Origin: Rhodanobacter fulvus Jip2
GTDB lineage: Bacteria; Pseudomonadota; Gammaproteobacteria; Xanthomonadales; Rhodanobacteraceae
NCBI RefSeq assembly: GCF_000264315.1
Contig: NZ_AJXU01000080.1
Coordinates: forward strand, 1-64,000
DNA length: 64,000 nt
Direction: 5' to 3'
The notes below the pieces were generated by a model. It was not told the DNA's origin, did no database searches, and saw only the letters and a program-made list of their open reading frames with translations. The translations under genes were made by a program, and so were the position numbers. Numbering within the stretch: position 1 is the stretch's first letter; the number at the start of each line of letters is the position of its first letter. Below, one piece after another: positions 1 through 64,000 of the stretch.

Positions 1-1137
1 TTGATTGATCAGAGCATCCCTTACGCGCACTTGTCTCCTCGGATGCAGCAGCAACTGATGGAATACCACGCATCCATGGTTGATTCAGTGATGCGGGATT
101 CTCTGGAACACAACCGCGTCGTCGAGGGCGCCACGGATGCGCTGGAGCAGGGCAGTGCCTTGTTTCAGGCTGGGGGGCAGTACGTGCAGCGGGGTGCTGA
201 TGAGTTGGCGGATGGTATTCGCTCGGCGGGGCACGCCGCACAGCAGCGGGCAGATGAGGCTTCACGTATCGCCTGGGCGGCTGCGCCGCTGGATCCGGGC
301 GTTGCCGGTGGTGTCGCCCTGGGGGCGAAGGCTGTCGGTTTTGCTACGCATGTCGAAGCGGAGGGGTTGGCGCAGACCAGCCACCTCGCCGGTCAGGCCG
401 CTCACACTACAGGCCAGTTCGTTGCCGAGTTGGGGCAAGAACTCAAGCACGACGTGGAACAAAGCGTTCATGCCTATGCCAGTGCGGTGGAATCCAGTGT
501 GCATCGGGCCGAGGCGGCCCTCGTGCGCCGTATCGATAACTCTATCGAGAAGCAGGCACGGCTCGGAGAGATGGTGGATGCCGTCGGTCATGCCTATTCA
601 GACGCCAAACGGACGATGTCACACGGGATTGATGCGGCGGAGCGAACCGCGGGCGAAGCCTATGACACCTTGTCACATACAGTACGGTGGTTGGGAGGAT
701 TGGCGCCAACGGCCTCGCAACCGGCCGAGTCTTTACCCGATCAGGCCCGCGCCATCGGTCCGGCCGACCCGGTCCGCGAGGTCAGCGATCCGCGCCATCC
801 AGACAGCACCCACCATGCGCTGTACAACGAGCTGCATCGGCGTATCCCTGATGCTTCGGAAGCCCGTTTGCTGCAATTCACGGCCGCATGTCATGCGCAC
901 GAGATCACGGCACATAATCTGCAACAAGTCCATTTCGACCGGGCTGGCGGGCAAATGTTGTTCCGGGGATCGGGCATGTTGGCCACGCTGGCCAGCGTCG
1001 ATGTGAGAGTCCCGTCACCCCCGCCACAGCAATTCATCCTGCAGATCCAGCAGCACGATCAGCCGCCGCAAATGGCGGGCTGGATCCCGTCGCAAAGCGC
1101 AGCCGTCCAGCAGGGGCCGGGGCTCGCCGGGCGGTAA
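1..1137 (+). CDS. XVIPCD-tailed protein, possible type IV secretion effector (5' end uncertain)
   Basis: The frame is open from base 1, so the start is either off the window or one of TTG 1 and ATG 43. Residues about 30-235 are Ala/His/Glu-rich and look mostly helical, with no enzyme fold I recognise. From about residue 262 the protein reads DPRHPDS, then HALYNELHRRIP, and ends in a Gln/Pro-rich tail. That layout fits the C-terminal XVIPCD signal by which Xanthomonadales type IV secretion effectors are recruited to the VirD4 coupling protein. If so, a toxin domain should lie upstream, outside the window. No immunity lipoprotein or T4SS gene is visible downstream; recQ follows after 99 bases. 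The family assignment rests on the tail only; a non-secreted XVIPCD-like protein is the alternative. Confidence 0.55.
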   Translation: MIDQSIPYAHLSPRMQQQLMEYHASMVDSVMRDSLEHNRVVEGATDALEQGSALFQAGGQYVQRGADELADGIRSAGHAAQQRADEASRIAWAAAPLDPGVAGGVALGAKAVGFATHVEAEGLAQTSHLAGQAAHTTGQFVAELGQELKHDVEQSVHAYASAVESSVHRAEAALVRRIDNSIEKQARLGEMVDAVGHAYSDAKRTMSHGIDAAERTAGEAYDTLSHTVRWLGGLAPTASQPAESLPDQARAIGPADPVREVSDPRHPDSTHHALYNELHRRIPDASEARLLQFTAACHAHEITAHNLQQVHFDRAGGQMLFRGSGMLATLASVDVRVPSPPPQQFILQIQQHDQPPQMAGWIPSQSAAVQQGPGLAGR

Positions 1138-1236
1138 CTCGCGCAGGCGAAATCGCCGTCGTCGGCACGCCATGGCTGAACGATGCGTGCGTCATTCGCC
1201 GACAGACGCCACCCCGCGGTTTGTTAGCATGGCGGG

Positions 1237-3054
1237 ATGACTTCCCCCGCTCTCGATCTGCTGCAAAGCGTTTTCGGTTATCCCAGTTTCCGCGGCCAGC
1301 AACAGGCCGTGGTGGAGCATCTCGGCGAAGGCGGCGATGCGCTGGTGTTGATGCCCACGGGCGGCGGCAAATCGCTTTGCTACCAGGTGCCGGCGCTGCT
1401 GCGCCAGGGCACCGGCATCGTGGTGTCGCCGCTGATTGCGTTGATGCAGGATCAGGTGGACGCGTTGCGCGAAGCCGGCGTGGCGGCGGCTTTCCTCAAT
1501 TCCAGCCTGGCGGCCGGCGAGCAGCGCGAGGTGGAGCGGCAGTTGGAGGCGGGCGAGCTGAACCTGCTTTACGTGGCGCCGGAGCGGCTGCTCACCGGTC
1601 GTTTCCTGGCCCAGCTGGAACGCACCGAAGTGGCGTTGTTCGCCATCGATGAGGCGCATTGCGTCTCACAATGGGGTCACGATTTCCGACCCGAATACCG
1701 CGAGCTGGCGATCCTGCAGGAGCGCTTTCCGCAGGTGCCGCGCATCGCGCTCACCGCCACCGCCGACCCGCGCACGCGCGAGGAAATCGTGGAGCGGTTG
1801 TCGCTGCAGAATGCGCGCCAGTTCGTGTCCAGTTTCGATCGGCCCAACATCGGCTACCGGGTGGGCCTGCGCCACAACGCCAAGCGCCAGCTGGGCGAGT
1901 TTCTGCTGGGGCATCAGGGCGAATCGGGCATCGTGTATTGCCTCAGCCGGCGCAAGGTGGATGACACCGCGGCGTGGCTGGCCGAATCGGGCGTGGAGGC
2001 ATTGCCGTACCACGCCGGGCTGGATGCGGCGACGCGCGCGAAAAACCAGAAGCGCTTCCTGCGCGAGGACGGCGTGGTGATGGTGGCCACGGTGGCGTTC
2101 GGCATGGGCATCGACAAGCCCGACGTGCGCTTCGTGGCGCACCTGGATTTGCCGCGCAGCATCGAGGGTTACTACCAGGAAACCGGCCGCGCGGGCCGCG
2201 ACGGGTTGCCCGCCGAGGCGTGGATGATCTACGGGCTGTCCGACGTGGTCACCATGAGCCAGATGATCGCGCAGTCCGAATCGGCCGATGAGCGCAAGCG
2301 GGTGGAGCGGCAGAAGCTGGAATCGCTGCTGGCGTATGCCGAAGCCACCGATTGCCGTCGGCAGTTGCTGCTGGGCGCGTTCGGCGAAAGCTATCCCGGC
2401 CCCTGCGGTCACTGCGACAACTGCATCGCACCGCCGAAAACCTGGGATGCCACCGTGCCCGCGCAGAAGGCGTTGTCCGCGGTGTACCGCAGCGGACAAC
2501 GTTTCGGTTCGGGCCATGTCATCGACATCCTGCGCGGCGAGGAAACCGAGCGGGTGCGCAGCTTGGGCCATCACCAGCTCAGCACCTTCGGCGTCGGTGC
2601 CGACATGGACGAGAAGCAGTGGCGCTCGGTGTTCCGCCAGTTGCTTGCCGCCGGGTTGCTGGAAGCCGATGCCGAAGGTTATGGCACCTTGCGCCTCACC
2701 GCCGCCAGCCGTGGCGTGCTCAGCGGCGGCGAATCGGTGAAGCTGCGCGAGGACGCACGCCCCGAGCGCGCTGCCCGTCGTCGCCGCGACAGCAAGCTGG
2801 TCACGGGCGGCGGCAGTCTGGGCATCGAGGCCTACGAGCAGGACATGTGGGATGCCTTGCGCGCCGTGCGCACGCAACTGGCCAAACAGCAAGGCGTGCC
2901 GCCGTACGTGGTTTTCCACGACGCCACCTTGCTGGCGATGTTGCGCGCGTTGCCCACCACCGAGGACGAACTGGCCACCATCAGTGGCGTGGGCGAGGCC
3001 AAGCTGAAGCGCTACGGCCGCGATTTCCTGGCCGTGATCAACGCGCAGGAATAG
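1237..3054 (+). CDS. recQ: ATP-dependent DNA helicase RecQ
   Basis: A 3'-5' DNA helicase for recombination and replication-fork repair in the cytoplasm. The 605 residues have the family's full layout. Walker A TGGGKS is at 41-46 and the DEAH box at 138-141, followed by [10 protein letters not shown]. Motif III TATAD, motif [13 protein letters not shown] and motif [12 protein letters not shown] follow. The RecQ-C zinc site (C...CGHCDNC) and winged helix come next, and a C-terminal HRDC domain includes [14 protein letters not shown]. The length equals that of typical proteobacterial RecQ (about 600 residues). The ATG at 1237 starts the conserved region directly. The gene stands alone, and its neighbours do not suggest an operon. 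Confidence 0.97.
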
Positions 3055-3165
3055 GCGGGCGGGCCTCGCCCCGCGCCTCGGGCAAAGCAGCTAGGATTCG
3101 AGGACAGCCCCACCGGCATCCGGATGGGCGCCGCCTTCTGGCCAGTTTTCCCGGATCGACCGCGG

Positions 3166-4188
3166 ATGAAAAGAAAAGCCACATCGCTCGACATCGCTCA
3201 CCTGGCCGGGGTTTCCCAGGCCACGGTGTCGCGGGCGCTCAGTGGCAGCACGCTGGTCAGCGCGGAGACGCGCCGGCGCATCCAGGCCGCGGCCGACCAG
3301 CTCAACTACACGGTGGACAAGAACGCCTCCAGTCTGCGTCGCATGTATTCGGGCACGCTGGCGTTGCTGTTTTTCGAGGACCCCACCGCCGACGAATCGC
3401 ATATCAACCCGTTTTTCCTGTCGATGCTGGGCTCGATCACCCGCGCCTGCGCGCGGCAGGGCTACGACCTGCTGATTTCGTTCCAGCAGTTCTCGCGCGA
3501 CTGGCATGCCGATTTCGCCGACAGCAAGAAGGCCGACGGCATCATCCTGCTGGGCTACGGCGATTACCTGGCCTATCGCGACAAGCTGGAAAAGCTGGTG
3601 GCCCAGGGCACGCATTTCGTGCGCTGGGGCGCGGTGCTGCCCAACCAGCCCGGCGTTTCCATCGGCTGCGACAACTTTCGCGGCGGCCAGGCGGTGGCCG
3701 AGCACCTGCTGGAACGCGGCCGTCGCCGCATCGCCTTTCTGGGCGACGCGACCAGCCACTACCCGGAATTCTTCGAGCGTTACCGCGGTTACGTCGATGC
3801 CTTGCAGCGGGCGGGCTTGCCGGTCGAGGCCTCGTTGCAGGTCAACGCCGAAAGCACCGAGCAATCGGGCTACGAGGCGATGCGTACGCTGATCAGCCGC
3901 GCCACGCCATATGACGCGGTGTTTGCCGCCAGCGACCTGATCGCCATCGGTGCCCTGCATGCGCTGGGCGACCATGGCCTGCAGGTGCCGCAGGATGTCG
4001 CCCTGGCGGGCTTCGACGACATCGCCACCGCCAGCTTCGTGAGCCCGCCGCTGACCACCGTGCTGCAGGACACCAAGCGCGCCGGCGAAGTGCTGGTGGA
4101 CAGCCTGCTGAGCCAGATCCGCGGTGAGCCGGTGGAAAGCGCGGTGCTGCCGGTGAAGCTGATGGTGCGGCGTTCGAGTCAGGCCTGA
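3166..4188 (+). CDS. LacI-family transcriptional regulator
   Basis: A 340-residue DNA-binding repressor or activator. The N-terminal helix-turn-helix reads DIAHLAGVSQATVSRALSG, followed by the hinge region. A periplasmic-binding-protein-like sensor domain fills residues about 60-335, with the family hallmarks VFAASDLIAIGALHAL and VALAGFDDI. ATG 3166 was chosen over the in-frame ATG 3124 because family members begin three to eight residues before the helix-turn-helix. No sugar transporter or glycosidase lies within the window, so the ligand and target operon cannot be read from context. The next gene is an unrelated ECF sigma factor. Confidence 0.9.
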   Translation: MKRKATSLDIAHLAGVSQATVSRALSGSTLVSAETRRRIQAAADQLNYTVDKNASSLRRMYSGTLALLFFEDPTADESHINPFFLSMLGSITRACARQGYDLLISFQQFSRDWHADFADSKKADGIILLGYGDYLAYRDKLEKLVAQGTHFVRWGAVLPNQPGVSIGCDNFRGGQAVAEHLLERGRRRIAFLGDATSHYPEFFERYRGYVDALQRAGLPVEASLQVNAESTEQSGYEAMRTLISRATPYDAVFAASDLIAIGALHALGDHGLQVPQDVALAGFDDIATASFVSPPLTTVLQDTKRAGEVLVDSLLSQIRGEPVESAVLPVKLMVRRSSQA

Positions 4189-4366
4189 CCACTACACGCC
4201 ACTCGGAAAAGTCGGTTCGAAGGCGCCCGATCAAGGCCGGCGGCGACCCAACTGGGATGGCTGAGGAAGACCACCGGGGCGCATCCGGCAACCCGGGCCG
4301 TGTGCGCGTGTGATTTTTCTCCGGCGCTGGCGAATCATGGGTTGAGCCGCGGGGATCCTTTCACCC

Positions 4367-4888
4367 ATGACATCCAACCAACAACACCAGCGTTTCACGG
4401 CGCTGCTGCATGAGCACCGCAAGATCATCTTCAAGGTGGCCGCTTCCTACGGCCGCAGCAGCGCGGACCGCGACGACCTGGCGCAGGAAATCGCCGCGCA
4501 ACTGTGGCGCTCGTTTGGTCGCTACGACGCGGTGCGGGCCAAATTTTCCACGTGGATGTACCGCATCGCATTGAACGTGGCCATTTCCCAGGCGCGACGC
4601 CGACCCGAGGCCGGCCGCTTCGAACCGCTGGACGCGCACCATCTGGAAACGGTCGGCGGTGACGAACCGCTGGACGAAATGGACGAGCGGCTCACCACCC
4701 TGCATGCGTTCATCGCGCGGCTCGACCCGCTCAATCGCGCGCTGATCCTGCTTTACCTGGAGGATCGCAGCCATGCCGAGATGGCCGCCATCCTGGGTAT
4801 CACTCGCACCAACGTGGCGACCAAGATCGCGCGCATCAAGCAGCAGCTGCGTGGCCAGATGGTCGCTGCCGAAACCACCGGAGCATGA
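4367..4888 (+). CDS. ECF-type RNA polymerase sigma factor
   Basis: A 173-residue sigma-70 family protein with the two domains of ECF factors. Region 2 is at about residues 20-85 (DRDDLAQEIAAQLW, then FSTWMYRIALNVAIS). Region 4 is at about 120-165, with the helix-turn-helix HAEMAAILGITRTNVATKIA. Region 3 is absent, as expected. Its stop overlaps the start of the next gene (ATGA), so the two are translationally coupled. The partner is a four-helix membrane protein, which suggests sigma control by a membrane anti-sigma factor of a type I do not recognise. I could not assign the regulon or the inducing signal. Confidence 0.9.
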   Translation: MTSNQQHQRFTALLHEHRKIIFKVAASYGRSSADRDDLAQEIAAQLWRSFGRYDAVRAKFSTWMYRIALNVAISQARRRPEAGRFEPLDAHHLETVGGDEPLDEMDERLTTLHAFIARLDPLNRALILLYLEDRSHAEMAAILGITRTNVATKIARIKQQLRGQMVAAETTGA

Positions 4889-5553
4889 GCATGGAACTGG
4901 ACGAGATGAAACAGGCGTGGGCGCGCATGGATCTGCGCCAGGACGGGATGGAGGCCCTGCTGCGGCAGGATTTCCGCGAGCGGCGGCTGGACAAGGCGCA
5001 TGCGAGCCTGCGTGGCGCGCTGGCGTGGCAGGCAATCGGGATCGGCTGCTGGCTGGCCTTTACCGTGTTTGTCGCGTCGTTTTGGGTGCAGCACCGGCAC
5101 GTCACCCATCTGCTGGCGATCGGCCTGCTGCTGCACGCGTACGGCATCGCCGGCATCTGGTCGAGCGTGACCCAACTGCTGCTGATCAGCCGCATCCATC
5201 TGTTCGATGCGCCCGTGCTGGTGATGCAGCGGCGGCTGGCGCAATGGCGGCGCTTCCGCGTGGTCAGCACCTTCGTGCTGGGATTGCCGTGGTGGTTCCT
5301 GTGGTTTCTGCTGCCGCTGGTGTGGATGACGTGGTGGTCGGGTGTTGACGTGTTCGTCTCGTCGGCGTGGATCTGGGCCAATATGGTGGTTGGCGCCGTC
5401 GGCGTCGTTTTCAGCCTGTGGCTGGCGCGCCGGTTTGCCGCGCGATCGATTCGCTCGCCGTGGCTGCAGCGGGTGGCCGATGACATGTCCGGCCGTGCAC
5501 TGCTGCGGGTGTCGCGGCAGTTGGAGGAGGCCGCGCGGTTTGAGCGGGAGTGA
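4885..5553 (+). CDS. Four-helix membrane protein coupled to the ECF sigma gene (putative anti-sigma)
   Basis: A 222-residue protein of unknown family. A charged cytoplasmic N-terminus (about 1-40, rich in Met, Arg, Asp) is followed by four hydrophobic segments at about 45-65, 72-95, 132-155 and 163-183, then a basic, helical C-terminal tail of about 35 residues. The start ATG at 4885 overlaps the sigma stop by four bases; a second in-frame ATG at 4891 is possible. Tight coupling to an ECF sigma factor is the usual arrangement for anti-sigma factors, so that role is inferred from context alone. No zinc-binding HxxxCxxC motif of the ZAS class is present. Confidence 0.6.
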   Translation: MSMELDEMKQAWARMDLRQDGMEALLRQDFRERRLDKAHASLRGALAWQAIGIGCWLAFTVFVASFWVQHRHVTHLLAIGLLLHAYGIAGIWSSVTQLLLISRIHLFDAPVLVMQRRLAQWRRFRVVSTFVLGLPWWFLWFLLPLVWMTWWSGVDVFVSSAWIWANMVVGAVGVVFSLWLARRFAARSIRSPWLQRVADDMSGRALLRVSRQLEEAARFERE

Positions 5554-5577
5554 TCGGAGCGGTACGGTCAAGAGCGC

Positions 5578-5637
5578 CCCCTCACCCCAGCCCTCTCCCC
5601 CGGGCGGAGCCCGGAGGAGAGGGAGCAGAGCGGAGTC
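5578..5637. repeat. CTCTCCCC-type palindromic repeat, copy 1
   Basis: Two arms, CCCTCTCCCC and GGAGAGGG, flank a short GC-rich loop. The copy sits between the converging sigma-partner gene and the DUF4442 gene. Related copies occur at 13205, 15366, 25890, 50937 and 53145. It could act as a bidirectional terminator, but no T-tract follows either arm. Confidence 0.7.
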
Positions 5638-5649
5638 CCCCTGTTTTCT

Positions 5650-6102
5650 TCAGCGTGCCTTCGGCTTCAGTCGCACGTAGATCTGCTTGCGCACGCGGGC
5701 AATCACGTTGCCGTTGGCGGTGACCACGTCGGTTTCGAACCAGCGCAGCACCTTTTCGCCGTTCGCCGCCGCGGCGCGCAGTTCATCCACCACGGCGGGT
5801 TCCAGCTTGAAATGCGCGTACACATCCTCGCGCCCAGGCGCCACGAAATCGATGGCGCCGGCCTTGTCCCACACGAAATAGTCGTTGCCCAACTGGTGCA
5901 TCACCAGCAGCATCCAGAACGGATCGGTCATGGCGAACAGGTTGCCGCCGAACTGGCTTTTCACGTAGTTGCGATTCCACGGGCGCAGGCGCAATACCAC
6001 GCGCGCCTCGCGCCAGTCGTCGCTGAGCATTTGCAGCCGCATGCTGTTGCACAGGAACGGCGGCCAGAGGTTGAACAGGCGACGGAAGGTGGAGGCGCGC
6101 AT
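5650..6102 (-). CDS. DUF4442 hotdog-fold protein (thioesterase-like)
   Basis: About 150 residues with the DUF4442 pattern. The N-terminus STFRRLFNLWPPFL leads to NRNYVKSQFGGNLFAMTDPF, which is the conserved hotdog helix, then VWDKAGAIDFVAPG and strands ending RKQIYVRLKP. The hotdog fold usually hydrolyses acyl-CoA or acyl-ACP thioesters, but DUF4442 members have no proven substrate. The start at 6102 (MRAST) matches where relatives begin; an upstream in-frame ATG at 6141 would add 13 unconserved residues. Neither start has a clear ribosome binding site. It is transcribed alone, toward the ECF sigma unit. Confidence 0.8.
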   Translation of the reverse strand: MRASTFRRLFNLWPPFLCNSMRLQMLSDDWREARVVLRLRPWNRNYVKSQFGGNLFAMTDPFWMLLVMHQLGNDYFVWDKAGAIDFVAPGREDVYAHFKLEPAVVDELRAAAANGEKVLRWFETDVVTANGNVIARVRKQIYVRLKPKAR

Positions 6103-6160
6103 GAGGGCTCGGTGATTGGGAGAGATGGGGGCGGTGAGCATCCCCTCTAACCGTTCGGAC

Positions 6161-6239
6161 TGAGCGTAGCCGCGCAGCGGCGAAGTCGAAGTCTTCCTCG
6201 GCCATGCCCTTCGACTTCACCGCTGCGCGGCTACGCTCA
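6161..6239. repeat. Long hairpin repeat upstream of the DUF4442 gene
   Basis: The left arm (6161-6191) begins TGAGCGTAGCCGCGCAGCGG and runs into GAAGTCGAAG. The right arm (6208-6239) is its near-perfect reverse complement, CTTCGACTTC then CCGCTGCGCGGCTACGCTCA. The stem is about 30 bp with one unpaired base on each side and a loop of about 16. It lies between ybbN and the DUF4442 gene, both on the minus strand. Confidence 0.8.
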
Positions 6240-6282
6240 GGGTGATCGGTGAGGGGCGACGCTCGTGACGTTCATCAACCCC

Positions 6283-7146
6283 TCAAAACAGCAGCGATGC
6301 CATCTTGCGCCGGTAACGGCCCACCACGTCGGCATCATCCAGCGTGGCGAACGCGGCCAGCAGACGCTTCTTGGCCTGGCCGTCGTTCCAGTCGCGTGCC
6401 TTCTGCAGGATGACCAGGAACTGGTCCAGACCGGCTTCGACGTCGCCTTCCAGCAGCAGGCGCACGCCCAGCTGGTCGCGCGCTTCCCAGTCGTTGCCAT
6501 CGGCTTCCACGCGTTGCTGCAGCGTAATCAGCTCGGGCGCGTCTTTCAGTGCATGGGCCAGATCCAGCTCGCTGCGCAAGCGTACCGCGCGGGCGTCGGT
6601 GGCCAGGTTGACGGGCAGGGCGGCCAGTTCCGCTTCGGCGGCGGCGGTCTGGCCGACGCGCAGCAGGGCCAGGGCCAGGTCGAGCTTCAGTTCGGCCTTG
6701 TCCGGCTCGGCGGCGATCGCCTGCTGGATGCGCCCCAACGCCTGCTCGGGGGTTTCCGGGGTGGCGTCGTCCAGCCCGTCATCGGCGGCTTCCAGCGGCT
6801 GCACGTGGCGCGACAGGAACTCGCGCAACTGGCCTTCCGGCAGGGCGCCGGCGAAGCCGTCCAGCACCTGGCCGTCTTTCACCATCACCACGGTGGGGAT
6901 GCTCTTGATGCCGAACATGCCGGCCAGTTCCTGCTGCTGGTCCACGTCGACCTTGCCCAGCCGGAACGCGCCGTTGTACTCGGCGGCGAGCTTTTCCAGC
7001 ATCGGCCCCAGCGTCTTGCACGGCTCGCACCAGGGCGCCCAGAAATCCACCAGTACCGGCGTGGTCAGCGAGGCCTGCAGTACATCGGCTTCGAAGGTTT
7101 GCGTATCGACGTCGAAAACAACAGGCAATGCGGGGGCGTCAGTCAC
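6283..7146 (-). CDS. ybbN: Thioredoxin-domain co-chaperone YbbN/CnoX
   Basis: 287 residues. The N-terminal thioredoxin fold (about 10-115) carries WCEPCK, so both active-site cysteines are present (C40, C43). The C-terminal half (about 120-285) is a helical tetratricopeptide-like domain typical of YbbN/CnoX. In Escherichia coli CnoX, which has lost the second cysteine, this protein holds unfolded clients for GroEL and DnaK and protects them from oxidation. The CxxC seen here suggests a redox-active version, as in Caulobacter CnoX. It is divergent from the pqi operon, with 143 bases between the start codons. Confidence 0.92.
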   Translation of the reverse strand: MTDAPALPVVFDVDTQTFEADVLQASLTTPVLVDFWAPWCEPCKTLGPMLEKLAAEYNGAFRLGKVDVDQQQELAGMFGIKSIPTVVMVKDGQVLDGFAGALPEGQLREFLSRHVQPLEAADDGLDDATPETPEQALGRIQQAIAAEPDKAELKLDLALALLRVGQTAAAEAELAALPVNLATDARAVRLRSELDLAHALKDAPELITLQQRVEADGNDWEARDQLGVRLLLEGDVEAGLDQFLVILQKARDWNDGQAKKRLLAAFATLDDADVVGRYRRKMASLLF

Positions 7147-7289
7147 GGGTAACTCCAGCTTGGCGGATGCCGATTCAGATCAGGGCGCCGCCCAGCATAT
7201 CAACCGCGCGGCCGCATCTGAGCGCGTTCACGGCGGATTTGCGAGAATTGCGCGGTCGCCGCATCCGCGGCCGGCAAGGGTTGGAGTGC

Positions 7290-7901
7290 ATGGGCACGAC
7301 GTCCGAAGCGTTGATCGTCTGCGAACATTGCGACACGGTGCACCAGCGGCTGGCGCTTTCGCGCGGCGAGGTGGCGCGTTGCGCGCGTTGCGGCAAGGTG
7401 TTGCAGCGCCATTACCGGTTGAGCACGAATGCGATGCTGGCGCTGATCGTCACCGCGCTGATCGTGTTCGTGCAGGCCAACATGTGGCCGATCGTGATGC
7501 TGGGGCTCAGCGGCCAGCACAACAGCGCCACGTTGTGGGGCGTGATCATCGCGATGTGGCGCGAGGACGCGGGCATCGTCTCGGTGCTGGTGGCCGCCAC
7601 GCTGTTTTTCCTGCCGCTGCTGAAGATGCTGCAGCTGGGCTGGCTGCTGTGGTTTGCCCGCCAGGGCCGCCGCGCGCCGGGCTTCGTGCCGATGATGGTG
7701 GGGCTGCATTATCTCAACCCGTGGACGATGAGCGAGGTGTTCGTGCTGGGTGCGCTGGTGGCGATCGTGAAGGCGCATGCGTACTTCGACGTGACGCCGG
7801 AGCCGGGTATCTATGCCTACGCGGCGTTGACCGTGCTGATCACCGTGTTCGCCGGCATCGACGTGCGGCAGCTGTGGCGGACGCCCGGAGTCGCCGCTTG
7901 A
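7290..7901 (+). CDS. pqiA: PqiA half-protein 1 (paraquat-inducible protein A domain)
   Basis: An inner-membrane protein of 203 residues equal to one half of Escherichia coli PqiA. A zinc-ribbon-like CEHC (C11, C14) and CARC (C31, C34) is followed by four hydrophobic helices, including ALIVTALIVFVQANMWPIVM. The start ATG 7290 has GGAG a few bases upstream; in-frame starts further up would precede the zinc ribbon by more than 50 residues. PqiA partners PqiB and PqiC in moving lipids across the envelope. Its stop overlaps the next start (TTGA), so the two halves are made together. Confidence 0.88.
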   Translation: MGTTSEALIVCEHCDTVHQRLALSRGEVARCARCGKVLQRHYRLSTNAMLALIVTALIVFVQANMWPIVMLGLSGQHNSATLWGVIIAMWREDAGIVSVLVAATLFFLPLLKMLQLGWLLWFARQGRRAPGFVPMMVGLHYLNPWTMSEVFVLGALVAIVKAHAYFDVTPEPGIYAYAALTVLITVFAGIDVRQLWRTPGVAA

Positions 7902-8536
7902 ACGCGTTGCCGCGCGCCGCCGAGCTGGGCCTGATCGGCTGCCATGTGTGCGGGCTGGTGTGCCGCGATGCGCATGCCGCTGCCGGTGCGGCCCAGGTCG
8001 TGGCGTGCCCGCGTTGCGGCGTGGCGCTGCATCGGCGCAAGCCGGCCAGCTATTCGCGCACGTGGGCGCTGCTGATTGCCGCTTTCATCATGTACATCCC
8101 CGCCAACGTGGTGCCGATCATGCGCACCGCCAGCCTCAACGATGTCGACGACAACACCATCATCAGCGGCGTGGTGGAGTTGTGGAAGAATGGGTCGCCC
8201 GACCTGGCGATCATCGTGTTTGCCGCCAGCATCGTGGTGCCCATGCTGAAGTTCCTGGCGCTGGGCACGCTGCTGGTCAGCAGCCGGCGCGGCAGCAACT
8301 GGGCGAGGCAGCAGCGCGCCGGCCTGTACCGGCTGGTGGAGCTGGTGGGTTACTGGTCGATGCTGGATGTGTTCGTGGTTTCATTGCTGACCGCGCTGGT
8401 CCGCTTCAGCGTATTGAGCCGGGTGGAGCCGCTGCCCGGGGTGATTTATTTCGGCCTGACCGTGGTCTTGACCATGCTGGCTTCGATGAGCTTCGATCCA
8501 CGATTGATCTGGGACGGCAGGGACACCGATGACTGA
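7898..8536 (+). CDS. pqiA: PqiA half-protein 2 (TTG start)
   Basis: About 212 residues, the second PqiA-type domain. Cysteine pairs C15/C18 and C37/C40 precede four hydrophobic segments. NVVPIMRTAS, conserved after the first helix in PqiA domains, is present. There is no ATG before the first cysteine pair. The TTG at 7898 overlaps the previous stop (TTGA) and is the best start, so expression probably depends on termination-reinitiation. It ends 8 bases inside pqiB. Two separate half-genes are common in Xanthomonadales, so this is not an obvious recent frameshift. Confidence 0.85.
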   Translation: MNALPRAAELGLIGCHVCGLVCRDAHAAAGAAQVVACPRCGVALHRRKPASYSRTWALLIAAFIMYIPANVVPIMRTASLNDVDDNTIISGVVELWKNGSPDLAIIVFAASIVVPMLKFLALGTLLVSSRRGSNWARQQRAGLYRLVELVGYWSMLDVFVVSLLTALVRFSVLSRVEPLPGVIYFGLTVVLTMLASMSFDPRLIWDGRDTDD

Positions 8537-10226
8537 CGAAAACCGCACTGACCGGGACCTGCCCGAGCGCGAGAGCCTGCCGCGGCCGGTGGTGAAGCGG
8601 CGGCGCGTCAGCGTTTCGCTGATCTGGCTGATCCCGGTGCTGGCGGCCGTGATCGCGTTGTCGCTGGTGGTCAACAGCTGGCTGCAGGCCGGCCCCGAAG
8701 TCACCATCAGCTTCCAGAGCGCCGAAGGCCTGGACGCGGGCAAGACGCCGGTGAAATACAAGAACGTGGTGATCGGCCGGGTCAGCAAGATCCGGCTCAG
8801 CGCGGACCGCAGCCATGTGCTCGTGCGGGTGGCGCTGGAGAAGAGCGCCGAAGGTTTCGCCACCCGCGATACCCGTTTCTGGGTGGTGCGCCCACGCATC
8901 GGGCTGGGCGGCGTGTCCGGCATCGACACGCTGCTGTCGGGCGCGTTCATCGGCGCGGACGTGGGCGATTCGAAGGAGCCGCGTGACACGTTCGAGGGCC
9001 TGGAGATTCCGCCGGCCGTCAACCATGGTGCACCCGGGCGCAGCTTCATCCTGCATAGCGACGACCTCGGTTCGCTGGACATCGGCTCGCCGGTCTATTA
9101 CCGGCGCATCCAGGTGGGCCGCGTGGCGTCGTACCAGCTGGACAAGGATGGCAAGGGCGTATCGCTGCACATCTTCGTGGACGGCCCCAACGACCGCTTC
9201 GTCACCACCGACTCGCGCTTCTGGAATGCCAGTGGTGTGGACGTGTCGATCGGCGCCAACGGCTTGAAGCTCAACACCCAGTCGCTGGCCACGGTGCTGG
9301 GCGGTGGCGTGGCCTTCCAGGACCCGCCGGGCCCGCACGACAGCACGCCGGCTGCGGAAGACGCGGAGTACAAACTGTTCAGCGAGCGCGCGCTGGCGAT
9401 GGCGCCGCCCGATGGCGAGCCGCGCTACATGCGCATGCGCTTCGAGCAATCGGTGCGCGGGCTGGCGGTGGACGCGCCGGTGGAGTTCCTGGGCATCAAC
9501 ATCGGCAAGGTGGTGTCGGTGCGGCTGGACTACGACGAGAAGAAGGGCCGCTTCCCGGTGGTGGTGGGCGCGGTGGTCTATCCCCAGCGCCTGGGCAGCG
9601 CCTACGACAAGCTGGAGGCGCTGGCCAAGGCGCGCGGCGAGAGAGCCGACCTGGCGCAGTTGATGGGTCCGTTGATCGCCCATGGCCTGCGCGCGCAGGC
9701 ACGCACCGGCAACCTGCTGACCGGCCAGTTGTACGTGGCGCTCGACTTCGTGCCGCATACGCCGAAGGTGGCCTTCGACGCCAATGCCACGCCGCTGACC
9801 ATCCCGACCGCGCCGGGCAGTTTCGACAAGCTGCAGGAGCAACTGGCGGGCATCGTGGCCAAGCTCGACAAGATCCCGTTCGAGAGCATCGGCAAGCATC
9901 TGGACCAGACCCTGGCCAGCCTCGACAGCACGCTCAAGCAGGTCAACGCGCAAACCCTGCCGGCGTTCCGCGACACGCTCGAGGGCGTGAAGAGGACCAT
10001 GGGCACGGCCGACGATGCGCTGTCCGGTGACTCGCCGCTGCAGCAGAACCTCAACTCGACCTTGCAGCAGGTGCAGCGCATGGCGCGTTCGCTGCGCGTG
10101 CTCACCGATTACCTGGGCGGTCACCCCGAAGCCCTGATCCGCGGCCGCGCCGACGACAAGCCCGCCAGCACGCCCGCCGTTGCACCCGAACCCACCGTCC
10201 AGCCCGGCCAGGGGAGCCAGCCATGA
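8529..10226 (+). CDS. pqiB: PqiB, MCE-domain lipid transport protein
   Basis: 565 residues, close to the 546 of Escherichia coli PqiB. A cytoplasmic N-terminus (1-27) and one membrane helix (about 28-50, SLIWLIPVLAAVIAL) anchor it in the inner membrane. Three MCE domains follow at about 52-150, 165-270 and 290-400, each starting with the G(x)TPV/GSPV-type strand (AGKTPVKYKNVVIG, DIGSPVYYRRIQVG, AVDAPVEFLGINIG). The C-terminal 130 residues are helical and should extend the tunnel toward the outer membrane. It overlaps pqiA2 by 8 bases and pqiC by 4. Confidence 0.93.
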   Translation: MTDENRTDRDLPERESLPRPVVKRRRVSVSLIWLIPVLAAVIALSLVVNSWLQAGPEVTISFQSAEGLDAGKTPVKYKNVVIGRVSKIRLSADRSHVLVRVALEKSAEGFATRDTRFWVVRPRIGLGGVSGIDTLLSGAFIGADVGDSKEPRDTFEGLEIPPAVNHGAPGRSFILHSDDLGSLDIGSPVYYRRIQVGRVASYQLDKDGKGVSLHIFVDGPNDRFVTTDSRFWNASGVDVSIGANGLKLNTQSLATVLGGGVAFQDPPGPHDSTPAAEDAEYKLFSERALAMAPPDGEPRYMRMRFEQSVRGLAVDAPVEFLGINIGKVVSVRLDYDEKKGRFPVVVGAVVYPQRLGSAYDKLEALAKARGERADLAQLMGPLIAHGLRAQARTGNLLTGQLYVALDFVPHTPKVAFDANATPLTIPTAPGSFDKLQEQLAGIVAKLDKIPFESIGKHLDQTLASLDSTLKQVNAQTLPAFRDTLEGVKRTMGTADDALSGDSPLQQNLNSTLQQVQRMARSLRVLTDYLGGHPEALIRGRADDKPASTPAVAPEPTVQPGQGSQP

Positions 10227-10834
10227 TCCGTATCCGACCGCGTTTGCATGGACTGGCCCTGGGCTTGGCGCTGGCCGGCTGCGCTTCCGCGCCGCTGCAC
10301 TACTACACCTTGATGGCACCGGCCGGTGGACCGGACCCGGTGGTCGCCACGTCACCGCTGCCGTTCGAACTGATGCCGGTAAACGTACCGGCGCAGGTGG
10401 ATCAGCCGCAGTTGGTGGTGCGCGAGGGCGGCCAGGGCGTGGCGCTGTTGGGCAGCGAGCGCTGGATCGCGCCGCTGGCCGACGAGGTGCGCAGTGCGTT
10501 GTCGGCGGACCTGGTGCGGCAACTGCATGGCGCCGATCTCAGCGGCATGGCGGCCGGCGAAAAGCCGCGGCTGCGGATCAAGCTGGACGTACGCCGCTTC
10601 GACTCCGCGCCCGGCGCCTACGCGCTGATCGATGCAGCCTGGAGCGTGCGCGCGACCGCCGGCGATTCGCCCGCGACCGTGGCTTGCACCACGCGCGTTC
10701 GCGAGGCCGTGGGGCCGGGCTATCCCGCGCTGGTGCAGGGCCATCAGCGGGCGATCGCGCAGATCGCGGGACAGATCGCCATCGTCGCGCGTGCGTTGGC
10801 GGACGGGCAGAAAGCGGCCTGCCCGGCGGCGTGA
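10223..10834 (+). CDS. pqiC: PqiC, outer-membrane lipoprotein of the PqiABC system
   Basis: 203 residues with a lipoprotein signal peptide: GLALGLALAGC, lipidated Cys at 20. The next residues, APLHYYTL, are the conserved ABC-type transport auxiliary lipoprotein start (the YYTL motif). GSERWIAPLADEVRSAL is the family's second signature. It should dock the PqiB tunnel at the outer membrane. The start ATG overlaps the pqiB stop (ATGA), making this the last gene of a tightly coupled four-gene operon. Confidence 0.9.
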   Translation: MIRIRPRLHGLALGLALAGCASAPLHYYTLMAPAGGPDPVVATSPLPFELMPVNVPAQVDQPQLVVREGGQGVALLGSERWIAPLADEVRSALSADLVRQLHGADLSGMAAGEKPRLRIKLDVRRFDSAPGAYALIDAAWSVRATAGDSPATVACTTRVREAVGPGYPALVQGHQRAIAQIAGQIAIVARALADGQKAACPAA

Positions 10835-13795
<2,961 letters not shown>

Positions 13796-13799
13796 ATCC

Positions 13800-14345
13800 A
13801 TGAACGTCACCCAGTTTGGCCGTCTGTTTCGTCCCCTGCTGATGTTGCTGGTCGCCACGGTGGTGACCGCCTGCGGCTTCCACCTGCGCCAGACCGCCGC
13901 GCTGCCGGCGTCGATGCAGCACGTGCACCTGGACATGCGCGGCGGCGATTTCCAGCGCAGCCTGACCCGCGCGCTGCAGCATTCGGGCGTCACCGTCGAG
14001 GACGCCAGCGGCCCCGGCATCGCCGAGCTGCGGGTGCCGGTGGCATCGTTCAGCACCGACCAGGTATCGGCCGGCGGCTACGTGCGCATCACCGAGTACG
14101 CGATCCGCTACGAGGTGAGGTTCGACGTGGTCGATGGCACCGGCACGACGCTGTTGCCGACGCAGACGATTACCATGTCGCGCGAATACAGCTACGACGC
14201 GGGCAACACCATCGGCGATGCGTCGCAGGTGCAGGAAATCCAGCGCAGCCTCAATGACGACATGGTGCAGGCGATCCTGTTCCGGCTGCAGGCTGCCAGC
14301 AAGCACCAGCTGGCCGCGCCGGCACCGGCGGCCAGCACGCACTGA
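13800..14345 (+). CDS. lptE: LPS assembly lipoprotein LptE
   Basis: 181 residues. The signal peptide ends in the lipobox VTAC, so Cys 25 is lipidated and the protein faces the periplasm at the outer membrane. There LptE plugs the LptD barrel and helps insert lipopolysaccharide. The start of the mature protein, CGFHLRQTAALP, is typical of the family (CGFxLR). The position between leuS and holA is the conserved location of lptE in gammaproteobacteria. Its stop overlaps the holA start by one base. The start ATG 13800 was chosen over an ATG five codons upstream because it begins nearer the signal peptide. Confidence 0.93.
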   Translation: MNVTQFGRLFRPLLMLLVATVVTACGFHLRQTAALPASMQHVHLDMRGGDFQRSLTRALQHSGVTVEDASGPGIAELRVPVASFSTDQVSAGGYVRITEYAIRYEVRFDVVDGTGTTLLPTQTITMSREYSYDAGNTIGDASQVQEIQRSLNDDMVQAILFRLQAASKHQLAAPAPAASTH

Positions 14346-15355
14346 TGCCGCTGAGTCCCGGCCAATGGCAGAAGGCGCTGGCGGCCGATCGCCTGGACGC
14401 GGTGTACATGCTGGCCGGCGAGCAGTTGCTGGTGCTGGAGGCGGCCGACGCCTTGCGTGCGCGGGCCCGTGAACTGGGCTACGGCGAACGCGAGGTGTTC
14501 GACGTCGGCCAGCATTTCGACTGGAACGACCTGGCTCGCGCCGGTGCCAGCATGTCGCTGTTCGCCAGCCGCCGCCTGATCGACCTGCGCCTGCCCACCG
14601 GCCGACCGGGCATCGAAGGCGCCAAGGCGATCACCGCGTTCTGCGCCGATCCGCCGCCGGACGTGACCTTGCTGGTTACCGCGATGGAGTGGAGCAGCAA
14701 GCACGACGGCGCCTGGAGCCGAAAGCTGGATGCCAGCGGCACCATGGTGGTGTTCAACGCGCCGAGGCCCGGCGAGTGGAGCAGCTGGATCGGTGCGCGG
14801 CTGGCCTCGCGCGGCTTGTCCGCCACGCCCGACGCCATCGCGCTGCTGGCCGAACGCGTCGAGGGCAACCTGCTCGCCGCCGCGCAGGAAATCGACAAGC
14901 TCGCCGTACTTCACGGCGAAGGCCGCATCGACGCCGCCGAGATGGAAACGCTGGTGGCCGACAGCGCCCGCTACGACGTCTTCAAGCTCACCGACGCCGC
15001 CTTCCTGGGCGACGGCGCCCGCGCGCTGCGCATCCTCGCCGGATTGCGTTCGGAGGGCGATGAGCTGTTGGCGCTGATGGGCTGGCTGGTGAATCAATTG
15101 CAGTTGGCGTTGCGGCTGGCCAACGCGCAGAACTTCGCGGCGCAGGCCAAGACCGAACGGTTATGGCAGGCACGCGAGCAACTGTTCCGCCAGGCCCTGC
15201 GCCGCGCCCCGCGCGACCATTGGCTGCAATGCCTGGCGCGCGCCTCGCGTATCGACCGCATGGTGAAAGGCCGCGAAGCCGGCAACCCCTGGCAGGAAGC
15301 CGAACGCCTCATCGCCGCCATCGCCGAACCGCGCGCCGCGCGGGCGCTGGCGTGA
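14345..15355 (+). CDS. holA: DNA polymerase III subunit delta
   Basis: 336 residues, the usual size of HolA. It is the clamp-loader wrench that opens the beta sliding clamp. Recognisable parts are the N-terminal YMLAGEQLLVLEAADALR, the MSLFASRRLIDLRLP strand, which corresponds to the clamp-contacting region, and the C-terminal helical collar domain (LMGWLVNQLQLALRLA). It overlaps lptE by one base and is followed by a repeat-filled gap before nadD. Confidence 0.93.
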   Translation: MPLSPGQWQKALAADRLDAVYMLAGEQLLVLEAADALRARARELGYGEREVFDVGQHFDWNDLARAGASMSLFASRRLIDLRLPTGRPGIEGAKAITAFCADPPPDVTLLVTAMEWSSKHDGAWSRKLDASGTMVVFNAPRPGEWSSWIGARLASRGLSATPDAIALLAERVEGNLLAAAQEIDKLAVLHGEGRIDAAEMETLVADSARYDVFKLTDAAFLGDGARALRILAGLRSEGDELLALMGWLVNQLQLALRLANAQNFAAQAKTERLWQAREQLFRQALRRAPRDHWLQCLARASRIDRMVKGREAGNPWQEAERLIAAIAEPRAARALA

Positions 15356-15365
15356 GCGCCGCGCG

Positions 15366-15510
15366 CTCTGCTCCCTCTCCCCTGCGGGGAGAGGGCTGGG
15401 GAGAGGGCAGGGTGCTCGCCCGACAGCTCGGCAAAGCCGTTCCGAACGAAGCTTCAACGCGCCGTGTCCCCTCACCCCAACCCTCTCCCCGCAGGGGAGA
15501 GGGGGCCAAC
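15366..15510. repeat. Paired CTCTCCCC palindromes between holA and nadD
   Basis: Two hairpin units face each other: CCCTCTCCCCTGCGGGGAGA near 15370 and CTCTCCCCGCAGGGGAGAGG near 15482. About 90 bases of non-palindromic spacer lie between them. The second unit ends at 15510, two bases before the nadD start, so nadD has no free leader for a normal ribosome site; the GAGAGGGGG of the repeat itself may serve as one. Confidence 0.8.
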
Positions 15511-15512
15511 GC

Positions 15513-16145
15513 GTGAAACCCCTCGCACTCTTCGGCGGCACCTTCGACCCCGTGCATCTGGGCCACCTCAGCGTGGCGTGGGAAGCAGCCGAATTGCTGG
15601 ATGCCGAGGTGCGCCTGCTGCCCGCCAGCATCCCGCCGCATCGGCAGCCGCCGATCGCCAGTGCCGCGCAGCGCGTGGCGATCCTGCGTGCCGCGCTGCA
15701 AGACCAGTCGCGATTGAGCCTGGACACGCGCGAGCTGGATCGCGAGGGCCCCTCGTTTACCGTCGACACCCTGACCGGCCTGCGCGCCGAGCAGGGCACG
15801 CGACCGCTGGTGCTGCTGATCGGCGCCGATGCGTTCGCCAACCTCGCCAGCTGGGATCGCTGGCGCGAGTTGTTCGAGGTTGCGCACATCGGCGTGCTGA
15901 GCCGGCCCGGCGTTTCATCGATCCTGCCGCCCGAGCTGGAACAGGCGGTGACCGGTCGTCGTGTCACCACGGCGGACGCGTTGCGCGATCAGCCAGCGGG
16001 CAAGGTCATCGAGCTGGCGGTGACGCCGCTGGAAATCTCCGCCACCCGCATCCGCGAGTTGCTGGCGGCGGGACGGGATCCACGCTATTTGCTGCCGTGT
16101 GGCGTATTCGACGATCCTGCGCTGCTGGCGCCGTACCGGCAGTAG
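15513..16145 (+). CDS. nadD: Nicotinate-nucleotide adenylyltransferase
   Basis: 210 residues. It joins nicotinate mononucleotide and ATP to give deamido-NAD, the penultimate step of NAD synthesis. The nucleotidyltransferase signature GGTFDPVHLGH is at 8-18, PPHR sits in the expected place, and ISATRIREL is the conserved (I/S)SSTxIR motif near the end. In Xanthomonas and relatives nadD is followed directly by rsfS, but here about 9.3 kb separate them. It converges on the PepSY gene with 7 bases between the two stops. Confidence 0.95.
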   Translation: MKPLALFGGTFDPVHLGHLSVAWEAAELLDAEVRLLPASIPPHRQPPIASAAQRVAILRAALQDQSRLSLDTRELDREGPSFTVDTLTGLRAEQGTRPLVLLIGADAFANLASWDRWRELFEVAHIGVLSRPGVSSILPPELEQAVTGRRVTTADALRDQPAGKVIELAVTPLEISATRIRELLAAGRDPRYLLPCGVFDDPALLAPYRQ

Positions 16146-16152
16146 CGAAGAC

Positions 16153-17715
16153 TCAGGCCGCCGTGCTGGCCCACACGCTGTTCGGCTGATCGCGACGCGC
16201 CCGCCGTGCCACGGCACGGGCCAGCGAGGCAAAGGCGAACGCCATCGCCAGCGCGCCTGCATCGATGGCGAACAACGCGCCTTGCCCCGCCGCCGCGCTG
16301 CGCCACAGCCACCAGCCGGTGGCCATCCCGTGAGCCAGCGGCACCAGGGCGGTGACGATCGCCGCCAGCCACAGCAACTCGCGCGCCGCCTTCACCGGCG
16401 CCCGGCGTGCGGCCCACAACGCACACAACGCCCAGCTGCTGAAGCAAACCCAGCGCTGACCGGCGGCCACGTCCCAACCCAGCATGGGCAGGACCTGCGC
16501 CGCCACGAACGCAGCGGAAATCGCCACGCAAACACCGATGCAGATGCCCACGGTGGCGCGTGCCATGCCCAGTTGCGCGCGGCCCTGTTCCGCCTGCCGA
16601 CGCTTGCGGCGCGATTCGATCCACAACAAGTTGCCGGAATAGAACAGGAACGCCCCGCCCAGGCCCAGCAGGAAGTACAGCCAGCGCACGGCGATGCCGC
16701 CGTAGTCGGCGAAATGCAGCGCGTACGCGCCGGCCAGGATGGCGTGGTTGGCGTCGCGCGAGCCGGGCAACTGGGTGGCCAGCACGGCGCCGCTGACCGC
16801 ATCCAGCGCCACCGAACCGCCGCCCAGCGCGTGCGGTGAGCTGCCGGTGATCTCGACCACGGCGTGCGCGTCACCGGCATGGGCCAGTTTGAGATAACCC
16901 GGCTGGAACGCCGTATCGCCATGTTCGTGGGCCACCGCGATGGCGCGCGCATGCCATGCGGCCAGCGGCGCCAGCGGTGCCGCCGTGCCAGCCTTGGGGA
17001 CGGTCGGCGCGGTATTCATCGCCGCCGCCGAGGCCGCCATCAGCTTGCCCTCGTAGACCAATGGATTGAGTGCCAGCATGGCCACCAACAGCAGGCACAA
17101 CGCCGCGCCGGTCACCGCGAACATCACGTGGAATGGCAGGCTCAGCACGCCGATCACGTTGTGCGTGTCCTGCCAGAAGCGCTTGAGATTGCGGCCGGGA
17201 CGCAGCGCGAACAGGTCCTTCGCCAGCCGCGGCAGATGGATCACGAAACCGGACACCAGCGCCACGCCGTACAGCAGGCTGACGACACCCATCAACCAGA
17301 TGCCCACCTGCGGAATGCCCAGCGCGTAATGCAGCTCGTTGATCAGCTCGGGCAGCGGTGCGACGCCGGGTTCGGCAGTGCTGCCGGCGGTGTTGTCGGG
17401 CGAGGCAAACAGCCAGGTGCCGTCGCTGTCCTGCCAATAGGCCATCGGCTGCGCCAGCTCGTAGCCGGGAAAGGTCATGCCCACGTGATCGCGCGCTTCA
17501 GGGTGCTGTGCCAGCACTTCATCGAGCAACTGCTGCGCATCGGCCAGCGTGGCGGTCGACGGCATGGCATGCGGGTTCGCCCAGCGCTGCACATCCGGCT
17601 GGAACACCGTGATCGCGCCGGCATAGAACGCCACGAACAACGCGAACCCGGCCACCAGCCCTATCCACGAGTGCAGGTTGGTGAAGGTGCGCAGGGTGGC
17701 GGGCTTCAATTTCAT
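16153..17715 (-). CDS. PepSY-associated membrane protein (iron-uptake operon)
   Basis: 520 residues with an N-terminal helix (LHSWIGLVAGFALFVAFYAG), two PepSY-like periplasmic stretches (about 45-130 and 260-320), and several more helices, including a C-terminal four-helix bundle. This is the PepSY_TM layout found beside TonB-dependent siderophore receptors. There such proteins (for example Pseudomonas FpvG) are implicated in reducing or releasing siderophore iron in the periplasm. HDTHNVIGVLSLPFH-like histidines, which could bind haem, occur as QDTHNVIGVLSLPFHV. It is the last gene of the Fur-boxed operon. Three ATGs 14 bases apart lie at its 5' end; only the last opens this frame. Confidence 0.88.
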   Translation of the reverse strand: MKLKPATLRTFTNLHSWIGLVAGFALFVAFYAGAITVFQPDVQRWANPHAMPSTATLADAQQLLDEVLAQHPEARDHVGMTFPGYELAQPMAYWQDSDGTWLFASPDNTAGSTAEPGVAPLPELINELHYALGIPQVGIWLMGVVSLLYGVALVSGFVIHLPRLAKDLFALRPGRNLKRFWQDTHNVIGVLSLPFHVMFAVTGAALCLLLVAMLALNPLVYEGKLMAASAAAMNTAPTVPKAGTAAPLAPLAAWHARAIAVAHEHGDTAFQPGYLKLAHAGDAHAVVEITGSSPHALGGGSVALDAVSGAVLATQLPGSRDANHAILAGAYALHFADYGGIAVRWLYFLLGLGGAFLFYSGNLLWIESRRKRRQAEQGRAQLGMARATVGICIGVCVAISAAFVAAQVLPMLGWDVAAGQRWVCFSSWALCALWAARRAPVKAARELLWLAAIVTALVPLAHGMATGWWLWRSAAAGQGALFAIDAGALAMAFAFASLARAVARRARRDQPNSVWASTAA

Positions 17716-17743
17716 GCGGGCAATTTCATGCGGGCAGCTTCAT
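17716..17743 (-). promoter_or_regulatory. Two tandem five-codon mini-ORFs ahead of the PepSY gene
   Basis: On the minus strand a 14-base unit occurs twice, ATGAAGCTGCCCGC then ATGAAATTGCCCGC, followed by the true gene start ATGAAATTGAAG. Each unit encodes Met-Lys-Leu-Pro-Ala-stop. Each TGA overlaps the next ATG. The only good ribosome site (TGAGG, which includes the stop of the upstream gene) is spaced for the first ATG, at 17743, not for the gene start at 17715. Ribosomes would have to reinitiate twice to reach the gene. It could be a slippage-prone switch or a tandem-duplication scar. Confidence 0.6.
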
Positions 17744-17753
17744 GGCGACAACC

Positions 17754-18017
17754 TCAACGGACCCAGTCGGACATCTGCAGCAGCCACAGCAAGCCGAGCC
17801 CGAGCAGCGCCAGCGCACTCAACCAGCCCCACGCGCGAGCGCCACTGGGGAAACGGAACGCCGCGCAGATCACGCCGATCCACACCGGGAAAAACGCCAG
17901 CAAACCCGCCACGATGGTCGCCTGCCATGCGCCGGGCAGCAGCCAGCAGGCCAGCCCGACCAGCGCGGCGGCGAGAAAAAAACCCGGCAGCACACCGGCG
18001 CTGGCGCGCGCCCACAT
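17754..18017 (-). CDS. Small membrane protein, DUF3649-like (iron-uptake operon)
   Basis: 87 residues with two or three hydrophobic segments (FFLAAALVGLACWLL, ATIVAGLLAFFPVWIGVICA, SALALLGLGLLWLL). Small DUF3649 proteins are regularly found with DUF3325 and PepSY genes behind siderophore receptors; no biochemical function is known. ATG 18017 is the only ATG after the upstream in-frame stop at 18045. The N-terminus may be slightly short of the family norm. Confidence 0.65.
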   Translation of the reverse strand: MWARASAGVLPGFFLAAALVGLACWLLPGAWQATIVAGLLAFFPVWIGVICAAFRFPSGARAWGWLSALALLGLGLLWLLQMSDWVR

Positions 18018-18060
18018 CAGCGCGATGCCTCGCAGGCGTGGGCGTTATCTCCGTTGCGCA

Positions 18061-18345
18061 TCACTCTTTCTCCAGCGCGGTGATATCCGCGGCCGGCGTA
18101 CCGAAGAACATCGCCAGCCACGGTTGCGCCATCAAGCCCAGCATGCCGCTGGCCAGCATGGCGCACAGCCCGACCGCGACGCCGGCTGCGCTGATCCAGC
18201 ACGCCAGCGACAGCAGCATCAAGACGCTGCCGGCGATGCGTGCCGCGCGCGGGTGGCCACGCAGCGCGGACCACATGCAATGCGGCGAGCCGGCGTACCA
18301 ACCGATGGCGGCGCACACCGCGAGCACGAAGCCGAGCAGGATCAT
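18061..18345 (-). CDS. Small membrane protein, DUF3325-like (iron-uptake operon)
   Basis: 94 residues, three hydrophobic helices (LLGFVLAVCAAIGWYA, IAGSVLMLLSLACWISAAG, VGLCAMLASGMLGLMAQPWLA). Size, helix number and the YAGSPH-like loop after the first helix fit DUF3325, which co-occurs with siderophore receptors and PepSY proteins. It begins 9 bases after the receptor stop, so it is surely in the same transcript. The role in iron handling is inferred from context only. Confidence 0.65.
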   Translation of the reverse strand: MILLGFVLAVCAAIGWYAGSPHCMWSALRGHPRAARIAGSVLMLLSLACWISAAGVAVGLCAMLASGMLGLMAQPWLAMFFGTPAADITALEKE

Positions 18346-18354
18346 CGCGCTACC

Positions 18355-20520
18355 TTACCAGCGGTAGCGCGCGCTGGCGGTCACGCTGCGCTCGTAGCCG
18401 TAGTAGCACCATGCGGCGCTGTTGCAGGCGGAGACGTACTCCTTGTCGAACAGGTTGCTGGCGTTCAACTGCAGCCGCCAGTCGCCTACGTCGTAATGCA
18501 CGGCGGCGTCGAACAAGGTGTACGAGGGCGTCTTCCACTCGTTGTAGATGTCGCCGTAATGGCTGCCGATGTAGCGCACGCCGCCGCCGAAACCGAAGCC
18601 CGCCAGCGGTCCGGCGACCACGGTGTAATCGAGCCCCAGCGAAGCCTGCTGTTCGGGCAGCAGCGCGATCTGCTTGCCCAGCGAGGGCAGGTCGTTGGTG
18701 CGGGTCACTTCAGAATCGCTGTACGTGTAACCGCCGTAGATGGCCAGGTGTGTGCCGAGATTCCAGCGGCCCTCCAGCTCCACGCCGCGCAGCCGCGTTT
18801 CGCCCTGCTGCACCTGGAACAGTGCGTGGTTCGGGTCGACCGTCAGCGAGTTCTGCTGGGTGATCTGGTAGGCCGCCAGGGTGACCAGGCCGTTGCCGCC
18901 GGCGGGCTGGTATTTCAGGCCGGCTTCGTACTGGTCGCCGGTGGTGGGTTTGAACGCGTTGCCGCCGAAGTTCGTGCCCACGGTGGGCTGGAACGAATGC
19001 GACCACGACACGTACGGCGCCAGCCCGTTGTCGAGCAGATAATTGACGCCCACGCGGCCGGAGAACGCGCGGTCGGTCTGCCCGACGCTGGTGCCGGCCA
19101 GCTGGTTGTCGGTGTCGGTGCGGACATGATCCTGGCGCCCGCCCGCGGTGATGCTCCAGCGGCCGACCTTGATCTGGTCCTGCAGATAGACGCCCAGTTG
19201 CGACTGCACCTGCACGGTGTGGACGGTGTACGCAGGCACGGTGACCGGGCTGCCGTAGACCGGGTCGAACACGTCCAGCCCGGTGACGCCGAAGTCGAAT
19301 GCGGAGGCGTAGTCGTCCTTGGCGCGGCGGTAGTCCACGCCGGCCAGCAGCGTGTGCTGCACACGGCCGTTGTCGAACACGTATTGCAGGTTGTTGTCGA
19401 CGCCGAAGGTCTTGGTGTGGTTCTCGTTCGGGAACAGGTAGCGCAGCAGCGTGCGGCCGTCGCCCAGCAGGCCGAACGCGCCCACGTTGGCACCGTTGTT
19501 GTCCACGTCGGCGGTGCCGTAGCGCAGGTTCTGGTTGAACGCCAGGCCGTTGGCGAAATCGTGGTGGAATTCGTAGCCGATCGAGGCCAGCGTCTTGTCG
19601 TAATCGTTCTGGCCCGGCTCTCCGGTGAAACGGTCGCGCGGGATCTTGCCGTGGGGGCTGGGCAGCAAGGTGCCTTCGGCGGGCAGGAAACCGGCGCCCG
19701 AGGCGGTCTCGGCTTTCTGGTAGCGCGACAGCAGCGTCAGCGAGGTGTTGTCGTCCGGCTTCCAGGTCAGCGCGGGGGCGAGGTAGTAGCGGTCGTCCTT
19801 GATGTAGTCGGTCATGGTGTCGCTGTTGCGCGCCAGGCCGGTGAGCCGGTACAGCACGGTGCCCGCATCGTTCAGCGGGCCGGCGAAATCGAAGGTGCCC
19901 TGGCGCAGGTCGAAACTGCCCACTTCCACGCCCACTTCGTGCAGCGGCTGCGCGGTGGGGCGCTTGCTCACCATGTTCACCATGCCGCCCGGCGGCATCG
20001 CGCCGTAGACCACCGACGACGGCCCCTTGATCACTTCCAGCCGCTCCAGCCCGTACGGCTCGATGCGGGTGATGCTGGTGCCCGAGCCTTCCGGCAGCGC
20101 CAGGCCGTCGAGATAACGCGCGGGAGTGAAGCCGCGCACCAGCATCCAGTCGCTGCGCGCGTCGGCGCCGTAGCCGCCGCCCTGCGCGCCGGCGGTGTAC
20201 CACACGGCTTCCTCGATGCCCTGGATGCCGCGCTGGCTCAACTGCTCGGCGGTGATCACCGACACCGACTGCGGGATCTCGATGATTGGCGTGTCGGTCT
20301 TGGTGACCGAATCGCTTTCCCGCGCGATCGGCGCTGTCACCTGCACGCCCGACAGCGCGGTGGCGGATTGCGGGGTGGATGCGGCGGCGTCATCGGCGTG
20401 GGCTGGAGTCACCATCGCCAGTGCGGCCAGCAGCGGCACGCCGAGCAGGGCGGCGCGGATGGCCTGGGGGAGGGACGGGCGGTGGCGCGCGGCGGCGGTC
20501 GGAGCGGGGGACGATGACAT
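18355..20520 (-). CDS. TonB-dependent siderophore receptor
   Basis: 721 residues. A long signal peptide ends near residue 43 (TPAHA). The plug domain (about 70-185) holds IPQSVSVITAEQLSQRG, VRGF, YGLERLEVIKGPSSVVYG and PGGMVNMVSKRP, all hallmarks of FhuA/FhuE/FpvA-type ferric-siderophore receptors. A 22-strand barrel follows and ends in the outer-membrane signature YRW. No FecA-type signalling extension is present, so it should not drive its own sigma/anti-sigma pair. The siderophore cannot be told from sequence. It is the first gene of a four-gene operon behind a promoter with a Fur box. Confidence 0.93.
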   Translation of the reverse strand: MSSSPAPTAAARHRPSLPQAIRAALLGVPLLAALAMVTPAHADDAAASTPQSATALSGVQVTAPIARESDSVTKTDTPIIEIPQSVSVITAEQLSQRGIQGIEEAVWYTAGAQGGGYGADARSDWMLVRGFTPARYLDGLALPEGSGTSITRIEPYGLERLEVIKGPSSVVYGAMPPGGMVNMVSKRPTAQPLHEVGVEVGSFDLRQGTFDFAGPLNDAGTVLYRLTGLARNSDTMTDYIKDDRYYLAPALTWKPDDNTSLTLLSRYQKAETASGAGFLPAEGTLLPSPHGKIPRDRFTGEPGQNDYDKTLASIGYEFHHDFANGLAFNQNLRYGTADVDNNGANVGAFGLLGDGRTLLRYLFPNENHTKTFGVDNNLQYVFDNGRVQHTLLAGVDYRRAKDDYASAFDFGVTGLDVFDPVYGSPVTVPAYTVHTVQVQSQLGVYLQDQIKVGRWSITAGGRQDHVRTDTDNQLAGTSVGQTDRAFSGRVGVNYLLDNGLAPYVSWSHSFQPTVGTNFGGNAFKPTTGDQYEAGLKYQPAGGNGLVTLAAYQITQQNSLTVDPNHALFQVQQGETRLRGVELEGRWNLGTHLAIYGGYTYSDSEVTRTNDLPSLGKQIALLPEQQASLGLDYTVVAGPLAGFGFGGGVRYIGSHYGDIYNEWKTPSYTLFDAAVHYDVGDWRLQLNASNLFDKEYVSACNSAAWCYYGYERSVTASARYRW

Positions 20521-20652
20521 GGAAACCCTGTTTCGAAGACGTGGGAGAAGCCGCGCGAGCGCCGCGTGGTCGACGGATCGACCGCGCCAAGGGCGCGCGA
20601 GGTTGTTTCCGCACCGGCCGCGACGACGGTGGGGAAACCGGCGTTTCGGTAG

Positions 20653-20695
20653 TGAGAATGGTTCTCATTATATAAGTGGCTGCGACGGACGGCAA
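20653..20695 (-). promoter_or_regulatory. Promoter and Fur box of the siderophore-receptor operon
   Basis: On the minus strand TTGCCG (20690-20695) and a perfect TATAAT (20667-20672) are exactly 17 bases apart. The palindrome TGAGAACCATTCTCA (20653-20667) abuts the -10 and would cover the transcription start. It closely matches the Fur operator (GATAATGATAATCATTATC-like). The receptor ATG is about 130 bases downstream. Iron-replete Fur should block this promoter. Confidence 0.75.
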
Positions 20696-20816
20696 TTGCG
20701 CCCGCGCGATGCGGGCGGAGCGGCGCGCGCGGGAATGCACGCCACGCGGGACGTGGCGCGCTCCGGTCGGGGTGCGTCGTTTCAGCGCACCCGCATCGCG
20801 ACGGTGCGGGTCGGGC

Positions 20817-21416
20817 TCAGGCGGCGTGCGGAATGAAGTGCAGCGCGGCCGAGTTCATGCAGTGGCGCAGGCCGGTGGGGCGCGGGCCGTCGTCGAAGAC
20901 ATGGCCGAGATGGCCGTCGCAGCAGGCGCAGTTGATGGCCGTGCGCTGCATGCCGAACTGGCGGTCGTCGTGTTGCGTGACATTGGTGCGGGCGATCGGC
21001 TGGTAGAAGCTGGGCCAGCCGGTGCCGGAGTGGAACTTGGTGGCTGCGTCGTACAGCGCGGTGCCGCAACCGGCGCAGCGGTACAGGCCCGGCGCGAACA
21101 GGTTCCAGTAGACGCCGGTGAACGCCTGCTCGGTACCCGCCTGGCGCAGGATGCCGAACGCCGGTGGCGACAACCGCTGCCGCCACTGCGCATTGCCGAG
21201 CACCAGCCGGGGCACCTCGCGCGCGCCGAGGTCGCGGCCGTCGTCGGCAAAAATCTCCAGCCGCACCTTGCCCGGCTTGCCGACCGGCGCCGCGGCGGCA
21301 GCGAAAAATCGCGGCGCCAGCAGAGCACCGCCCACCGCCAGCACGGCGCCGCCGGTCAGCGCCGCGCGCAGAAAGCGGCGCCGATCCATCGCGAGGGTTT
21401 CATCGATGCGTGACAT
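20817..21416 (-). CDS. msrB: Peptide-methionine (R)-S-oxide reductase MsrB, Tat-exported
   Basis: 199 residues. It reduces methionine-R-sulfoxide in proteins. Catalytic Cys 186 lies in GLRHCMNSA. The structural zinc is held by C114/C117 and C163/C166, and the HLGHVFDDGP signature is present. The N-terminus is a twin-arginine signal: RRRFLR at 12-17, a hydrophobic stretch, then Ala-rich residues to about 43. The enzyme should therefore be exported folded to the periplasm. Cytoplasmic MsrB proteins start near residue 70 here. No MsrA is fused or adjacent. The dipZ gene lies 139 bases upstream on the same strand and probably supplies electrons. Confidence 0.92.
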   Translation of the reverse strand: MSRIDETLAMDRRRFLRAALTGGAVLAVGGALLAPRFFAAAAAPVGKPGKVRLEIFADDGRDLGAREVPRLVLGNAQWRQRLSPPAFGILRQAGTEQAFTGVYWNLFAPGLYRCAGCGTALYDAATKFHSGTGWPSFYQPIARTNVTQHDDRQFGMQRTAINCACCDGHLGHVFDDGPRPTGLRHCMNSAALHFIPHAA

Positions 21417-21454
21417 GGCTTGCCTCCGTCGGGTGGGGTGACTTCGTTTTGTTG

Positions 21455-21546
21455 CAGGAGCGGCTTCAGCCGCGACGCTTTTGCGAATCCCGAATCCCGA
21501 ATCCCGAATCCCACCAAAAGCATCGCGACTGAAGTCGCTCCCACAG
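21455..21546. repeat. GAGCGRCTTCAGYCGCGATGC palindrome with heptamers in its loop
   Basis: Arms GGAGCGGCTTCAGCCGCGAC and GCATCGCGACTGAAGTCGCT face each other. The loop is filled by four copies of the heptamer GAATCCC (21484-21512). It lies between dipZ and msrB, so it would sit inside their shared transcript. Confidence 0.75.
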
Positions 21547-21555
21547 GTGTTCCGA

Positions 21556-23277
21556 TCAGCCGAAGGTGAACGCGAACGCCTGCGCGCCGGGGTCGAGGAA
21601 GGTGATCTCGAACACCCGCTCGCCGCTGCCGTTGGCCTGGCGCACCAGTTGGTACAGCCGCTGGTTGGTGATGACGCCGTTGCCCTGGGCGTCCGTATCC
21701 ATGCCGTGATCGGCGCCGGGCGCCTTGCCGTCGAGGGTGACGCGGAAGCGCACGGGCTTGCCGTCGCTGGCCGGGCCCAGCACCAGGTGCAGGTCGCGGC
21801 CGCGGAAGCGGTAGACGATGCGGCCGCCGGCCTGCAGCAGTTGGGCGTTCTCCGCGTGCACGTTCCAGCGGCCGTCCAGCGACCACTGGTTGGTGCCCAG
21901 CGCGTCGGGCGCGCGGTAATTCCAGACGTCGTCATGGGCGACCCGGCCACCCACGAAGTTGCGGGCGCGGGCATAGCCCACGTAGGTCTCGGGCGAGCGG
22001 GTGGCGTCGCCCGAATCGGCCGCTTCCACGCCGCGGCGGTCCGCGCTGACGTAGCCGCCGGGCAGGTCCTTGTAGCCCGCTTCGCTCAGCAACTGGCGGA
22101 TCACGTCCTCGCTTTCCGGGTAGGCGCCCTCGCCGAAATGGTGGTGACGGATGCGCCCCTGGGCGTCGATGAAGTAATGCGCCGGCCAGTATTGGTTGTT
22201 GAAGCCCTGCCAGATGGCGTAGTTGTTATCCAGCGCCACGGGGTAGTCCACGCCCAGGTCCTTCACCGCCTTCGCCACGTTGGCGGGGTCCTTCTCGAAC
22301 GCGAACTCCGGCGCGTGCACGCCGATCACCACCAGGCCGTGGTCCTTGTACTTGTCGGCCCAGCCCCGCACGTACGGCAGCGCGCGCAGGCAGTTGATGC
22401 AGGAGTAGGTCCAGAAATCGACCAGCACCACCTTGCCGCGCAGCGATTGCGCGGTCAGCGGCGGGCTGTTGAGCCACTGCGTGGCGCCGGCCAGCGACGG
22501 CAGTTCGCCTTCCACCGGCAAGGGCTCGCCGGGCTTCACCACGGTGGCGGCGTTGACCGGCGCCGGCCGTACCGCATCCAGCAGCTTCTGCTCGATGCCG
22601 CCGGTGCTGGCCAGCGATACGCGCGTCAGCAAGCCGGTATCCAGGCCCAGCGCGATTGCCGCCACGCCGCACAGCACCAGCGCGCCCAGCCCGCGACGCA
22701 GCCATTCACCCGCGCCCAGCGAGCGCTTCATCAGCGCAAACACCTTGCCGCCCAGCAGCAGCGCCAGGCCCAGCGAGGTGGCGGCGCCGGCGGCGTAGGT
22801 CAGCAGCAACAGCGTGGTCTGCACGCTGGCGCCGTTCAATGCGGCACCGGTCAGCAACAGGCCCAGAATCGGCCCCGCGCACGGCGCCCACAGCAGGCCG
22901 GTGGCGACGCCCAGGCCGGCGGAGGCCCAGATCGAATCGCGCTCGCCCGCCTGTTGGGTCAACCGCCCGCCCAGCGCCACGAACGGCCGGCTGATCCACT
23001 CGGCCACCCGCGTCGACAGCAGCGCCAAACCCAGGAACGCCAGCACCAGCAGCGCCACGTAACGCCCGTACTGGTTGGCATGGATGACCCAACCGCCGCC
23101 CAGTGCGGCCAGCGTGGCCACCGCCGCAAACGTGATCGCCATGCCCGCCAGCATCGGCAGGCCGTTGCGCTTGAAGGGGCGGTCCGAGCGGGCGAACACG
23201 AAGGGCAGCACCGGCAGGATGCAGGGACTGAGGATGGTCAGCACGCCGCCGAGGTAGGCAATGATCAACACGAGCAT
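21556..23277 (-). CDS. dipZ: DipZ: CcdA/DsbD membrane domain fused to a thioredoxin-like domain
   Basis: 573 residues that carry electrons from cytoplasmic thioredoxin to the periplasm. Residues 1-210 are a CcdA-type bundle with the two redox cysteines in LSPC (C19) and WAPC (C133). Residues about 255-400 are a TlpA/DsbE-like thioredoxin fold with CINC (C293, C296) in FWTYSCINCLRALPY. Residues about 440-573 form a beta-rich C-terminal domain as in mycobacterial DipZ. The gene is preceded by a 189-base leader with a long hairpin and a GTAACC-N16-CGAA promoter, and followed by the Tat-exported MsrB gene. The likely role is to re-reduce MsrB; cytochrome c maturation is the alternative, but no ccm gene is near. 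Confidence 0.9.
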   Translation of the reverse strand: MLVLIIAYLGGVLTILSPCILPVLPFVFARSDRPFKRNGLPMLAGMAITFAAVATLAALGGGWVIHANQYGRYVALLVLAFLGLALLSTRVAEWISRPFVALGGRLTQQAGERDSIWASAGLGVATGLLWAPCAGPILGLLLTGAALNGASVQTTLLLLTYAAGAATSLGLALLLGGKVFALMKRSLGAGEWLRRGLGALVLCGVAAIALGLDTGLLTRVSLASTGGIEQKLLDAVRPAPVNAATVVKPGEPLPVEGELPSLAGATQWLNSPPLTAQSLRGKVVLVDFWTYSCINCLRALPYVRGWADKYKDHGLVVIGVHAPEFAFEKDPANVAKAVKDLGVDYPVALDNNYAIWQGFNNQYWPAHYFIDAQGRIRHHHFGEGAYPESEDVIRQLLSEAGYKDLPGGYVSADRRGVEAADSGDATRSPETYVGYARARNFVGGRVAHDDVWNYRAPDALGTNQWSLDGRWNVHAENAQLLQAGGRIVYRFRGRDLHLVLGPASDGKPVRFRVTLDGKAPGADHGMDTDAQGNGVITNQRLYQLVRQANGSGERVFEITFLDPGAQAFAFTFG

Positions 23278-23291
23278 GAGGGTCGTCCGCT

Positions 23292-23460
23292 AGGGGGGGG
23301 TGGGAGGTAGAAACCAAGGGAGCGAGGTGAAGCGCTTCTGGTCGGGTTTTTCGATCGTTTGAGGAAGATAGCCGTAGCTATCTGACGAGAAGGAGCGGAA
23401 AACCCGGCCAGAAGCGCAAAGCCGCAGCCCCTTGCGTTTCTGCCTCCCACCCTCCTGGGG
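23292..23460. repeat. Long imperfect inverted repeat in the dipZ leader
   Basis: Two arms of about 60 bases pair with roughly four matches in five. GGTGGGAGGTAGAAAC on the left pairs with the reverse complement of GTTTCTGCCTCCCACC on the right, and CGCTTCTGGTCGGGTTTT with AAAACCCGGCCAGAAGCG. In the middle is a small perfect hairpin, AGATAGC-CGTA-GCTATCT. No transposase is present. It lies wholly between the minus-strand promoter at 23473-23498 and the dipZ start codon, so it would be transcribed as a structured leader. Confidence 0.7.
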
Positions 23461-23472
23461 GTCTGTCAGGTA

Positions 23473-23498
23473 TTCGTCGTACCGTGCGGTGCGGTTAC
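23473..23498 (-). promoter_or_regulatory. SigF-type promoter facing dipZ-msrB
   Basis: On the minus strand GTAACC (23493-23498) and CGAA (23473-23476) are separated by exactly 16 bases. The same pattern precedes sigF and the methionine-rich peptide gene. It fits the GTAACC-N16-CGAA type I recall for Caulobacter sigma-F. Transcription would start near 23466 and run to dipZ at 23277. Confidence 0.72.
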
Positions 23499-23511
23499 AC
23501 GTTCGGGCGAG

Positions 23512-23537
23512 GTAACCCTGGCGGCGCGTGCAGCGAA
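23512..23537 (+). promoter_or_regulatory. SigF-type promoter facing sigF-nrsF
   Basis: GTAACC at 23512-23517, a 16-base spacer, then CGAA at 23534-23537. Transcription would start near 23544, about 23 bases before the sigF ATG. It is back-to-back with the dipZ promoter: the two -35 elements are 13 bases apart. Autoregulation of sigF follows if the motif is read by SigF. Confidence 0.72.
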
Positions 23538-23566
23538 TGCAGGGTGAGAAAGTTTTGCCGGAGTAA

Positions 23567-24229
23567 ATGTTGCAGCCCTTGACCGCCGCGGGCCCGATGG
23601 TCTCTGATGATGCGCTCCCCCGTCGATCGAGCGCCGGATACCGCGTGCCAGTCAGCCCCGCCACCAGCACCATCGAAACCGCCGACCAGCGTCGGGCGGC
23701 ATGGATGGCGGCGGCGCAGGCCGGCGATCGGGTGGCGTACGAGAAGCTGCTGGCCGATTCGATCCCGCTGATCCGCGCGGCCGCACGGCGGCAGGGCGTG
23801 GCGCGGGATCATGTCGATGACGTGGTGCAGGAAACCCTGATCACAGTGCATCGCGTGCGTCATACCTACGACCCGTCGCGCTCGTACGAGGCCTGGCTCA
23901 ACGCCATCGCCAGCCGCCGTGCCATCGATGCGCTGCGCAGCCGCGGACGCCGCGACAGCCGCGAGCTGCACGACGCCTTCGCGCTGGATCGCCACCCCGA
24001 CGTCGACGACGCCAGCGCCGCCAGTGAGCGCCAGCAGGATGCGCAACGCCTGCGCGCGGCAATCGATGAATTGCCACAGGGCCAGCGCGAGGCGCTCGAA
24101 CAACTGGGTTTGCGCGAACGCACGCTGGCCGAAGCGGCCGAGCAGACCGGTCGCAGCACCGGGTCGCTGAAAGTGAACCTGCATCGCGGGCTGAAATCGC
24201 TGCGCCGCCATTTCAACAGAGAACCTTGA
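23567..24229 (+). CDS. sigF: ECF sigma factor of the SigF/NrsF type
   Basis: 220 residues; region 2 (about 45-115) includes ARDHVDDVVQETLITVHRVR and YEAWLNAIASRRAIDALR. Region 4 (about 160-215) has ELPQGQREALEQLGLRERTL, then the helix-turn-helix LAEAAEQTGRSTGSLKVNLH. Pairing with a DUF1109/NrsF gene (4-base overlap) places it in the SigF class that senses metal or oxidative/chlorine stress. ATG 23567 was chosen because GGAG and the predicted promoter fit it; ATG 23597 and GTG 23645 are later alternatives, nearer the usual family length. Its promoter, the dipZ promoter and the peptide-gene promoter share one motif. Confidence 0.88.
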   Translation: MLQPLTAAGPMVSDDALPRRSSAGYRVPVSPATSTIETADQRRAAWMAAAQAGDRVAYEKLLADSIPLIRAAARRQGVARDHVDDVVQETLITVHRVRHTYDPSRSYEAWLNAIASRRAIDALRSRGRRDSRELHDAFALDRHPDVDDASAASERQQDAQRLRAAIDELPQGQREALEQLGLRERTLAEAAEQTGRSTGSLKVNLHRGLKSLRRHFNREP

Positions 24230-24888
24230 GCCGCATGTCCCACGCACCCCGCCATGAAACCCTGATCCACGCGCTGGGCGCTGGCCTGGTGCCGGTGCGC
24301 CGGTTGCCGCCGCCGTGGCTGCGCACGCTGGGGTGGCTGCTGGTGGTGGCGGCGCTGGCCGTGGCCTTGCTGTGGCGCTATGGCACCGGCATCGCGATGG
24401 AGCGCTGGCAGGCGTCGCCGGACATGGGCTGGGCCACCGCCGGCGCGGTGCTTACCGCGATTTGCGCCGCATGGGCGGCGTTCGTCTCGGGCATGCCCGG
24501 CCGGCGCGCGATCTGGGCCTGGCTGCCGTTGCCGCCGGCCCTGCTGTGGATCGGCGCCAGCGGCCTGGGTTGCCTGCGCAGTTGGGTGGAGCCGGCGGCG
24601 CAGTTGACCCGCACCCATCCCGCGCCCGACTGCCTGTATTTCATCCTCGCGTTTTCGATTCCGCTGTCGGCCCTGCTGATCTGGCTGCTGCGCCGCGCCT
24701 GCCCGTTGCGGCCGGTGCTGACCGCGGTGCTGATCGGCCTGGCCAGCGCGGCGGCCTCGGCCAGCCTGCTGGAGATCTGCCACGCCTACGGCGCCGCCGC
24801 CACCGACCTGCTGACCCACGCCGCCGCCGTGGCCGTGGTGGTGGCGGCGAATGCCGCGATGGGCGGGCGCCTGCTGTCGAGGCACTGA
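24226..24888 (+). CDS. nrsF: NrsF-family (DUF1109) membrane anti-sigma factor
   Basis: 220 residues with six hydrophobic helices, the DUF1109 layout. Conserved cysteines appear at C116 (GCLRSW), C136 (PDCLYF), C159 and C185 (EICHAYGAAATDLLTH). In Caulobacter and Azospira, NrsF holds SigF inactive, and cysteine chemistry is thought to release it under heavy metal or oxidant stress. The start overlaps the sigF stop (GAGCCG region), a coupling typical of sigma/anti-sigma pairs. The last His-containing loop could add metal sensitivity, but that is a guess. Confidence 0.88.
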   Translation: MSRMSHAPRHETLIHALGAGLVPVRRLPPPWLRTLGWLLVVAALAVALLWRYGTGIAMERWQASPDMGWATAGAVLTAICAAWAAFVSGMPGRRAIWAWLPLPPALLWIGASGLGCLRSWVEPAAQLTRTHPAPDCLYFILAFSIPLSALLIWLLRRACPLRPVLTAVLIGLASAAASASLLEICHAYGAAATDLLTHAAAVAVVVAANAAMGGRLLSRH

Positions 24889-24917
24889 TCGGCACTGCAG
24901 CGGCAACGATCCGGGAC

Positions 24918-24943
24918 GTAACCACGGTCGCGTCGCTGGCGAA
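24918..24943 (+). promoter_or_regulatory. SigF-type promoter of the methionine-rich peptide gene
   Basis: GTAACC at 24918-24923, a 16-base spacer, CGAA at 24940-24943. It is the third exact copy of the pattern seen in front of sigF and dipZ. It lies 30 bases after the nrsF stop and gives the peptide gene its own strong output separate from sigF-nrsF. Confidence 0.72.
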
Positions 24944-24977
24944 GAAAGGGATGGAGACACACGTCTCCATCCCTTTC
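24944..24977 (+). promoter_or_regulatory. Perfect 15-bp hairpin at the 5' end of the peptide mRNA
   Basis: GAAAGGGATGGAGAC (24944-24958) and GTCTCCATCCCTTTC (24963-24977) pair perfectly around ACAC. No T-tract follows, so it is not a standard terminator. The predicted start site falls in the left arm, so at least part of the stem would cap the transcript. The ribosome site CAGGAG follows at once. A stabilising 5' hairpin or an attenuator for read-through from nrsF are the two simple readings. Confidence 0.65.
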
Positions 24978-24994
24978 CTGCAGGAGTCAACGCC

Positions 24995-25294
24995 ATGAAA
25001 AACACGCTGTTCGCCGCCCTGATCCTCGCCGCCGGCGGGCTCGCCTTTACCTCGGCTTTCGCGCAGGACGCGATGGCGCCCGGTTCCAGCACCGCGATGG
25101 CGCATGGCGATGCCATGCACGCCAACGCCATGAAGGGCGCCATGTCGCACGAGGCCATGCAGAAAGACGTCATGCAGAAAGACAGCATGAAGATGGATGC
25201 CATGCACCACGGTGCCATGAAGCACGACGCCGGAAAAACGGGCGCCATGAAGAAGGATGGCATGAAGAAAGCCGACGGGAAGATGGGCGGCTGA
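24995..25294 (+). CDS. Secreted methionine-rich peptide (MxKDx-type, MrpX-like)
   Basis: 99 residues. The signal peptide is cleaved near residue 23 (TSAFA). The mature part of about 76 residues holds 14 Met, spaced every three to six residues in units such as AMQKD, VMQKD, SMKMD, AMKKD and GMKKA. It has many Lys, His and Asp but no Cys. It fits the pentapeptide MxKDx family and the periplasmic MrpX peptide, which SigF controls in Azospira and which soaks up hypochlorite as methionine sulfoxide. Cu(I) binding by the Met/His pattern is the main alternative. AGGAG lies 8 bases before the ATG. It has its own SigF-type promoter. Confidence 0.85.
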   Translation: MKNTLFAALILAAGGLAFTSAFAQDAMAPGSSTAMAHGDAMHANAMKGAMSHEAMQKDVMQKDSMKMDAMHHGAMKHDAGKTGAMKKDGMKKADGKMGG

Positions 25295-25306
25295 ACACGC
25301 CGCGCC

Positions 25307-25401
25307 GGGCGGGCACCGCGATGCCGTGCCCGCCCAGACGCGCGTTCGAGCGCCGTATTCGGGCCATTCCTACGCCGCCGTACGGTCACCGTGCGGCGGC
25401 G
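25307..25401. terminator. Two strong hairpins after the methionine-rich peptide gene
   Basis: The first is a perfect 10-bp stem, GGGCGGGCAC (25307-25316) with GTGCCCGCCC (25326-25335). The second is CGCCGCCGTACGG (25373-25385) with CCGTGCGGCGGCG (25389-25401), one G-T wobble and a 3-base loop. Neither is followed by a T-run, so termination is probable rather than proven. They close the stress island before rsfS. Confidence 0.5.
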
Positions 25402-25489
25402 TGGCCACCTTGACTTCCCTTTGCGGCCGGGACGGTATACTGCGCTCGCGCCATTTTGCGCAGCGATATCGCCATCGAGGCTCTCCCTT

Positions 25490-25879
25490 TTGAGTACTGC
25501 CCGCACCAACAAGGCCGTCACCACGGCCACCCTGCGTCAATCCGTCGTCGATGCGCTCGACGAACTGAAAGCCAAGGACGTGCGCGAGATCGACGTCCGC
25601 GGCAAAACCTCCATCGCCGACCTGCTGGTGATCGCTTCAGGCACCTCGGCCCGTCACGTCAAATCCATCGCCGACGAAGTCCAGAAATTCGCCAAGAAAG
25701 CGGGTGTGTATCCGCTGGGCGTGGAAGGCGAAGGCGAAGGCGAGTGGGTACTGGTGGATCTGGGCGACGTGATCGTGCACGTGATGCTGCCGCGCATCCG
25801 CGAGTTCTATGGCCTGGAACGGCTGTGGACCGTGGGTGATCGCGACGAGGGTGAAAGCGAAGCGGCGCAGGCTGGGTAA
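25490..25879 (+). CDS. rsfS: Ribosomal silencing factor RsfS
   Basis: About 129 residues. It binds ribosomal protein uL14 and blocks subunit joining in starvation. Conserved parts are VVDALDELKAKDVREIDVRGKTSIADLLVIASGTSARH, seen in pieces, then GEWVLVDLGDVIVHVMLPRIREFYGLERLW, the family core. No ATG precedes the conserved region closely; TTG 25490 with GAGG upstream is the best start. A TATACT at 25436 may be its own -10, which it would need because it is separated from nadD. rlmH follows after a repeat-filled 270-base gap. Confidence 0.93.
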   Translation: MSTARTNKAVTTATLRQSVVDALDELKAKDVREIDVRGKTSIADLLVIASGTSARHVKSIADEVQKFAKKAGVYPLGVEGEGEGEWVLVDLGDVIVHVMLPRIREFYGLERLWTVGDRDEGESEAAQAG

Positions 25880-25889
25880 CGTATGACTT

Positions 25890-26112
25890 TCTCCCTCTCC
25901 CCTGTGGGGAGAGGGCCGGGGAGAGGGGACGCTCTTGCGTTGCGCTTGCTCGAAGCAGGAGCCCTGCCGATGAACCTTCCCGCCAGCCCCGCCCCCTCTC
26001 CTCAATCCTCTCCCCGCAGGGGAGAGGAGGCGAACGCGGCTTCGCAGCGATTTTTGACTGGAGCGGCTTTTCGCAAGAGTGAGCATCCTCTCCCCAGGGG
26101 GAGAGGAGGCGA
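25890..26112. repeat. Clustered CTCTCCCC palindromes between rsfS and rlmH
   Basis: At least four arms: CTCTCCCCTGTGGGGAGAGG near 25896, CCTCTCCTCAATCC near 25995, CCCGCAGGGGAGAGGAGG near 26013, and CCTCTCCCCAGGGGGAGAGG near 26089. Some 70-100 bases separate the units. The gap holds no coding sequence I would support. Confidence 0.75.
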
Positions 26113-26151
26113 TGGCGGCGCTGCGCGCGTTTTATTTCGAAAGAGCGAATG

Positions 26152-26622
26152 ATGCGCGCGCGCATCATTGCTGTCGGGGAGCGCATGCCCGGCTGGGTGG
26201 CCGAGGGCTTTGCCGAGTACCGCAAGCGCTTGTCGCATGAGCTGCCGCTGGAGTTGCTGGAGTTGAAACCCGGCACACGCGGCAAGGGTCGCGACGATGC
26301 GCGGGCCATGCAGGATGAAGGCGCCGCGATTCTCGCCGCGCTGCCACGCGATACCCATGTGATCGCGCTGGACGGCGGCGGCAAGTCGTGGTCCAGCGAG
26401 GCCCTGGCCGCGCAGCTGGCGCAATGGCGCATGGCCGGGCGCGACCTGGCCTTCCTGATCGGCGGCCCCGATGGCCACGCGCCCGAAGTACTGGCCCGCG
26501 CCGACCAGACCTGGTCGCTGGGCCCGCTGACCCTGCCGCACATGCTGGTGCGACTGGTGCTGGCCGAACAGCTGTACCGGGCCACCACGATCATGGCCGG
26601 GCATCCGTATCATCGGGCGTGA
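26152..26622 (+). CDS. rlmH: 23S rRNA (pseudouridine1915-N3)-methyltransferase RlmH
   Basis: 156 residues, matching Escherichia coli RlmH (155). A SPOUT-fold enzyme that methylates pseudouridine 1915 in helix 69 of 23S rRNA on the assembled 70S ribosome. Visible signatures are IIAVGERMPGWV at the start, VIALDGGGKSWSSE, FLIGGPDGHAP (the SAM-binding knot), and the C-terminal LVLAEQLYRATTIMAGHPYH. Two ATGs lie in tandem at 26149 and 26152; the second gives the usual N-terminus. It is normally an rsfS neighbour, as here. Confidence 0.96.
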   Translation: MRARIIAVGERMPGWVAEGFAEYRKRLSHELPLELLELKPGTRGKGRDDARAMQDEGAAILAALPRDTHVIALDGGGKSWSSEALAAQLAQWRMAGRDLAFLIGGPDGHAPEVLARADQTWSLGPLTLPHMLVRLVLAEQLYRATTIMAGHPYHRA

Positions 26623-26629
26623 AGACGGG

Positions 26630-26766
26630 ATTTGGGATTCGGGATTCGAGATTCGTAAAGGCAGCCGCAGCCGCGTGTGAAGGGTATGCTCGCAAATCCC
26701 AAATTCCCAATCCCGGCTCTCAACAGCCTAATGGCTGGTCATCCCGAATCCCGAATCCCGAATCCA
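26630..26766. repeat. Two opposed runs of the GGGATTC/GAATCCC heptamer
   Basis: A run of GGGATTC-like units (26633-26657) and a run of GAATCCC units (26744-26766) face each other across about 85 bases that include the mirrored AAATCCCAAATTCCCAATCCC. The second run ends directly at the ATG of the next gene, replacing any ribosome site. The whole region can fold back on itself. Confidence 0.7.
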
Positions 26767-27216
26767 ATGTCATTCCATATCTGCCAGGCCACCATCCACC
26801 ATCTCGACAAGCTGGCGCCGTTGTTCGACGAATATCGCCAGTTCTACGGTCAGCCGGGCGACTTGCCGCGGGCGCGTGAATTCCTGGCCGAACGGTTCCG
26901 CCATCATGAATCGCTGATCCTGCTGGCGCTCGACGCGCAGCGCGAAGGTATGGGTTTCGTGCAGCTTTACCCGCTGTTTTCGTCGGTACGCACGGTGCGC
27001 ACGTACCTGCTCAACGATGTGTTCGTGTTGCTGCGCGCGCGCCGCCAGGGCGTGGCCGCCGCCTTGCTGACGGCCGCTGCCGATCACGCCCGCGCGCTGG
27101 GCGCCGCCAGCCTGTCGCTGTCGACCGCACGCGACAACGCCTCGGCGCAGGCGCTGTACGCGTCGCTGGGTTGGCAGCGTGACCAGCAGTTCTACGACTA
27201 CAACCTGACGCTCTGA
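26767..27216 (+). CDS. GNAT-family N-acetyltransferase
   Basis: 149 residues with the GNAT fold: an N-terminal strand and helices (ATIHHLDKLAPLFDEYRQFYG), the motif A strand YLLNDVFVLLRARRQGVAAALL, which holds the acetyl-CoA pyrophosphate loop RRQGVA, and the motif B end SAQALYASLGWQRDQQFYDYNL. The substrate is unknown. It is inserted between rlmH and maf and reads with them, 3 bases before maf. Its ATG abuts the heptamer repeats, so translation may depend on coupling. Confidence 0.88.
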   Translation: MSFHICQATIHHLDKLAPLFDEYRQFYGQPGDLPRAREFLAERFRHHESLILLALDAQREGMGFVQLYPLFSSVRTVRTYLLNDVFVLLRARRQGVAAALLTAAADHARALGAASLSLSTARDNASAQALYASLGWQRDQQFYDYNLTL

Positions 27217-27219
27217 CCC

Positions 27220-27789
27220 GTGCTCCATCTCGCCTCCAAATCCCCGCGCCGGCATCAGTTGCTGCAGCAGCTTGGCGTGGCGTTCGACGTGCTGGATGTC
27301 GACGTGCCGGAGCAGCGCGCCGCCGGCGAAACGCCGCTGGCCTATGTAAGCCGCGTGGCGCGCGACAAGGCCGCCGCGGGAGCGCTACGGGTGAACCAGG
27401 GTGACGTGGTGCTGGGTGCGGACACCGAAGTGGTGCTGGATGACGAGGTGTTCGGCAAGCCGCGCGATGCGGCGGATGCCGCGGCCATGCTGCGTCGCCT
27501 GAGCGGACGTACGCATGCGGTGATCTCGACAGTGTGGGCGCTGGGTGCCGGGCGGGAAGAGTGCGCCGTCTGTGTATCGCAGGTTCGTTTCGCCGCACTG
27601 GACGAGAACGATATAGCCGTCTATGTGGCCACCGGCGAGCCGTTCGGCAAGGCCGGCGCGTATGCGATCCAGGGCCGTGGCGCGGTGTTGATCGAGCACC
27701 TCGAAGGCAGCTATTCCGGCGTGATGGGACTGCCGCTGTTCGAGACCGGGCGCCTGCTGCGCGGCTTCGGCATCAACCCGCCGGCTTGA
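27220..27789 (+). CDS. maf: Maf-type nucleotide pyrophosphatase (YhdE-like)
   Basis: 189 residues, GTG start. It hydrolyses dTTP, UTP and modified pyrimidine triphosphates and so cleans the nucleotide pool. The N-terminal [12 protein letters not shown] is the Maf signature, with S and R residues in the active site. [30 protein letters not shown] and the C-terminal [32 protein letters not shown] are all canonical of the YhdE branch. It overlaps the tail of the convergent CPBP gene by 17 bases. The rng gene that usually follows is absent. Confidence 0.95.
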
Positions 27790-28615
27790 CCGCCAGGAAC
27801 CACGCCGCCACCGCCAGCAGGTTGTTGACGCCATGCGCCACCACCGCCGGCCAGATCGAGCCCGAGCGCAGGCGCAGCCACGCCAGCGCCGCCGCCAGCA
27901 ATGCCAGGCCGGGCAGCGCGTACCACAGGAATCCCAGGTCGGGCAGGTGCACCAGGGCGAACAGCAGCGAGCACGCGGCCACCGCCCAGCCCACCCGCAG
28001 CCGTCGCATCAACGCCGAAAGCAGCACGCCACGAAAGAGCAGCTCCTCCACCAGCGGGCCGACCGTCACCACGATGGCCATCAACGCCACCCGCAACGGC
28101 AACGCCGCCTCGGCGCCGACCCGCTGGATGTCCTGCGGCACCTTGTGGCCGTGCGCCAGCAACTGGGTCAGCCAGCCGCCCAGCACCGGTGCGGCCAGAC
28201 CGATGACGACGGCCAACAGATAGAACAACGGCTGCGCGGGTCGCGCCACGGCGAAACCCGGCGGTGACGCCAGCGACCACAGCCGCGGCCATCGGCGATG
28301 CACCAGCCACAGCATCGACCCGGCCGCCACGCACAACACCAGCATGACCATCGCGGCACGGGCGTCCGGCTGCGCCAGCATGGTCTGCACCTGCTGCCCG
28401 ATGGTTTTTGTGTCGTAGGCCAGGTGCTGCAGGCTGGCACGCAGGCCGAGCCACAGGCCCAGCCCGAACGCCACCAGTGCGCCCACCGAGGCCTGCAGCA
28501 GGAAATACAGTGCGACGAAACCCAGCGCCGTCAGCAGGCCGGGCGCACGTAGTGCGGGCATCGGCCACGGACGTGACGGCGGCAAGGGCGGGGTCGCGTC
28601 CGATGCCGCTTCCAT
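27773..28615 (-). CDS. CPBP-family intramembrane glutamic endopeptidase
   Basis: 280 residues with about eight membrane segments. The CPBP/Abi motifs are intact: EELLFR (E190, E191, R195), FALVHL (H223) and HGVNN near residue 262. This family includes Rce1-type CAAX proteases and bacteriocin self-immunity proteins; most bacterial members have no known substrate. The N-terminal 25 residues are Pro-rich and probably cytoplasmic. It converges on maf, with overlapping ends. Confidence 0.85.
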
Positions 28616-28658
28616 CAGCGTGCGTATCCGGCGCGACGCCCGTATCCGGTCAAGGCGG

Positions 28659-29051
28659 TCAGCCCAGCATCAGCGCGCGGCAGACGCCGATCGCGGCCAT
28701 CACCAGCACGGCCAGCCAGGCCAGCATGGCGACCGCGAAGCCTTTCTCGCGGGAGGCGGGGTCTTTCAGGTAACTCCACGCGTACCAGACGCGGCCCAGC
28801 AGCCAGACGAGGCCCGCGATGCCGGCCCAGCCACTGAAACCGTACTCGGCCGCCAGCCACAACACGGGCAGAAACATCACCGTGCCTTCCAGCGTGTTCA
28901 TCTGCACGCGGTAGGCGCGGTCGAAGGCCGGATGGCCGCTGGTCGCGGGCGCCTTGATGCCGTGGCGCCCACGCATCTTGCCGACGACGAACATGGTGCC
29001 GAACAACAGCAATACGGTGAGCAGGGTCACCAGGGCGGGCAGGTGGGTCAT
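28659..29051 (-). CDS. MAPEG-family membrane protein
   Basis: 130 residues, four membrane helices. The conserved MAPEG core AFDRAYRVQMNTLEGTVMFL (RxxxxxxNxxE-like) is at about 45-65. WLLGRVWYAWSYLKDPASRE, the third-helix motif, follows. Eukaryotic MAPEG enzymes are glutathione S-transferases or leukotriene synthases; the bacterial ones are mostly uncharacterised. ATG 29051 has GAGGAG a few bases upstream and begins the first helix, so it was chosen over ATG 29105. Confidence 0.87.
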   Translation of the reverse strand: MTHLPALVTLLTVLLLFGTMFVVGKMRGRHGIKAPATSGHPAFDRAYRVQMNTLEGTVMFLPVLWLAAEYGFSGWAGIAGLVWLLGRVWYAWSYLKDPASREKGFAVAMLAWLAVLVMAAIGVCRALMLG

Positions 29052-29177
29052 GGCAGCTCCTCGGAAATAGTCCCTACTGTAACGGTCACGCCGGTGCGCG
29101 TGCATGGCGCGATCCCCCGGCAGTCGCTATCTTCGCCGTGCGTACTCCGGCGCAGGCATCGCTCAACGAGGTTTCTC

Positions 29178-30038
29178 ATGGATTGGCGCAAAGGCGGCAG
29201 CAGCAACAACATCGAAATCGGCAGCGGTGGCGGCGGCGGACGGCGTTTCGGCGGCGGCCGCGGCATGGGCCTGGGCGGGCTAGTGGTGCTGGCCCTGATC
29301 GGCTGGATCTTTTTCAAGAACCCGATGGCGTTGCTGGACCAGGGCGGCGCGGCGCTGGACTCGGGCACCCAGAACAGTGTGCCCACCCAGGTCGACCCGG
29401 AGCAGCAGGCGTTCGTCAGCGCCATCCTGCACTCCACCGAACAGACCTGGGGGGCGATCTTCCAGGCCCATGGCGGCACCTATGTGGAGCCGAAATTGCA
29501 CATCTTCAGTGGCGGCGTGAACACGGCCTGCGGCGGTGCCACCGCGGCGGTGGGGCCGTTCTATTGCCCGGGCGACCAGAAGGTCTACCTCGACCTGGCC
29601 TTCTTCCAGCAATTGCAGGACGAACTGCACTCCTCCGGCGATTTCGCCCGCGCCTACGTGATCGCGCACGAAGTGGGCCACCATGTGCAGAACCTCACCG
29701 GCGTGTTCGCTCGCACCGATGCCGCCCGTCGCCGCGGTGCGCCGATGGAAGGCGCCAGCGGACTCTCGGTGCGACAGGAACTGCAGGCCGACTGCTACGC
29801 GGGCGTGTGGGCCAACCACAGCCAGCAACGCCTGCAGTGGCTGCAGCCGGGCGACATCGAGGAGGCGCTGAATGCCGCCAGCCATATCGGCGACGACACC
29901 TTGCAGCAACAGGCGCAGGGGCGCGTGCGGCCGGACACCTTTACCCACGGCACCTCGGCGCAGCGCGTGCACTGGTTCAAGACCGGCTTCGACAGCGGCG
30001 ACATGGACCAGTGCGACACGTTTGCCGGCGCGCTCTGA
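29178..30038 (+). CDS. ypfJ: Neutral zinc metallopeptidase, YpfJ family
   Basis: 286 residues. The N-terminus MDWRKGGSSNNIEIGSG and a Gly/Arg-rich stretch lead to one membrane helix (about 33-48). The catalytic part follows, with HEVGHH at 164-169 and the third-ligand region RQELQADCYAGVWA. GGVNTACGGATAAVGPFYCPGD is the family signature with its two Cys. The protein is probably anchored in the inner membrane with its peptidase domain in the periplasm; the substrate is unknown. It is followed by a repeat and then the arsenic operon. Confidence 0.92.
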   Translation: MDWRKGGSSNNIEIGSGGGGGRRFGGGRGMGLGGLVVLALIGWIFFKNPMALLDQGGAALDSGTQNSVPTQVDPEQQAFVSAILHSTEQTWGAIFQAHGGTYVEPKLHIFSGGVNTACGGATAAVGPFYCPGDQKVYLDLAFFQQLQDELHSSGDFARAYVIAHEVGHHVQNLTGVFARTDAARRRGAPMEGASGLSVRQELQADCYAGVWANHSQQRLQWLQPGDIEEALNAASHIGDDTLQQQAQGRVRPDTFTHGTSAQRVHWFKTGFDSGDMDQCDTFAGAL

Positions 30039-30059
30039 ACATCGGCGGCATCCCCGCGG

Positions 30060-30128
30060 CAGCGGCTTCAGCCGCGATGCCTTTCGCCTCGGCATTCCGA
30101 AAGCATCGCGACTGAAGTCGCTCCCACG
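30060..30128. repeat. GAGCGRCTTCAGYCGCGATGC palindrome after ypfJ
   Basis: Arms GCGGCTTCAGCCGCGATGCC and GCATCGCGACTGAAGTCGCT flank a short loop ending in TTCCGAAA. It is the same family as copies at 21455, 33147, 36110 and 39038. It probably marks the 3' end of ypfJ. Confidence 0.8.
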
Positions 30129-30218
30129 AGTTGCGCATGTCCTACAGGCGCCCGCCCGCGGGTGATGCGCCAGCTTTTGCAAATCGCGAATGCCGGCCTT
30201 TGGGTTTTCGGTACGCGC

Positions 30219-30253
30219 TTGACGGCCTTTTATTATTTCTATAATTTTAGAAA
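30219..30253 (+). promoter_or_regulatory. Promoter and palindromic operator of the ars operon
   Basis: TTGACG (30219-30224) and a perfect TATAAT (30240-30245) are 15 bases apart, shorter than ideal. A perfect palindrome TTTCTA-N6-TAGAAA (30236-30253) overlaps the -10 and ends one base before the arsR ATG (30255). AT content is much higher than in the surroundings. An ArsR dimer bound here would block RNA polymerase. Confidence 0.55.
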
Positions 30254-30254
30254 C

Positions 30255-30596
30255 ATGAAATCAAAAGAAGCCCTCGCCTGTCTCTCGGCGCTCGCCCAGG
30301 AACATCGCCTGAACCTGTTCCGCCTGCTGGTGGAAGCGGGCGATGAAGGCCTCTCGGTGGGCGAGCTGGCGGCCGCGACCGGTCTGGCCGGCGCGACCCT
30401 GACCAGTCATCTGCATGTGCTGCGCCGCGCCGGCATGGTGAGCGACGAGCGCCGCGGACGCGTCATCCAGTGCCGCGCGCGCTACACGCAGATGAACAGC
30501 CTGCTCGGCTTCCTCACCGAAAATTGTTGCGCGGGCTCGGCGGCGGCCGCCGGCTGTGCGACGGCGGCATGCAAGCCCTCAAGGAAAAAACCATGA
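30255..30596 (+). CDS. arsR: ArsR-family arsenic-responsive repressor
   Basis: 113 residues with a winged helix: ALAQEHRLNLFRLLVEAG, LSVGELAAATGLAGATLTSHLHVLRRAGMV, then the wing DERRGRVIQCRA. Arsenite-sensing cysteines are not at the classic CxC site in helix 3. They lie at the C-terminus, in ENCCAGSAAAAGC, a location known from several ArsR branches. No ribosome site precedes the ATG, and the predicted transcript would begin only a few bases upstream, so it may be leaderless. Its stop overlaps the arsI start (ATGA). Confidence 0.92.
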   Translation: MKSKEALACLSALAQEHRLNLFRLLVEAGDEGLSVGELAAATGLAGATLTSHLHVLRRAGMVSDERRGRVIQCRARYTQMNSLLGFLTENCCAGSAAAAGCATAACKPSRKKP

Positions 30597-31063
30597 AACG
30601 CTTCCACGTGCACCTCAACGTCGCGCGGCTGGACGACAGCATCCGCTTCTACACCACGCTGTTCGGCGCAGCCCCGGACGTGACCCGGCCCGATTACGCC
30701 AAATGGATGCTGGACGATCCGCGCGTCAACTTCGCGATCTCGCAACGCGGCCGCCAGCCCGGCATCGATCACCTGGGGCTGCAGGCAGGCGATCCCGCCG
30801 ACCTGGCCGTCATCGGCGCGCGCCTGAAGGCGGCCGATGCGGTGGCGTTGGCGGAAAAGGGCACCACCTGCTGCTACGCCCACTCCGACAAGTTCTGGGC
30901 CGAGGACCCGCAGGGCGTGCGCTGGGAAAGTTTCCATACCCACGGTGAGGCCACCACCTACACCGGCGCACCGAACGAAACCGGCGCCACCTGTTGCGGC
31001 CCGGCGATCACGAAAGACACCGCCACCGGATGCGGCCCGAATGCGGGCGAGGGGTGCTGCTGA
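30593..31063 (+). CDS. arsI: ArsI-type VOC dioxygenase (C-As lyase / CadI-like)
   Basis: 156 residues of the vicinal-oxygen-chelate fold. Likely Fe(II) ligands are H5 (or H7), H60 in GIDHLG and E112 in WESFHTH. The vicinal cysteines of the ArsI motif, TTCCYA (C93, C94), bind the trivalent organoarsenical. ArsI cleaves the carbon-arsenic bond of methylarsenite and trivalent aromatic arsenicals. A Cys-rich tail (ATCCGPA, GCGPNAGEGCC) follows and may pass As(III) on. It lies between arsR and arsC, overlapping both. Annotation as CadI (cadmium-induced protein) is the same family under another name. Confidence 0.88.
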   Translation: MKRFHVHLNVARLDDSIRFYTTLFGAAPDVTRPDYAKWMLDDPRVNFAISQRGRQPGIDHLGLQAGDPADLAVIGARLKAADAVALAEKGTTCCYAHSDKFWAEDPQGVRWESFHTHGEATTYTGAPNETGATCCGPAITKDTATGCGPNAGEGCC

Positions 31064-31566
31064 TGACTGCGCGCCCGCCGATCAAGGTGCTGTTCCTCTG
31101 CACCGGCAACTCGGCCCGCAGCGTGATGGCCGAGGCCTTGCTCAATGTGCTGGGCGAGGGCCGCTTCCAGGCGTTCAGCGCCGGCAGTTTTCCCAGCGGC
31201 ACGGTGCAACCGATCGCGGCGGAGCTGGCGCGCGCGTTCGGTTACACCGCGCCGTTGCGCAGCAAATCCTGGGACGAGTTTGCCGAGCCGGGCGCGCCGG
31301 CGATCGATATCGTCATCACCGTTTGCGACAACGCCGCCGGCGAGGTGTGCCCGATCTGGCCGGGCCAGCCAGTGACCGCGCATTGGGGCGTGCCCGATCC
31401 GGCGGGCGTACAAGGCCCGGATGCGCAGCGCCGGGGTGCATTCCAGTCGGTCTGGGCGATGCTGTGCCAGCGCGTCGAGCAGTTGCTGGCCCTGCCGCTG
31501 GAGACGCTCGATCGCGCGGCGTTGCAGCAGGCGTTGCGTGCCATCGGCAGGGTGGAATCCGCATGA
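31063..31566 (+). CDS. arsC: Arsenate reductase, low-molecular-weight phosphatase type
   Basis: 167 residues. The P-loop CTGNSARS begins at Cys 13, the catalytic residue of thioredoxin-coupled ArsC and of low-molecular-weight protein tyrosine phosphatases. SWDEF and DIVITVCDNAAGEVCPIWPG follow, giving the further cysteines typical of the reductase branch. HWGVPDPAG is the conserved Asp-Pro loop. It reduces As(V) to As(III) for export by the next gene. The start overlaps the arsI stop (TGATG). Confidence 0.92.
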   Translation: MTARPPIKVLFLCTGNSARSVMAEALLNVLGEGRFQAFSAGSFPSGTVQPIAAELARAFGYTAPLRSKSWDEFAEPGAPAIDIVITVCDNAAGEVCPIWPGQPVTAHWGVPDPAGVQGPDAQRRGAFQSVWAMLCQRVEQLLALPLETLDRAALQQALRAIGRVESA

Positions 31567-32657
31567 GTGACGCCGCGCCCGCCGCGCCCGCGCCGATCGG
31601 CGGTTTCGCCCGCTACCTCAGCGTATGGGTGGCGTTGTGCATTGTGGTCGGCATTGCGCTCGGGCACGGGTTGCCCGGGGTGTTCGCGGCCCTGGCGCGC
31701 GCGGAAATCCGGCACATCAATCTGCCGGTGGCTGCGCTGGTGTGGCTGATGATCGTGCCGATGCTGCTCAAGGTCGATTTTGCGCAACTGGCGGGTGTGC
31801 GCCATCAGGTACGCGGCATCGGCGTCACCCTGCTGGTGAACTGGGCGATCAAGCCGTTCTCGATGGCATTGCTGGGCTGGCTGTTCGTGCGGCATGTGTT
31901 TGCCGGTTGGCTGCCGCTCGACCAGCATGATTCGTACATCGCCGGGTTGATCCTGCTGGCGGCTGCGCCATGCACCGCGATGGTATTTGTGTGGTCGCGG
32001 CTGTGTGGTGGCGAACCGAACTTCACGCTGGCGCAGGTGGCGCTCAACGACACCATCATGGTGGTCGCGTTTGCGCCGATCGTGGCGCTGCTGCTGGGCG
32101 TGGCCTCGATCCATGTGCCGTGGGGCACGCTGCTGCTGTCGGTGCTGCTGTACATCGTGGTGCCGGTGGTGGCCGCGCAGTCGTGGCGTGCCAGCCTGTT
32201 GCGTCGCGGCGGGCACGCGGCCCTGGAGGCCACGCTGCAACGCATGGACCCGCTGTCGACCATCGCCCTGCTTGCCACGCTGGTGTTGCTGTTCGGCTTC
32301 CAGGGCGAGGCGATCCTGGCGCAACCGCTGGTCATCGCCATGCTGGCGGTGCCGATCATCATCCAGGTCTATCTCAACGCCGGTATCGCCTATGGCCTCA
32401 GCCGCTGGCTGAAGGTGCCGCACTGCGTCGCCGGGCCGGCCGCGCTCATCGGCGCCAGCAATTTCTTCGAGCTGGCCGTTGCCGCCGCCATCAGTGTGTT
32501 CGGCCTGCGCTCCGGCGCCGCGCTGGCGACGGTGGTGGGTGTGCTGGTCGAAGTGCCGGTGATGTTGTCGGTGGTGCGCATCGTGAATCGGACGGAAGGC
32601 TGGTTCGGCGGTGCCGGATCGCTTGCGGTGGCAGGGCGCGACCGGAATCGTCCCTGA
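31563..32657 (+). CDS. arsB: ACR3-family arsenite efflux permease
   Basis: 364 residues, ten membrane helices. ACR3 hallmarks are VWLMIVPMLLKVDF, NWAIKPFSMALLGWLF, AAPCTAMVFVWSRL with the essential Cys of the fourth helix, FTLAQVALNDTIM, and ALIGASNFFELAVAAAI with the conserved Glu. It exports As(III) as an electrochemical antiporter in the inner membrane. It is the last gene of arsR-arsI-arsC-acr3; all four overlap by 1-4 bases. The symbol arsB is often used for ACR3 too, though the families are unrelated. Confidence 0.93.
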   Translation: MSDAAPAAPAPIGGFARYLSVWVALCIVVGIALGHGLPGVFAALARAEIRHINLPVAALVWLMIVPMLLKVDFAQLAGVRHQVRGIGVTLLVNWAIKPFSMALLGWLFVRHVFAGWLPLDQHDSYIAGLILLAAAPCTAMVFVWSRLCGGEPNFTLAQVALNDTIMVVAFAPIVALLLGVASIHVPWGTLLLSVLLYIVVPVVAAQSWRASLLRRGGHAALEATLQRMDPLSTIALLATLVLLFGFQGEAILAQPLVIAMLAVPIIIQVYLNAGIAYGLSRWLKVPHCVAGPAALIGASNFFELAVAAAISVFGLRSGAALATVVGVLVEVPVMLSVVRIVNRTEGWFGGAGSLAVAGRDRNRP

Positions 32658-32745
32658 CCGGGCTTGCATGGATTCCCTGTCACGCGGACGCGGCAAGTTC
32701 TAGAATGCGCCGCTACGCGCCTCGGGGTGCGTTCTGGTTCGTTCG

Positions 32746-33131
32746 ATGGATCATCCCTGCCTGCGCTGTGGTGCCTGCTGCGCGTATTTCCGCGTGGCGT
32801 TCACTGGTCGGAAGCCGAGCCGTTTCTGGGTGGCGTGGTACCGGCCAAACTCACCGAAAAACTCGATCCGCACCGGCTGGCCATGCGCGGTACCTATGCC
32901 GCTGCGCCGCGCTGCACCGCGTTGCAGGGCACGGTGGGCGAGGCGGCGCATTGCGGCATCTACCCGCAACGGCCATCGGTGTGTCGCGAGGTGGCGCCGT
33001 CGTGGGAATTCGGTGCGGTCAGCCCGCAATGCGACAAGGCGCGGCTGGCGCACGGTTTGGCGGTGCTGACGCCGCAGGACTGGCTGGACCCGTCTACCGC
33101 GGGCACGCCGCCGTTACCGCAAAGCGCCTGA
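32746..33131 (+). pseudogene. YkgJ-family cysteine-cluster protein, frameshifted
   Basis: The gene starts at ATG 32746 with MDHPCLRCGACCAYFRVAF, the standard N-terminus of this Fe/Zn-chelating family. At about 32802 the reading frame is lost. The next frame then carries HWSEAEPFLGGVVPAKLTEK through RPSVCREVAPSWEFG and SPQCDKARLAHGL, exactly the rest of the family. One base appears to be missing (TTC ACTGG where TTC CACTGG is expected). All Cys of the two clusters survive across the two frames. It is either a recent one-base deletion or a sequencing error. Confidence 0.85.
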
Positions 33132-33146
33132 AGTCCTGATACATCG

Positions 33147-33232
33147 GTGGGAGCGACTTCAGTCGCGATGCTCTTGCCCTGAAGCTCCAAGGCAAAAGCA
33201 TCGCGGCTGAAGCCGCTCCCACAAAGTGCGGC
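33147..33232. repeat. GAGCGRCTTCAGYCGCGATGC palindrome between ykgJ and deaD
   Basis: Arms GGAGCGACTTCAGTCGCGAT and GCATCGCGGCTGAAGCCGCT flank a loop of about 35 bases that itself contains TTGCCCTGAAGCTCCAAGGCAA-like pairing. It lies between converging genes and ends 5 bases before the deaD stop, where it could terminate both. Confidence 0.82.
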
Positions 33233-33237
33233 ACGGC

Positions 33238-35106
33238 TTACCGCCGATGCGGCGGCTTGCTGCCGGGCTTGAAGCCGCCCGGTTTCTTGTAGCCGCCAGG
33301 CTTGCGTGCAGCCGGCGCACTGCTGGATGCGGTGTCGTTGCCATCCCATTCGTGGATGCGCAGCTGCTGCTGCACCACCCACACCTTCTTCAGGTGATCG
33401 AACACTTCCGGCGGCATGCCGTCGGGCAGGTCGATCAGGCTGTAGTGGTCGCGGATGCTGAGGCGGCCGATGTACTGGCTGTCCAGGCCGGCTTCGTTGG
33501 CGATCGCGCCGATGATGTTGCCCGGCTTCACGCCGTGTTCGTGGCCCACCTCGATGCGGTAGGTACGCTTGCCCTGCTCGGTGGCGTGGGCGCGCACGGG
33601 GCGCTGGCCGAATTCGCGCGGCGCCTGCTCTTGTCCGGTGCGATCGTGTCCGGCCCGTTCGTGCAGGTGCGGCTTGTGCTCGCGCGGTGCCCGGGTATCG
33701 GTGCGTTCGCGTGAGGTGCGGTCGCTGCGCTCGCGCGTGCTGGGCTCGTACTTCTCGCGCTTCGGCGGCGGCGTCAGCAGCAGCGGCTGGTCGCCCTGCG
33801 CGATGCGCGCCAGCGCGGCGGCGATCTCGATCGCCGGCACGTTGTGCTCCTGCTCGTACTGCTCGATCAGCTTCTGGAACTCGCCCAGCTCGCCTTGCGC
33901 CAGCGTGTCGGTGATGCGCTGCTTGAACTTGCCGATGCGGACATCGTTGACCACCTCGACCGACGGCAGCTGCATCTGCTCGATCGGCTGGCGCGTGGCG
34001 CGCTCGATCGCGCCCAGCATGCCGCGCTCGCGCGGGCTCACGAACAAAATCGCCTCGCCGCTGCGCCCGGCGCGGCCGGTGCGGCCGATGCGATGCACGT
34101 AGCTTTCGGTGTCGTACGGGATGTCGAAGTTCAGCACGTGGCTGATGCGGTCCACATCCAGCCCGCGGGCGGCCACGTCGGTGGCCACCAGGATGTCCAG
34201 CTTGCCGTCCTTCAGCTGCTGGATCACCCGCTCGCGCTGCGCCTGGGCGATGTCGCCGTTGATCGCGGCGGCGGCCAGGCCGCGCGCCTGCAGCTTGCCG
34301 GCCAGCTCCTCGGTGGCCTGCTTGGTGCGCGCGAAGATGATCATCGCGTCGAACGGTTCGGCCTCCAGGATGCGGGTCAACGCATCGAGCTTGTGCATGC
34401 CGCTGACGAACCAGTAGCGCTGGTGGATGTTCGCCGCGGTGGTGGTGGAGGACTTGATGATGACCTCCACCGGATCCTTCAGGTGGCGCTGGGCGATCTT
34501 GCGGATCACCGCGGGCATGGTGGCCGAGAACAGCGCCACCTGGCGCTCGGGCGGCGTGGCGTGCAGCACTTTCTCGACGTCGTCGATGAAGCCCATGCGC
34601 AACATTTCGTCGGCTTCGTCCAGCACCAGGAAACGCAGCTCCGAAAGGTCGAGCGTACCCTTGTCAAGGTGATCGATCACGCGCCCGGGCGTGCCCACCA
34701 CCACGTGCACGCCGCGCTTCAGCGCGTGCAGCTGGGGGCCGTAGCTCTGGCCGCCGTAGATCGGCAGCACCTGGAAGCCGGGGATGTGCGCCGCATAGCG
34801 CTGGAACGCCTCGGCCACCTGGATGGCCAGTTCGCGCGTGGGCGCCAGCACCAGCGCCTGCGGCTTGCCCGCGCGCGGATTGATGCGCGACAGGATCGGC
34901 AGCGCGAACGCGGCGGTCTTGCCGGTGCCGGTCTGCGCCTGGCCGAGGACGTCGCGGCCTTCCAGCAGCGGCGGGATGGTGGCGGCCTGGATCGGCGAGG
35001 GCGATTCATAGCCGACATCGGCCAGCACGCGCAGAACGTCGGGATGCAGCGCGAGTGCGCCGAAGCCGGACGGAACCGGGGCGTTGTCGGAAACGGGGGA
35101 TGACAT
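33238..35106 (-). CDS. deaD: DEAD-box RNA helicase DeaD/CsdA
   Basis: 622 residues. The helicase core (about 12-375) has the Q motif, [30 protein letters not shown] and [10 protein letters not shown]. After a charged linker (about 440-520, Arg/Glu/Lys/His-rich) comes a DbpA-type RNA-binding domain (about 525-600: YRIEVGHEHGVKPGNIIGAI). The tail is basic and Gly/Lys/Pro-rich. This is the layout of cold-shock DeaD, which remodels 50S precursors and structured mRNAs. It is a single gene, divergent from fghA. Confidence 0.94.
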   Translation of the reverse strand: MSSPVSDNAPVPSGFGALALHPDVLRVLADVGYESPSPIQAATIPPLLEGRDVLGQAQTGTGKTAAFALPILSRINPRAGKPQALVLAPTRELAIQVAEAFQRYAAHIPGFQVLPIYGGQSYGPQLHALKRGVHVVVGTPGRVIDHLDKGTLDLSELRFLVLDEADEMLRMGFIDDVEKVLHATPPERQVALFSATMPAVIRKIAQRHLKDPVEVIIKSSTTTAANIHQRYWFVSGMHKLDALTRILEAEPFDAMIIFARTKQATEELAGKLQARGLAAAAINGDIAQAQRERVIQQLKDGKLDILVATDVAARGLDVDRISHVLNFDIPYDTESYVHRIGRTGRAGRSGEAILFVSPRERGMLGAIERATRQPIEQMQLPSVEVVNDVRIGKFKQRITDTLAQGELGEFQKLIEQYEQEHNVPAIEIAAALARIAQGDQPLLLTPPPKREKYEPSTRERSDRTSRERTDTRAPREHKPHLHERAGHDRTGQEQAPREFGQRPVRAHATEQGKRTYRIEVGHEHGVKPGNIIGAIANEAGLDSQYIGRLSIRDHYSLIDLPDGMPPEVFDHLKKVWVVQQQLRIHEWDGNDTASSSAPAARKPGGYKKPGGFKPGSKPPHRR

Positions 35107-35260
35107 GGGGGTACCTCAAAACAGAAAGCAGCGTCGGAGAGGCGGCGCGCAAGCCGGCCATTCTATCAGGCCTGCTGGCACCGCGTTACGGGCGCGCGCT
35201 GAACGGGTGCTTCAGCCACGCGCGGATATGCTCGGCACATCGCGACCCACAGGAATCACG

Positions 35261-36103
35261 ATGAGCACGCTTGAAACAATGTCCCGCCACCGCTGTCACG
35301 GCGGTGTGCAGGGGTTTTATCGCCACGCCTCGACGACTTGCGCCGGACCGATGCGTTTCGCGCTGTACCAACCGCCGCAGGCCGAACATCGGCCTTGCCC
35401 GGTGTTGTACTTCCTGGCCGGGCTCACCTGCACCGAGGAAACCGCCGCCATCAAGGCCGGCGCGCAACGGCTGGCCGCCGAGCTGGGGCTGATCCTGGTG
35501 ATGCCCGACACCAGCCCGCGCGACACCGGTTTCGACGGCGCCACCGGCGATTGGGAGTTCGGCGAAGGCGCGGGCTTTTATGTCGATGCCACGGAGGCGC
35601 CGTGGTCAGCGCGCTTCCGCATGCACAGCTACGTGGTCGATGAACTGCCCGCGTTGATCGCCGCCAACTTTCCCGCCGATACCTCGCGCAGCGGCATCTG
35701 CGGCCATTCCATGGGCGGTCACGGCGCGCTGACCATCGCGCTGAAGCATCCCGAGCGTTACCGCTCGGTTTCCGCTTTCGCGCCCATCGTGGCGCCCAGC
35801 CAGGTGCCATGGGGACGCAAGGCGTTGCCGCGTTACCTGGGTGAAACCCCGGAAGCCTGGGCCGATTACGACGCCTGCGAACTGGTGCGGCGGCAAACCT
35901 TTCCCGGCACCATCCTGATCGACCAGGGCGAAGCGGACAACTTCCTGGAAGCGCAGCTGAAACCCGAGTTGTTCGACCAGGCCTGCGCCGAAGCCGGCCA
36001 GCCGCTGCTGTTGCGCCGGCACGCCGGCTACGACCACAGCTACTGGTTCATCAGCAGCTTCATCGACGATCACTTGCGCCATCACGCCGAGACGTTGGTT
36101 TAA
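35261..36103 (+). CDS. fghA: S-formylglutathione hydrolase
   Basis: 280 residues of the esterase D alpha/beta-hydrolase family. It cleaves S-formylglutathione to formate and glutathione in formaldehyde detoxification. The nucleophile elbow is GHSMGGHGAL (Ser in GHSMG). The N-terminal CHGGVQGFYRHAS, the YFLAGLTCTEE strand and YDHSYWFISSF with the catalytic His near the end are typical. AGGAA lies ahead of ATG 35261. The partner adhC (glutathione-dependent formaldehyde dehydrogenase) is not adjacent, which is unusual. Confidence 0.94.
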   Translation: MSTLETMSRHRCHGGVQGFYRHASTTCAGPMRFALYQPPQAEHRPCPVLYFLAGLTCTEETAAIKAGAQRLAAELGLILVMPDTSPRDTGFDGATGDWEFGEGAGFYVDATEAPWSARFRMHSYVVDELPALIAANFPADTSRSGICGHSMGGHGALTIALKHPERYRSVSAFAPIVAPSQVPWGRKALPRYLGETPEAWADYDACELVRRQTFPGTILIDQGEADNFLEAQLKPELFDQACAEAGQPLLLRRHAGYDHSYWFISSFIDDHLRHHAETLV

Positions 36104-36109
36104 AACCAT

Positions 36110-36186
36110 GTGGGAGCGACTTCAGTCGCGATGCTTTTGCTTTGGAGCTCGAGGGCAAAGGCATCGCGGCTGAAGCCGCTCCCACA
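36110..36186. repeat. GAGCGRCTTCAGYCGCGATGC palindrome between fghA and rhlE
   Basis: Arms GGGAGCGACTTCAGTCGCGA and GCATCGCGGCTGAAGCCGCT with a loop rich in TTTGGAGCTCGAGGGCAAA. It sits between converging genes and ends 7 bases before the rhlE stop. Confidence 0.82.
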
Positions 36187-36193
36187 GGCCAGG

Positions 36194-37510
36194 TCAGGCC
36201 TTGGCGGCAGGACGATGGCTGGAGCGGCGACGTTGGTTGCCGGCGGCATGCTCGCCACGGCCCTGCGCGGCGTAGCCGTTCGGCCGCGCCGAGCCGGAGG
36301 GCTTGCCCTGGCGCGGCTGACGCTGACCGCCGCCGCCCTGCTTCGGACGCGGCGCGCCGGCATCGATGCGCAGCGGCGCGGAGGGCTCGTAACCGGCCAC
36401 AGCAGTGATCGCGATGTCCTGCTTCAGCAGTTTGCGGATGTCGTACAGCAGGCCGCTTTCGTCATGGCTGACCAGCGACAGCGCCAGGCCTTCCATGCCG
36501 GCGCGGCCGGTGCGGCCAATGCGGTGCACGTAATCCTCGGCCACCGACGGCAGGTCGAAGTTGATCACGATCGGCAGCTGCTCGATGTCGATGCCGCGGG
36601 CGGCGATGTCGGTGGCCACCAGCACGGTGACGCGGCCGCTCTTGAAATCGCTGAGCGCGCGGGTGCGGGCGTTCTGGCTCTTGTTGCCGTGGATCGCGGC
36701 GCTGCGCAGGCCCGAGGCGTTGAGGTACGTCACCAGCTTGTCGGCGCCATGCTTGGTGCGGCTGAACACCAGGGTCTGGCGGCGGCTGTCCTGCGACAGC
36801 ACGTGCAGCAGCAGGTCGCGCTTGCGCGACGCGTCGACCGGGTGCACCTGGTGGCTGACCAGGGTGGTGACGGTGTTCGGTGCGGAGACCGAGATCTCCT
36901 TCGGGTTGTGCATGAACTCCATCGCCAGCGTCTTGATCGCCGGTGCGAAGGTGGCCGAGAACAGCAGCGTCTGGCGCTTCTTCGGCACCGACTGCAGGAT
37001 CCGCTTCAGCGCGGGCAGGAAGCCCATGTCCAGCATGCGGTCGGCTTCATCCAGGATCAGCGTTTCCACGGCGGACAGGTCCAGCGTGCGCTGCTGCATG
37101 TGGTCCATCAGGCGACCGGGGGTGGCGATGACCACGTCCACGCCACGGCGCAGCGCATTGATCTGCGGGCCCATGCTGACGCCGCCGAAGATGGTGGTGG
37201 CGCTGACCTGCATGTGCTTGCCGTAGCTGCGCATGTTGTCGTGGATCTGCGCGGCCAACTCACGGGTGGGGGTGAGGATCAGCGCGCGCGGACGGCGCGT
37301 CATGGTCTGGCCGGCGGTGGAAAGCTTCTGCAGCAGCGGCAGCGCGAACGCGGCGGTCTTGCCGGTGCCGGTCTGGGCGGCGGCGAGCAGGTCGTGGCCT
37401 TCCAGCGCGGCGGGAATGGCGGCGGCCTGGATCGGGGTTGCCTGCGTGTAGCCGTATTCGGAAAGCGCACGCAACAACGCGGGCGCAAGGCCCAGCGAAT
37501 CAAAAGACAT
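36194..37510 (-). CDS. rhlE: DEAD-box RNA helicase RhlE
   Basis: 438 residues. The core begins at once ([16 protein letters not shown]) and has [59 protein letters not shown] and [10 protein letters not shown]. The short basic tail (about 385-438: Gly/Gln/Arg-rich, ending RRRSSHRP) lacks the DeaD RNA-binding domain. That separates it from the first helicase and fits RhlE, a ribosome-maturation and mRNA-decay helicase. It stands in the same orientation as deaD, with fghA between them. Confidence 0.92.
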
Positions 37511-37626
37511 GTAACACTCCTGAGCAACCCGGAGTGTTCATACCGTGTTGCAGACTAAGGGGAAAGGGCGGCGATGCCGCAGCAATCAGGGGGATTGCGC
37601 CGCCGAGTATAACGGGTCGAGGCCGT

Positions 37627-38307
37627 TTACGCGCGTTTTTGTTCTGCGTCGTGAAATCGGGCCACCAGCAGATAGCTGTTGTACGGCGTGCGACCGCGCA
37701 GGGAGCTCACCTGCACGTCGAGGCCGGCCTGGCGCAGCGGCGCGCACAGTTCCTCCGCATCCGGGTAGTGCTGTGCACCACCGGGAATCCAGCCGGACAC
37801 GCGCAGGAAGAATTCCTCCACCCGGGTGGCGTGGAAGCGCCAGTTGGGCTCGCGCAGCACGTTGCGGATCACCAAGGTCCCTTCGGGCGCCAGATGCGCG
37901 ATCGCCACCGGCAACAGCGCCTGCTGCTGCGCGGCGCTCAGGTAATGCAATACGTCCAGCAGCGCCACGTGGCCATGCACCGGTGGCAGCGTGACGGCAT
38001 CGGCACAGCGCAAATCCATCCGATCACCCAGCCCTGCCGCCGCCGCGGCTTCGCGTGCCGCGGTGATCTTGCGCGGGTCGTGGTCGACGCCGAGGTAGGG
38101 GGCTCGCATCCCCGCAGCCTGCAGGTACTGGCCCAGCAGGGCGATGCCGCAACCGATGTCGAGCAGCGGCAGCGACGAACCGCGCAGCAGATGGTCCACG
38201 GCGTCGTAGGCCGGATCGCAGGCGAGTTTCCAGCGCGCATACCATTGGTGGCCACGGTGGGCGTAATGGTGGGCGATACCGTTTCGCTGTGCGCGGTCGA
38301 GCGCCAT
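37627..38307 (-). CDS. Class I SAM-dependent methyltransferase
   Basis: 226 residues. Motif I LLDIGCGIALLG is at about 52-63. Motif II follows with YLGVDHD, then the acidic loop MDLRCADAVTLPP and ALLDVLHYLSAAQQQALLP. The C-terminal half is beta-rich, ending RGRTPYNSYLLVARF. The start ATG 38307 has GGAGG five bases upstream and fits better than longer in-frame starts. The substrate is unknown; small-molecule or lipid methylation is typical for such stand-alone enzymes. Confidence 0.85.
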   Translation of the reverse strand: MALDRAQRNGIAHHYAHRGHQWYARWKLACDPAYDAVDHLLRGSSLPLLDIGCGIALLGQYLQAAGMRAPYLGVDHDPRKITAAREAAAAAGLGDRMDLRCADAVTLPPVHGHVALLDVLHYLSAAQQQALLPVAIAHLAPEGTLVIRNVLREPNWRFHATRVEEFFLRVSGWIPGGAQHYPDAEELCAPLRQAGLDVQVSSLRGRTPYNSYLLVARFHDAEQKRA

Positions 38308-38493
38308 GCCTGCCTCCATTGCCGTGGGGGAAGCGCCCGCATTTGCCGGTTGCGGCAGGCACTGCGCGTTGCAATGTCCGGGTGCGGCGTGACGGGCGGA
38401 TGATGGCCGCTGATGGCAAGGTGGCGCCGCAGGGTCCCGGCGAGCCAAGGGTAAGCTAGAATCCGTCGTTTGTTCCCATCGACGAGACAGGCA

Positions 38494-38979
38494 ATGAAGG
38501 CTGGCAAGGACAAGGTCATCGCGTTCCACTACACCCTCACGGTGAACGGCGAACAGGTGGAAAGCTCGCACGAACGCGACCAGCAGTTGTGGATCCTGCT
38601 GGGCCACGGCCAGCTGATTCCGGGGCTGGAAACAGCGCTGGAAGGCCACGAGGCCGGCGAGACGCTGGCGGTCGACGTGTCACCGGAGGAAGGTTACGGT
38701 GTGCGCCAGGAAGGTCAGGTCCAGCGCCTGTCGAAGAAGTACGTGCCGCAGGCCAACCGCCTCAAGCCCGGCGACGTCACCGTGCTGCGGATGAAGGAAG
38801 GCGGCCAGCGCGCGGTCACCGTGCACAAGGTGGGCATGAGCACCATCGACGTGGACATGAACCACCCGATGGCCGGCCAGACGCTGCATTTCGACGTGAG
38901 CATCAGCGAAGTGCGCGAGCCGACCGAGGACGAGCTGAAACACGGCCACGCCCATGCGCCGGATGCCGCCGCGCACTGA
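38494..38979 (+). CDS. slyD: FKBP-type peptidyl-prolyl isomerase SlyD
   Basis: 161 residues. The FKBP half begins MKAGKDKVIAFHYTLTVNG and includes LLGHGQLIPGLETALEGHEAGE. The IF chaperone loop (EEGYGVRQEGQVQRLSKKYV) is inserted before NHPMAGQTLHFDVSISEVR. The C-terminal His-rich tail that binds nickel in Escherichia coli is reduced to KHGHAHAPDAAAH, so metal binding is probably weaker. It helps fold proteins in the cytoplasm and may aid metalloenzyme maturation. A TAGAAT hexamer at 38457 is a possible -10, and a clear terminator follows. Confidence 0.93.
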   Translation: MKAGKDKVIAFHYTLTVNGEQVESSHERDQQLWILLGHGQLIPGLETALEGHEAGETLAVDVSPEEGYGVRQEGQVQRLSKKYVPQANRLKPGDVTVLRMKEGGQRAVTVHKVGMSTIDVDMNHPMAGQTLHFDVSISEVREPTEDELKHGHAHAPDAAAH

Positions 38980-39001
38980 GCGGCGCACCGCCCCGAGAAC
39001 G

Positions 39002-39034
39002 AAAAAAACGGCACCTCGCGGTGCCGTTTTTCGT
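39002..39034. terminator. Rho-independent terminator after slyD
   Basis: AAAACGGCACC and GGTGCCGTTTT pair around a 4-base loop (TCGC); an A-run precedes and a T-run (TTTTTCG) follows. It can work in both directions, serving slyD and the converging murU-amgK operon. Confidence 0.88.
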
Positions 39035-39037
39035 TGT

Positions 39038-39109
39038 GGCAGGAGCGACTTCAGTCGCGATGCTTCTGCTCCGGAATTCAAAAGCATCGCGGCTGAAGCC
39101 GCTCCCACA
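39038..39109. repeat. GAGCGRCTTCAGYCGCGATGC palindrome before murU
   Basis: Arms GGAGCGACTTCAGTCGCGAT and GCATCGCGGCTGAAGCCGCT with the loop TTCTGCTCCGGAATTCAAAA. It adjoins the slyD terminator and ends 12 bases before the murU stop. Confidence 0.82.
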
Positions 39110-39121
39110 AAAAACGCCGCG

Positions 39122-40845
<1,724 letters not shown>

Positions 40846-40993
40846 CCCGTCAGCTTAGCGAGGCGCATGGGCGGGAGAAAGCGAGCTGGCGTGGTTTTCG
40901 CCATCCATCGCCGGGCGGTCGCTCTGTGGCGGGTTGTCGCGCGGTACCCGATGCAATTGTCTAACAGCGGGGTTCTCGCCTAGCATCCGCGCC

Positions 40994-41380
40994 ATGCCTG
41001 CGTCGCCCCCCTTGCTGACCCGACTGCGCCGCCGCTCCCGCGGCATGGGTTGGCTGTGCGCGTTGTTGATCATGGCGAAGCTGGTGATCGCCACGGGCTG
41101 CCTCGCCAACGACGCGCCGACCGCGCCGCTCGCCACCGGACCGGTGGCGGCGCTGGCCGCTGATGTGGCCGTCGCCGATGTGACGGTCGGTGCGGACACG
41201 ACCACGTGCTGGCACACGGACACCGGCGATTGCCACTGCCATTGCGCGCATACCTTGCCGCTGGCCAGCGATACGTCCATGCGTGGCGTCATGCCGTGGC
41301 CGGCATCGGCTTTTGTGGCCACGCTGCCGGTGCTGAGTTCGCCACCGACACAGAACGAGTTGCGCCCTCCCATCGCCTGA
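40994..41380 (+). CDS. His/Cys-rich secreted protein leading the czcCBA operon
   Basis: 128 residues. A basic N-terminus (RLRRRSRG) and a hydrophobic stretch (GWLCALLIMAKLVIATGC) form a signal or anchor; the Cys at its end looks partly like a lipobox. The key feature is CWHTDTGDCHCHCAH at about 76-90, with four Cys and four His in 15 residues, a likely metal site in the periplasm. The gene is 72 bases before czcC on the same strand. Similar small genes open czc/cus operons in Xanthomonadaceae, but I know no proven function. A metal-loading or sensing role is inferred. Confidence 0.7.
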   Translation: MPASPPLLTRLRRRSRGMGWLCALLIMAKLVIATGCLANDAPTAPLATGPVAALAADVAVADVTVGADTTTCWHTDTGDCHCHCAHTLPLASDTSMRGVMPWPASAFVATLPVLSSPPTQNELRPPIA

Positions 41381-41452
41381 AACCGCTCCGTTGTGCGATG
41401 CAACCGCTGCCGCGGTTCGTTGCTTCGTGACCCGTTTTCAGGAGATTTCCCC

Positions 41453-42718
41453 ATGCTTGTCTTGCGTTCGGTGCCGCTGGGTACCGCGTGTCTGTTGTAT
41501 GCGTCGCTGCTGGGTGCCGCGCCCGTTTCCGAACCGTCGCCGATGGCCGCCGCGCCACTGCGCGCGGCGTTGCACACCGTCTGGCAGGCCAGCCCCGAGG
41601 TACAGGCGGCGCGGGCCGAGCGGGAGGCCGCGCGTGCCCATGCGCAGGCCGCGGCGCAGCCGCTGTACAACCCGGAGCTGTCGATGGAGGCGGAGAACGC
41701 CGACGTCGACCGGCGCGTGGCCGGGCTCAGCCTGGCGCTGGACCTGTCCGGCAAGCGCCGTGCCCGCGCCAGCCAGGGCGAGGCCGACGTGCAGGCCAGC
41801 GAGGCGGGCTATGCGATGCTGCGTCGCGATGTCGCCGCGCGCTGGCTGAAGGCCTGGTCCGGCGCGGCGCTGGCACAACGGCAAAGCGAGCTGGGCCGGC
41901 AGCGGCTGGGCTTGATGCAACGTTTCGATGAGCTGGCCGCGCAGCGTCTGCAGGTGGGCGACGTCAGCAGTCCCGAGCGCGATCTGGCGGGTCTCGCACT
42001 GGCCGAGGCACAGATGCAGCAGGCGTCGCTGATCGGACACGAAGCGGCTGCGCGTGCGGCCTTGGTGGCGATCGGCGGAGCGTCGTCGATAGCGCTGCCG
42101 TCGTTGCCGGAAGGCTTGCCGCCCTCCGTCGACAGTTTCGCGCCGCTGGCCGCCGATGCCTTGCCGGAACTGCAGCAGGCCCGCGCCCTGCAGCAAAGCG
42201 CTGAAGCCGGTGTACAGATGGCACGCCGCGCGCGCGTGCCGGACCCCGCCGTGAGCCTGGTGGGCGGGCAGATCCACAGCGGGCCGCGCAGCGATCGGGT
42301 GATCGGCCTCAGCGTGTCGGTGCCGCTGCCCGTGCTCAACAGCGGCCGTGCCGAGGTGGCGGCCGCACGCGCCGAGGTCGAGGCTGCCGACGCGCGGCTG
42401 CGCTCGCGCCAGTTCGCGCAGCGCGCCGGCCTGCAGGAAGCGCAGGCGCGCTACGTCGCCTTGCGCGAGGCAGCGATGGCGTTCCGTGGTGGCCGCGCCG
42501 CCGCGTTCGGCGATCGCACCGCCTTGCTGGAAAAGCTCTGGCGCGCGGGCGAGATCAGCACCTCCGATTACCTCACCCAGCTCAAGCAAAGCCTGGACAC
42601 CGCGCTGTCCGGCCGCGAGCTGGAAAGCCAGGCCTGGCAGGCCTGGTTCGATTACCTCACCGCGGCGGGCCGTCTCACCGACTGGCTCGATGGCCGCACT
42701 CAGGATGCTTCCCGATGA
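41453..42718 (+). CDS. czcC: CzcC-type outer-membrane efflux protein
   Basis: 421 residues of the TolC/OEP fold: a signal peptide (about 1-22), then two long helical repeats with alpha-barrel coiled coils. Landmarks are YNPELSMEAEN at the first strand and LVGGQIHSGPRSDRVIGLSVSVPLPVLN, the second-half strand pair typical of CzcC. AGGAG precedes ATG 41453. It forms the outer-membrane exit duct for the CzcBA pump. It overlaps czcB by four bases. Confidence 0.92.
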   Translation: MLVLRSVPLGTACLLYASLLGAAPVSEPSPMAAAPLRAALHTVWQASPEVQAARAEREAARAHAQAAAQPLYNPELSMEAENADVDRRVAGLSLALDLSGKRRARASQGEADVQASEAGYAMLRRDVAARWLKAWSGAALAQRQSELGRQRLGLMQRFDELAAQRLQVGDVSSPERDLAGLALAEAQMQQASLIGHEAAARAALVAIGGASSIALPSLPEGLPPSVDSFAPLAADALPELQQARALQQSAEAGVQMARRARVPDPAVSLVGGQIHSGPRSDRVIGLSVSVPLPVLNSGRAEVAAARAEVEAADARLRSRQFAQRAGLQEAQARYVALREAAMAFRGGRAAAFGDRTALLEKLWRAGEISTSDYLTQLKQSLDTALSGRELESQAWQAWFDYLTAAGRLTDWLDGRTQDASR

Positions 42719-43893
42719 TGACCATATTTCTACGCCTGCTGGCCTGTAGGAGCGCACCCAGTGCGCGAACCACGTCACCGCGTCGCCGCGCGTTTTCGCG
42801 CACAGGGTGCGCTCCTACAGGTTTCCTGCTGGGGTTGGCCTTGTTTGCGGCGCTGGCTTGCGCCATGCCCGTGCACGCCGCCGAGGAAGACCCACTGACG
42901 CTGGACGCGGCGACGATCAAGGAGGTCGGCATCGCCGTCGACAAGCTGGCCCTGCGCACCCTTGCCGATGAACTGAAAGCGCCCGGCGAAGTGCGCGCCG
43001 ACGCTTATTCCACCGTGCTGGTGTCGCCGCGGGTGGCGTCGCAGGTGCTGGCGCGCAAGGCGCGGCTGGGCGACGTGGTGAAGGCGGGTCAGCCGCTGGT
43101 GGTGCTGTCCAGCGTGCAGGTGGCCGAGACCCAGGGTGCGTTGATCGTGGCCGAGCAGGACTGGCAGCGCATCGCCGCGCTGGGGCCGCAGGCGGTGTCG
43201 GCGCGGCGCTACAACGAGGCGAAAGTGCAGCGCGATCAGGCGCGCGCCAAGCTGCGTGCGTACGGCCTTTCGGACGGCCAGATCGGCGCCTTGCTGCACA
43301 AGGGTTCGGCCGGCGCCGATGGCAGTTTCGAGTTGTTGGCGCCCACCGCCGGGCGCATCACTACCGATGAATTCCTGCTTGGCGAACGGGTGGGGCCGGG
43401 CCGCGCGCTGTTCACCCTGGTCGAGGAAGACACGGTGTGGGTGGTGGCGCAGATGGCGCCGGCCGAGGCCGAGCGGACCAAGCCCGGCGGCAGCGCACGC
43501 GTCCTCGTGCACGACAACGCCATCGCCGGCACCGTGATCGGCCGCTCGCACCAGACCGATGAACGCACCCGCACGGTTCCCGTGCGCATCGAAGTGGACA
43601 ACCGCAAGGATCTGCTGCACCCGGGCGAGTTGGTGGAAGTGCGCCTCGCGGTCGGCGGCAGCACGCAGCAACTGGCGCTGCCGGATGAGGCGATCGTGCT
43701 GTTGCAGAACCAGTCCACCGTGTTTGTGGCCAAGGGCAATGGCCGCTTCGAACCGGTGGCGGTGATGACGGGCGACACCCGCGAAGGCTGGACGGTGATC
43801 GCCCAGGGCCTCAAGCCCGGCGACCGCTACGTGCGCAAGGGCGCGTTCGCGCTGAAGGCGCGGTTGCTGCGCTCGCAGTTGGGAGAACACTGA
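42715..43893 (+). CDS. czcB: CzcB-type periplasmic adaptor with a repeat inside its signal peptide
   Basis: 392 residues. The membrane-fusion core is standard: lipoyl halves around VLVSPRVASQVLARKARLGD, a helical hairpin, and the beta-barrel LAPTAGRITTDEFLLGERVG through VRLAVGG. The N-terminus is odd. MMTIFLRLLA should run into FLLGLALFAALACAMPVHA as one signal peptide, but about 26 residues (CRSAPSARTTSPRRRAFSRTG, then CAPTG) separate the two. They are encoded by a palindromic repeat at 42743-42821. There is no later good start codon before the hydrophobic core. Export may still work with a long basic n-region. Confidence 0.92.
   Translation: MMTIFLRLLACRSAPSARTTSPRRRAFSRTGCAPTGFLLGLALFAALACAMPVHAAEEDPLTLDAATIKEVGIAVDKLALRTLADELKAPGEVRADAYSTVLVSPRVASQVLARKARLGDVVKAGQPLVVLSSVQVAETQGALIVAEQDWQRIAALGPQAVSARRYNEAKVQRDQARAKLRAYGLSDGQIGALLHKGSAGADGSFELLAPTAGRITTDEFLLGERVGPGRALFTLVEEDTVWVVAQMAPAEAERTKPGGSARVLVHDNAIAGTVIGRSHQTDERTRTVPVRIEVDNRKDLLHPGELVEVRLAVGGSTQQLALPDEAIVLLQNQSTVFVAKGNGRFEPVAVMTGDTREGWTVIAQGLKPGDRYVRKGAFALKARLLRSQLGEH
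42743..42821. repeat. TAGGAGCGCACCC palindrome inside the czcB coding sequence
   Basis: CCTGTAGGAGCGCACCCAGT and the reverse complement AGGGTGCGCTCCTACAGG form the outer stem; GTGCGCG and CGCGCAC extend it after a one-base slip. The 79-base element is read through in frame. Its arms differ from the five GAGCGRCTTCAG repeats but follow the same plan. Confidence 0.85.
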
Positions 43894-46800
43894 TGCTGGA
43901 ACGATTGGTCGCCCTCTCGTTGCGCTACAAGGTCCTGGTGCTGATCGTGTTCGCGGTGATCGGTTTTCTCGGCTTCCAGGCCGTACGCCAGTTGCCGATC
44001 GACGCGTTTCCCGATGTCACCCCGGTACAGGTCAACGTGTATACCGAAGCGGCCGGCCTCGCCGCGGAAGACGTGGAACTGTTGCTGACCACACCGGTGG
44101 AGTCGGCGCTGGCCGGCCTGCCCAAGGTGGAGGAAATACGTTCGGTCAGCCTGTTCGGGTTGTCGTACGTGTCGGTGAACTTCGACGACAGTATGGACGT
44201 CTATTTCGCCCGCCAGCTGGTCAACGAGCGCCTGCAGCAAGTGGGCGACCGATTGCCGGCCGGTTATGGAAAGCCGGAGATGGGGCCAAACGTCTCCGGT
44301 CTCGGTCAGGTGTTCTGGTACACGGTGGAGCGCGCCGACGACACACGGACGGATGCGCCCAGCGACATGGACCTGCGCACCCTGCAGGACTGGAATATCC
44401 GGCTGATCCTGCGCACCGCGCCGGGCGTCGATGACGTCACCTCGTGGGGCGGGCAGGAGAAGCAGTACCAGGTGCGCGTGAACCCGATGAAGCTGATCGC
44501 CCATCAGCTCGGTTTCAAGGAGGTGATCGAGGCGCTGCAGGCGAACAACGCGCAGGTCGGTGGCAACTTCATCGACGTGGGCCGCGAGCAATACCTGGTG
44601 CGCGGGCTGGGCCTGATCCGCAACGCGAAGGACCTGGGCAACATCGTGCTGAAGACCGACGACGGCACGCCGGTCTACGTGCGCGACGTGGCCACCATCG
44701 TCGAGGCGGGCGCACCGCGTACCGGCGCGGTGACCCGTGACGGCAAGGAGGTGGTGCTGGGCATGGCGCTAGCGCGCATCGGCGAAAACGCCAAGAGTGT
44801 GGTCGAGGCGGTCAAGGCCAAACTCGACACGGTGAAGTCGTCGTTGCCGCCGGGCGTGGTGGTGAAACCGGTGTACGAGCGCACCGAACTGGTCAACGCG
44901 TCGGTAGGTACGGCGGTGCGCGCGCTGGTCGAAGGTTCGATCCTGGTGGCGCTGGTGCTGTTCCTGTTCCTGGGCGAATTGCGCAGCGCGCTGGTCGTGG
45001 TGGTGGCGTTGCCGCTGGCGATGCTGATCGCCTTCATCTGCATGAATCAGGCGGGCCTGTCGGCCAACCTGATGTCGCTGGCCGGGCTGGCCATCGGCAT
45101 CGGCATGATGGTGGACGGCGCGGTGGTGATGGTGGAAAACGCCTACCGCATCATGGCCGAGCGCAAGGCGCTCGGCGGCCCGGTGGATCGCACGGCGGCG
45201 GTGCTGGAGGCGGCGCGCGAGGTGGCCCATCCGATCGCGTTCGCCATCCTGATCATCATCGTGGTGTTCCTGCCGCTGTTCAGCCTGCAGGGGCTGGAGG
45301 GCAAGATGTTCAAGCCAATGGCGTTCAACATCAGCTTCGCCATGGCCGGCTCGCTGGTGCTGGCGTTGACCCTGATTCCGGTGCTCTCCGCGCTGGTGCT
45401 GAAACCGAAGGAGGAAAAGGACACCCGGCTGGTGGCGTTCCTGAAACGCCACTACGCCACCGTGCTGACGTGGTCGCTGGCCCATCGCAAACGCGTGCTG
45501 GGCATCGCCGTGGGCCTGTTGCTGGGCAGCCTCGCGCTGTTCCCGTTCCTGGGCAAGGAGTTCATGCCCAACCTGAAAGAGGGCGCCATCATGTGGCGCG
45601 TCACCTCGATTCCGTCGGCGTCGCTGGACGAGTCGATCGATATCTCGCATCAGGTGTCGGCACTGATCAAGCAGAAGTTTCCCGAAGTGGAAACCACATT
45701 GGCAATGATCGGTCGCGCCGAGAAGGGCGAGACGGCGGATGTGAATTACATGGAGGTGTACACGCCGCTGAAGCCGAAGAGTGAGTGGCGCAAGGGCGCG
45801 ACGCTGGAAAGTCTCGAAGAGGACATGCAGAAGGTCCTGACCGACGCCTTGCCCACGGCGGTGGTGAGCTACACCCAGCCGATCCAGATGCGCATCGAGG
45901 AACTGATCTCCGGCGTGCGCGCCACGCTGGCGCTGAAGATCTACGGCGACGACCTGGGCGAGCTGGACCGGCTCAGCGCCCGCATCAAGAACGTGCTGGC
46001 CGGCGTGCCTGGCGTGGCCGATCTGGCACTCGAAGCGAACCTGGGCAAGCCGCAGATCCGCATCCAGGTGGATCGCGATGCGCTGGCCCGCTACGGCCTG
46101 AACGCCGACGACGTGCTGGCGGTGGTGAAGAACGGCATCGGCGGCGAGCCGGTGACGACCCTGCTCGATGGCGTGAAGCGCTTCGATATCGCGGTGCGGC
46201 TGGACGATGCGGACAAGGCCGACCTCTCGGCGATCCGGCGCATCCCGATCCGCACATCGAGCGGCGCGCTGGTGCAGTTGGCGCAGGTGGCCGTGGTCGA
46301 CGAGGCGGAAGGCTATGCGTTCATCCGCCGCGAGCAGCTGCAGCGCTACGCGGTGATCCAGATGGACGTGCGCGGGCGCGACATCGACGGTTTCGTCAAC
46401 GAGGCCAATGCGGCGATCGCGCAGCAGGTGACGCTGCCGACCGGCTATTACCGCGAGTGGGGCGGTGCGTTCGAGAATCAGCAGCGCGCGTTGAAGCGGC
46501 TGTCGCTGATCGTGCCGGCCACGATCTTCTTCATCTTCGTCTTGCTGTACACCGCGTTCAATTCGGTGAAACACGCGGCGTTGATTCTCGCCAATGTGCC
46601 GTTCGCCACCATCGGCGGGCTGCTTGGGCTGGCGCTTACCGGGCAATACCTGTCGGTGCCGTCGGCGATCGGTTTCATCGCGGTGTTCGGCGTGGCGATG
46701 TTGAACGGCATCGTGCTGGTGAGTTTCTTGAACGAGCAGCGCGGGAAGGGATTGGCCGTGCGTGATGCGGTGATCCGCGGCACCGCGCTGCGTTTGCGGC

Positions 46801-47003
46801 CGGTGCTGATGACCGCCAGCGTGGCGATCCTGGGGCTGGTGCCGATGCTGCTGTCCAGTGGCGTGGGTGCGGAAACCCAGCGCCCGCTGGCCACCGTGGT
46901 GGTCGGTGGCCTGATCACCTCGACCATGCTGACCCTGATCCTGCTGCCGGTGCTGTACGACTGGATCGAGGAGCGTGCGGCACGTCGGCACGAAGGTGGA
47001 TGA
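43893..47003 (+). CDS. czcA: CzcA-type heavy-metal RND efflux pump
   Basis: 1036 residues, twelve membrane helices, two large periplasmic loops. The first helix is followed by LPIDAFPDVTPVQVNVYTEA, the heavy-metal RND start. Helix 4 carries VDGAVVMVENAYR with the proton-relay Asp and Glu. RPVLMTASVAILGLVPML is the helix 11 signature. The HME class exports Zn, Co, Cd or Cu/Ag; the helix-4 pattern favours divalent ions (Czc) over Cu(I) (Cus), though not decisively. It overlaps czcB by one base. No local two-component regulator is present. Confidence 0.93.
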   Translation: MLERLVALSLRYKVLVLIVFAVIGFLGFQAVRQLPIDAFPDVTPVQVNVYTEAAGLAAEDVELLLTTPVESALAGLPKVEEIRSVSLFGLSYVSVNFDDSMDVYFARQLVNERLQQVGDRLPAGYGKPEMGPNVSGLGQVFWYTVERADDTRTDAPSDMDLRTLQDWNIRLILRTAPGVDDVTSWGGQEKQYQVRVNPMKLIAHQLGFKEVIEALQANNAQVGGNFIDVGREQYLVRGLGLIRNAKDLGNIVLKTDDGTPVYVRDVATIVEAGAPRTGAVTRDGKEVVLGMALARIGENAKSVVEAVKAKLDTVKSSLPPGVVVKPVYERTELVNASVGTAVRALVEGSILVALVLFLFLGELRSALVVVVALPLAMLIAFICMNQAGLSANLMSLAGLAIGIGMMVDGAVVMVENAYRIMAERKALGGPVDRTAAVLEAAREVAHPIAFAILIIIVVFLPLFSLQGLEGKMFKPMAFNISFAMAGSLVLALTLIPVLSALVLKPKEEKDTRLVAFLKRHYATVLTWSLAHRKRVLGIAVGLLLGSLALFPFLGKEFMPNLKEGAIMWRVTSIPSASLDESIDISHQVSALIKQKFPEVETTLAMIGRAEKGETADVNYMEVYTPLKPKSEWRKGATLESLEEDMQKVLTDALPTAVVSYTQPIQMRIEELISGVRATLALKIYGDDLGELDRLSARIKNVLAGVPGVADLALEANLGKPQIRIQVDRDALARYGLNADDVLAVVKNGIGGEPVTTLLDGVKRFDIAVRLDDADKADLSAIRRIPIRTSSGALVQLAQVAVVDEAEGYAFIRREQLQRYAVIQMDVRGRDIDGFVNEANAAIAQQVTLPTGYYREWGGAFENQQRALKRLSLIVPATIFFIFVLLYTAFNSVKHAALILANVPFATIGGLLGLALTGQYLSVPSAIGFIAVFGVAMLNGIVLVSFLNEQRGKGLAVRDAVIRGTALRLRPVLMTASVAILGLVPMLLSSGVGAETQRPLATVVVGGLITSTMLTLILLPVLYDWIEERAARRHEGG

Positions 47004-47010
47004 CCGTGGC

Positions 47011-47045
47011 GGATGGCGACATGGCGCGCGGCCATGTCGCCATCC
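47011..47045. terminator. Bidirectional hairpin between czcA and amt
   Basis: A perfect 15-bp stem, GGATGGCGACATGGC (47011-47025) with GCCATGTCGCCATCC (47031-47045), loop GCGCG. It lies between two converging genes. No T-run follows, so it may act with Rho or as an mRNA end stabiliser. Confidence 0.7.
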
Positions 47046-47054
47046 ACCGTCCAC

Positions 47055-48365
47055 TCAGGAGAGGTTGTAGGCACGCTCCTCGTGCAGCGCCAGATCCAGG
47101 CCGATCTGCTCCTGTTCGTCGTCCACGCGCAGGCCGATGGTCCAGTCGATCAGCTTCAGCACCAGCAACGTCAGCACGCCACTCCACACGATGGTGAAGC
47201 CCACGCCCTTGCACTGGATCCACAGCTGCGCCCAGGGATGCTCGACGCTGCCGAAGCCGCCCAGCGCCGCGGCCGCGAACGGGCCGGTGAGCAGGGCGCC
47301 CACGATGCCGGCGACGGCATGCACACCGAACACGTCCAGGCTGTCGTCGTAGCCGAAGTAATGCTTCAGCCGGGTGGCGCAGAAGAAGCAGATCATGCCC
47401 GCCACGGCGCCCAGCACCAGCGCGCCGCCGGGGCCGATGGTGCCGGCGGCGGGGGTGATCGCCACCAGACCGGCCACCGCGCCCGAGGCAATGCCCAGCA
47501 CGCTGGCGCGGCGGTGGATGATCCACTCCACACCCATCCAGCCCAGCGCCGCGGCGGCGGTGGCGATCTGTGTCACCAGCATCGCCATGCCGGCGGTGCC
47601 GTTGGCCGCTACCGCCGATCCGGCATTGAAGCCGAACCAGCCCAACCACAGCATGCTGGCGCCGATCAGCGTGTAGCCGAGGTTGTGCGGCGGCATCGCG
47701 GTGTGCGGATAACCGCGCCGCTTGCCCAGCACCAGGCAGGCCACCAGGCCGGCGATGCCCGCGTTGATGTGCACCACCGTGCCGCCGGCGAAGTCCAGCA
47801 CGCCGATGTCGCCCAGGAACGAGCCGGGGCCGCCCCACACCATGTGCGCCATCGGCAGGTAGACCAGCGTGAACCAGCCGGCGGTGAACAACATCAGCGC
47901 CGAGAACTTCATGCGCTCGGCCACCGCGCCCACGATCAGCGCCGGCGTGATGATGGCGAAGGTGAGCTGGAACATCGCGAACACGCTTTCCGGCACATGG
48001 GCGTACAGGCTGGCTGGCGTCATCCCCGCGAACATCGCACGATCCAGGCCGCCGATGAACGAGTGCAGGTTGGTGACCCCCGCCTGCATGCCCTCGGTGC
48101 TGAAGGCCATGCTGTAGCCGTACAACAGCCACAACACGCTGACCAGCGCGGTGATGGCGAAACACTGCATCAATACCGACAACAGGTTCTTGGCCCGCAC
48201 CATGCCGCCGTAGAACAGCGCCAGCCCCGGTATCGTCATCAGCAACACCAGCATGGTGGCCGTCAGCATCCATGCCGTGTCGCCGCTGTCCGGCGCGACC
48301 GGTGCCTGCGCCATCGCCGGCAATGCCAGCAGGCTGCCGCCAATCACGAGCCCGCCTCGTACCAT
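47055..48365 (-). CDS. amtB: Ammonium transporter of the Amt/AmtB family
   Basis: About 436 residues. A cleaved signal peptide (MVRGGLVIGGSLLALPAMA) is followed by eleven membrane helices. Hallmarks are DTAWMLTATMLVLLMTIPGLALFYGG, DFAGGTVVHINAG, WFGFNAGS and YDDSLDVFGVHAVAGIVG with the pore His. An in-frame ATG at 48419 overlaps the glnK end, but the residues it would add come from heptamer repeats, so 48365 is the likelier start; neither has a strong ribosome site. It forms a unit with glnK, whose product plugs the pore when nitrogen is plentiful. Confidence 0.92.
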   Translation of the reverse strand: MVRGGLVIGGSLLALPAMAQAPVAPDSGDTAWMLTATMLVLLMTIPGLALFYGGMVRAKNLLSVLMQCFAITALVSVLWLLYGYSMAFSTEGMQAGVTNLHSFIGGLDRAMFAGMTPASLYAHVPESVFAMFQLTFAIITPALIVGAVAERMKFSALMLFTAGWFTLVYLPMAHMVWGGPGSFLGDIGVLDFAGGTVVHINAGIAGLVACLVLGKRRGYPHTAMPPHNLGYTLIGASMLWLGWFGFNAGSAVAANGTAGMAMLVTQIATAAAALGWMGVEWIIHRRASVLGIASGAVAGLVAITPAAGTIGPGGALVLGAVAGMICFFCATRLKHYFGYDDSLDVFGVHAVAGIVGALLTGPFAAAALGGFGSVEHPWAQLWIQCKGVGFTIVWSGVLTLLVLKLIDWTIGLRVDDEQEQIGLDLALHEERAYNLS

Positions 48366-48376
48366 CAGGCGGCGAC

Positions 48377-48407
48377 CGAATCCCCAATCCCTAATCCCGA
48401 ATCCCGT
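48377..48407. repeat. GGGATTC heptamer run between glnK and amtB
   Basis: Four imperfect heptamers (GAATCCC, CAATCCC, TAATCCC, GAATCCC on the plus strand) fill the short glnK-amtB gap. The same unit occurs at 21484 and 26630. If the upstream amtB start were used it would be read as GFGIRDWGFG. Confidence 0.75.
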
Positions 48408-48408
48408 T

Positions 48409-48952
<544 letters not shown>

Positions 48953-48977
48953 CCCGATTCAATCCGGCCCGGTTCCC

Positions 48978-49450
48978 ATGCTCCGCGTCAGCCGTTTGAC
49001 CGATTACGCCACGGTGGTGATGGCTTTCATCGCCACCCATCCCGACCACGTGCACAGCGCCGTGCAGATCGCCGAGGAAACGCGGCTGGAGCTGCCTACG
49101 GTGAGCAAGCTGCTGAAGACGCTGGGCCACGCGTCGCTGGTGGAATCGTTCCGCGGCGTCAACGGCGGCTACCGGCTGGCGCGCCCGGCCACCGAGATAT
49201 CGCTGGCCGAAATCGTCGAGGCGCTGGAAGGCCCGCTGGGCATGACCGAATGCAGCATCGCCGAAGGCCAGTGCGACCGCGAGGCGCAATGCGGCGTGCG
49301 CGGCAGCTGGCAACAGATCAACAACGTGCTGGACATCGCGCTGCGCGCGGTAAGCCTGGCCGACATGATGAAACCGCCGCCGCCGAAACGTCGCATCGCC
49401 ATGCAGGTGATCGAGAGCGCGCCCATCCCCGCCGGCGCGGCCACCACGGA

Positions 49451-49454
<4 letters not shown>
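48978..49454 (+). CDS. sufR: Rrf2-family regulator of the SUF operon
   Basis: 158 residues. The winged helix begins [19 protein letters not shown] and has [21 protein letters not shown] and [11 protein letters not shown], all typical of Rrf2. The Fe-S-binding cysteines are [14 protein letters not shown] (C-x7-C-x5-C spacing class). It stands first in the suf operon, the usual position of the SUF-system regulator in Xanthomonadales, and should repress sufBCDS when its cluster is intact. Its stop overlaps the sufB start. Confidence 0.9.
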
Positions 49455-50929
<1,475 letters not shown>

Positions 50930-50936
50930 AGAATTC

Positions 50937-51053
50937 CCTTCTCCCTCCGGGAGAAGGTGCCCGAAGGGCGGATGAGGGTACGGGCTTGCACGGAAGTTTG
51001 CGCAAGCCCCGAACCCTCTCCCCACCCCCTCTCCCAGCGGGAGAGGGGCTAAA
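50937..51053. repeat. Palindromic repeats between sufB and sufC
   Basis: Two hairpin units: CCTTCTCCCTCCGGGAGAAGG near 50938 (21 bases, split here as CCTTCTCCCT and GGGAGAAGG), and CCCCTCTCCC with GGGAGAGGGG near 51030. They belong to the CTCTCCCC family. Both would be in the suf transcript. Confidence 0.78.
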
Positions 51054-51069
51054 GAAACCAGGAACAACC

Positions 51070-51834
51070 ATGCTGAAAATCGAAAACCTCCACGCCCGCG
51101 TCGAAGGCAAGGAAATCCTCAAAGGCCTCAGCCTCGAAGTGAACGCGGGTGAAGTACACGCGATCATGGGCCCCAACGGCGCCGGCAAATCCACCCTCGG
51201 CAACGTGCTGAGTGGCCGCGATGGCTATGAAGTGACGGCCGGCACGGTCTCCTACAACGGCATCGACCTGCTCACGATGGTGCCGGAAGCGCGCGCGGCC
51301 GCCGGTGTGTTCCTGGCATTCCAGTACCCGGTGGAAATTCCCGGCGTCAACAACACCTATTTCCTGCGCGCCGCGTTGAACGCACAGCGCAAGGCGCGCG
51401 GCGAGAAGGAGCTCGATTCGATGCAGTTCCTGAAGCTGGTGCGCGAGAAGCTGAAGGTGATGCAGATCTCCGACGAGCTGCTGCATCGCGCCGTCAACGA
51501 GGGCTTCTCCGGCGGTGAAAAGAAGCGCAACGAGATCTTCCAGATGGCCGTGCTGGAGCCGCAGCTGGCGATCCTGGACGAGACCGACTCGGGCCTGGAC
51601 ATCGACGCGCTGAAACACGTGGCCGACGGCGTCAACGCGCTGCGCTCGCCCGATCGCGCGTTCCTGATGATCACCCACTACCAGCGCCTGCTCGACTACG
51701 TGGTGCCCGACGTGGTGCACGTGCTGGCTGGCGGCCGCATCGTGGAAACCGGCGACAAGTCGCTGGCGCTGGAGCTGGAAGCGCACGGCTACGCCGGCAT
51801 CGCCGAGCGCCAGCCTGCGGGAGCCTCGGCATGA
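51070..51834 (+). CDS. sufC: Fe-S assembly ATPase SufC
   Basis: 254 residues of the ABC ATPase fold. Walker A GPNGAGKS is at 34-41. The SufC-type Q-loop FLAFQYPVEIPGV, signature NEGFSGGEKKRNEI and Walker B AILDETDSGLD with D-loop follow, then the switch His in ITHYQRLL. It powers the SufBCD scaffold. AGGAA precedes the ATG. It overlaps sufD by four bases. Confidence 0.96.
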   Translation: MLKIENLHARVEGKEILKGLSLEVNAGEVHAIMGPNGAGKSTLGNVLSGRDGYEVTAGTVSYNGIDLLTMVPEARAAAGVFLAFQYPVEIPGVNNTYFLRAALNAQRKARGEKELDSMQFLKLVREKLKVMQISDELLHRAVNEGFSGGEKKRNEIFQMAVLEPQLAILDETDSGLDIDALKHVADGVNALRSPDRAFLMITHYQRLLDYVVPDVVHVLAGGRIVETGDKSLALELEAHGYAGIAERQPAGASA

Positions 51835-53135
51835 GCGAGCCGGCACTGCTGCCGCTGGTCGCCTCGCTGGTCGACGCGCCGCTGCCCGTCAGCGGCATCG
51901 CCTGGCTGGATGCGATGCGGCGCGACAACCACGAGATCTTCGTCGCCGGCGGCTTGCCGCTGGCGCGGGTGGAAGCGTGGAAATACACCGCCCTGCGCGG
52001 CCTGGCGCGACGGCCATTCGTCGATGGCGACGAGGCTGCATTGACGCGCGCGGTCGATCCTTCGGCGCTGGCGTTGCCCGGTGTCGATGGGGCGCGGCTG
52101 GTGTTCGTCAATGGCGCGTTTCGTGCCGACCTGTCCGCCCTGGATGCCTTGCCGGCCGGCCTCACGTTGCAACCGCTGTCGCAGGCGTTGCATGCCGATC
52201 CGGACCCGTTGCGTTTCGTGCTGTCGCGTCGGCATTACGAAGCCGACGAGGCGTTCACCCAGATCAACGCGGCCCATGCCCGCGACGGCGCCGTGCTGAG
52301 GGTGGCCGACGGCGTGAAGATCGACGCGCCGTTGCATCTGGTCTTCCTGGGCGCGCCCGCCGAGGGCGACCTGGCCTGGCACCTGCGCAACGTGATCGAA
52401 CTGGGCGAGGGCGCCACGCTGACACTGGTCGAGCATCATCTGGCCAGCGGCGAGCAAGCGCATCTTTCCACCGTGGTGGGCGACATCGAATTGCGCGAAG
52501 GCGCGCACCTGCATCACACCGTGCTGCAGCAGGCCGCCAGCGGCGCCAGCCTGATCCGCCGCACCAGCTTGCGCCTGCACGCACGCGCCCACGCCACGCT
52601 GCATCTGGCCGAACTGGGTGGCGCGCTGGTGCGGCACGACCTGCGTGCGGAACTGATCGGCGATGGCGCGCAACTGGAAACCCGCGGCGTGTTCATGCCG
52701 CACGGCCGCCAGCATGTGGACACGCAACTGGCGATCCGCCACCAGGCGCTGAACACCGCCTCCAGCTCGACCTGGCGCGGCGTGGCCAGCGATCGCGCCC
52801 GCGGTGTGTTCCGCGGCGCCATTGTGGTGGCGCCGGGCGCCGACGGCAGCGACGCCAACCTCAGCAACAAGAACCTGCTGCTGTCCGGCAGCGCCGAGAT
52901 CGACACCAAACCCGAGCTCGAGATCTACGCCGACGAGGTGAAGGCCGCGCACGGCGCCACCGTCGGCCAGCTCGACGAGCGTTCGCTGTTCTACCTGCGT
53001 TCGCGCGGCATTCCGCTGGCCGAGGCACGCGCGCTGCTGACCGCCGCCTTCTGCCGCGCGGTGCTGGACGATCTGCCGAATGAGGCGTTGCGCGAGCATC
53101 TTTCGTCGCTGCTGATCGACCAGCTCCCTGCTTGA
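51831..53135 (+). CDS. sufD: Fe-S assembly protein SufD
   Basis: 434 residues, a SufB paralogue. The N-terminal helical part has the typical RVEAWKYTALRGLA. The right-handed beta-helix region is followed by the family core GVFRGAIVVAPGADGSDANLSNKNLLLS, AEIDTKPELEIYADEVKAAHGATVG, and the end FYLRSRGIPLAEARALLTAAFC. The conserved His near the core (KAAHGAT) is present. It is translated with sufC through an ATGA overlap. Confidence 0.94.
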   Translation: MSEPALLPLVASLVDAPLPVSGIAWLDAMRRDNHEIFVAGGLPLARVEAWKYTALRGLARRPFVDGDEAALTRAVDPSALALPGVDGARLVFVNGAFRADLSALDALPAGLTLQPLSQALHADPDPLRFVLSRRHYEADEAFTQINAAHARDGAVLRVADGVKIDAPLHLVFLGAPAEGDLAWHLRNVIELGEGATLTLVEHHLASGEQAHLSTVVGDIELREGAHLHHTVLQQAASGASLIRRTSLRLHARAHATLHLAELGGALVRHDLRAELIGDGAQLETRGVFMPHGRQHVDTQLAIRHQALNTASSSTWRGVASDRARGVFRGAIVVAPGADGSDANLSNKNLLLSGSAEIDTKPELEIYADEVKAAHGATVGQLDERSLFYLRSRGIPLAEARALLTAAFCRAVLDDLPNEALREHLSSLLIDQLPA

Positions 53136-53144
53136 CGCTTTTAT

Positions 53145-53255
53145 CTCCTCCCCCTGCTTTGCAGGGGGAGGCTGGGAGGGGGTAACGCTTTTGATCTGAA
53201 GATCAAGATCAAGAGCAACCCCTCCCCAACCCTCCCCTGCAAAGCAGGGGAGGGA
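53145..53255. repeat. Nested palindromes between sufD and sufS
   Basis: CTCCCCCTGCTTTGCAGGGG at the left and CTCCCCTGCAAAGCAGGGGA at the right are each hairpins and can also pair with each other. Between them is the AT-richer palindrome GATCTGAAGATC and tandem AAGATC units. It fills most of the sufD-sufS gap. Confidence 0.82.
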
Positions 53256-53277
53256 GCCACTCACGGAAACATCGAAG

Positions 53278-54522
53278 ATGAACGCACAACCCACGCCCCC
53301 CACCGTCTTCGACGTCCAGCGCGTCCGCGCGGATTTCCCGCTGCTGACGCGCAGCGTGCACGGCAAGCCGCTGGTGTATTTCGACAACGCCAACACCAGC
53401 CAGAAACCGGCGTCGGTGATCGAGGCGATGGACGAACACTACCGCCGCCACAACGCGAACGTGGCGCGCGCCGTGCACCAACTGGGCGAGGAATCCACCG
53501 CGGCTTACGAGGGTGCCCGCGACAAGCTGGCGCGCTTCATCAATGCGCCGTCGCGCGATGAGCTGATCCTCACCTCCGGCACCACCCAGTCGATCAACCT
53601 GGTCGCCTACAGCTACGCATTGCCGGGGCTGAAGAGCGGCGACACCATCCTCACCACGGTGATGGAGCACCATGCCAACATCGTGCCGTGGCAGTTGGTG
53701 GCCGCGCGCAGCGGCGCCACGGTGAAGGCCGCGCCCATCGACGAGCGCGGCGAACTGGACGTGGAGCAATACATCGCGATGCTCACGCCGGAGGTGAAGC
53801 TGGCCTGCGTGGCCCACGTCTCCAACGTGCTGGGCACGGTGAACCCCGTACGCGAGATCGCCCGCGAATGCCGCAAGCGCGGCATCCCCCTGCTAGTGGA
53901 TGGCTCGCAGGCGGTACCGCACCGGCCGGTGGACGTGCAGGCGCTGGGCTGCGATTTCTACGCCGTCACCGGGCACAAGATGCTGGGCCCCACCGGCACC
54001 GGCGCGCTGTGGGCGAAGCGCGAACACCTGGAGGCGATGCCACCGTTCTTCGGCGGCGGCGACATGATCCGCGAAGTGCGCTTCAACGGCACCACCTTCG
54101 CCGACGTGCCGCACAAATTCGAGGCCGGCACGCCGAATATCGCCGGCTTCGTGGGCCTGAGTGCGGCCATCGATTATTACGATTCGCTGGGTTTCGAGGC
54201 GATCCACACGTGGGAGCAGCAACTGCTGGCCTACGCCACCGAACGCCTGCGCGAAGTGCCCGGCCTGCGCATCTTCGGCGAAGCGGCGCAAAAGGAGCCG
54301 GTGATCTCGTTCCTGCTGGAAGGCGCCCAAGCCAGCGACATGGCCACGCTGCTGGATCTGCAAGGCGTCGCCGTGCGCTCGGGCCACCATTGCGCGCATC
54401 CGCTGATGCAGTTCTACGGCGTGCCCGCCACGCTGCGCGCCTCGCTGGCGTTCTACAACACGCGCGAGGAAATCGACGCGTTCGTGGTGGCCTTGCTGAA
54501 GGTGCGCAAGCTGCTGATGTGA
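53278..54522 (+). CDS. sufS: Cysteine desulfurase SufS
   Basis: 414 residues, a group II cysteine desulfurase. The PLP lysine is K234 in AVTGHKMLGPTG. The catalytic Cys is C372 in RSGHHCAHPLM. NTSQKPASVIEAMDEHYRRHNANVARAVH is the usual N-terminal region, seen in parts. It frees sulfur from cysteine for SufBCD and normally needs SufE or SufU to relay it; neither gene lies in the window, nor does sufA. Confidence 0.95.
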   Translation: MNAQPTPPTVFDVQRVRADFPLLTRSVHGKPLVYFDNANTSQKPASVIEAMDEHYRRHNANVARAVHQLGEESTAAYEGARDKLARFINAPSRDELILTSGTTQSINLVAYSYALPGLKSGDTILTTVMEHHANIVPWQLVAARSGATVKAAPIDERGELDVEQYIAMLTPEVKLACVAHVSNVLGTVNPVREIARECRKRGIPLLVDGSQAVPHRPVDVQALGCDFYAVTGHKMLGPTGTGALWAKREHLEAMPPFFGGGDMIREVRFNGTTFADVPHKFEAGTPNIAGFVGLSAAIDYYDSLGFEAIHTWEQQLLAYATERLREVPGLRIFGEAAQKEPVISFLLEGAQASDMATLLDLQGVAVRSGHHCAHPLMQFYGVPATLRASLAFYNTREEIDAFVVALLKVRKLLM

Positions 54523-54558
54523 CCGCGGCGCAGACCGCGTTTTTCCAAAGGCGAATCC

Positions 54559-55956
54559 ATGCATCCCACGCTGAGCGGCGACCTGGCCGACTTCGACGCC
54601 ATCCTCGATCGTGCTCGCGAGATGGCCGGCACTTATCTGCACGAATTGCCGCAACGTCCGGCCGCCGCCAACCTGCCGGTCGGTCTGTCATTGCGCACGT
54701 CGTTGCCGGCACGCGGCCTTGGCGCGCACGCCGCACTGCAGCGTTTCGAGCAGGACTGGCTGCCGTTGATGTCCGGCAGCCCGGGGCCGCGTTATTTCGG
54801 TTTCGTGGTTGGCGGCGCCACGCCCGCCGCGCTGGCGGCCGACTGGCTGGTGAGCAGCTACGACCAGAACGCCCAGCGCAACGGCGACACCGGCGCGGCG
54901 GCGATCGAGGCGCAGGCGGTGGACCTGCTGCGCCAGTTGCTGCATTGGCCGCAACACTGGACGGGCCTGTGCGTCACCGGCGCCACCATGGCCAACTATG
55001 TGGGCATGGCGTTGGCGCGACAGTGGTACGGAAAACAGCACGGCCGCGACGTCGCCGTCGACGGTGTGTGGGGCCTGCCGCCGATGACGGTGTTCGCCGG
55101 CGCGAGCCATTCGAGTACATCGAAGGCGCTGAGCATGGCCGGCATCGGTCACGGGCAATTGCATGCGCTGCCCTTGCTGCCGGGGCGCGAGGCGCTGGAC
55201 GTGGCGGCACTCGAACGCGCGCTGGTGGCGCACGGCGGCGCGCCATGCACGGTGGTGGCCAGCGCCGGCACGGTGAATACAGTGGATTTCGACGACCTCG
55301 CGGCCATCGCCGCGTTGAAGGCGCGCCACCCGTTCTGGCTGCACGTGGACGCTGCATTCGGCGGTATCGCCGCGGCTTCCGACAAGTATCGAGGGCTGCT
55401 GGAAGGCATCGAGGTCGCCGATTCGGTGACCGTGGATGCGCACAAGTGGCTCAACGTGCCCTACGACTGCGCGCTGACCTATACCGCGCACCTGCCGCTG
55501 CAACTGGAAGTCTTCCAGAACCGCTCGGCCTACCTGCCGGCACCGCTGGCGGTGGAGGACAACTACCTGCACCTGGCGCCGGAGAACTCCCGCCGCTTCC
55601 GTGCGCTGCCACTGTGGATGACCCTGCTGGCCTATGGTCGCGAGGGCCATGCGGAGCTGGTCGAACGCAATTGCGCGTCGGCGCAACGACTGGGTGAATT
55701 GCTGGGGGGCGATCCGCTGTTCCGGCTGGTCGCGCCGGTGCGGCTCAACGTGGTGTGTTTCACGCTGGCCAACGGCGATGCGGCAGGCTTGCAGCGGCTG
55801 CACAAGGCCTTGCATGAGGACGGCACCGCGTACCTGTCGCCATCGACGCTGGACGGACGGCCGATGCTGCGCGCGGCGTTGTGCAACTGGCGCACCACCG
55901 ATGCCGATGTCGAGCAGACGTATGCGGCGCTGAAACGGCTGGCGACGGCTGGCTGA
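54559..55956 (+). CDS. PLP-dependent group II decarboxylase-like protein
   Basis: 465 residues of fold-type I. The PLP lysine motif is SVTVDAHKWLNVPYDC (K296), typical of glutamate, DOPA and tyrosine decarboxylases. HVDAAFGG supplies the cofactor-binding Asp. GSPGPRYFGFVVGG and ICVTGATMANYVGMALAR-type CVTGATMANYVGMALARQW are the substrate-domain landmarks. The substrate is not clear; an aromatic amino acid, glutamate or aspartate are possible. It begins 36 bases after sufS on the same strand and may be co-transcribed, with no obvious link to Fe-S assembly. Confidence 0.85.
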   Translation: MHPTLSGDLADFDAILDRAREMAGTYLHELPQRPAAANLPVGLSLRTSLPARGLGAHAALQRFEQDWLPLMSGSPGPRYFGFVVGGATPAALAADWLVSSYDQNAQRNGDTGAAAIEAQAVDLLRQLLHWPQHWTGLCVTGATMANYVGMALARQWYGKQHGRDVAVDGVWGLPPMTVFAGASHSSTSKALSMAGIGHGQLHALPLLPGREALDVAALERALVAHGGAPCTVVASAGTVNTVDFDDLAAIAALKARHPFWLHVDAAFGGIAAASDKYRGLLEGIEVADSVTVDAHKWLNVPYDCALTYTAHLPLQLEVFQNRSAYLPAPLAVEDNYLHLAPENSRRFRALPLWMTLLAYGREGHAELVERNCASAQRLGELLGGDPLFRLVAPVRLNVVCFTLANGDAAGLQRLHKALHEDGTAYLSPSTLDGRPMLRAALCNWRTTDADVEQTYAALKRLATAG

Positions 55957-56024
55957 GCCAGGCGACCCGACATGCTCAAAAATTGCGGAGTTCGTGATGT
56001 CCAGCGGAGGTCTGCCGCAGCGGT

Positions 56025-56762
56025 TCATCCTTCGCCGTAACGTTTCTGGCATCGCTCGCAAAAGAAGCTGCGCCGATTGGTCTTGCCCAGATACGCGCGG
56101 GTCAACGGTATGTCGTGGCGCGGGCAGCATTTCCGGTTGTGCACCAACCAGTGCTTGCGCAGCACGTATGCTTTCTTCCACGCCAGAAATTCGAAGCTGT
56201 ATTCGCGCGCCTGCTTCACCAGTTCACCCAGCTTGCGCGGCGGCAGCGCGCCCACAGTGGACAGCGGGTGCACGCGGATGCGGTACAGCACTTCGTTCTT
56301 GATGATGTTGCCCACGCCGGCGAACACGTTCTGGTCCAGCAGCGCGTCGCACACCAGCGTGTCGGGCATCGCGCGCAGCTTGCGCCGGGCCAGCGCGGGA
56401 TCCCACGTATCCGACATCACGTCGCCGCGCCAGTCGTAGAGATCATCCAGATCGCCGTCCAGCAATCGCACCGAGCAGGTATAGAAATTCAGCTCGCCGT
56501 TGTCGAAGCCCAGGCTCAGCCGCGGCACCGCTTCCTTACGTTCGTTGATGCGGTAACTGCCAAACATCAGCAGGTGGATGCGGATAGCGACGTCGGGCAG
56601 CTCGATCAGCGTCTGCTTGCCGAAACTGCGCAGGCTTTCGACGCGCTTGCCTGGCAGGCGTGTCATGTCGATCTTCGCGTTGCCTTCGGCCCTGAGGATG
56701 CGCTGGCCGACGAAGCCGGCCGCTTCCTCGCGCAGGATGACGATGGAGGGACCTTCCGGCAT
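56025..56762 (-). CDS. nei: DNA glycosylase/AP lyase of the Nei (endonuclease VIII) family
   Basis: 245 residues. It begins MPEGPSIVI, giving the catalytic Pro 2 and Glu 3 after Met removal. GKQTLIELPD includes the beta-hairpin Lys (K49). The helix-two-turn-helix NVFAGVGNIIKNEVLYRIRVHP and the C-terminal zinc finger C...C with CERCQKRYG are intact. It removes oxidised pyrimidines in base-excision repair. An upstream in-frame ATG at 56840 is rejected because Pro 2/Glu 3 must be N-terminal. Confidence 0.92.
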   Translation of the reverse strand: MPEGPSIVILREEAAGFVGQRILRAEGNAKIDMTRLPGKRVESLRSFGKQTLIELPDVAIRIHLLMFGSYRINERKEAVPRLSLGFDNGELNFYTCSVRLLDGDLDDLYDWRGDVMSDTWDPALARRKLRAMPDTLVCDALLDQNVFAGVGNIIKNEVLYRIRVHPLSTVGALPPRKLGELVKQAREYSFEFLAWKKAYVLRKHWLVHNRKCCPRHDIPLTRAYLGKTNRRSFFCERCQKRYGEG

Positions 56763-56856
56763 GGGGGTTTCTGCGCAGCGACGACCGGTGGATTCTGTTC
56801 GGAGGGGTGCCGAGGGGGAGTGAAAACCTGTACGGCGCATCGCCCGTGGTTATCGC

Positions 56857-57330
56857 TCAGAAGGAAAGCGTCACGGTGATCGCATCGTTGTACACGCCGA
56901 TGTACGGGTTTTGTCCCGCGGGCACGCTGCCGTACACGGTCCGGTCCACCTCGATGCCGCTGTCGCCAACCGCCGTGCTGCCGCCGCTGCCATCGCCCCA
57001 GACCATGGTCCGCGTGGGGTCGGTGTAGAGGTTGTAGAAGAGCTGGTGCGCGCCGTTCTGCATGCTGCGTGCGGCGAAGGTGCCTGTCCCTGGACTCAGT
57101 GCGATGGTGAAACTGCTGCTGACATCGCAGGTCACGATGACGTGGCCGACGCTTTCCAGGTCCTGACTGCTCTGAAAATCGTAGTTGCCGAAATCCAGCG
57201 GCTGGACGCTGAGGTTGCAGATTGCCGCGTGAAGCGGTGCCACGGCCAGCATCCCCATGGCGCCCAGCAGGCATGCCAGTCGCTGGCGTGCAGGATGAAC
57301 GGCTATTGGCCCGAGGTATGGAGGGCTCAT
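56857..57330 (-). CDS. Spore-coat-U-domain fimbrial protein, probable tip adhesin
   Basis: 157 residues. A signal peptide (about 1-35, cleaved near PLHAA) is followed by ICNLSVQPLDFGNYD, the start of an SCPU domain with Cys paired to the later VTCDVS. ALSPGTGTFAARSM, LFYNLYTD and the C-terminal beta strand NDAITVTLSF complete it. SCPU proteins are the pilins of archaic chaperone-usher systems (Csu type). Its start overlaps the usher stop. Position last in the operon suggests the tip subunit, but a second pilin is possible. Confidence 0.85.
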   Translation of the reverse strand: MSPPYLGPIAVHPARQRLACLLGAMGMLAVAPLHAAICNLSVQPLDFGNYDFQSSQDLESVGHVIVTCDVSSSFTIALSPGTGTFAARSMQNGAHQLFYNLYTDPTRTMVWGDGSGGSTAVGDSGIEVDRTVYGSVPAGQNPYIGVYNDAITVTLSF

Positions 57331-60300
57331 GGATCGATCCCCTGGCAGGTGACCGGCCCCAGGCGGGGCAGCGGGTCGGTGGTATCCGGGAAGCTTATCG
57401 TCATGTCGCAGCTCTGTCCGTTCCAGGTGGCGTGCAGGCGGCTGGTTTCGCCCAGCCCGGTCAGGTAGACCTCGCCACGCAGGCCTACCGGGAAAACCGT
57501 TGCCTGGGTGTCGACGGTCACTTCGGCACCAGCGGGAAGATCGCTGCCGTCATCCAGCTGGATGACGACGATCGCCCCGCGCGAACGGGTGACGGGGAAA
57601 GTCAGCGCCAGCGCGCTGTGGTAGTACGGCACCGCGTCGAGTTGCAGCCCTTTGATTTGTGCATCCATCGGCAGGTCGGCCTGTTCGATGCGGATCGGGT
57701 TTTTCTGATACGGCCGCAGGCGCGGCACCAACGCATAACCATCGCTGTCGGTGCTGCCGATTTTCTGGTTGTCGGCATAGACGCGCACGTCGGCAAAGCC
57801 CGGCACCTGGACCACCGCAAAGCTGCCGTCGATGTGGCGACTGGGAAATATCTTGCCGCTCAGCAGCGCAATCCCGCCGCGGACGCCCGCCTGATACGCC
57901 TGCCCGTCCGGGTTCGATGCCACGCCAAAGTTGTAGGTACCCACACCGTTCTGCAAGCTGAGCTCGGCCTGGCGCGGATCGCTCGCGGCAAGCCCGGCCT
58001 GCAGGCGATAACCCATGCCGGTACCCACCGGCAGGTTGTGCCGATATTGCACGGTGCCGCGGCTGTCACCGGCGCGGCTCTGGCCGCTGAAGCTGGCGCT
58101 GTCGGCCGCACCAAATGGCACGGTGAGGCTGAGTGAGAACAGCGGCGAAGGATCGCCGCCGAGAAACTGCAGCGCGGACAGCGAGAGATAGCCCAGCCAA
58201 CCGACCGAACGGTTGTAGTTCACGCCCACCAGCTCGACGTCGTCCTGGCCGCGAAAATCCTGGTGCGTGTAATTCAGACCCAACGAGCCGAAACGGCCGA
58301 CACTGGCACTCACGAATGCGCTGGAGGTCTGCCGCGGCGGACGCGCCGTCGGCAGATAACCCAGCTGGATGAAGCCGTCGGTGGTCAGCTGGGTTCGGGC
58401 GCCGTAGCTGATGTAGCGGGACTGATGCTGGATGCCCAATTCCATCAGCGCGCCCGTGCCCGCGCGATCGTGGCTGCCAGCTACGGAAGCCGTCAGCACG
58501 CCGACGTTGCCCAGCAATATCGTGCTGCCGATGCCCAGGGTCTGCTGCCCGCGAGTGGCCTCCACATGCAGCTCGCCGGTGAACCGGTCGGAAAAGCCGC
58601 GCCGCTCGGTGGCGGCAGCGACCAGCCGTCCATAGTCGTTGCTGACCCGACCGTAGTTCTCGCGCTCGAAACCCACTTCGTAGGAGTAGTCGCGCAGCCC
58701 CGACGCCAGCAGGCCGCCGCTGGCATAGAACGGCTGGGTCACCACCTGTTCGCGGCCCAGCATGTCGCGCACCACCATTCGGATGTCACCCTGGCCGGTG
58801 ACGATGGGAAGATCCTGGATGGTGAACGGCCCGCTGGGTACATCCCGCCGCAGTCGCAAGACGTTGTTGACGTAGAAATCCACGGTCGACGGCTCCGCCG
58901 CCACGCCGCCCAGCGTGGGCAGCGGAAAGCTGATGAAGCCCGGCTGGGTTGCGAAGTTGGTACCCCATTGCACGCCGCCGAAACGTACGCCGCGGCCCCA
59001 ACTACTGGGCGCGCTGATCACGTCGCCCAAGCGCAGGCTGGCCATGTCCGCCGGGCGGTCGTGGGTCCAGGTGGTGTCCAGGCGCAGCGTCCGATTTCTG
59101 CCATCGCGATGTCGCGCCAGGAATGTACTCGAACCGCTACCCCAGCCGCCAAATACGCCCGCCTCCAGCAACGCGTTGACGTGCGACGACCCATGCGCGC
59201 CGCGTGCGCCGAAGATGTCGTAATTGACGTAGCCGCCGGGCGGCGAAGGCGTCGGCTGGTCGGCGGCGCGCGAGATGCCGCTGAAATGGGTGGCTGCGAA
59301 CCGGCTCGCCGATACGTCCAGCAGCAGCGTGCCTTGCGACGGGTCGATCCGATAAGTCAGCCCCGCGATCGCCGACAGCGGAAGGTAGTCGTCCGTGCCA
59401 TGGGTGACTGCGACGACGTCGGCGACCGGGATGCGCCAGCGTTCGAGGTCGGCGGCGCGAACCAGCACATTTCCGCTGGCATCCTGCAGCACCAGCACGG
59501 TGTCCTCGGGCGTGCCATTCACATGCACCTCGAACCAGGCCTCCGTCAGGGCGTCGCTGGTATCCCGCGATGGCGCAGCGACAGGTGCAGGCGGCATCGG
59601 CGCGGGCGTCGCCACGGTCGTACTGGAGACCGCGTCCACAGAGGCGGGTGGCGTATCCAGCGGGGGTACCGGCATGGTCACGGTTGGAACGATGTCCACC
59701 ACCAGCCGATAGGTGTGATTGTTGACCGGTGCGAGATGGAAAATCTGCAGGGCGATGGCGGTCGGCGTGGTCAGATCCATGCGCGTAACGGCCGCATCGC
59801 GACTGAACCGGACCGACGTCAGAAACGGGTTGCGCCTGATCTTGTCCGGCAGGCTTTGCAATACCGCATCCAGCACAACGTCCCCCAGGTCGACGGCGAG
59901 CGTTTCACCGGGCTCGGTCGGGTTGATGACACGAGCCTGGATGGGACGGTCAGACTCCAGCACCAGCCGGACGCGGTCCGGTACCAGCGCTGCCTGGACG
60001 TTGCTCACGTGGACCACGCCCGGTGCCGCAGGCGTTGCCACAGCGTCGGAGGGGATCAGTCCAACGGTGGAGTTTTCCTGACCTGGTTCCACCGGATCGC
60101 GGTAGAAATCCATCACCAGACGGTCAGCGTGACCATCGCCGGAGCGCAGGTTGAACATCCGCGGCGTGATGCTCGTTGGCGCGGTCAGCTCCATCCGCGT
60201 GCCAGTGCCTGTGGGAGAAAGCCGGACACCGGCGATGAAGGGATTGTTCGCACCGATCGCCTTGCCCAGGCCGGCGAGGGTCTGCCCCATCGACACGTCA

Positions 60301-60587
60301 TCGAGATCGACGACCAGCGCGCCGGTACGTGCATCACGCTCCATCCGGGCGCGGATCGGCTTGTCCGATTCCAGCACCAGCCGGGTGTGTTCCGTATCCA
60401 AACCCACACGTACAGCCTGCACCTCGACTGCCGCCTTCGACGTATCGGGCACAGTGGCCAACAGCACGGCAAGACATGCCACGGCGGCGCTGGTTCTGTG
60501 CGCGGGTACGAAAGAACGACGGAGGTCGGCACGCAGGCCAACACGTGGGGAAACAGGCGTGACTGCGGCGGGCCCCGAACGCGTCAT
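57327..60587 (-). CDS. Outer-membrane fimbrial usher with two N-terminal AMIN domains
   Basis: 1086 residues, about 250-300 longer than usual CsuD-type ushers. A signal region (about 30-52) precedes two related AMIN-like domains at about 54-162 and 192-300. Both carry the block RLVLESD(K/R)PI(R/Q)AR, then a VDL strand, NPF, VR(L/F)S, TRM and a closing RLV(M/V)D strand. A Pro-rich linker (301-342) leads to the usher: N-terminal domain (AWFEVHVNGTPEDTVLVL), a 24-strand barrel with plug (GQGDIRMVVRDMLGREQVV) and C-terminal domains ending in GPVTCQG. AMIN domains bind peptidoglycan in AmiC and PilQ. The fusion would tie a pilus usher to the cell wall. Chaperone and pilin genes flank it. Confidence 0.88.
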   Translation of the reverse strand: MTRSGPAAVTPVSPRVGLRADLRRSFVPAHRTSAAVACLAVLLATVPDTSKAAVEVQAVRVGLDTEHTRLVLESDKPIRARMERDARTGALVVDLDDVSMGQTLAGLGKAIGANNPFIAGVRLSPTGTGTRMELTAPTSITPRMFNLRSGDGHADRLVMDFYRDPVEPGQENSTVGLIPSDAVATPAAPGVVHVSNVQAALVPDRVRLVLESDRPIQARVINPTEPGETLAVDLGDVVLDAVLQSLPDKIRRNPFLTSVRFSRDAAVTRMDLTTPTAIALQIFHLAPVNNHTYRLVVDIVPTVTMPVPPLDTPPASVDAVSSTTVATPAPMPPAPVAAPSRDTSDALTEAWFEVHVNGTPEDTVLVLQDASGNVLVRAADLERWRIPVADVVAVTHGTDDYLPLSAIAGLTYRIDPSQGTLLLDVSASRFAATHFSGISRAADQPTPSPPGGYVNYDIFGARGAHGSSHVNALLEAGVFGGWGSGSSTFLARHRDGRNRTLRLDTTWTHDRPADMASLRLGDVISAPSSWGRGVRFGGVQWGTNFATQPGFISFPLPTLGGVAAEPSTVDFYVNNVLRLRRDVPSGPFTIQDLPIVTGQGDIRMVVRDMLGREQVVTQPFYASGGLLASGLRDYSYEVGFERENYGRVSNDYGRLVAAATERRGFSDRFTGELHVEATRGQQTLGIGSTILLGNVGVLTASVAGSHDRAGTGALMELGIQHQSRYISYGARTQLTTDGFIQLGYLPTARPPRQTSSAFVSASVGRFGSLGLNYTHQDFRGQDDVELVGVNYNRSVGWLGYLSLSALQFLGGDPSPLFSLSLTVPFGAADSASFSGQSRAGDSRGTVQYRHNLPVGTGMGYRLQAGLAASDPRQAELSLQNGVGTYNFGVASNPDGQAYQAGVRGGIALLSGKIFPSRHIDGSFAVVQVPGFADVRVYADNQKIGSTDSDGYALVPRLRPYQKNPIRIEQADLPMDAQIKGLQLDAVPYYHSALALTFPVTRSRGAIVVIQLDDGSDLPAGAEVTVDTQATVFPVGLRGEVYLTGLGETSRLHATWNGQSCDMTISFPDTTDPLPRLGPVTCQGIDP

Positions 60588-60650
60588 CTTCCACTGGGCG
60601 CGGATCGCACCCGTTCGGACTGCAATGGCGGCGTCTGGATCACGGTCCGC

Positions 60651-61373
60651 TTACTTTTCGGCCACGATCAGGTCGGTCTGCATGCTGCGGCCATCGGACT
60701 GTGCAGCAAGATGCAGTTTGCTGCCGGGCGCGATCGGGGTGTTCAACAGCCAATTGCGTGTGGCGCCGGGCAACACGTAAACGATGTGGTCTTCCATAGG
60801 TACGGGGTTTTTGCCCGACGTGGTGGAAAGCTTGAAGTGGCTCAGGCGTGCGTGTGTCTGGCCTCGGTTGGTCACATGGATCCGGGTCTGGCCTGTGGCG
60901 GTTCGCTCCGCCTGCCATTCCAGTTGCGGCACCGCCCCTCCATGTTTGAGGACGAAAATCGGCAGACTGATCTGCAGATTCATCCGCAAACCGCTGAAAC
61001 CGGGTTTGGGAGGTGGCGGCACTTCACGCAAAAACAGTCGATAGGCCCGTTCAGTGGTGTCGGGCGGCCGCCGCGATCCCACGCGGACCACCTGGGTGCC
61101 ACCCGGGGCAATCGTGAAGATGGGTGGTGTCGCCAGGATGTCCGTGGTCGGAAGGTACTTGTCCTCGCCATTCGGCTGTGACCAGCCCATGGCCTCGAGC
61201 TGGATCACCGCCGCTTCCGTACCTGTATTGCGCACAGTCAACGCCCCGACTGGCTGGCCTCGTGTCAACGTTGCCGATACCGGGCTGACCTGGAACGATC
61301 CGGCGATCGCCGAGCTGACGGCGATCGCGAAAAGAACCAGGCCGCAAGCGGCCTGGGAGAGAATCGTTCTCAT
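60651..61373 (-). CDS. Periplasmic pilus chaperone (archaic chaperone-usher type)
   Basis: 240 residues: a signal peptide (about 1-24) and two immunoglobulin-like domains. SFQVSPVSATLTRGQPVGALTVRNTG is the first-domain start. IAPGGTQVVRVG, then YRLFLREVPPPP is the conserved subunit-binding edge. The second domain is about 140-240. It should hold the two SCPU subunits by donor-strand complementation and deliver them to the usher. Its start is 5 bases after the pilin stop. Confidence 0.9.
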   Translation of the reverse strand: MRTILSQAACGLVLFAIAVSSAIAGSFQVSPVSATLTRGQPVGALTVRNTGTEAAVIQLEAMGWSQPNGEDKYLPTTDILATPPIFTIAPGGTQVVRVGSRRPPDTTERAYRLFLREVPPPPKPGFSGLRMNLQISLPIFVLKHGGAVPQLEWQAERTATGQTRIHVTNRGQTHARLSHFKLSTTSGKNPVPMEDHIVYVLPGATRNWLLNTPIAPGSKLHLAAQSDGRSMQTDLIVAEK

Positions 61374-61378
61374 GGTTT

Positions 61379-61930
61379 TCAGAAAGTCACCGTGACCAAT
61401 ACGGTATCGGAGTAGGTGTCCGCTTTGACGTTTTGGCCTTTGGGTGCACTTCCGTATACGACGACGGAATCCGAGGCGCCGGTTCCCGTGACCACCTGCC
61501 CGGTCCCCGCGTCATTGCCCCAGACCGTGGCGCAGGCGGTGCTGTCCTGGCACAGGCTGTAAGAGAGATACTCGTCGGTATTGGTCGCGCCAACCATCCG
61601 GCGCAGCGGCGCGGTATCCGTGGAGCCGGTGTCGGAATTGGCACCTTGGCCGAGCGTGATGGTCGCACTGGAGCCATTGGTGCAGGTGGTGGCAATGGCG
61701 CCGGAACTCGTCGTGAGATCGATGCCCGTGCTGGCGTTGTCCGCTACCGGATCGTAGGTGCCGAAGGCTACCTCGGTGGTCGAGTCCACAGTGCAGCTCG
61801 CGGTGACGGTGGCGGAAACGGACAGATTATCGGTGTCGGTGCCGGCGATGGCCGTGCCGCTGACGGCAGCAAACGCCGCGATCAGCGCCGCGGCGACGGT
61901 GGAGCGGGTAAAGCGCGTTTTGGTTTGCAT
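61379..61930 (-). CDS. Spore-coat-U-domain major pilin
   Basis: 183 residues. Signal peptide TVAAALIAAFAAVSGTAIAG, then an SCPU domain: LSVSATVTASCTVDSTTEVAFGTYDP with the first Cys, IATTCTNGSSATITLGQG with the second, and SDTVLVTVTF as the closing strand. Ser/Thr/Asp-rich composition and position first in the operon fit a major shaft pilin of the Csu type. AGGGGAAAAC lies before ATG 61930; an upstream in-frame ATG (61978) would place residues before the signal peptide. Confidence 0.88.
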   Translation of the reverse strand: MQTKTRFTRSTVAAALIAAFAAVSGTAIAGTDTDNLSVSATVTASCTVDSTTEVAFGTYDPVADNASTGIDLTTSSGAIATTCTNGSSATITLGQGANSDTGSTDTAPLRRMVGATNTDEYLSYSLCQDSTACATVWGNDAGTGQVVTGTGASDSVVVYGSAPKGQNVKADTYSDTVLVTVTF

Positions 61931-62480
61931 GTTTGTTTTCCCCTGCAAGTAATGTGACCGCCATTGAGGCTGGGTCAATCACGAAGTACCGCGGTTGAAG
62001 GAATTGTCGAAAACGTGTCGTCTGATGGTGTGCCAGACCGGCTTGAAACCCGATGCAAGAAGCAGGCTAAAACGCGAATTTCCGGATGCATGAAAATCTC
62101 CAGCCAGAAAAAATGTGACACACATCTCATTTTCTTCGGGTATGGGGGAGGCCGGTCCGTTGCTTGGCTTTGAATGGGTATCTCCCTCGTCAATTCATCG
62201 GCGTCGGAGAAAAACTCTTGAGTTCGCATGGAAAGACAGACGATTGAAAGTCATGGGGTTGGCGCGCTCAGTGGATGGAAATTGTCGCGCTTGTTTCGCC
62301 GCCTTCATATTCGAGTGCTTGCGTCACTCCCCGGTTTTTATTCGCTGCCATTGGCCATGCCGCGGCTGGCACGCAAACCACCAATGTTTCCAAATGCGAG
62401 TCAATGTGCCGTGGAGTGGGAAGATGTCTTGTAGTCGGTCGGACGCGTGCATCGACCGCAACCTCCACGGAGTCTGAGTC
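61931..62480. other. 550-base gap between the fimbrial operon and panE, lower GC
   Basis: The stretch is visibly richer in A and T than its surroundings (for example CAGCCAGAAAAAATGTGACA near 62101). Short open frames exist but none has a ribosome site plus a recognisable product. It must hold the promoter of the fimbrial operon on the minus strand and that of panE on the plus strand. I could not place either, and I saw no riboswitch I know. Confidence 0.5.
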
Positions 62481-63416
62481 ATGCGTATTCTGGTTATCGG
62501 TGCCGGTGCCACCGGCGGTTATTTCGGCGGGCGTCTGCTGCAGCACGGACGCGACGTCACGTTCCTGGTGCGCGAGCGTCGTGCGGCGCAACTGGCGCAG
62601 CACGGCCTGGCGATCCACAGCTTCGCTGGCGATGTGAATCTCCCGGCGCCGCCGACCGTGTTGGCGACGGAGCTGCGCGAGCCGTACGACCTGATCCTGC
62701 TCAGCTGCAAGGCCTACGGCCTGGAGCAAGCGATGGCGGATATCGCACCGGCGGTGGGGCCGGATACCGTGATCCTTCCGCTGCTGAACGGCATGCGCCA
62801 GCTCGACCTGCTGGAGGCGCGTTTCGGCGCGCAGCATGTGCTGGGCGGGCAGTGCGTGATCGCCGCCACGCTGGATGCGGATGGCGCCGTGCAGCATCTG
62901 AATCAGACGCACGGCCTCACCTTTGGCGAACGCGATGGCAGCGCGTCCGAACGCATGCAGCGCATCACGCGCGAGCTGAGCGACGCGGGCTTCGATGCTC
63001 GCCCAAGCCAGCACGTGCTGCAGGACATGTGGGACAAATGGGTGTTCCTGGCGTCGCTGGCCGGCATCACTTGCCTGATGCGCGGCCCGGTCGGCGCTAT
63101 CGTCGCCGCACCCGGCGGTACCGAGGCGGCGCTGGCGTTGCTGGAGGAATGCCGCGCGGTGGCGGAACGCGCCGGCCACGCGCCGGGCGAGGCCATCCTG
63201 CAACGCGCCCGCGGCGTGCTCACCGAGGCCGGTTCGGACCTCACCGCGTCGATGCTGCGCGACCTGCAGCACGGCCATGCGATCGAGGCCGACCACGTCA
63301 TCGGCGACATGCTGGCGCGTGCCGATCCGCAGCAGGCCGCGTCGTCGCTGTTGGCGGTGGTCTACGCTCACCTGAGGGTGTACGAGGCGGGCCGGACGGA
63401 TACACGACCAGCCTGA
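62481..63416 (+). CDS. panE: 2-dehydropantoate 2-reductase (ApbA/PanE family)
   Basis: 311 residues. The Rossmann motif IGAGATGGYFGGRL is at 6-19. CKAYGLEQAM and PLLNGM (with the conserved Lys and Asn) follow. MWDKWVFLASLAGITCL is the dimer/active-site helix with the family Lys, and GSDLTASMLRDLQHGHAIEADHVIGDM is the C-terminal signature with Ser, Asp and Glu. It reduces ketopantoate to pantoate for coenzyme A. Many genomes carry PanE paralogues of uncertain substrate, so the exact role is less sure than the family. Confidence 0.88.
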   Translation: MRILVIGAGATGGYFGGRLLQHGRDVTFLVRERRAAQLAQHGLAIHSFAGDVNLPAPPTVLATELREPYDLILLSCKAYGLEQAMADIAPAVGPDTVILPLLNGMRQLDLLEARFGAQHVLGGQCVIAATLDADGAVQHLNQTHGLTFGERDGSASERMQRITRELSDAGFDARPSQHVLQDMWDKWVFLASLAGITCLMRGPVGAIVAAPGGTEAALALLEECRAVAERAGHAPGEAILQRARGVLTEAGSDLTASMLRDLQHGHAIEADHVIGDMLARADPQQAASSLLAVVYAHLRVYEAGRTDTRPA

Positions 63417-63515
63417 TGGTTTGCCATCTGGCCATGCGCCAGAAGTGTCCAGGCCCATCTGCCACATGCCGCAGATCATGGTGGCCGGACGCAGCCGCGC
63501 ACTATCATCCGCGGC

Positions 63516-64000
63516 ATGACCGAACCTGATGACCTGACCTTTCGCACGGCGCGCGCCGCCGATGCCGCCGCCATCGTCGCGCTGGTGGAATCCGCCTATC
63601 GCGGCGAATCGGGCCTGCGCGGCTGGACCACCGAATCGAACCTGCTCGACGGCCGGCGCACCAATATCGACGACGTGCTGACGTTGATCGCCGGGCCGCA
63701 CAGCCAACTGCTGCTGGCCGAACGCGGCGGCAAATTGATGGCCTGCTGCCAACTGGAGCGCCGGGACGACAGCGGTTATTTCGGCATGTTCGCCGTCGAC
63801 CCGCTGGCGCAGGGCGCGGGCCTGGGCAAACGCGTGCTGGCCGAGGCCGAGCGCATCGTGGGCGAAACCTGGGGCTGCGCCACGTTGCGCATGACGGTAA
63901 TCGTGCAGCGCGATGAACTCATCGCCTGGTATGGCCGCCGCGGTTACCGGCGCACCGGGCAGTTCGAACCATTTCCCTATGGCGACGAGCGTTTCGGGAT
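63516..64000 (+). CDS. GNAT-family N-acetyltransferase, cut by the window end
   Basis: 161 complete codons are visible from ATG 63516 (MTEPDDLTFRTARAADAAAI) and the frame is still open at 64000. The acetyl-CoA loop GYFGMFAVDPLAQGAGLG and helix KRVLAEAERIV lie at about 88-118. Then come TLRMTVIVQRDELIAWYGRR and GYRRTGQFEPFPYGDERFG, the end of the GNAT fold. So only a few residues are probably missing. The substrate is unknown. Confidence 0.87.
   Translation, partial: MTEPDDLTFRTARAADAAAIVALVESAYRGESGLRGWTTESNLLDGRRTNIDDVLTLIAGPHSQLLLAERGGKLMACCQLERRDDSGYFGMFAVDPLAQGAGLGKRVLAEAERIVGETWGCATLRMTVIVQRDELIAWYGRRGYRRTGQFEPFPYGDERFG

Follow-up and report, generated by a model that had tools for sequence, protein, structure and literature searches.

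An ECF16 (SigF/NrsF) locus of Rhodanobacter fulvus as the probable hub of an envelope-oxidation regulon with thiol-based methionine repair

Genes and features of the locus

The window, a stretch of 64,000 nucleotides from the soil bacterium Rhodanobacter fulvus Jip2 (NZ_AJXU01000080.1, positions 1 to 64,000), carries the following features:

20817..21416, minus strand: msrB, exported (twin-arginine) methionine-R-sulfoxide reductase, 199 aa (SelR PF01641 159 bits, TIGR00357 165.5 bits, both over cut-off)
21556..23277, minus strand: dipZ, 573 aa, with a CcdA-like membrane domain, a periplasmic CINC thioredoxin-like domain and a Thioredoxin_10 C-terminal domain
23278..23472, minus strand: dipZ leader of 195 nt, containing a long imperfect hairpin (predicted fold -95 kcal/mol)
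23473..23498, minus strand: ECF16-type promoter GTAACC-N16-CGAA of dipZ-msrB, exact copy
23512..23537, plus strand: ECF16-type promoter GTAACC-N16-CGAA of sigF-nrsF (autoregulation), exact copy
23567..24229, plus strand: sigF-like ECF sigma factor, 220 aa (Sigma70_r2, Sigma70_r4_2 and sigma70-ECF all over cut-off)
24226..24888, plus strand: nrsF (DUF1109) anti-sigma factor (PF06532 66 bits, cut-off 26.8)
24918..24943, plus strand: ECF16-type promoter GTAACC-N16-CGAA of the peptide gene, exact copy
24944..24977, plus strand: perfect 15-bp inverted repeat with a loop of 4, immediately after the -10 element of the peptide promoter
24995..25294, plus strand: mrpX/bcrX-like secreted Met-rich MxKDx peptide, 99 aa (TIGR02953 59.8 bits, cut-off 41)

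The layout claimed in the initial annotation, with genes for an ECF sigma factor, NrsF and a Met-rich MxKDx peptide, and dipZ-msrB divergent from them, was borne out by a profile search of the window, which recognised every gene family and placed the DUF1109/NrsF gene after the ECF sigma gene. The nrsF start is listed as TTG, with an ATG at 24235 as an alternative, and the product scores 17.1 bits with the NCBIfam equivalog AntiSigF_NrsF (NF042994, cut-off 300), while being recognised by the broader PF06532. The peptide had been described as secreted, Cys-free and containing 14 Met, and so it proved: after a signal peptide assigned by eye, the mature form of 75 residues includes 14 Met, six His and no Cys. 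MsrB is predicted to be Tat-exported from its twin-arginine stretch DRRRFLRAA; RRxL or RRxxL is also found near the start in 58 of 65 relatives.

Both redox proteins carry the residues expected of their roles. MsrB combines the SelR domain with CxxC pairs and a catalytic Cys in RxCxN, and Cys 113, 116, 162 and 165, together with Cys185, which we take to be the catalytic residue, are invariant in all 66 aligned rows (window included). At position 131, presumably the usual place of the recycling Cys, all 66 rows have Thr, such that reduction of MsrB by the CINC domain must take a one-Cys or alternative route. DipZ has a cysteine pair in its membrane domain and a CxxC thioredoxin on the periplasmic side, as an electron carrier of this kind should (DsbD_TM 27.3 bits, barely over the cut-off of 27.1; a redoxin domain with CINC; Thioredoxin_10 164.9 bits), and its Cys 19, 133, 293 and 296 are invariant in 62 of 62 rows.

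NrsF is present in 70 of 147 family genomes (E <= 0.001; one match, in G006, is weak), and a search of plasmids with NrsF returned three partial Methylobacterium/Methylorubrum matches and nothing more. Cys116 and Cys136 occur in 69/69 NrsF rows and Cys185 in 59/69. Matched by spacing alone to the cysteine pairs of Bradyrhizobium OsrA (C129/C179) and Caulobacter NrsF (C131/C181), Cys185 would be the counterpart of their sensing Cys; it is missing in 10 of the 69. Among 67 sigF-nrsF loci, msrB is a neighbour in 65 and dipZ in 61: both are divergent from sigF in 60, msrB stands alone in five, dipZ alone in one (at a contig end), and one has neither. In the five loci where dipZ is not beside msrB, a different electron donor must serve. 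One Burkholderia and one Cupriavidus plasmid cluster msrB-dipZ-msrA, which supports DipZ serving both reductases.

The GTAACC-N16-CGAA promoter and its targets

The motif itself is already known, being the published ECF16/SigF consensus, as quoted in PMC3511200, PMC3420878 and PMC8315932. The three exact copies reported earlier were confirmed, against 0.02 expected in the window from shuffles. Upstream of sigF, GTAACN-N16-CGAA is found in all 67 usable family loci, 52 of them exact, with no exact match at spacers of 13-15 or 17-19 in the same loci; upstream of dipZ/msrB it is found in 66/66 relatives (52 exact, 10 with one change, and four exact with N15). The proposed co-regulation of these genes by SigF/NrsF is thereby supported on sequence evidence.

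The genome-wide scan that had been suggested (3.88 Mb) gave seven exact sites, compared with three for the pattern read backwards. Once one mismatch was allowed the search became useless, with 154 sites versus 152 in the control, and in four relatives together there were 24 exact sites versus 29 for the reversed pattern. Genome-wide counts show no enrichment for exact sites, so the case rests on position and not on number. In those four relatives, 14 of the 24 exact sites precede sigF, dipZ, msrB, msrA, the peptide gene, a catalase-family gene or a CcdA/thioredoxin pair, and 10 have no evident target. Outside the window lie four exact sites: one precedes an exported msrA, another precedes rpoH, and the remaining two (L001 and L004) fall within coding sequence, probably by chance, and were set aside. 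We rejected rpoH as a regulon member, as just two of 30 genomes have an exact site ahead of it (at 132 and 137 nt) and a third has an N15 variant with one change. The catalase-family gene probably belongs among the targets as well, judging from GTAACN-N16-CGAA in 14 of 20 cases and the N15 form in two more, with none in four.

The initial annotation had reasoned that MsrB, acting on the R form, should have a partner for the S form elsewhere, and that msrA or msrP might lie behind the same motif. Such a partner was found in msrA (PMSR domain 194.1 bits, GCFWG present), which is exported, unlinked to the sigF hub, and preceded by the exact motif at 65 nt. The motif is upstream of msrA in all 30 NrsF-bearing genomes tested, with 28 exact (30-155 nt away) and two of the form GTAAC[TG]-N16-CGAA. 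Homologues of msrA in 20 NrsF-less relatives (28 loci, of which one, L166, has no upstream sequence) lack it, save for a two-mismatch match overlapping the start in L161. Four of these loci hold close orthologues (57-63% identity), and the strict negative control consists of these four. A profile search for the MsrP/YedY family (PF00174) found no match in the window's genome, which identifies MsrA/MsrB/DipZ as the repair arm and agrees with the earlier suggestion that YedYZ has been replaced.

The suggestion that a peptide-MsrB-DipZ cycle forms the heart of the system found no support in the form proposed. The reductases and their donor are nearly constant at the loci and in the genomes counted above, but TIGR02953 peptides occur in only 19 of 34 NrsF-bearing genomes (15 have no match), and in none of ten sampled genus mates does the peptide gene lie next to nrsF. 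Unlinked peptide genes of genus mates carry the motif as well, and upstream of the peptide in the 19 genomes with both TIGR02953 and NrsF it is exact in 14, has one change in two and is absent in three. By these comparisons MsrA/MsrB/DipZ is the constant core, and the peptide is optional, often unlinked, and usually behind the same predicted promoter.

Hairpins in the peptide and dipZ leaders

The inverted repeat at 24944-24977 is predicted to fold into a hairpin lying at, or close to, the 5' end of the putative peptide mRNA, and folds predicted for many relatives' peptide leaders place hairpins at the same position. This evidence consists of z-scores together with the contrast with other leaders, including 68 sigF leaders, one of which (L100, cut by a contig end) is doubtful. 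The z-scores derive from plain letter shuffles that do not preserve dinucleotides, with some leaders being close relatives of each other, and 8 of 24 peptide leaders failed z < -2. The hairpin arms did not line up in a MAFFT alignment of the peptide leaders. When arms were swapped between leaders, own arms were 95% paired versus 57% for swapped arms, a biased figure, since the stems had been selected for their pairing. The dipZ leader also contains inverted repeats (23315-23372/23377-23434 and 23295-23323/23427-23455). An Rfam scan of 20500-25600 came back empty at E values up to 1, and a literature search on the Met-rich peptide or MrpX, which did not extend to subscription papers and is thus weak evidence of novelty, turned up a single paper, in which neither a stem-loop nor an untranslated region is mentioned. 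The predicted 5' hairpin on peptide mRNAs appears to be the least expected part of the system.

Related ECF16 systems and the proposed methionine redox cycle

Control of Msr genes by ECF16-related systems has been reported in Bradyrhizobium japonicum (PMC3420878), Brucella (PMC8315932) and Azospira (PMC4623255). The perchlorate reduction island of Azospira suillum PS (SigF/NrsF - MrpX - YedYZ) shares with the window SigF/NrsF, a Met-rich peptide and, as proposed for the window, periplasmic methionine cycling (PMC4623255); the window genome differs in having DipZ-MsrB in the hub, MsrA unlinked, and no match to the YedY/MsrP-type reductase that defines the Azospira cycle. BcrS/AbcS - BcrXQP of Brucella melitensis likewise combines an ECF16 sigma factor, a DUF1109 anti-sigma factor and an MxKDx peptide, with GTAACC...CGAA sites upstream of the sigma gene as well as of the peptide operon, but its repair arm is MsrPQ-like (PMC8315932). 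In B. japonicum the ECF16 pair EcfF/OsrA controls Msr genes, a DsbD-like protein and a thioredoxin; unlike in the window the donor is two proteins and the targets are unlinked, and the excerpted text contains no mention of a Met-rich peptide that we could find (PMC3420878). Its authors already proposed that the DsbD-like protein and thioredoxin feed periplasmic Msr under an ECF16 sigma factor (PMC3420878), and exported homologues of MsrA and MsrB are present in two further perchlorate islands (PMC4623255), so both ideas are already suggested in print. Caulobacter crescentus SigF/NrsF has the same promoter and NrsF type, and its targets include a YedY-like gene (CC2748); in contrast to the window, its other targets are DUF692, DUF2063, DUF2282 and DoxX, with msrA homologues unaffected (PMC3511200). 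More distantly, an ECF sigma factor controls periplasmic thiol-type Msr in Haemophilus influenzae (RpoE2-MsrAB, induced by HOCl) and Neisseria (SigE-MsrAB), where MsrA and MsrB are one protein and the Haemophilus anti-sigma factor is a 67-aa cytoplasmic protein, not NrsF (PMC7907618). PSPTO_1043 of Pseudomonas syringae, whose paper names Rhodanobacter, belongs to a ChrR-type system and was discarded as not relevant.

Taken together, the locus very probably stands at the centre of an envelope-oxidation regulon of the ECF16 (SigF/NrsF) kind, comprising MsrA/MsrB/DipZ, a catalase-family protein and an optional peptide. That the regulon answers metals (copper, cadmium, chromate) and not oxidised Met as such, with a Cu(I)-binding peptide and Msr repairing metal-provoked damage, is rather unlikely. 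Caulobacter SigF/NrsF does respond to chromate and cadmium and controls DUF692/DUF2282 genes (PMC3511200), DUF2282 peptides are copper-binding bufferins (PMC12452194), and the Met and His content of the window peptide would suit metal binding; however, no DUF692, DUF2282 or metal-efflux gene was recognised by eye behind the genome's seven exact sites, the constant targets are Msr enzymes plus their donor, and the Brucella system answers HOCl (PMC8315932) and that of Azospira is described as a hypochlorite defence (PMC4623255). An unrelated envelope role for the peptide, which would then share the promoter without being a redox sink, is similarly improbable: its absence from 15 of 34 NrsF-bearing genomes, and a sequence that reveals no activity, are set against the placement of its homologue BcrX in an HOCl-responsive operon with MsrPQ-like genes (PMC8315932) and of MrpX, from the Azospira-type island, within a methionine-cycling hypochlorite defence (PMC4623255). 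It is scarcely credible that SigF controls its own neighbourhood only, with the motif at msrA and other unlinked genes residual or due to chance; the site counts that match or fall below their controls, and the two of seven exact sites within coding sequence, would fit such a view, but the motif at every unlinked msrA of the NrsF-bearing genomes, its absence from the same place in NrsF-less homologues, and its recurrence at the genus mates' peptide genes argue against it.

The envelope-oxidation reading draws on sequence for its gene set, promoter conservation, co-occurrence with NrsF, catalytic residues and export signals (the last by eye), and from it we infer the signal, sigma binding, electron flow and peptide oxidation. 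A periplasmic oxidant would alter NrsF, probably at its conserved cysteines, and so free the sigma factor, which would read GTAACN-N16-CGAA at sigF-nrsF, dipZ-msrB, the unlinked exported msrA, the catalase-family gene and, where present, the peptide gene. Methionine sulfoxide, whether in proteins of the periplasm or in the peptide, would be reduced by MsrA (S form) and MsrB (R form), and the peptide may act as a sacrificial methionine sink. Both reductases would draw their electrons from thioredoxin in the cytoplasm by way of DipZ, which would carry them through the membrane to its CINC domain and hand them on from there. This thiol-based arm would fill the place held by the molybdoenzyme MsrP/MsrQ (YedYZ) in Azospira and Brucella. 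A more complete proposition, which seems to us about equally apt to hold or to fail, is that the ECF16 regulon of Rhodanobacteraceae drives a full periplasmic Met redox cycle powered by thiols (MsrA, MsrB, DipZ, catalase-family protein), with the sink peptide an add-on gained or lost independently, and with a peptide mRNA that opens with a stem-loop just behind the SigF -10 element, its position kept while its letters change, which would stabilise or regulate the message.

What is new here is the thiol-based variant with its regulon, together with a predicted 5'-end hairpin frequent in peptide mRNAs, which, if the proposition holds, would let much sacrificial peptide be made on demand. DipZ fusion proteins gain a concrete, testable partner pair, and it is the repair arm, not the Met-rich peptide, that stays constant across the system. 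More broadly, genome comparison points to one type of sigma factor which, through the same promoter, serves two chemically different repair arms, either MsrP-type or MsrA/MsrB/DipZ.

Motif position around sigF and the unlinked msrA

The five genes of the hub and three exact copies of GTAACC-N16-CGAA reported by the initial annotation were confirmed in the window at their positions. This motif has been used as the SigF site in Caulobacter (PMC3511200), is quoted as the ECF16 consensus tGTAACc-N16-CGAA (PMC3420878), and in its Brucella version is quoted as (T/C)GTAAC-N17-CGAA (PMC8315932); since it is already published for ECF16, the window sites are expected ECF16 promoters and not a novel element. 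Although the three exact copies compare with 0.02 expected from shuffles of the window, the 3.88-Mb genome holds seven exact sites against three for the reversed pattern, 154 against 152 for the control once one mismatch is allowed, and four relatives pooled show no excess (24 against 29). Of these 24 sites, 14 precede genes of the regulon set, and for the other 10 no target is evident. It is thus the position of the sites that carries the case, and their number proves little.

NrsF was detected in 70 of 147 sampled family genomes, in one of them weakly. Of 70 regions fetched around NrsF matches outside the window's genome, 67 were usable once L107 and L108, both distant paralogues, and L100, truncated by a contig end, had been excluded. 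GTAACN-N16-CGAA lies upstream of sigF in all 67 (52 exact, 15 altered solely at the sixth base), and no exact motif precedes sigF in these loci at spacers of 13-15 or 17-19. The divergent gene, dipZ or, where that is missing, msrB, has the motif upstream in 66 of 66 cases: 52 exact, 10 with one change and four exact with an N15 spacer. Both genes occur together in 60 of the 67 loci, msrB alone in five, dipZ alone in one and neither in one. Among 80 named loci retained of 140, 61 hold the sigma gene, dipZ and msrB inside the fetched full upstream flank; among the matches found, the NrsF of Rhodanobacter sp. Root480 is the closest that bears a name (96-97% identity). The alphaproteobacterium Rhodopila globiformis has an NrsF with 56% identity and an MsrB homologue ~2 kb further downstream; behind its nrsF, at the expected place of the peptide, stands an exact motif. 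A TonB-dependent-receptor-like gene (18355-20520, minus strand; named by eye) adjoins msrB in the window.

MsrB repairs only the R form of methionine sulfoxide, and a partner for the S form had been predicted to exist elsewhere. The prediction held: an exact site lies 65 nt upstream of an unlinked, exported msrA, whose product matches PF01625 at 194 bits and carries an export signal of lipoprotein type (LSAC), judged by eye. Of the 70 NrsF-bearing genomes, 30 were searched for msrA; the best homologue has the motif upstream in all 30, exact in 28 (30-155 nt before the start) and altered at the sixth base in two. For control, 28 msrA homologue loci from 20 of the 77 NrsF-less genomes, one without upstream sequence (L166), yielded no upstream motif at up to two mismatches; a single two-mismatch match, at L161, overlaps the msrA start. 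Because only four control loci (L139-L142; 57-63% identity) are close orthologues, the others being distant homologues, paralogues or fragments, the strict comparison is 4 against 30.

The peptide, its leader and further candidate targets

The peptide belongs to NCBIfam TIGR02953 (MxKDx); its mature part of 75 residues includes 14 Met and lacks Cys. Such peptides occur in 19 of 34 NrsF-bearing genomes, 14 over the cut-off, and their genes follow an exact motif in 14 cases, a one-change motif in two and none in three; 20 NrsF-less genomes gave one sub-threshold match, lacking the motif. None of ten sampled genus mates has a TIGR02953 peptide adjoining nrsF, and seven hold one elsewhere, six behind an exact motif and one behind a motif with a single change. 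The peptide leader in the window contains the following element.

24944-24977, plus strand: perfect 15-bp inverted repeat, immediately following the -10 element of the peptide gene's promoter

Across 24 peptide leaders (L072, L201 and L202, with misassigned starts, and the duplicate L208 left out), the folding z of the first 36 nt has a median of -3.1 and falls below -2 in 16, as scored against plain shuffles and with several leaders close relatives of one another. Eight fail z < -2, and the whole leaders of L049, L105 and L203 fold no better than shuffles. By the same test, 4 of 30 msrA, 0 of 68 sigF and 1 of 61 dipZ leaders fall below -2. The MAFFT alignment of the peptide leaders permits no covariation count, and 20500-25600 has no Rfam match at E up to 1. 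The hairpin may act as a 5'-end stabiliser raising peptide yield. The 195-nt dipZ leader (23278-23472) contains a long imperfect hairpin of its own, with a predicted energy of -95 kcal/mol; a 19-base stretch of its arm occurs nowhere else in the window.

A catalase-family homologue (PF00199, as tested with the protein from G067) was identified in 20 of 30 genomes, with 10 exact motifs, four GTAACG variants, two with N15 spacers and four without a motif; the window's genome has the GTAACG variant, 97 nt upstream. In the window's genome an exact motif lies 132 nt upstream of the heat-shock sigma gene rpoH (contig C37, 85792-85817; L003/L167). The genus mate G039 has an exact motif before rpoH as well, and a second mate, G146, an N15 variant with one change; none was seen in the others of the 30 genomes. 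The rpoH leader holds a CIRCE element in 26 of the 30.

Electron donors and kinship with known systems

Cys 19, 133, 293 and 296 of DipZ are unchanged in 62 of 62 rows, as are Cys 113, 116, 162, 165 and 185 of MsrB in 66 of 66, where Thr occupies the usual recycling-Cys position in every row. With Thr there, the reduction of MsrB probably follows a one-Cys or alternative route. A plasmid of Burkholderia pyrrocinia and another of Cupriavidus necator (L362 4187-7447; L363) carry msrB-dipZ-msrA side by side, with no ECF sigma homologue, NrsF homologue or motif within the 12 kb fetched; this grouping argues for DipZ serving both MsrA and MsrB. DipZ homologues (E <= 1e-60) occur in 6 of 20 NrsF-less genomes, one full-length and five partial, with no motif in the fetched stretch. 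In genome G040, two exact sites (C24:15703-15802; L233/L236) stand before divergently oriented genes for a CcdA-like and an exported thioredoxin-like protein, which form a possible second donor pair for periplasmic reductases, resembling the donor discussed for Bradyrhizobium. NrsF keeps Cys116 and Cys136 in every one of 69 rows; Cys185 is present in 59 and replaced in 10. If Cys185 corresponds to the sensing Cys179 of OsrA, the Bradyrhizobium counterpart, to which it was matched by spacing only, sensing in the family could not always need it.

The sigma factor and peptide are paired with a YedY/MsrP-type reductase in Azospira-type perchlorate islands (PMC4623255) and in Brucella (PMC8315932), and the Caulobacter SigF regulon extends to a YedY-like gene (PMC3511200). 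PF00174, which covers MsrP/YedY and the sulfite oxidase family, matches in 13 of 30 genomes searched and not in the window's genome. Two other islands carry exported MsrA and MsrB (PMC4623255), and a DsbD-like donor to periplasmic Msr was proposed by the Bradyrhizobium authors (PMC3420878). The RpoE2-MsrAB system of Haemophilus is an analogue, its anti-sigma factor being of another type (PMC7907618). Among openly accessible papers, the titles listed for Rhodanobacter include none on this system. Because an MsrP/YedY-family reductase was not found in the window's genome, the system is not a YedYZ-type cycle; it works like the systems named here, and belongs to the ECF16/NrsF kind.
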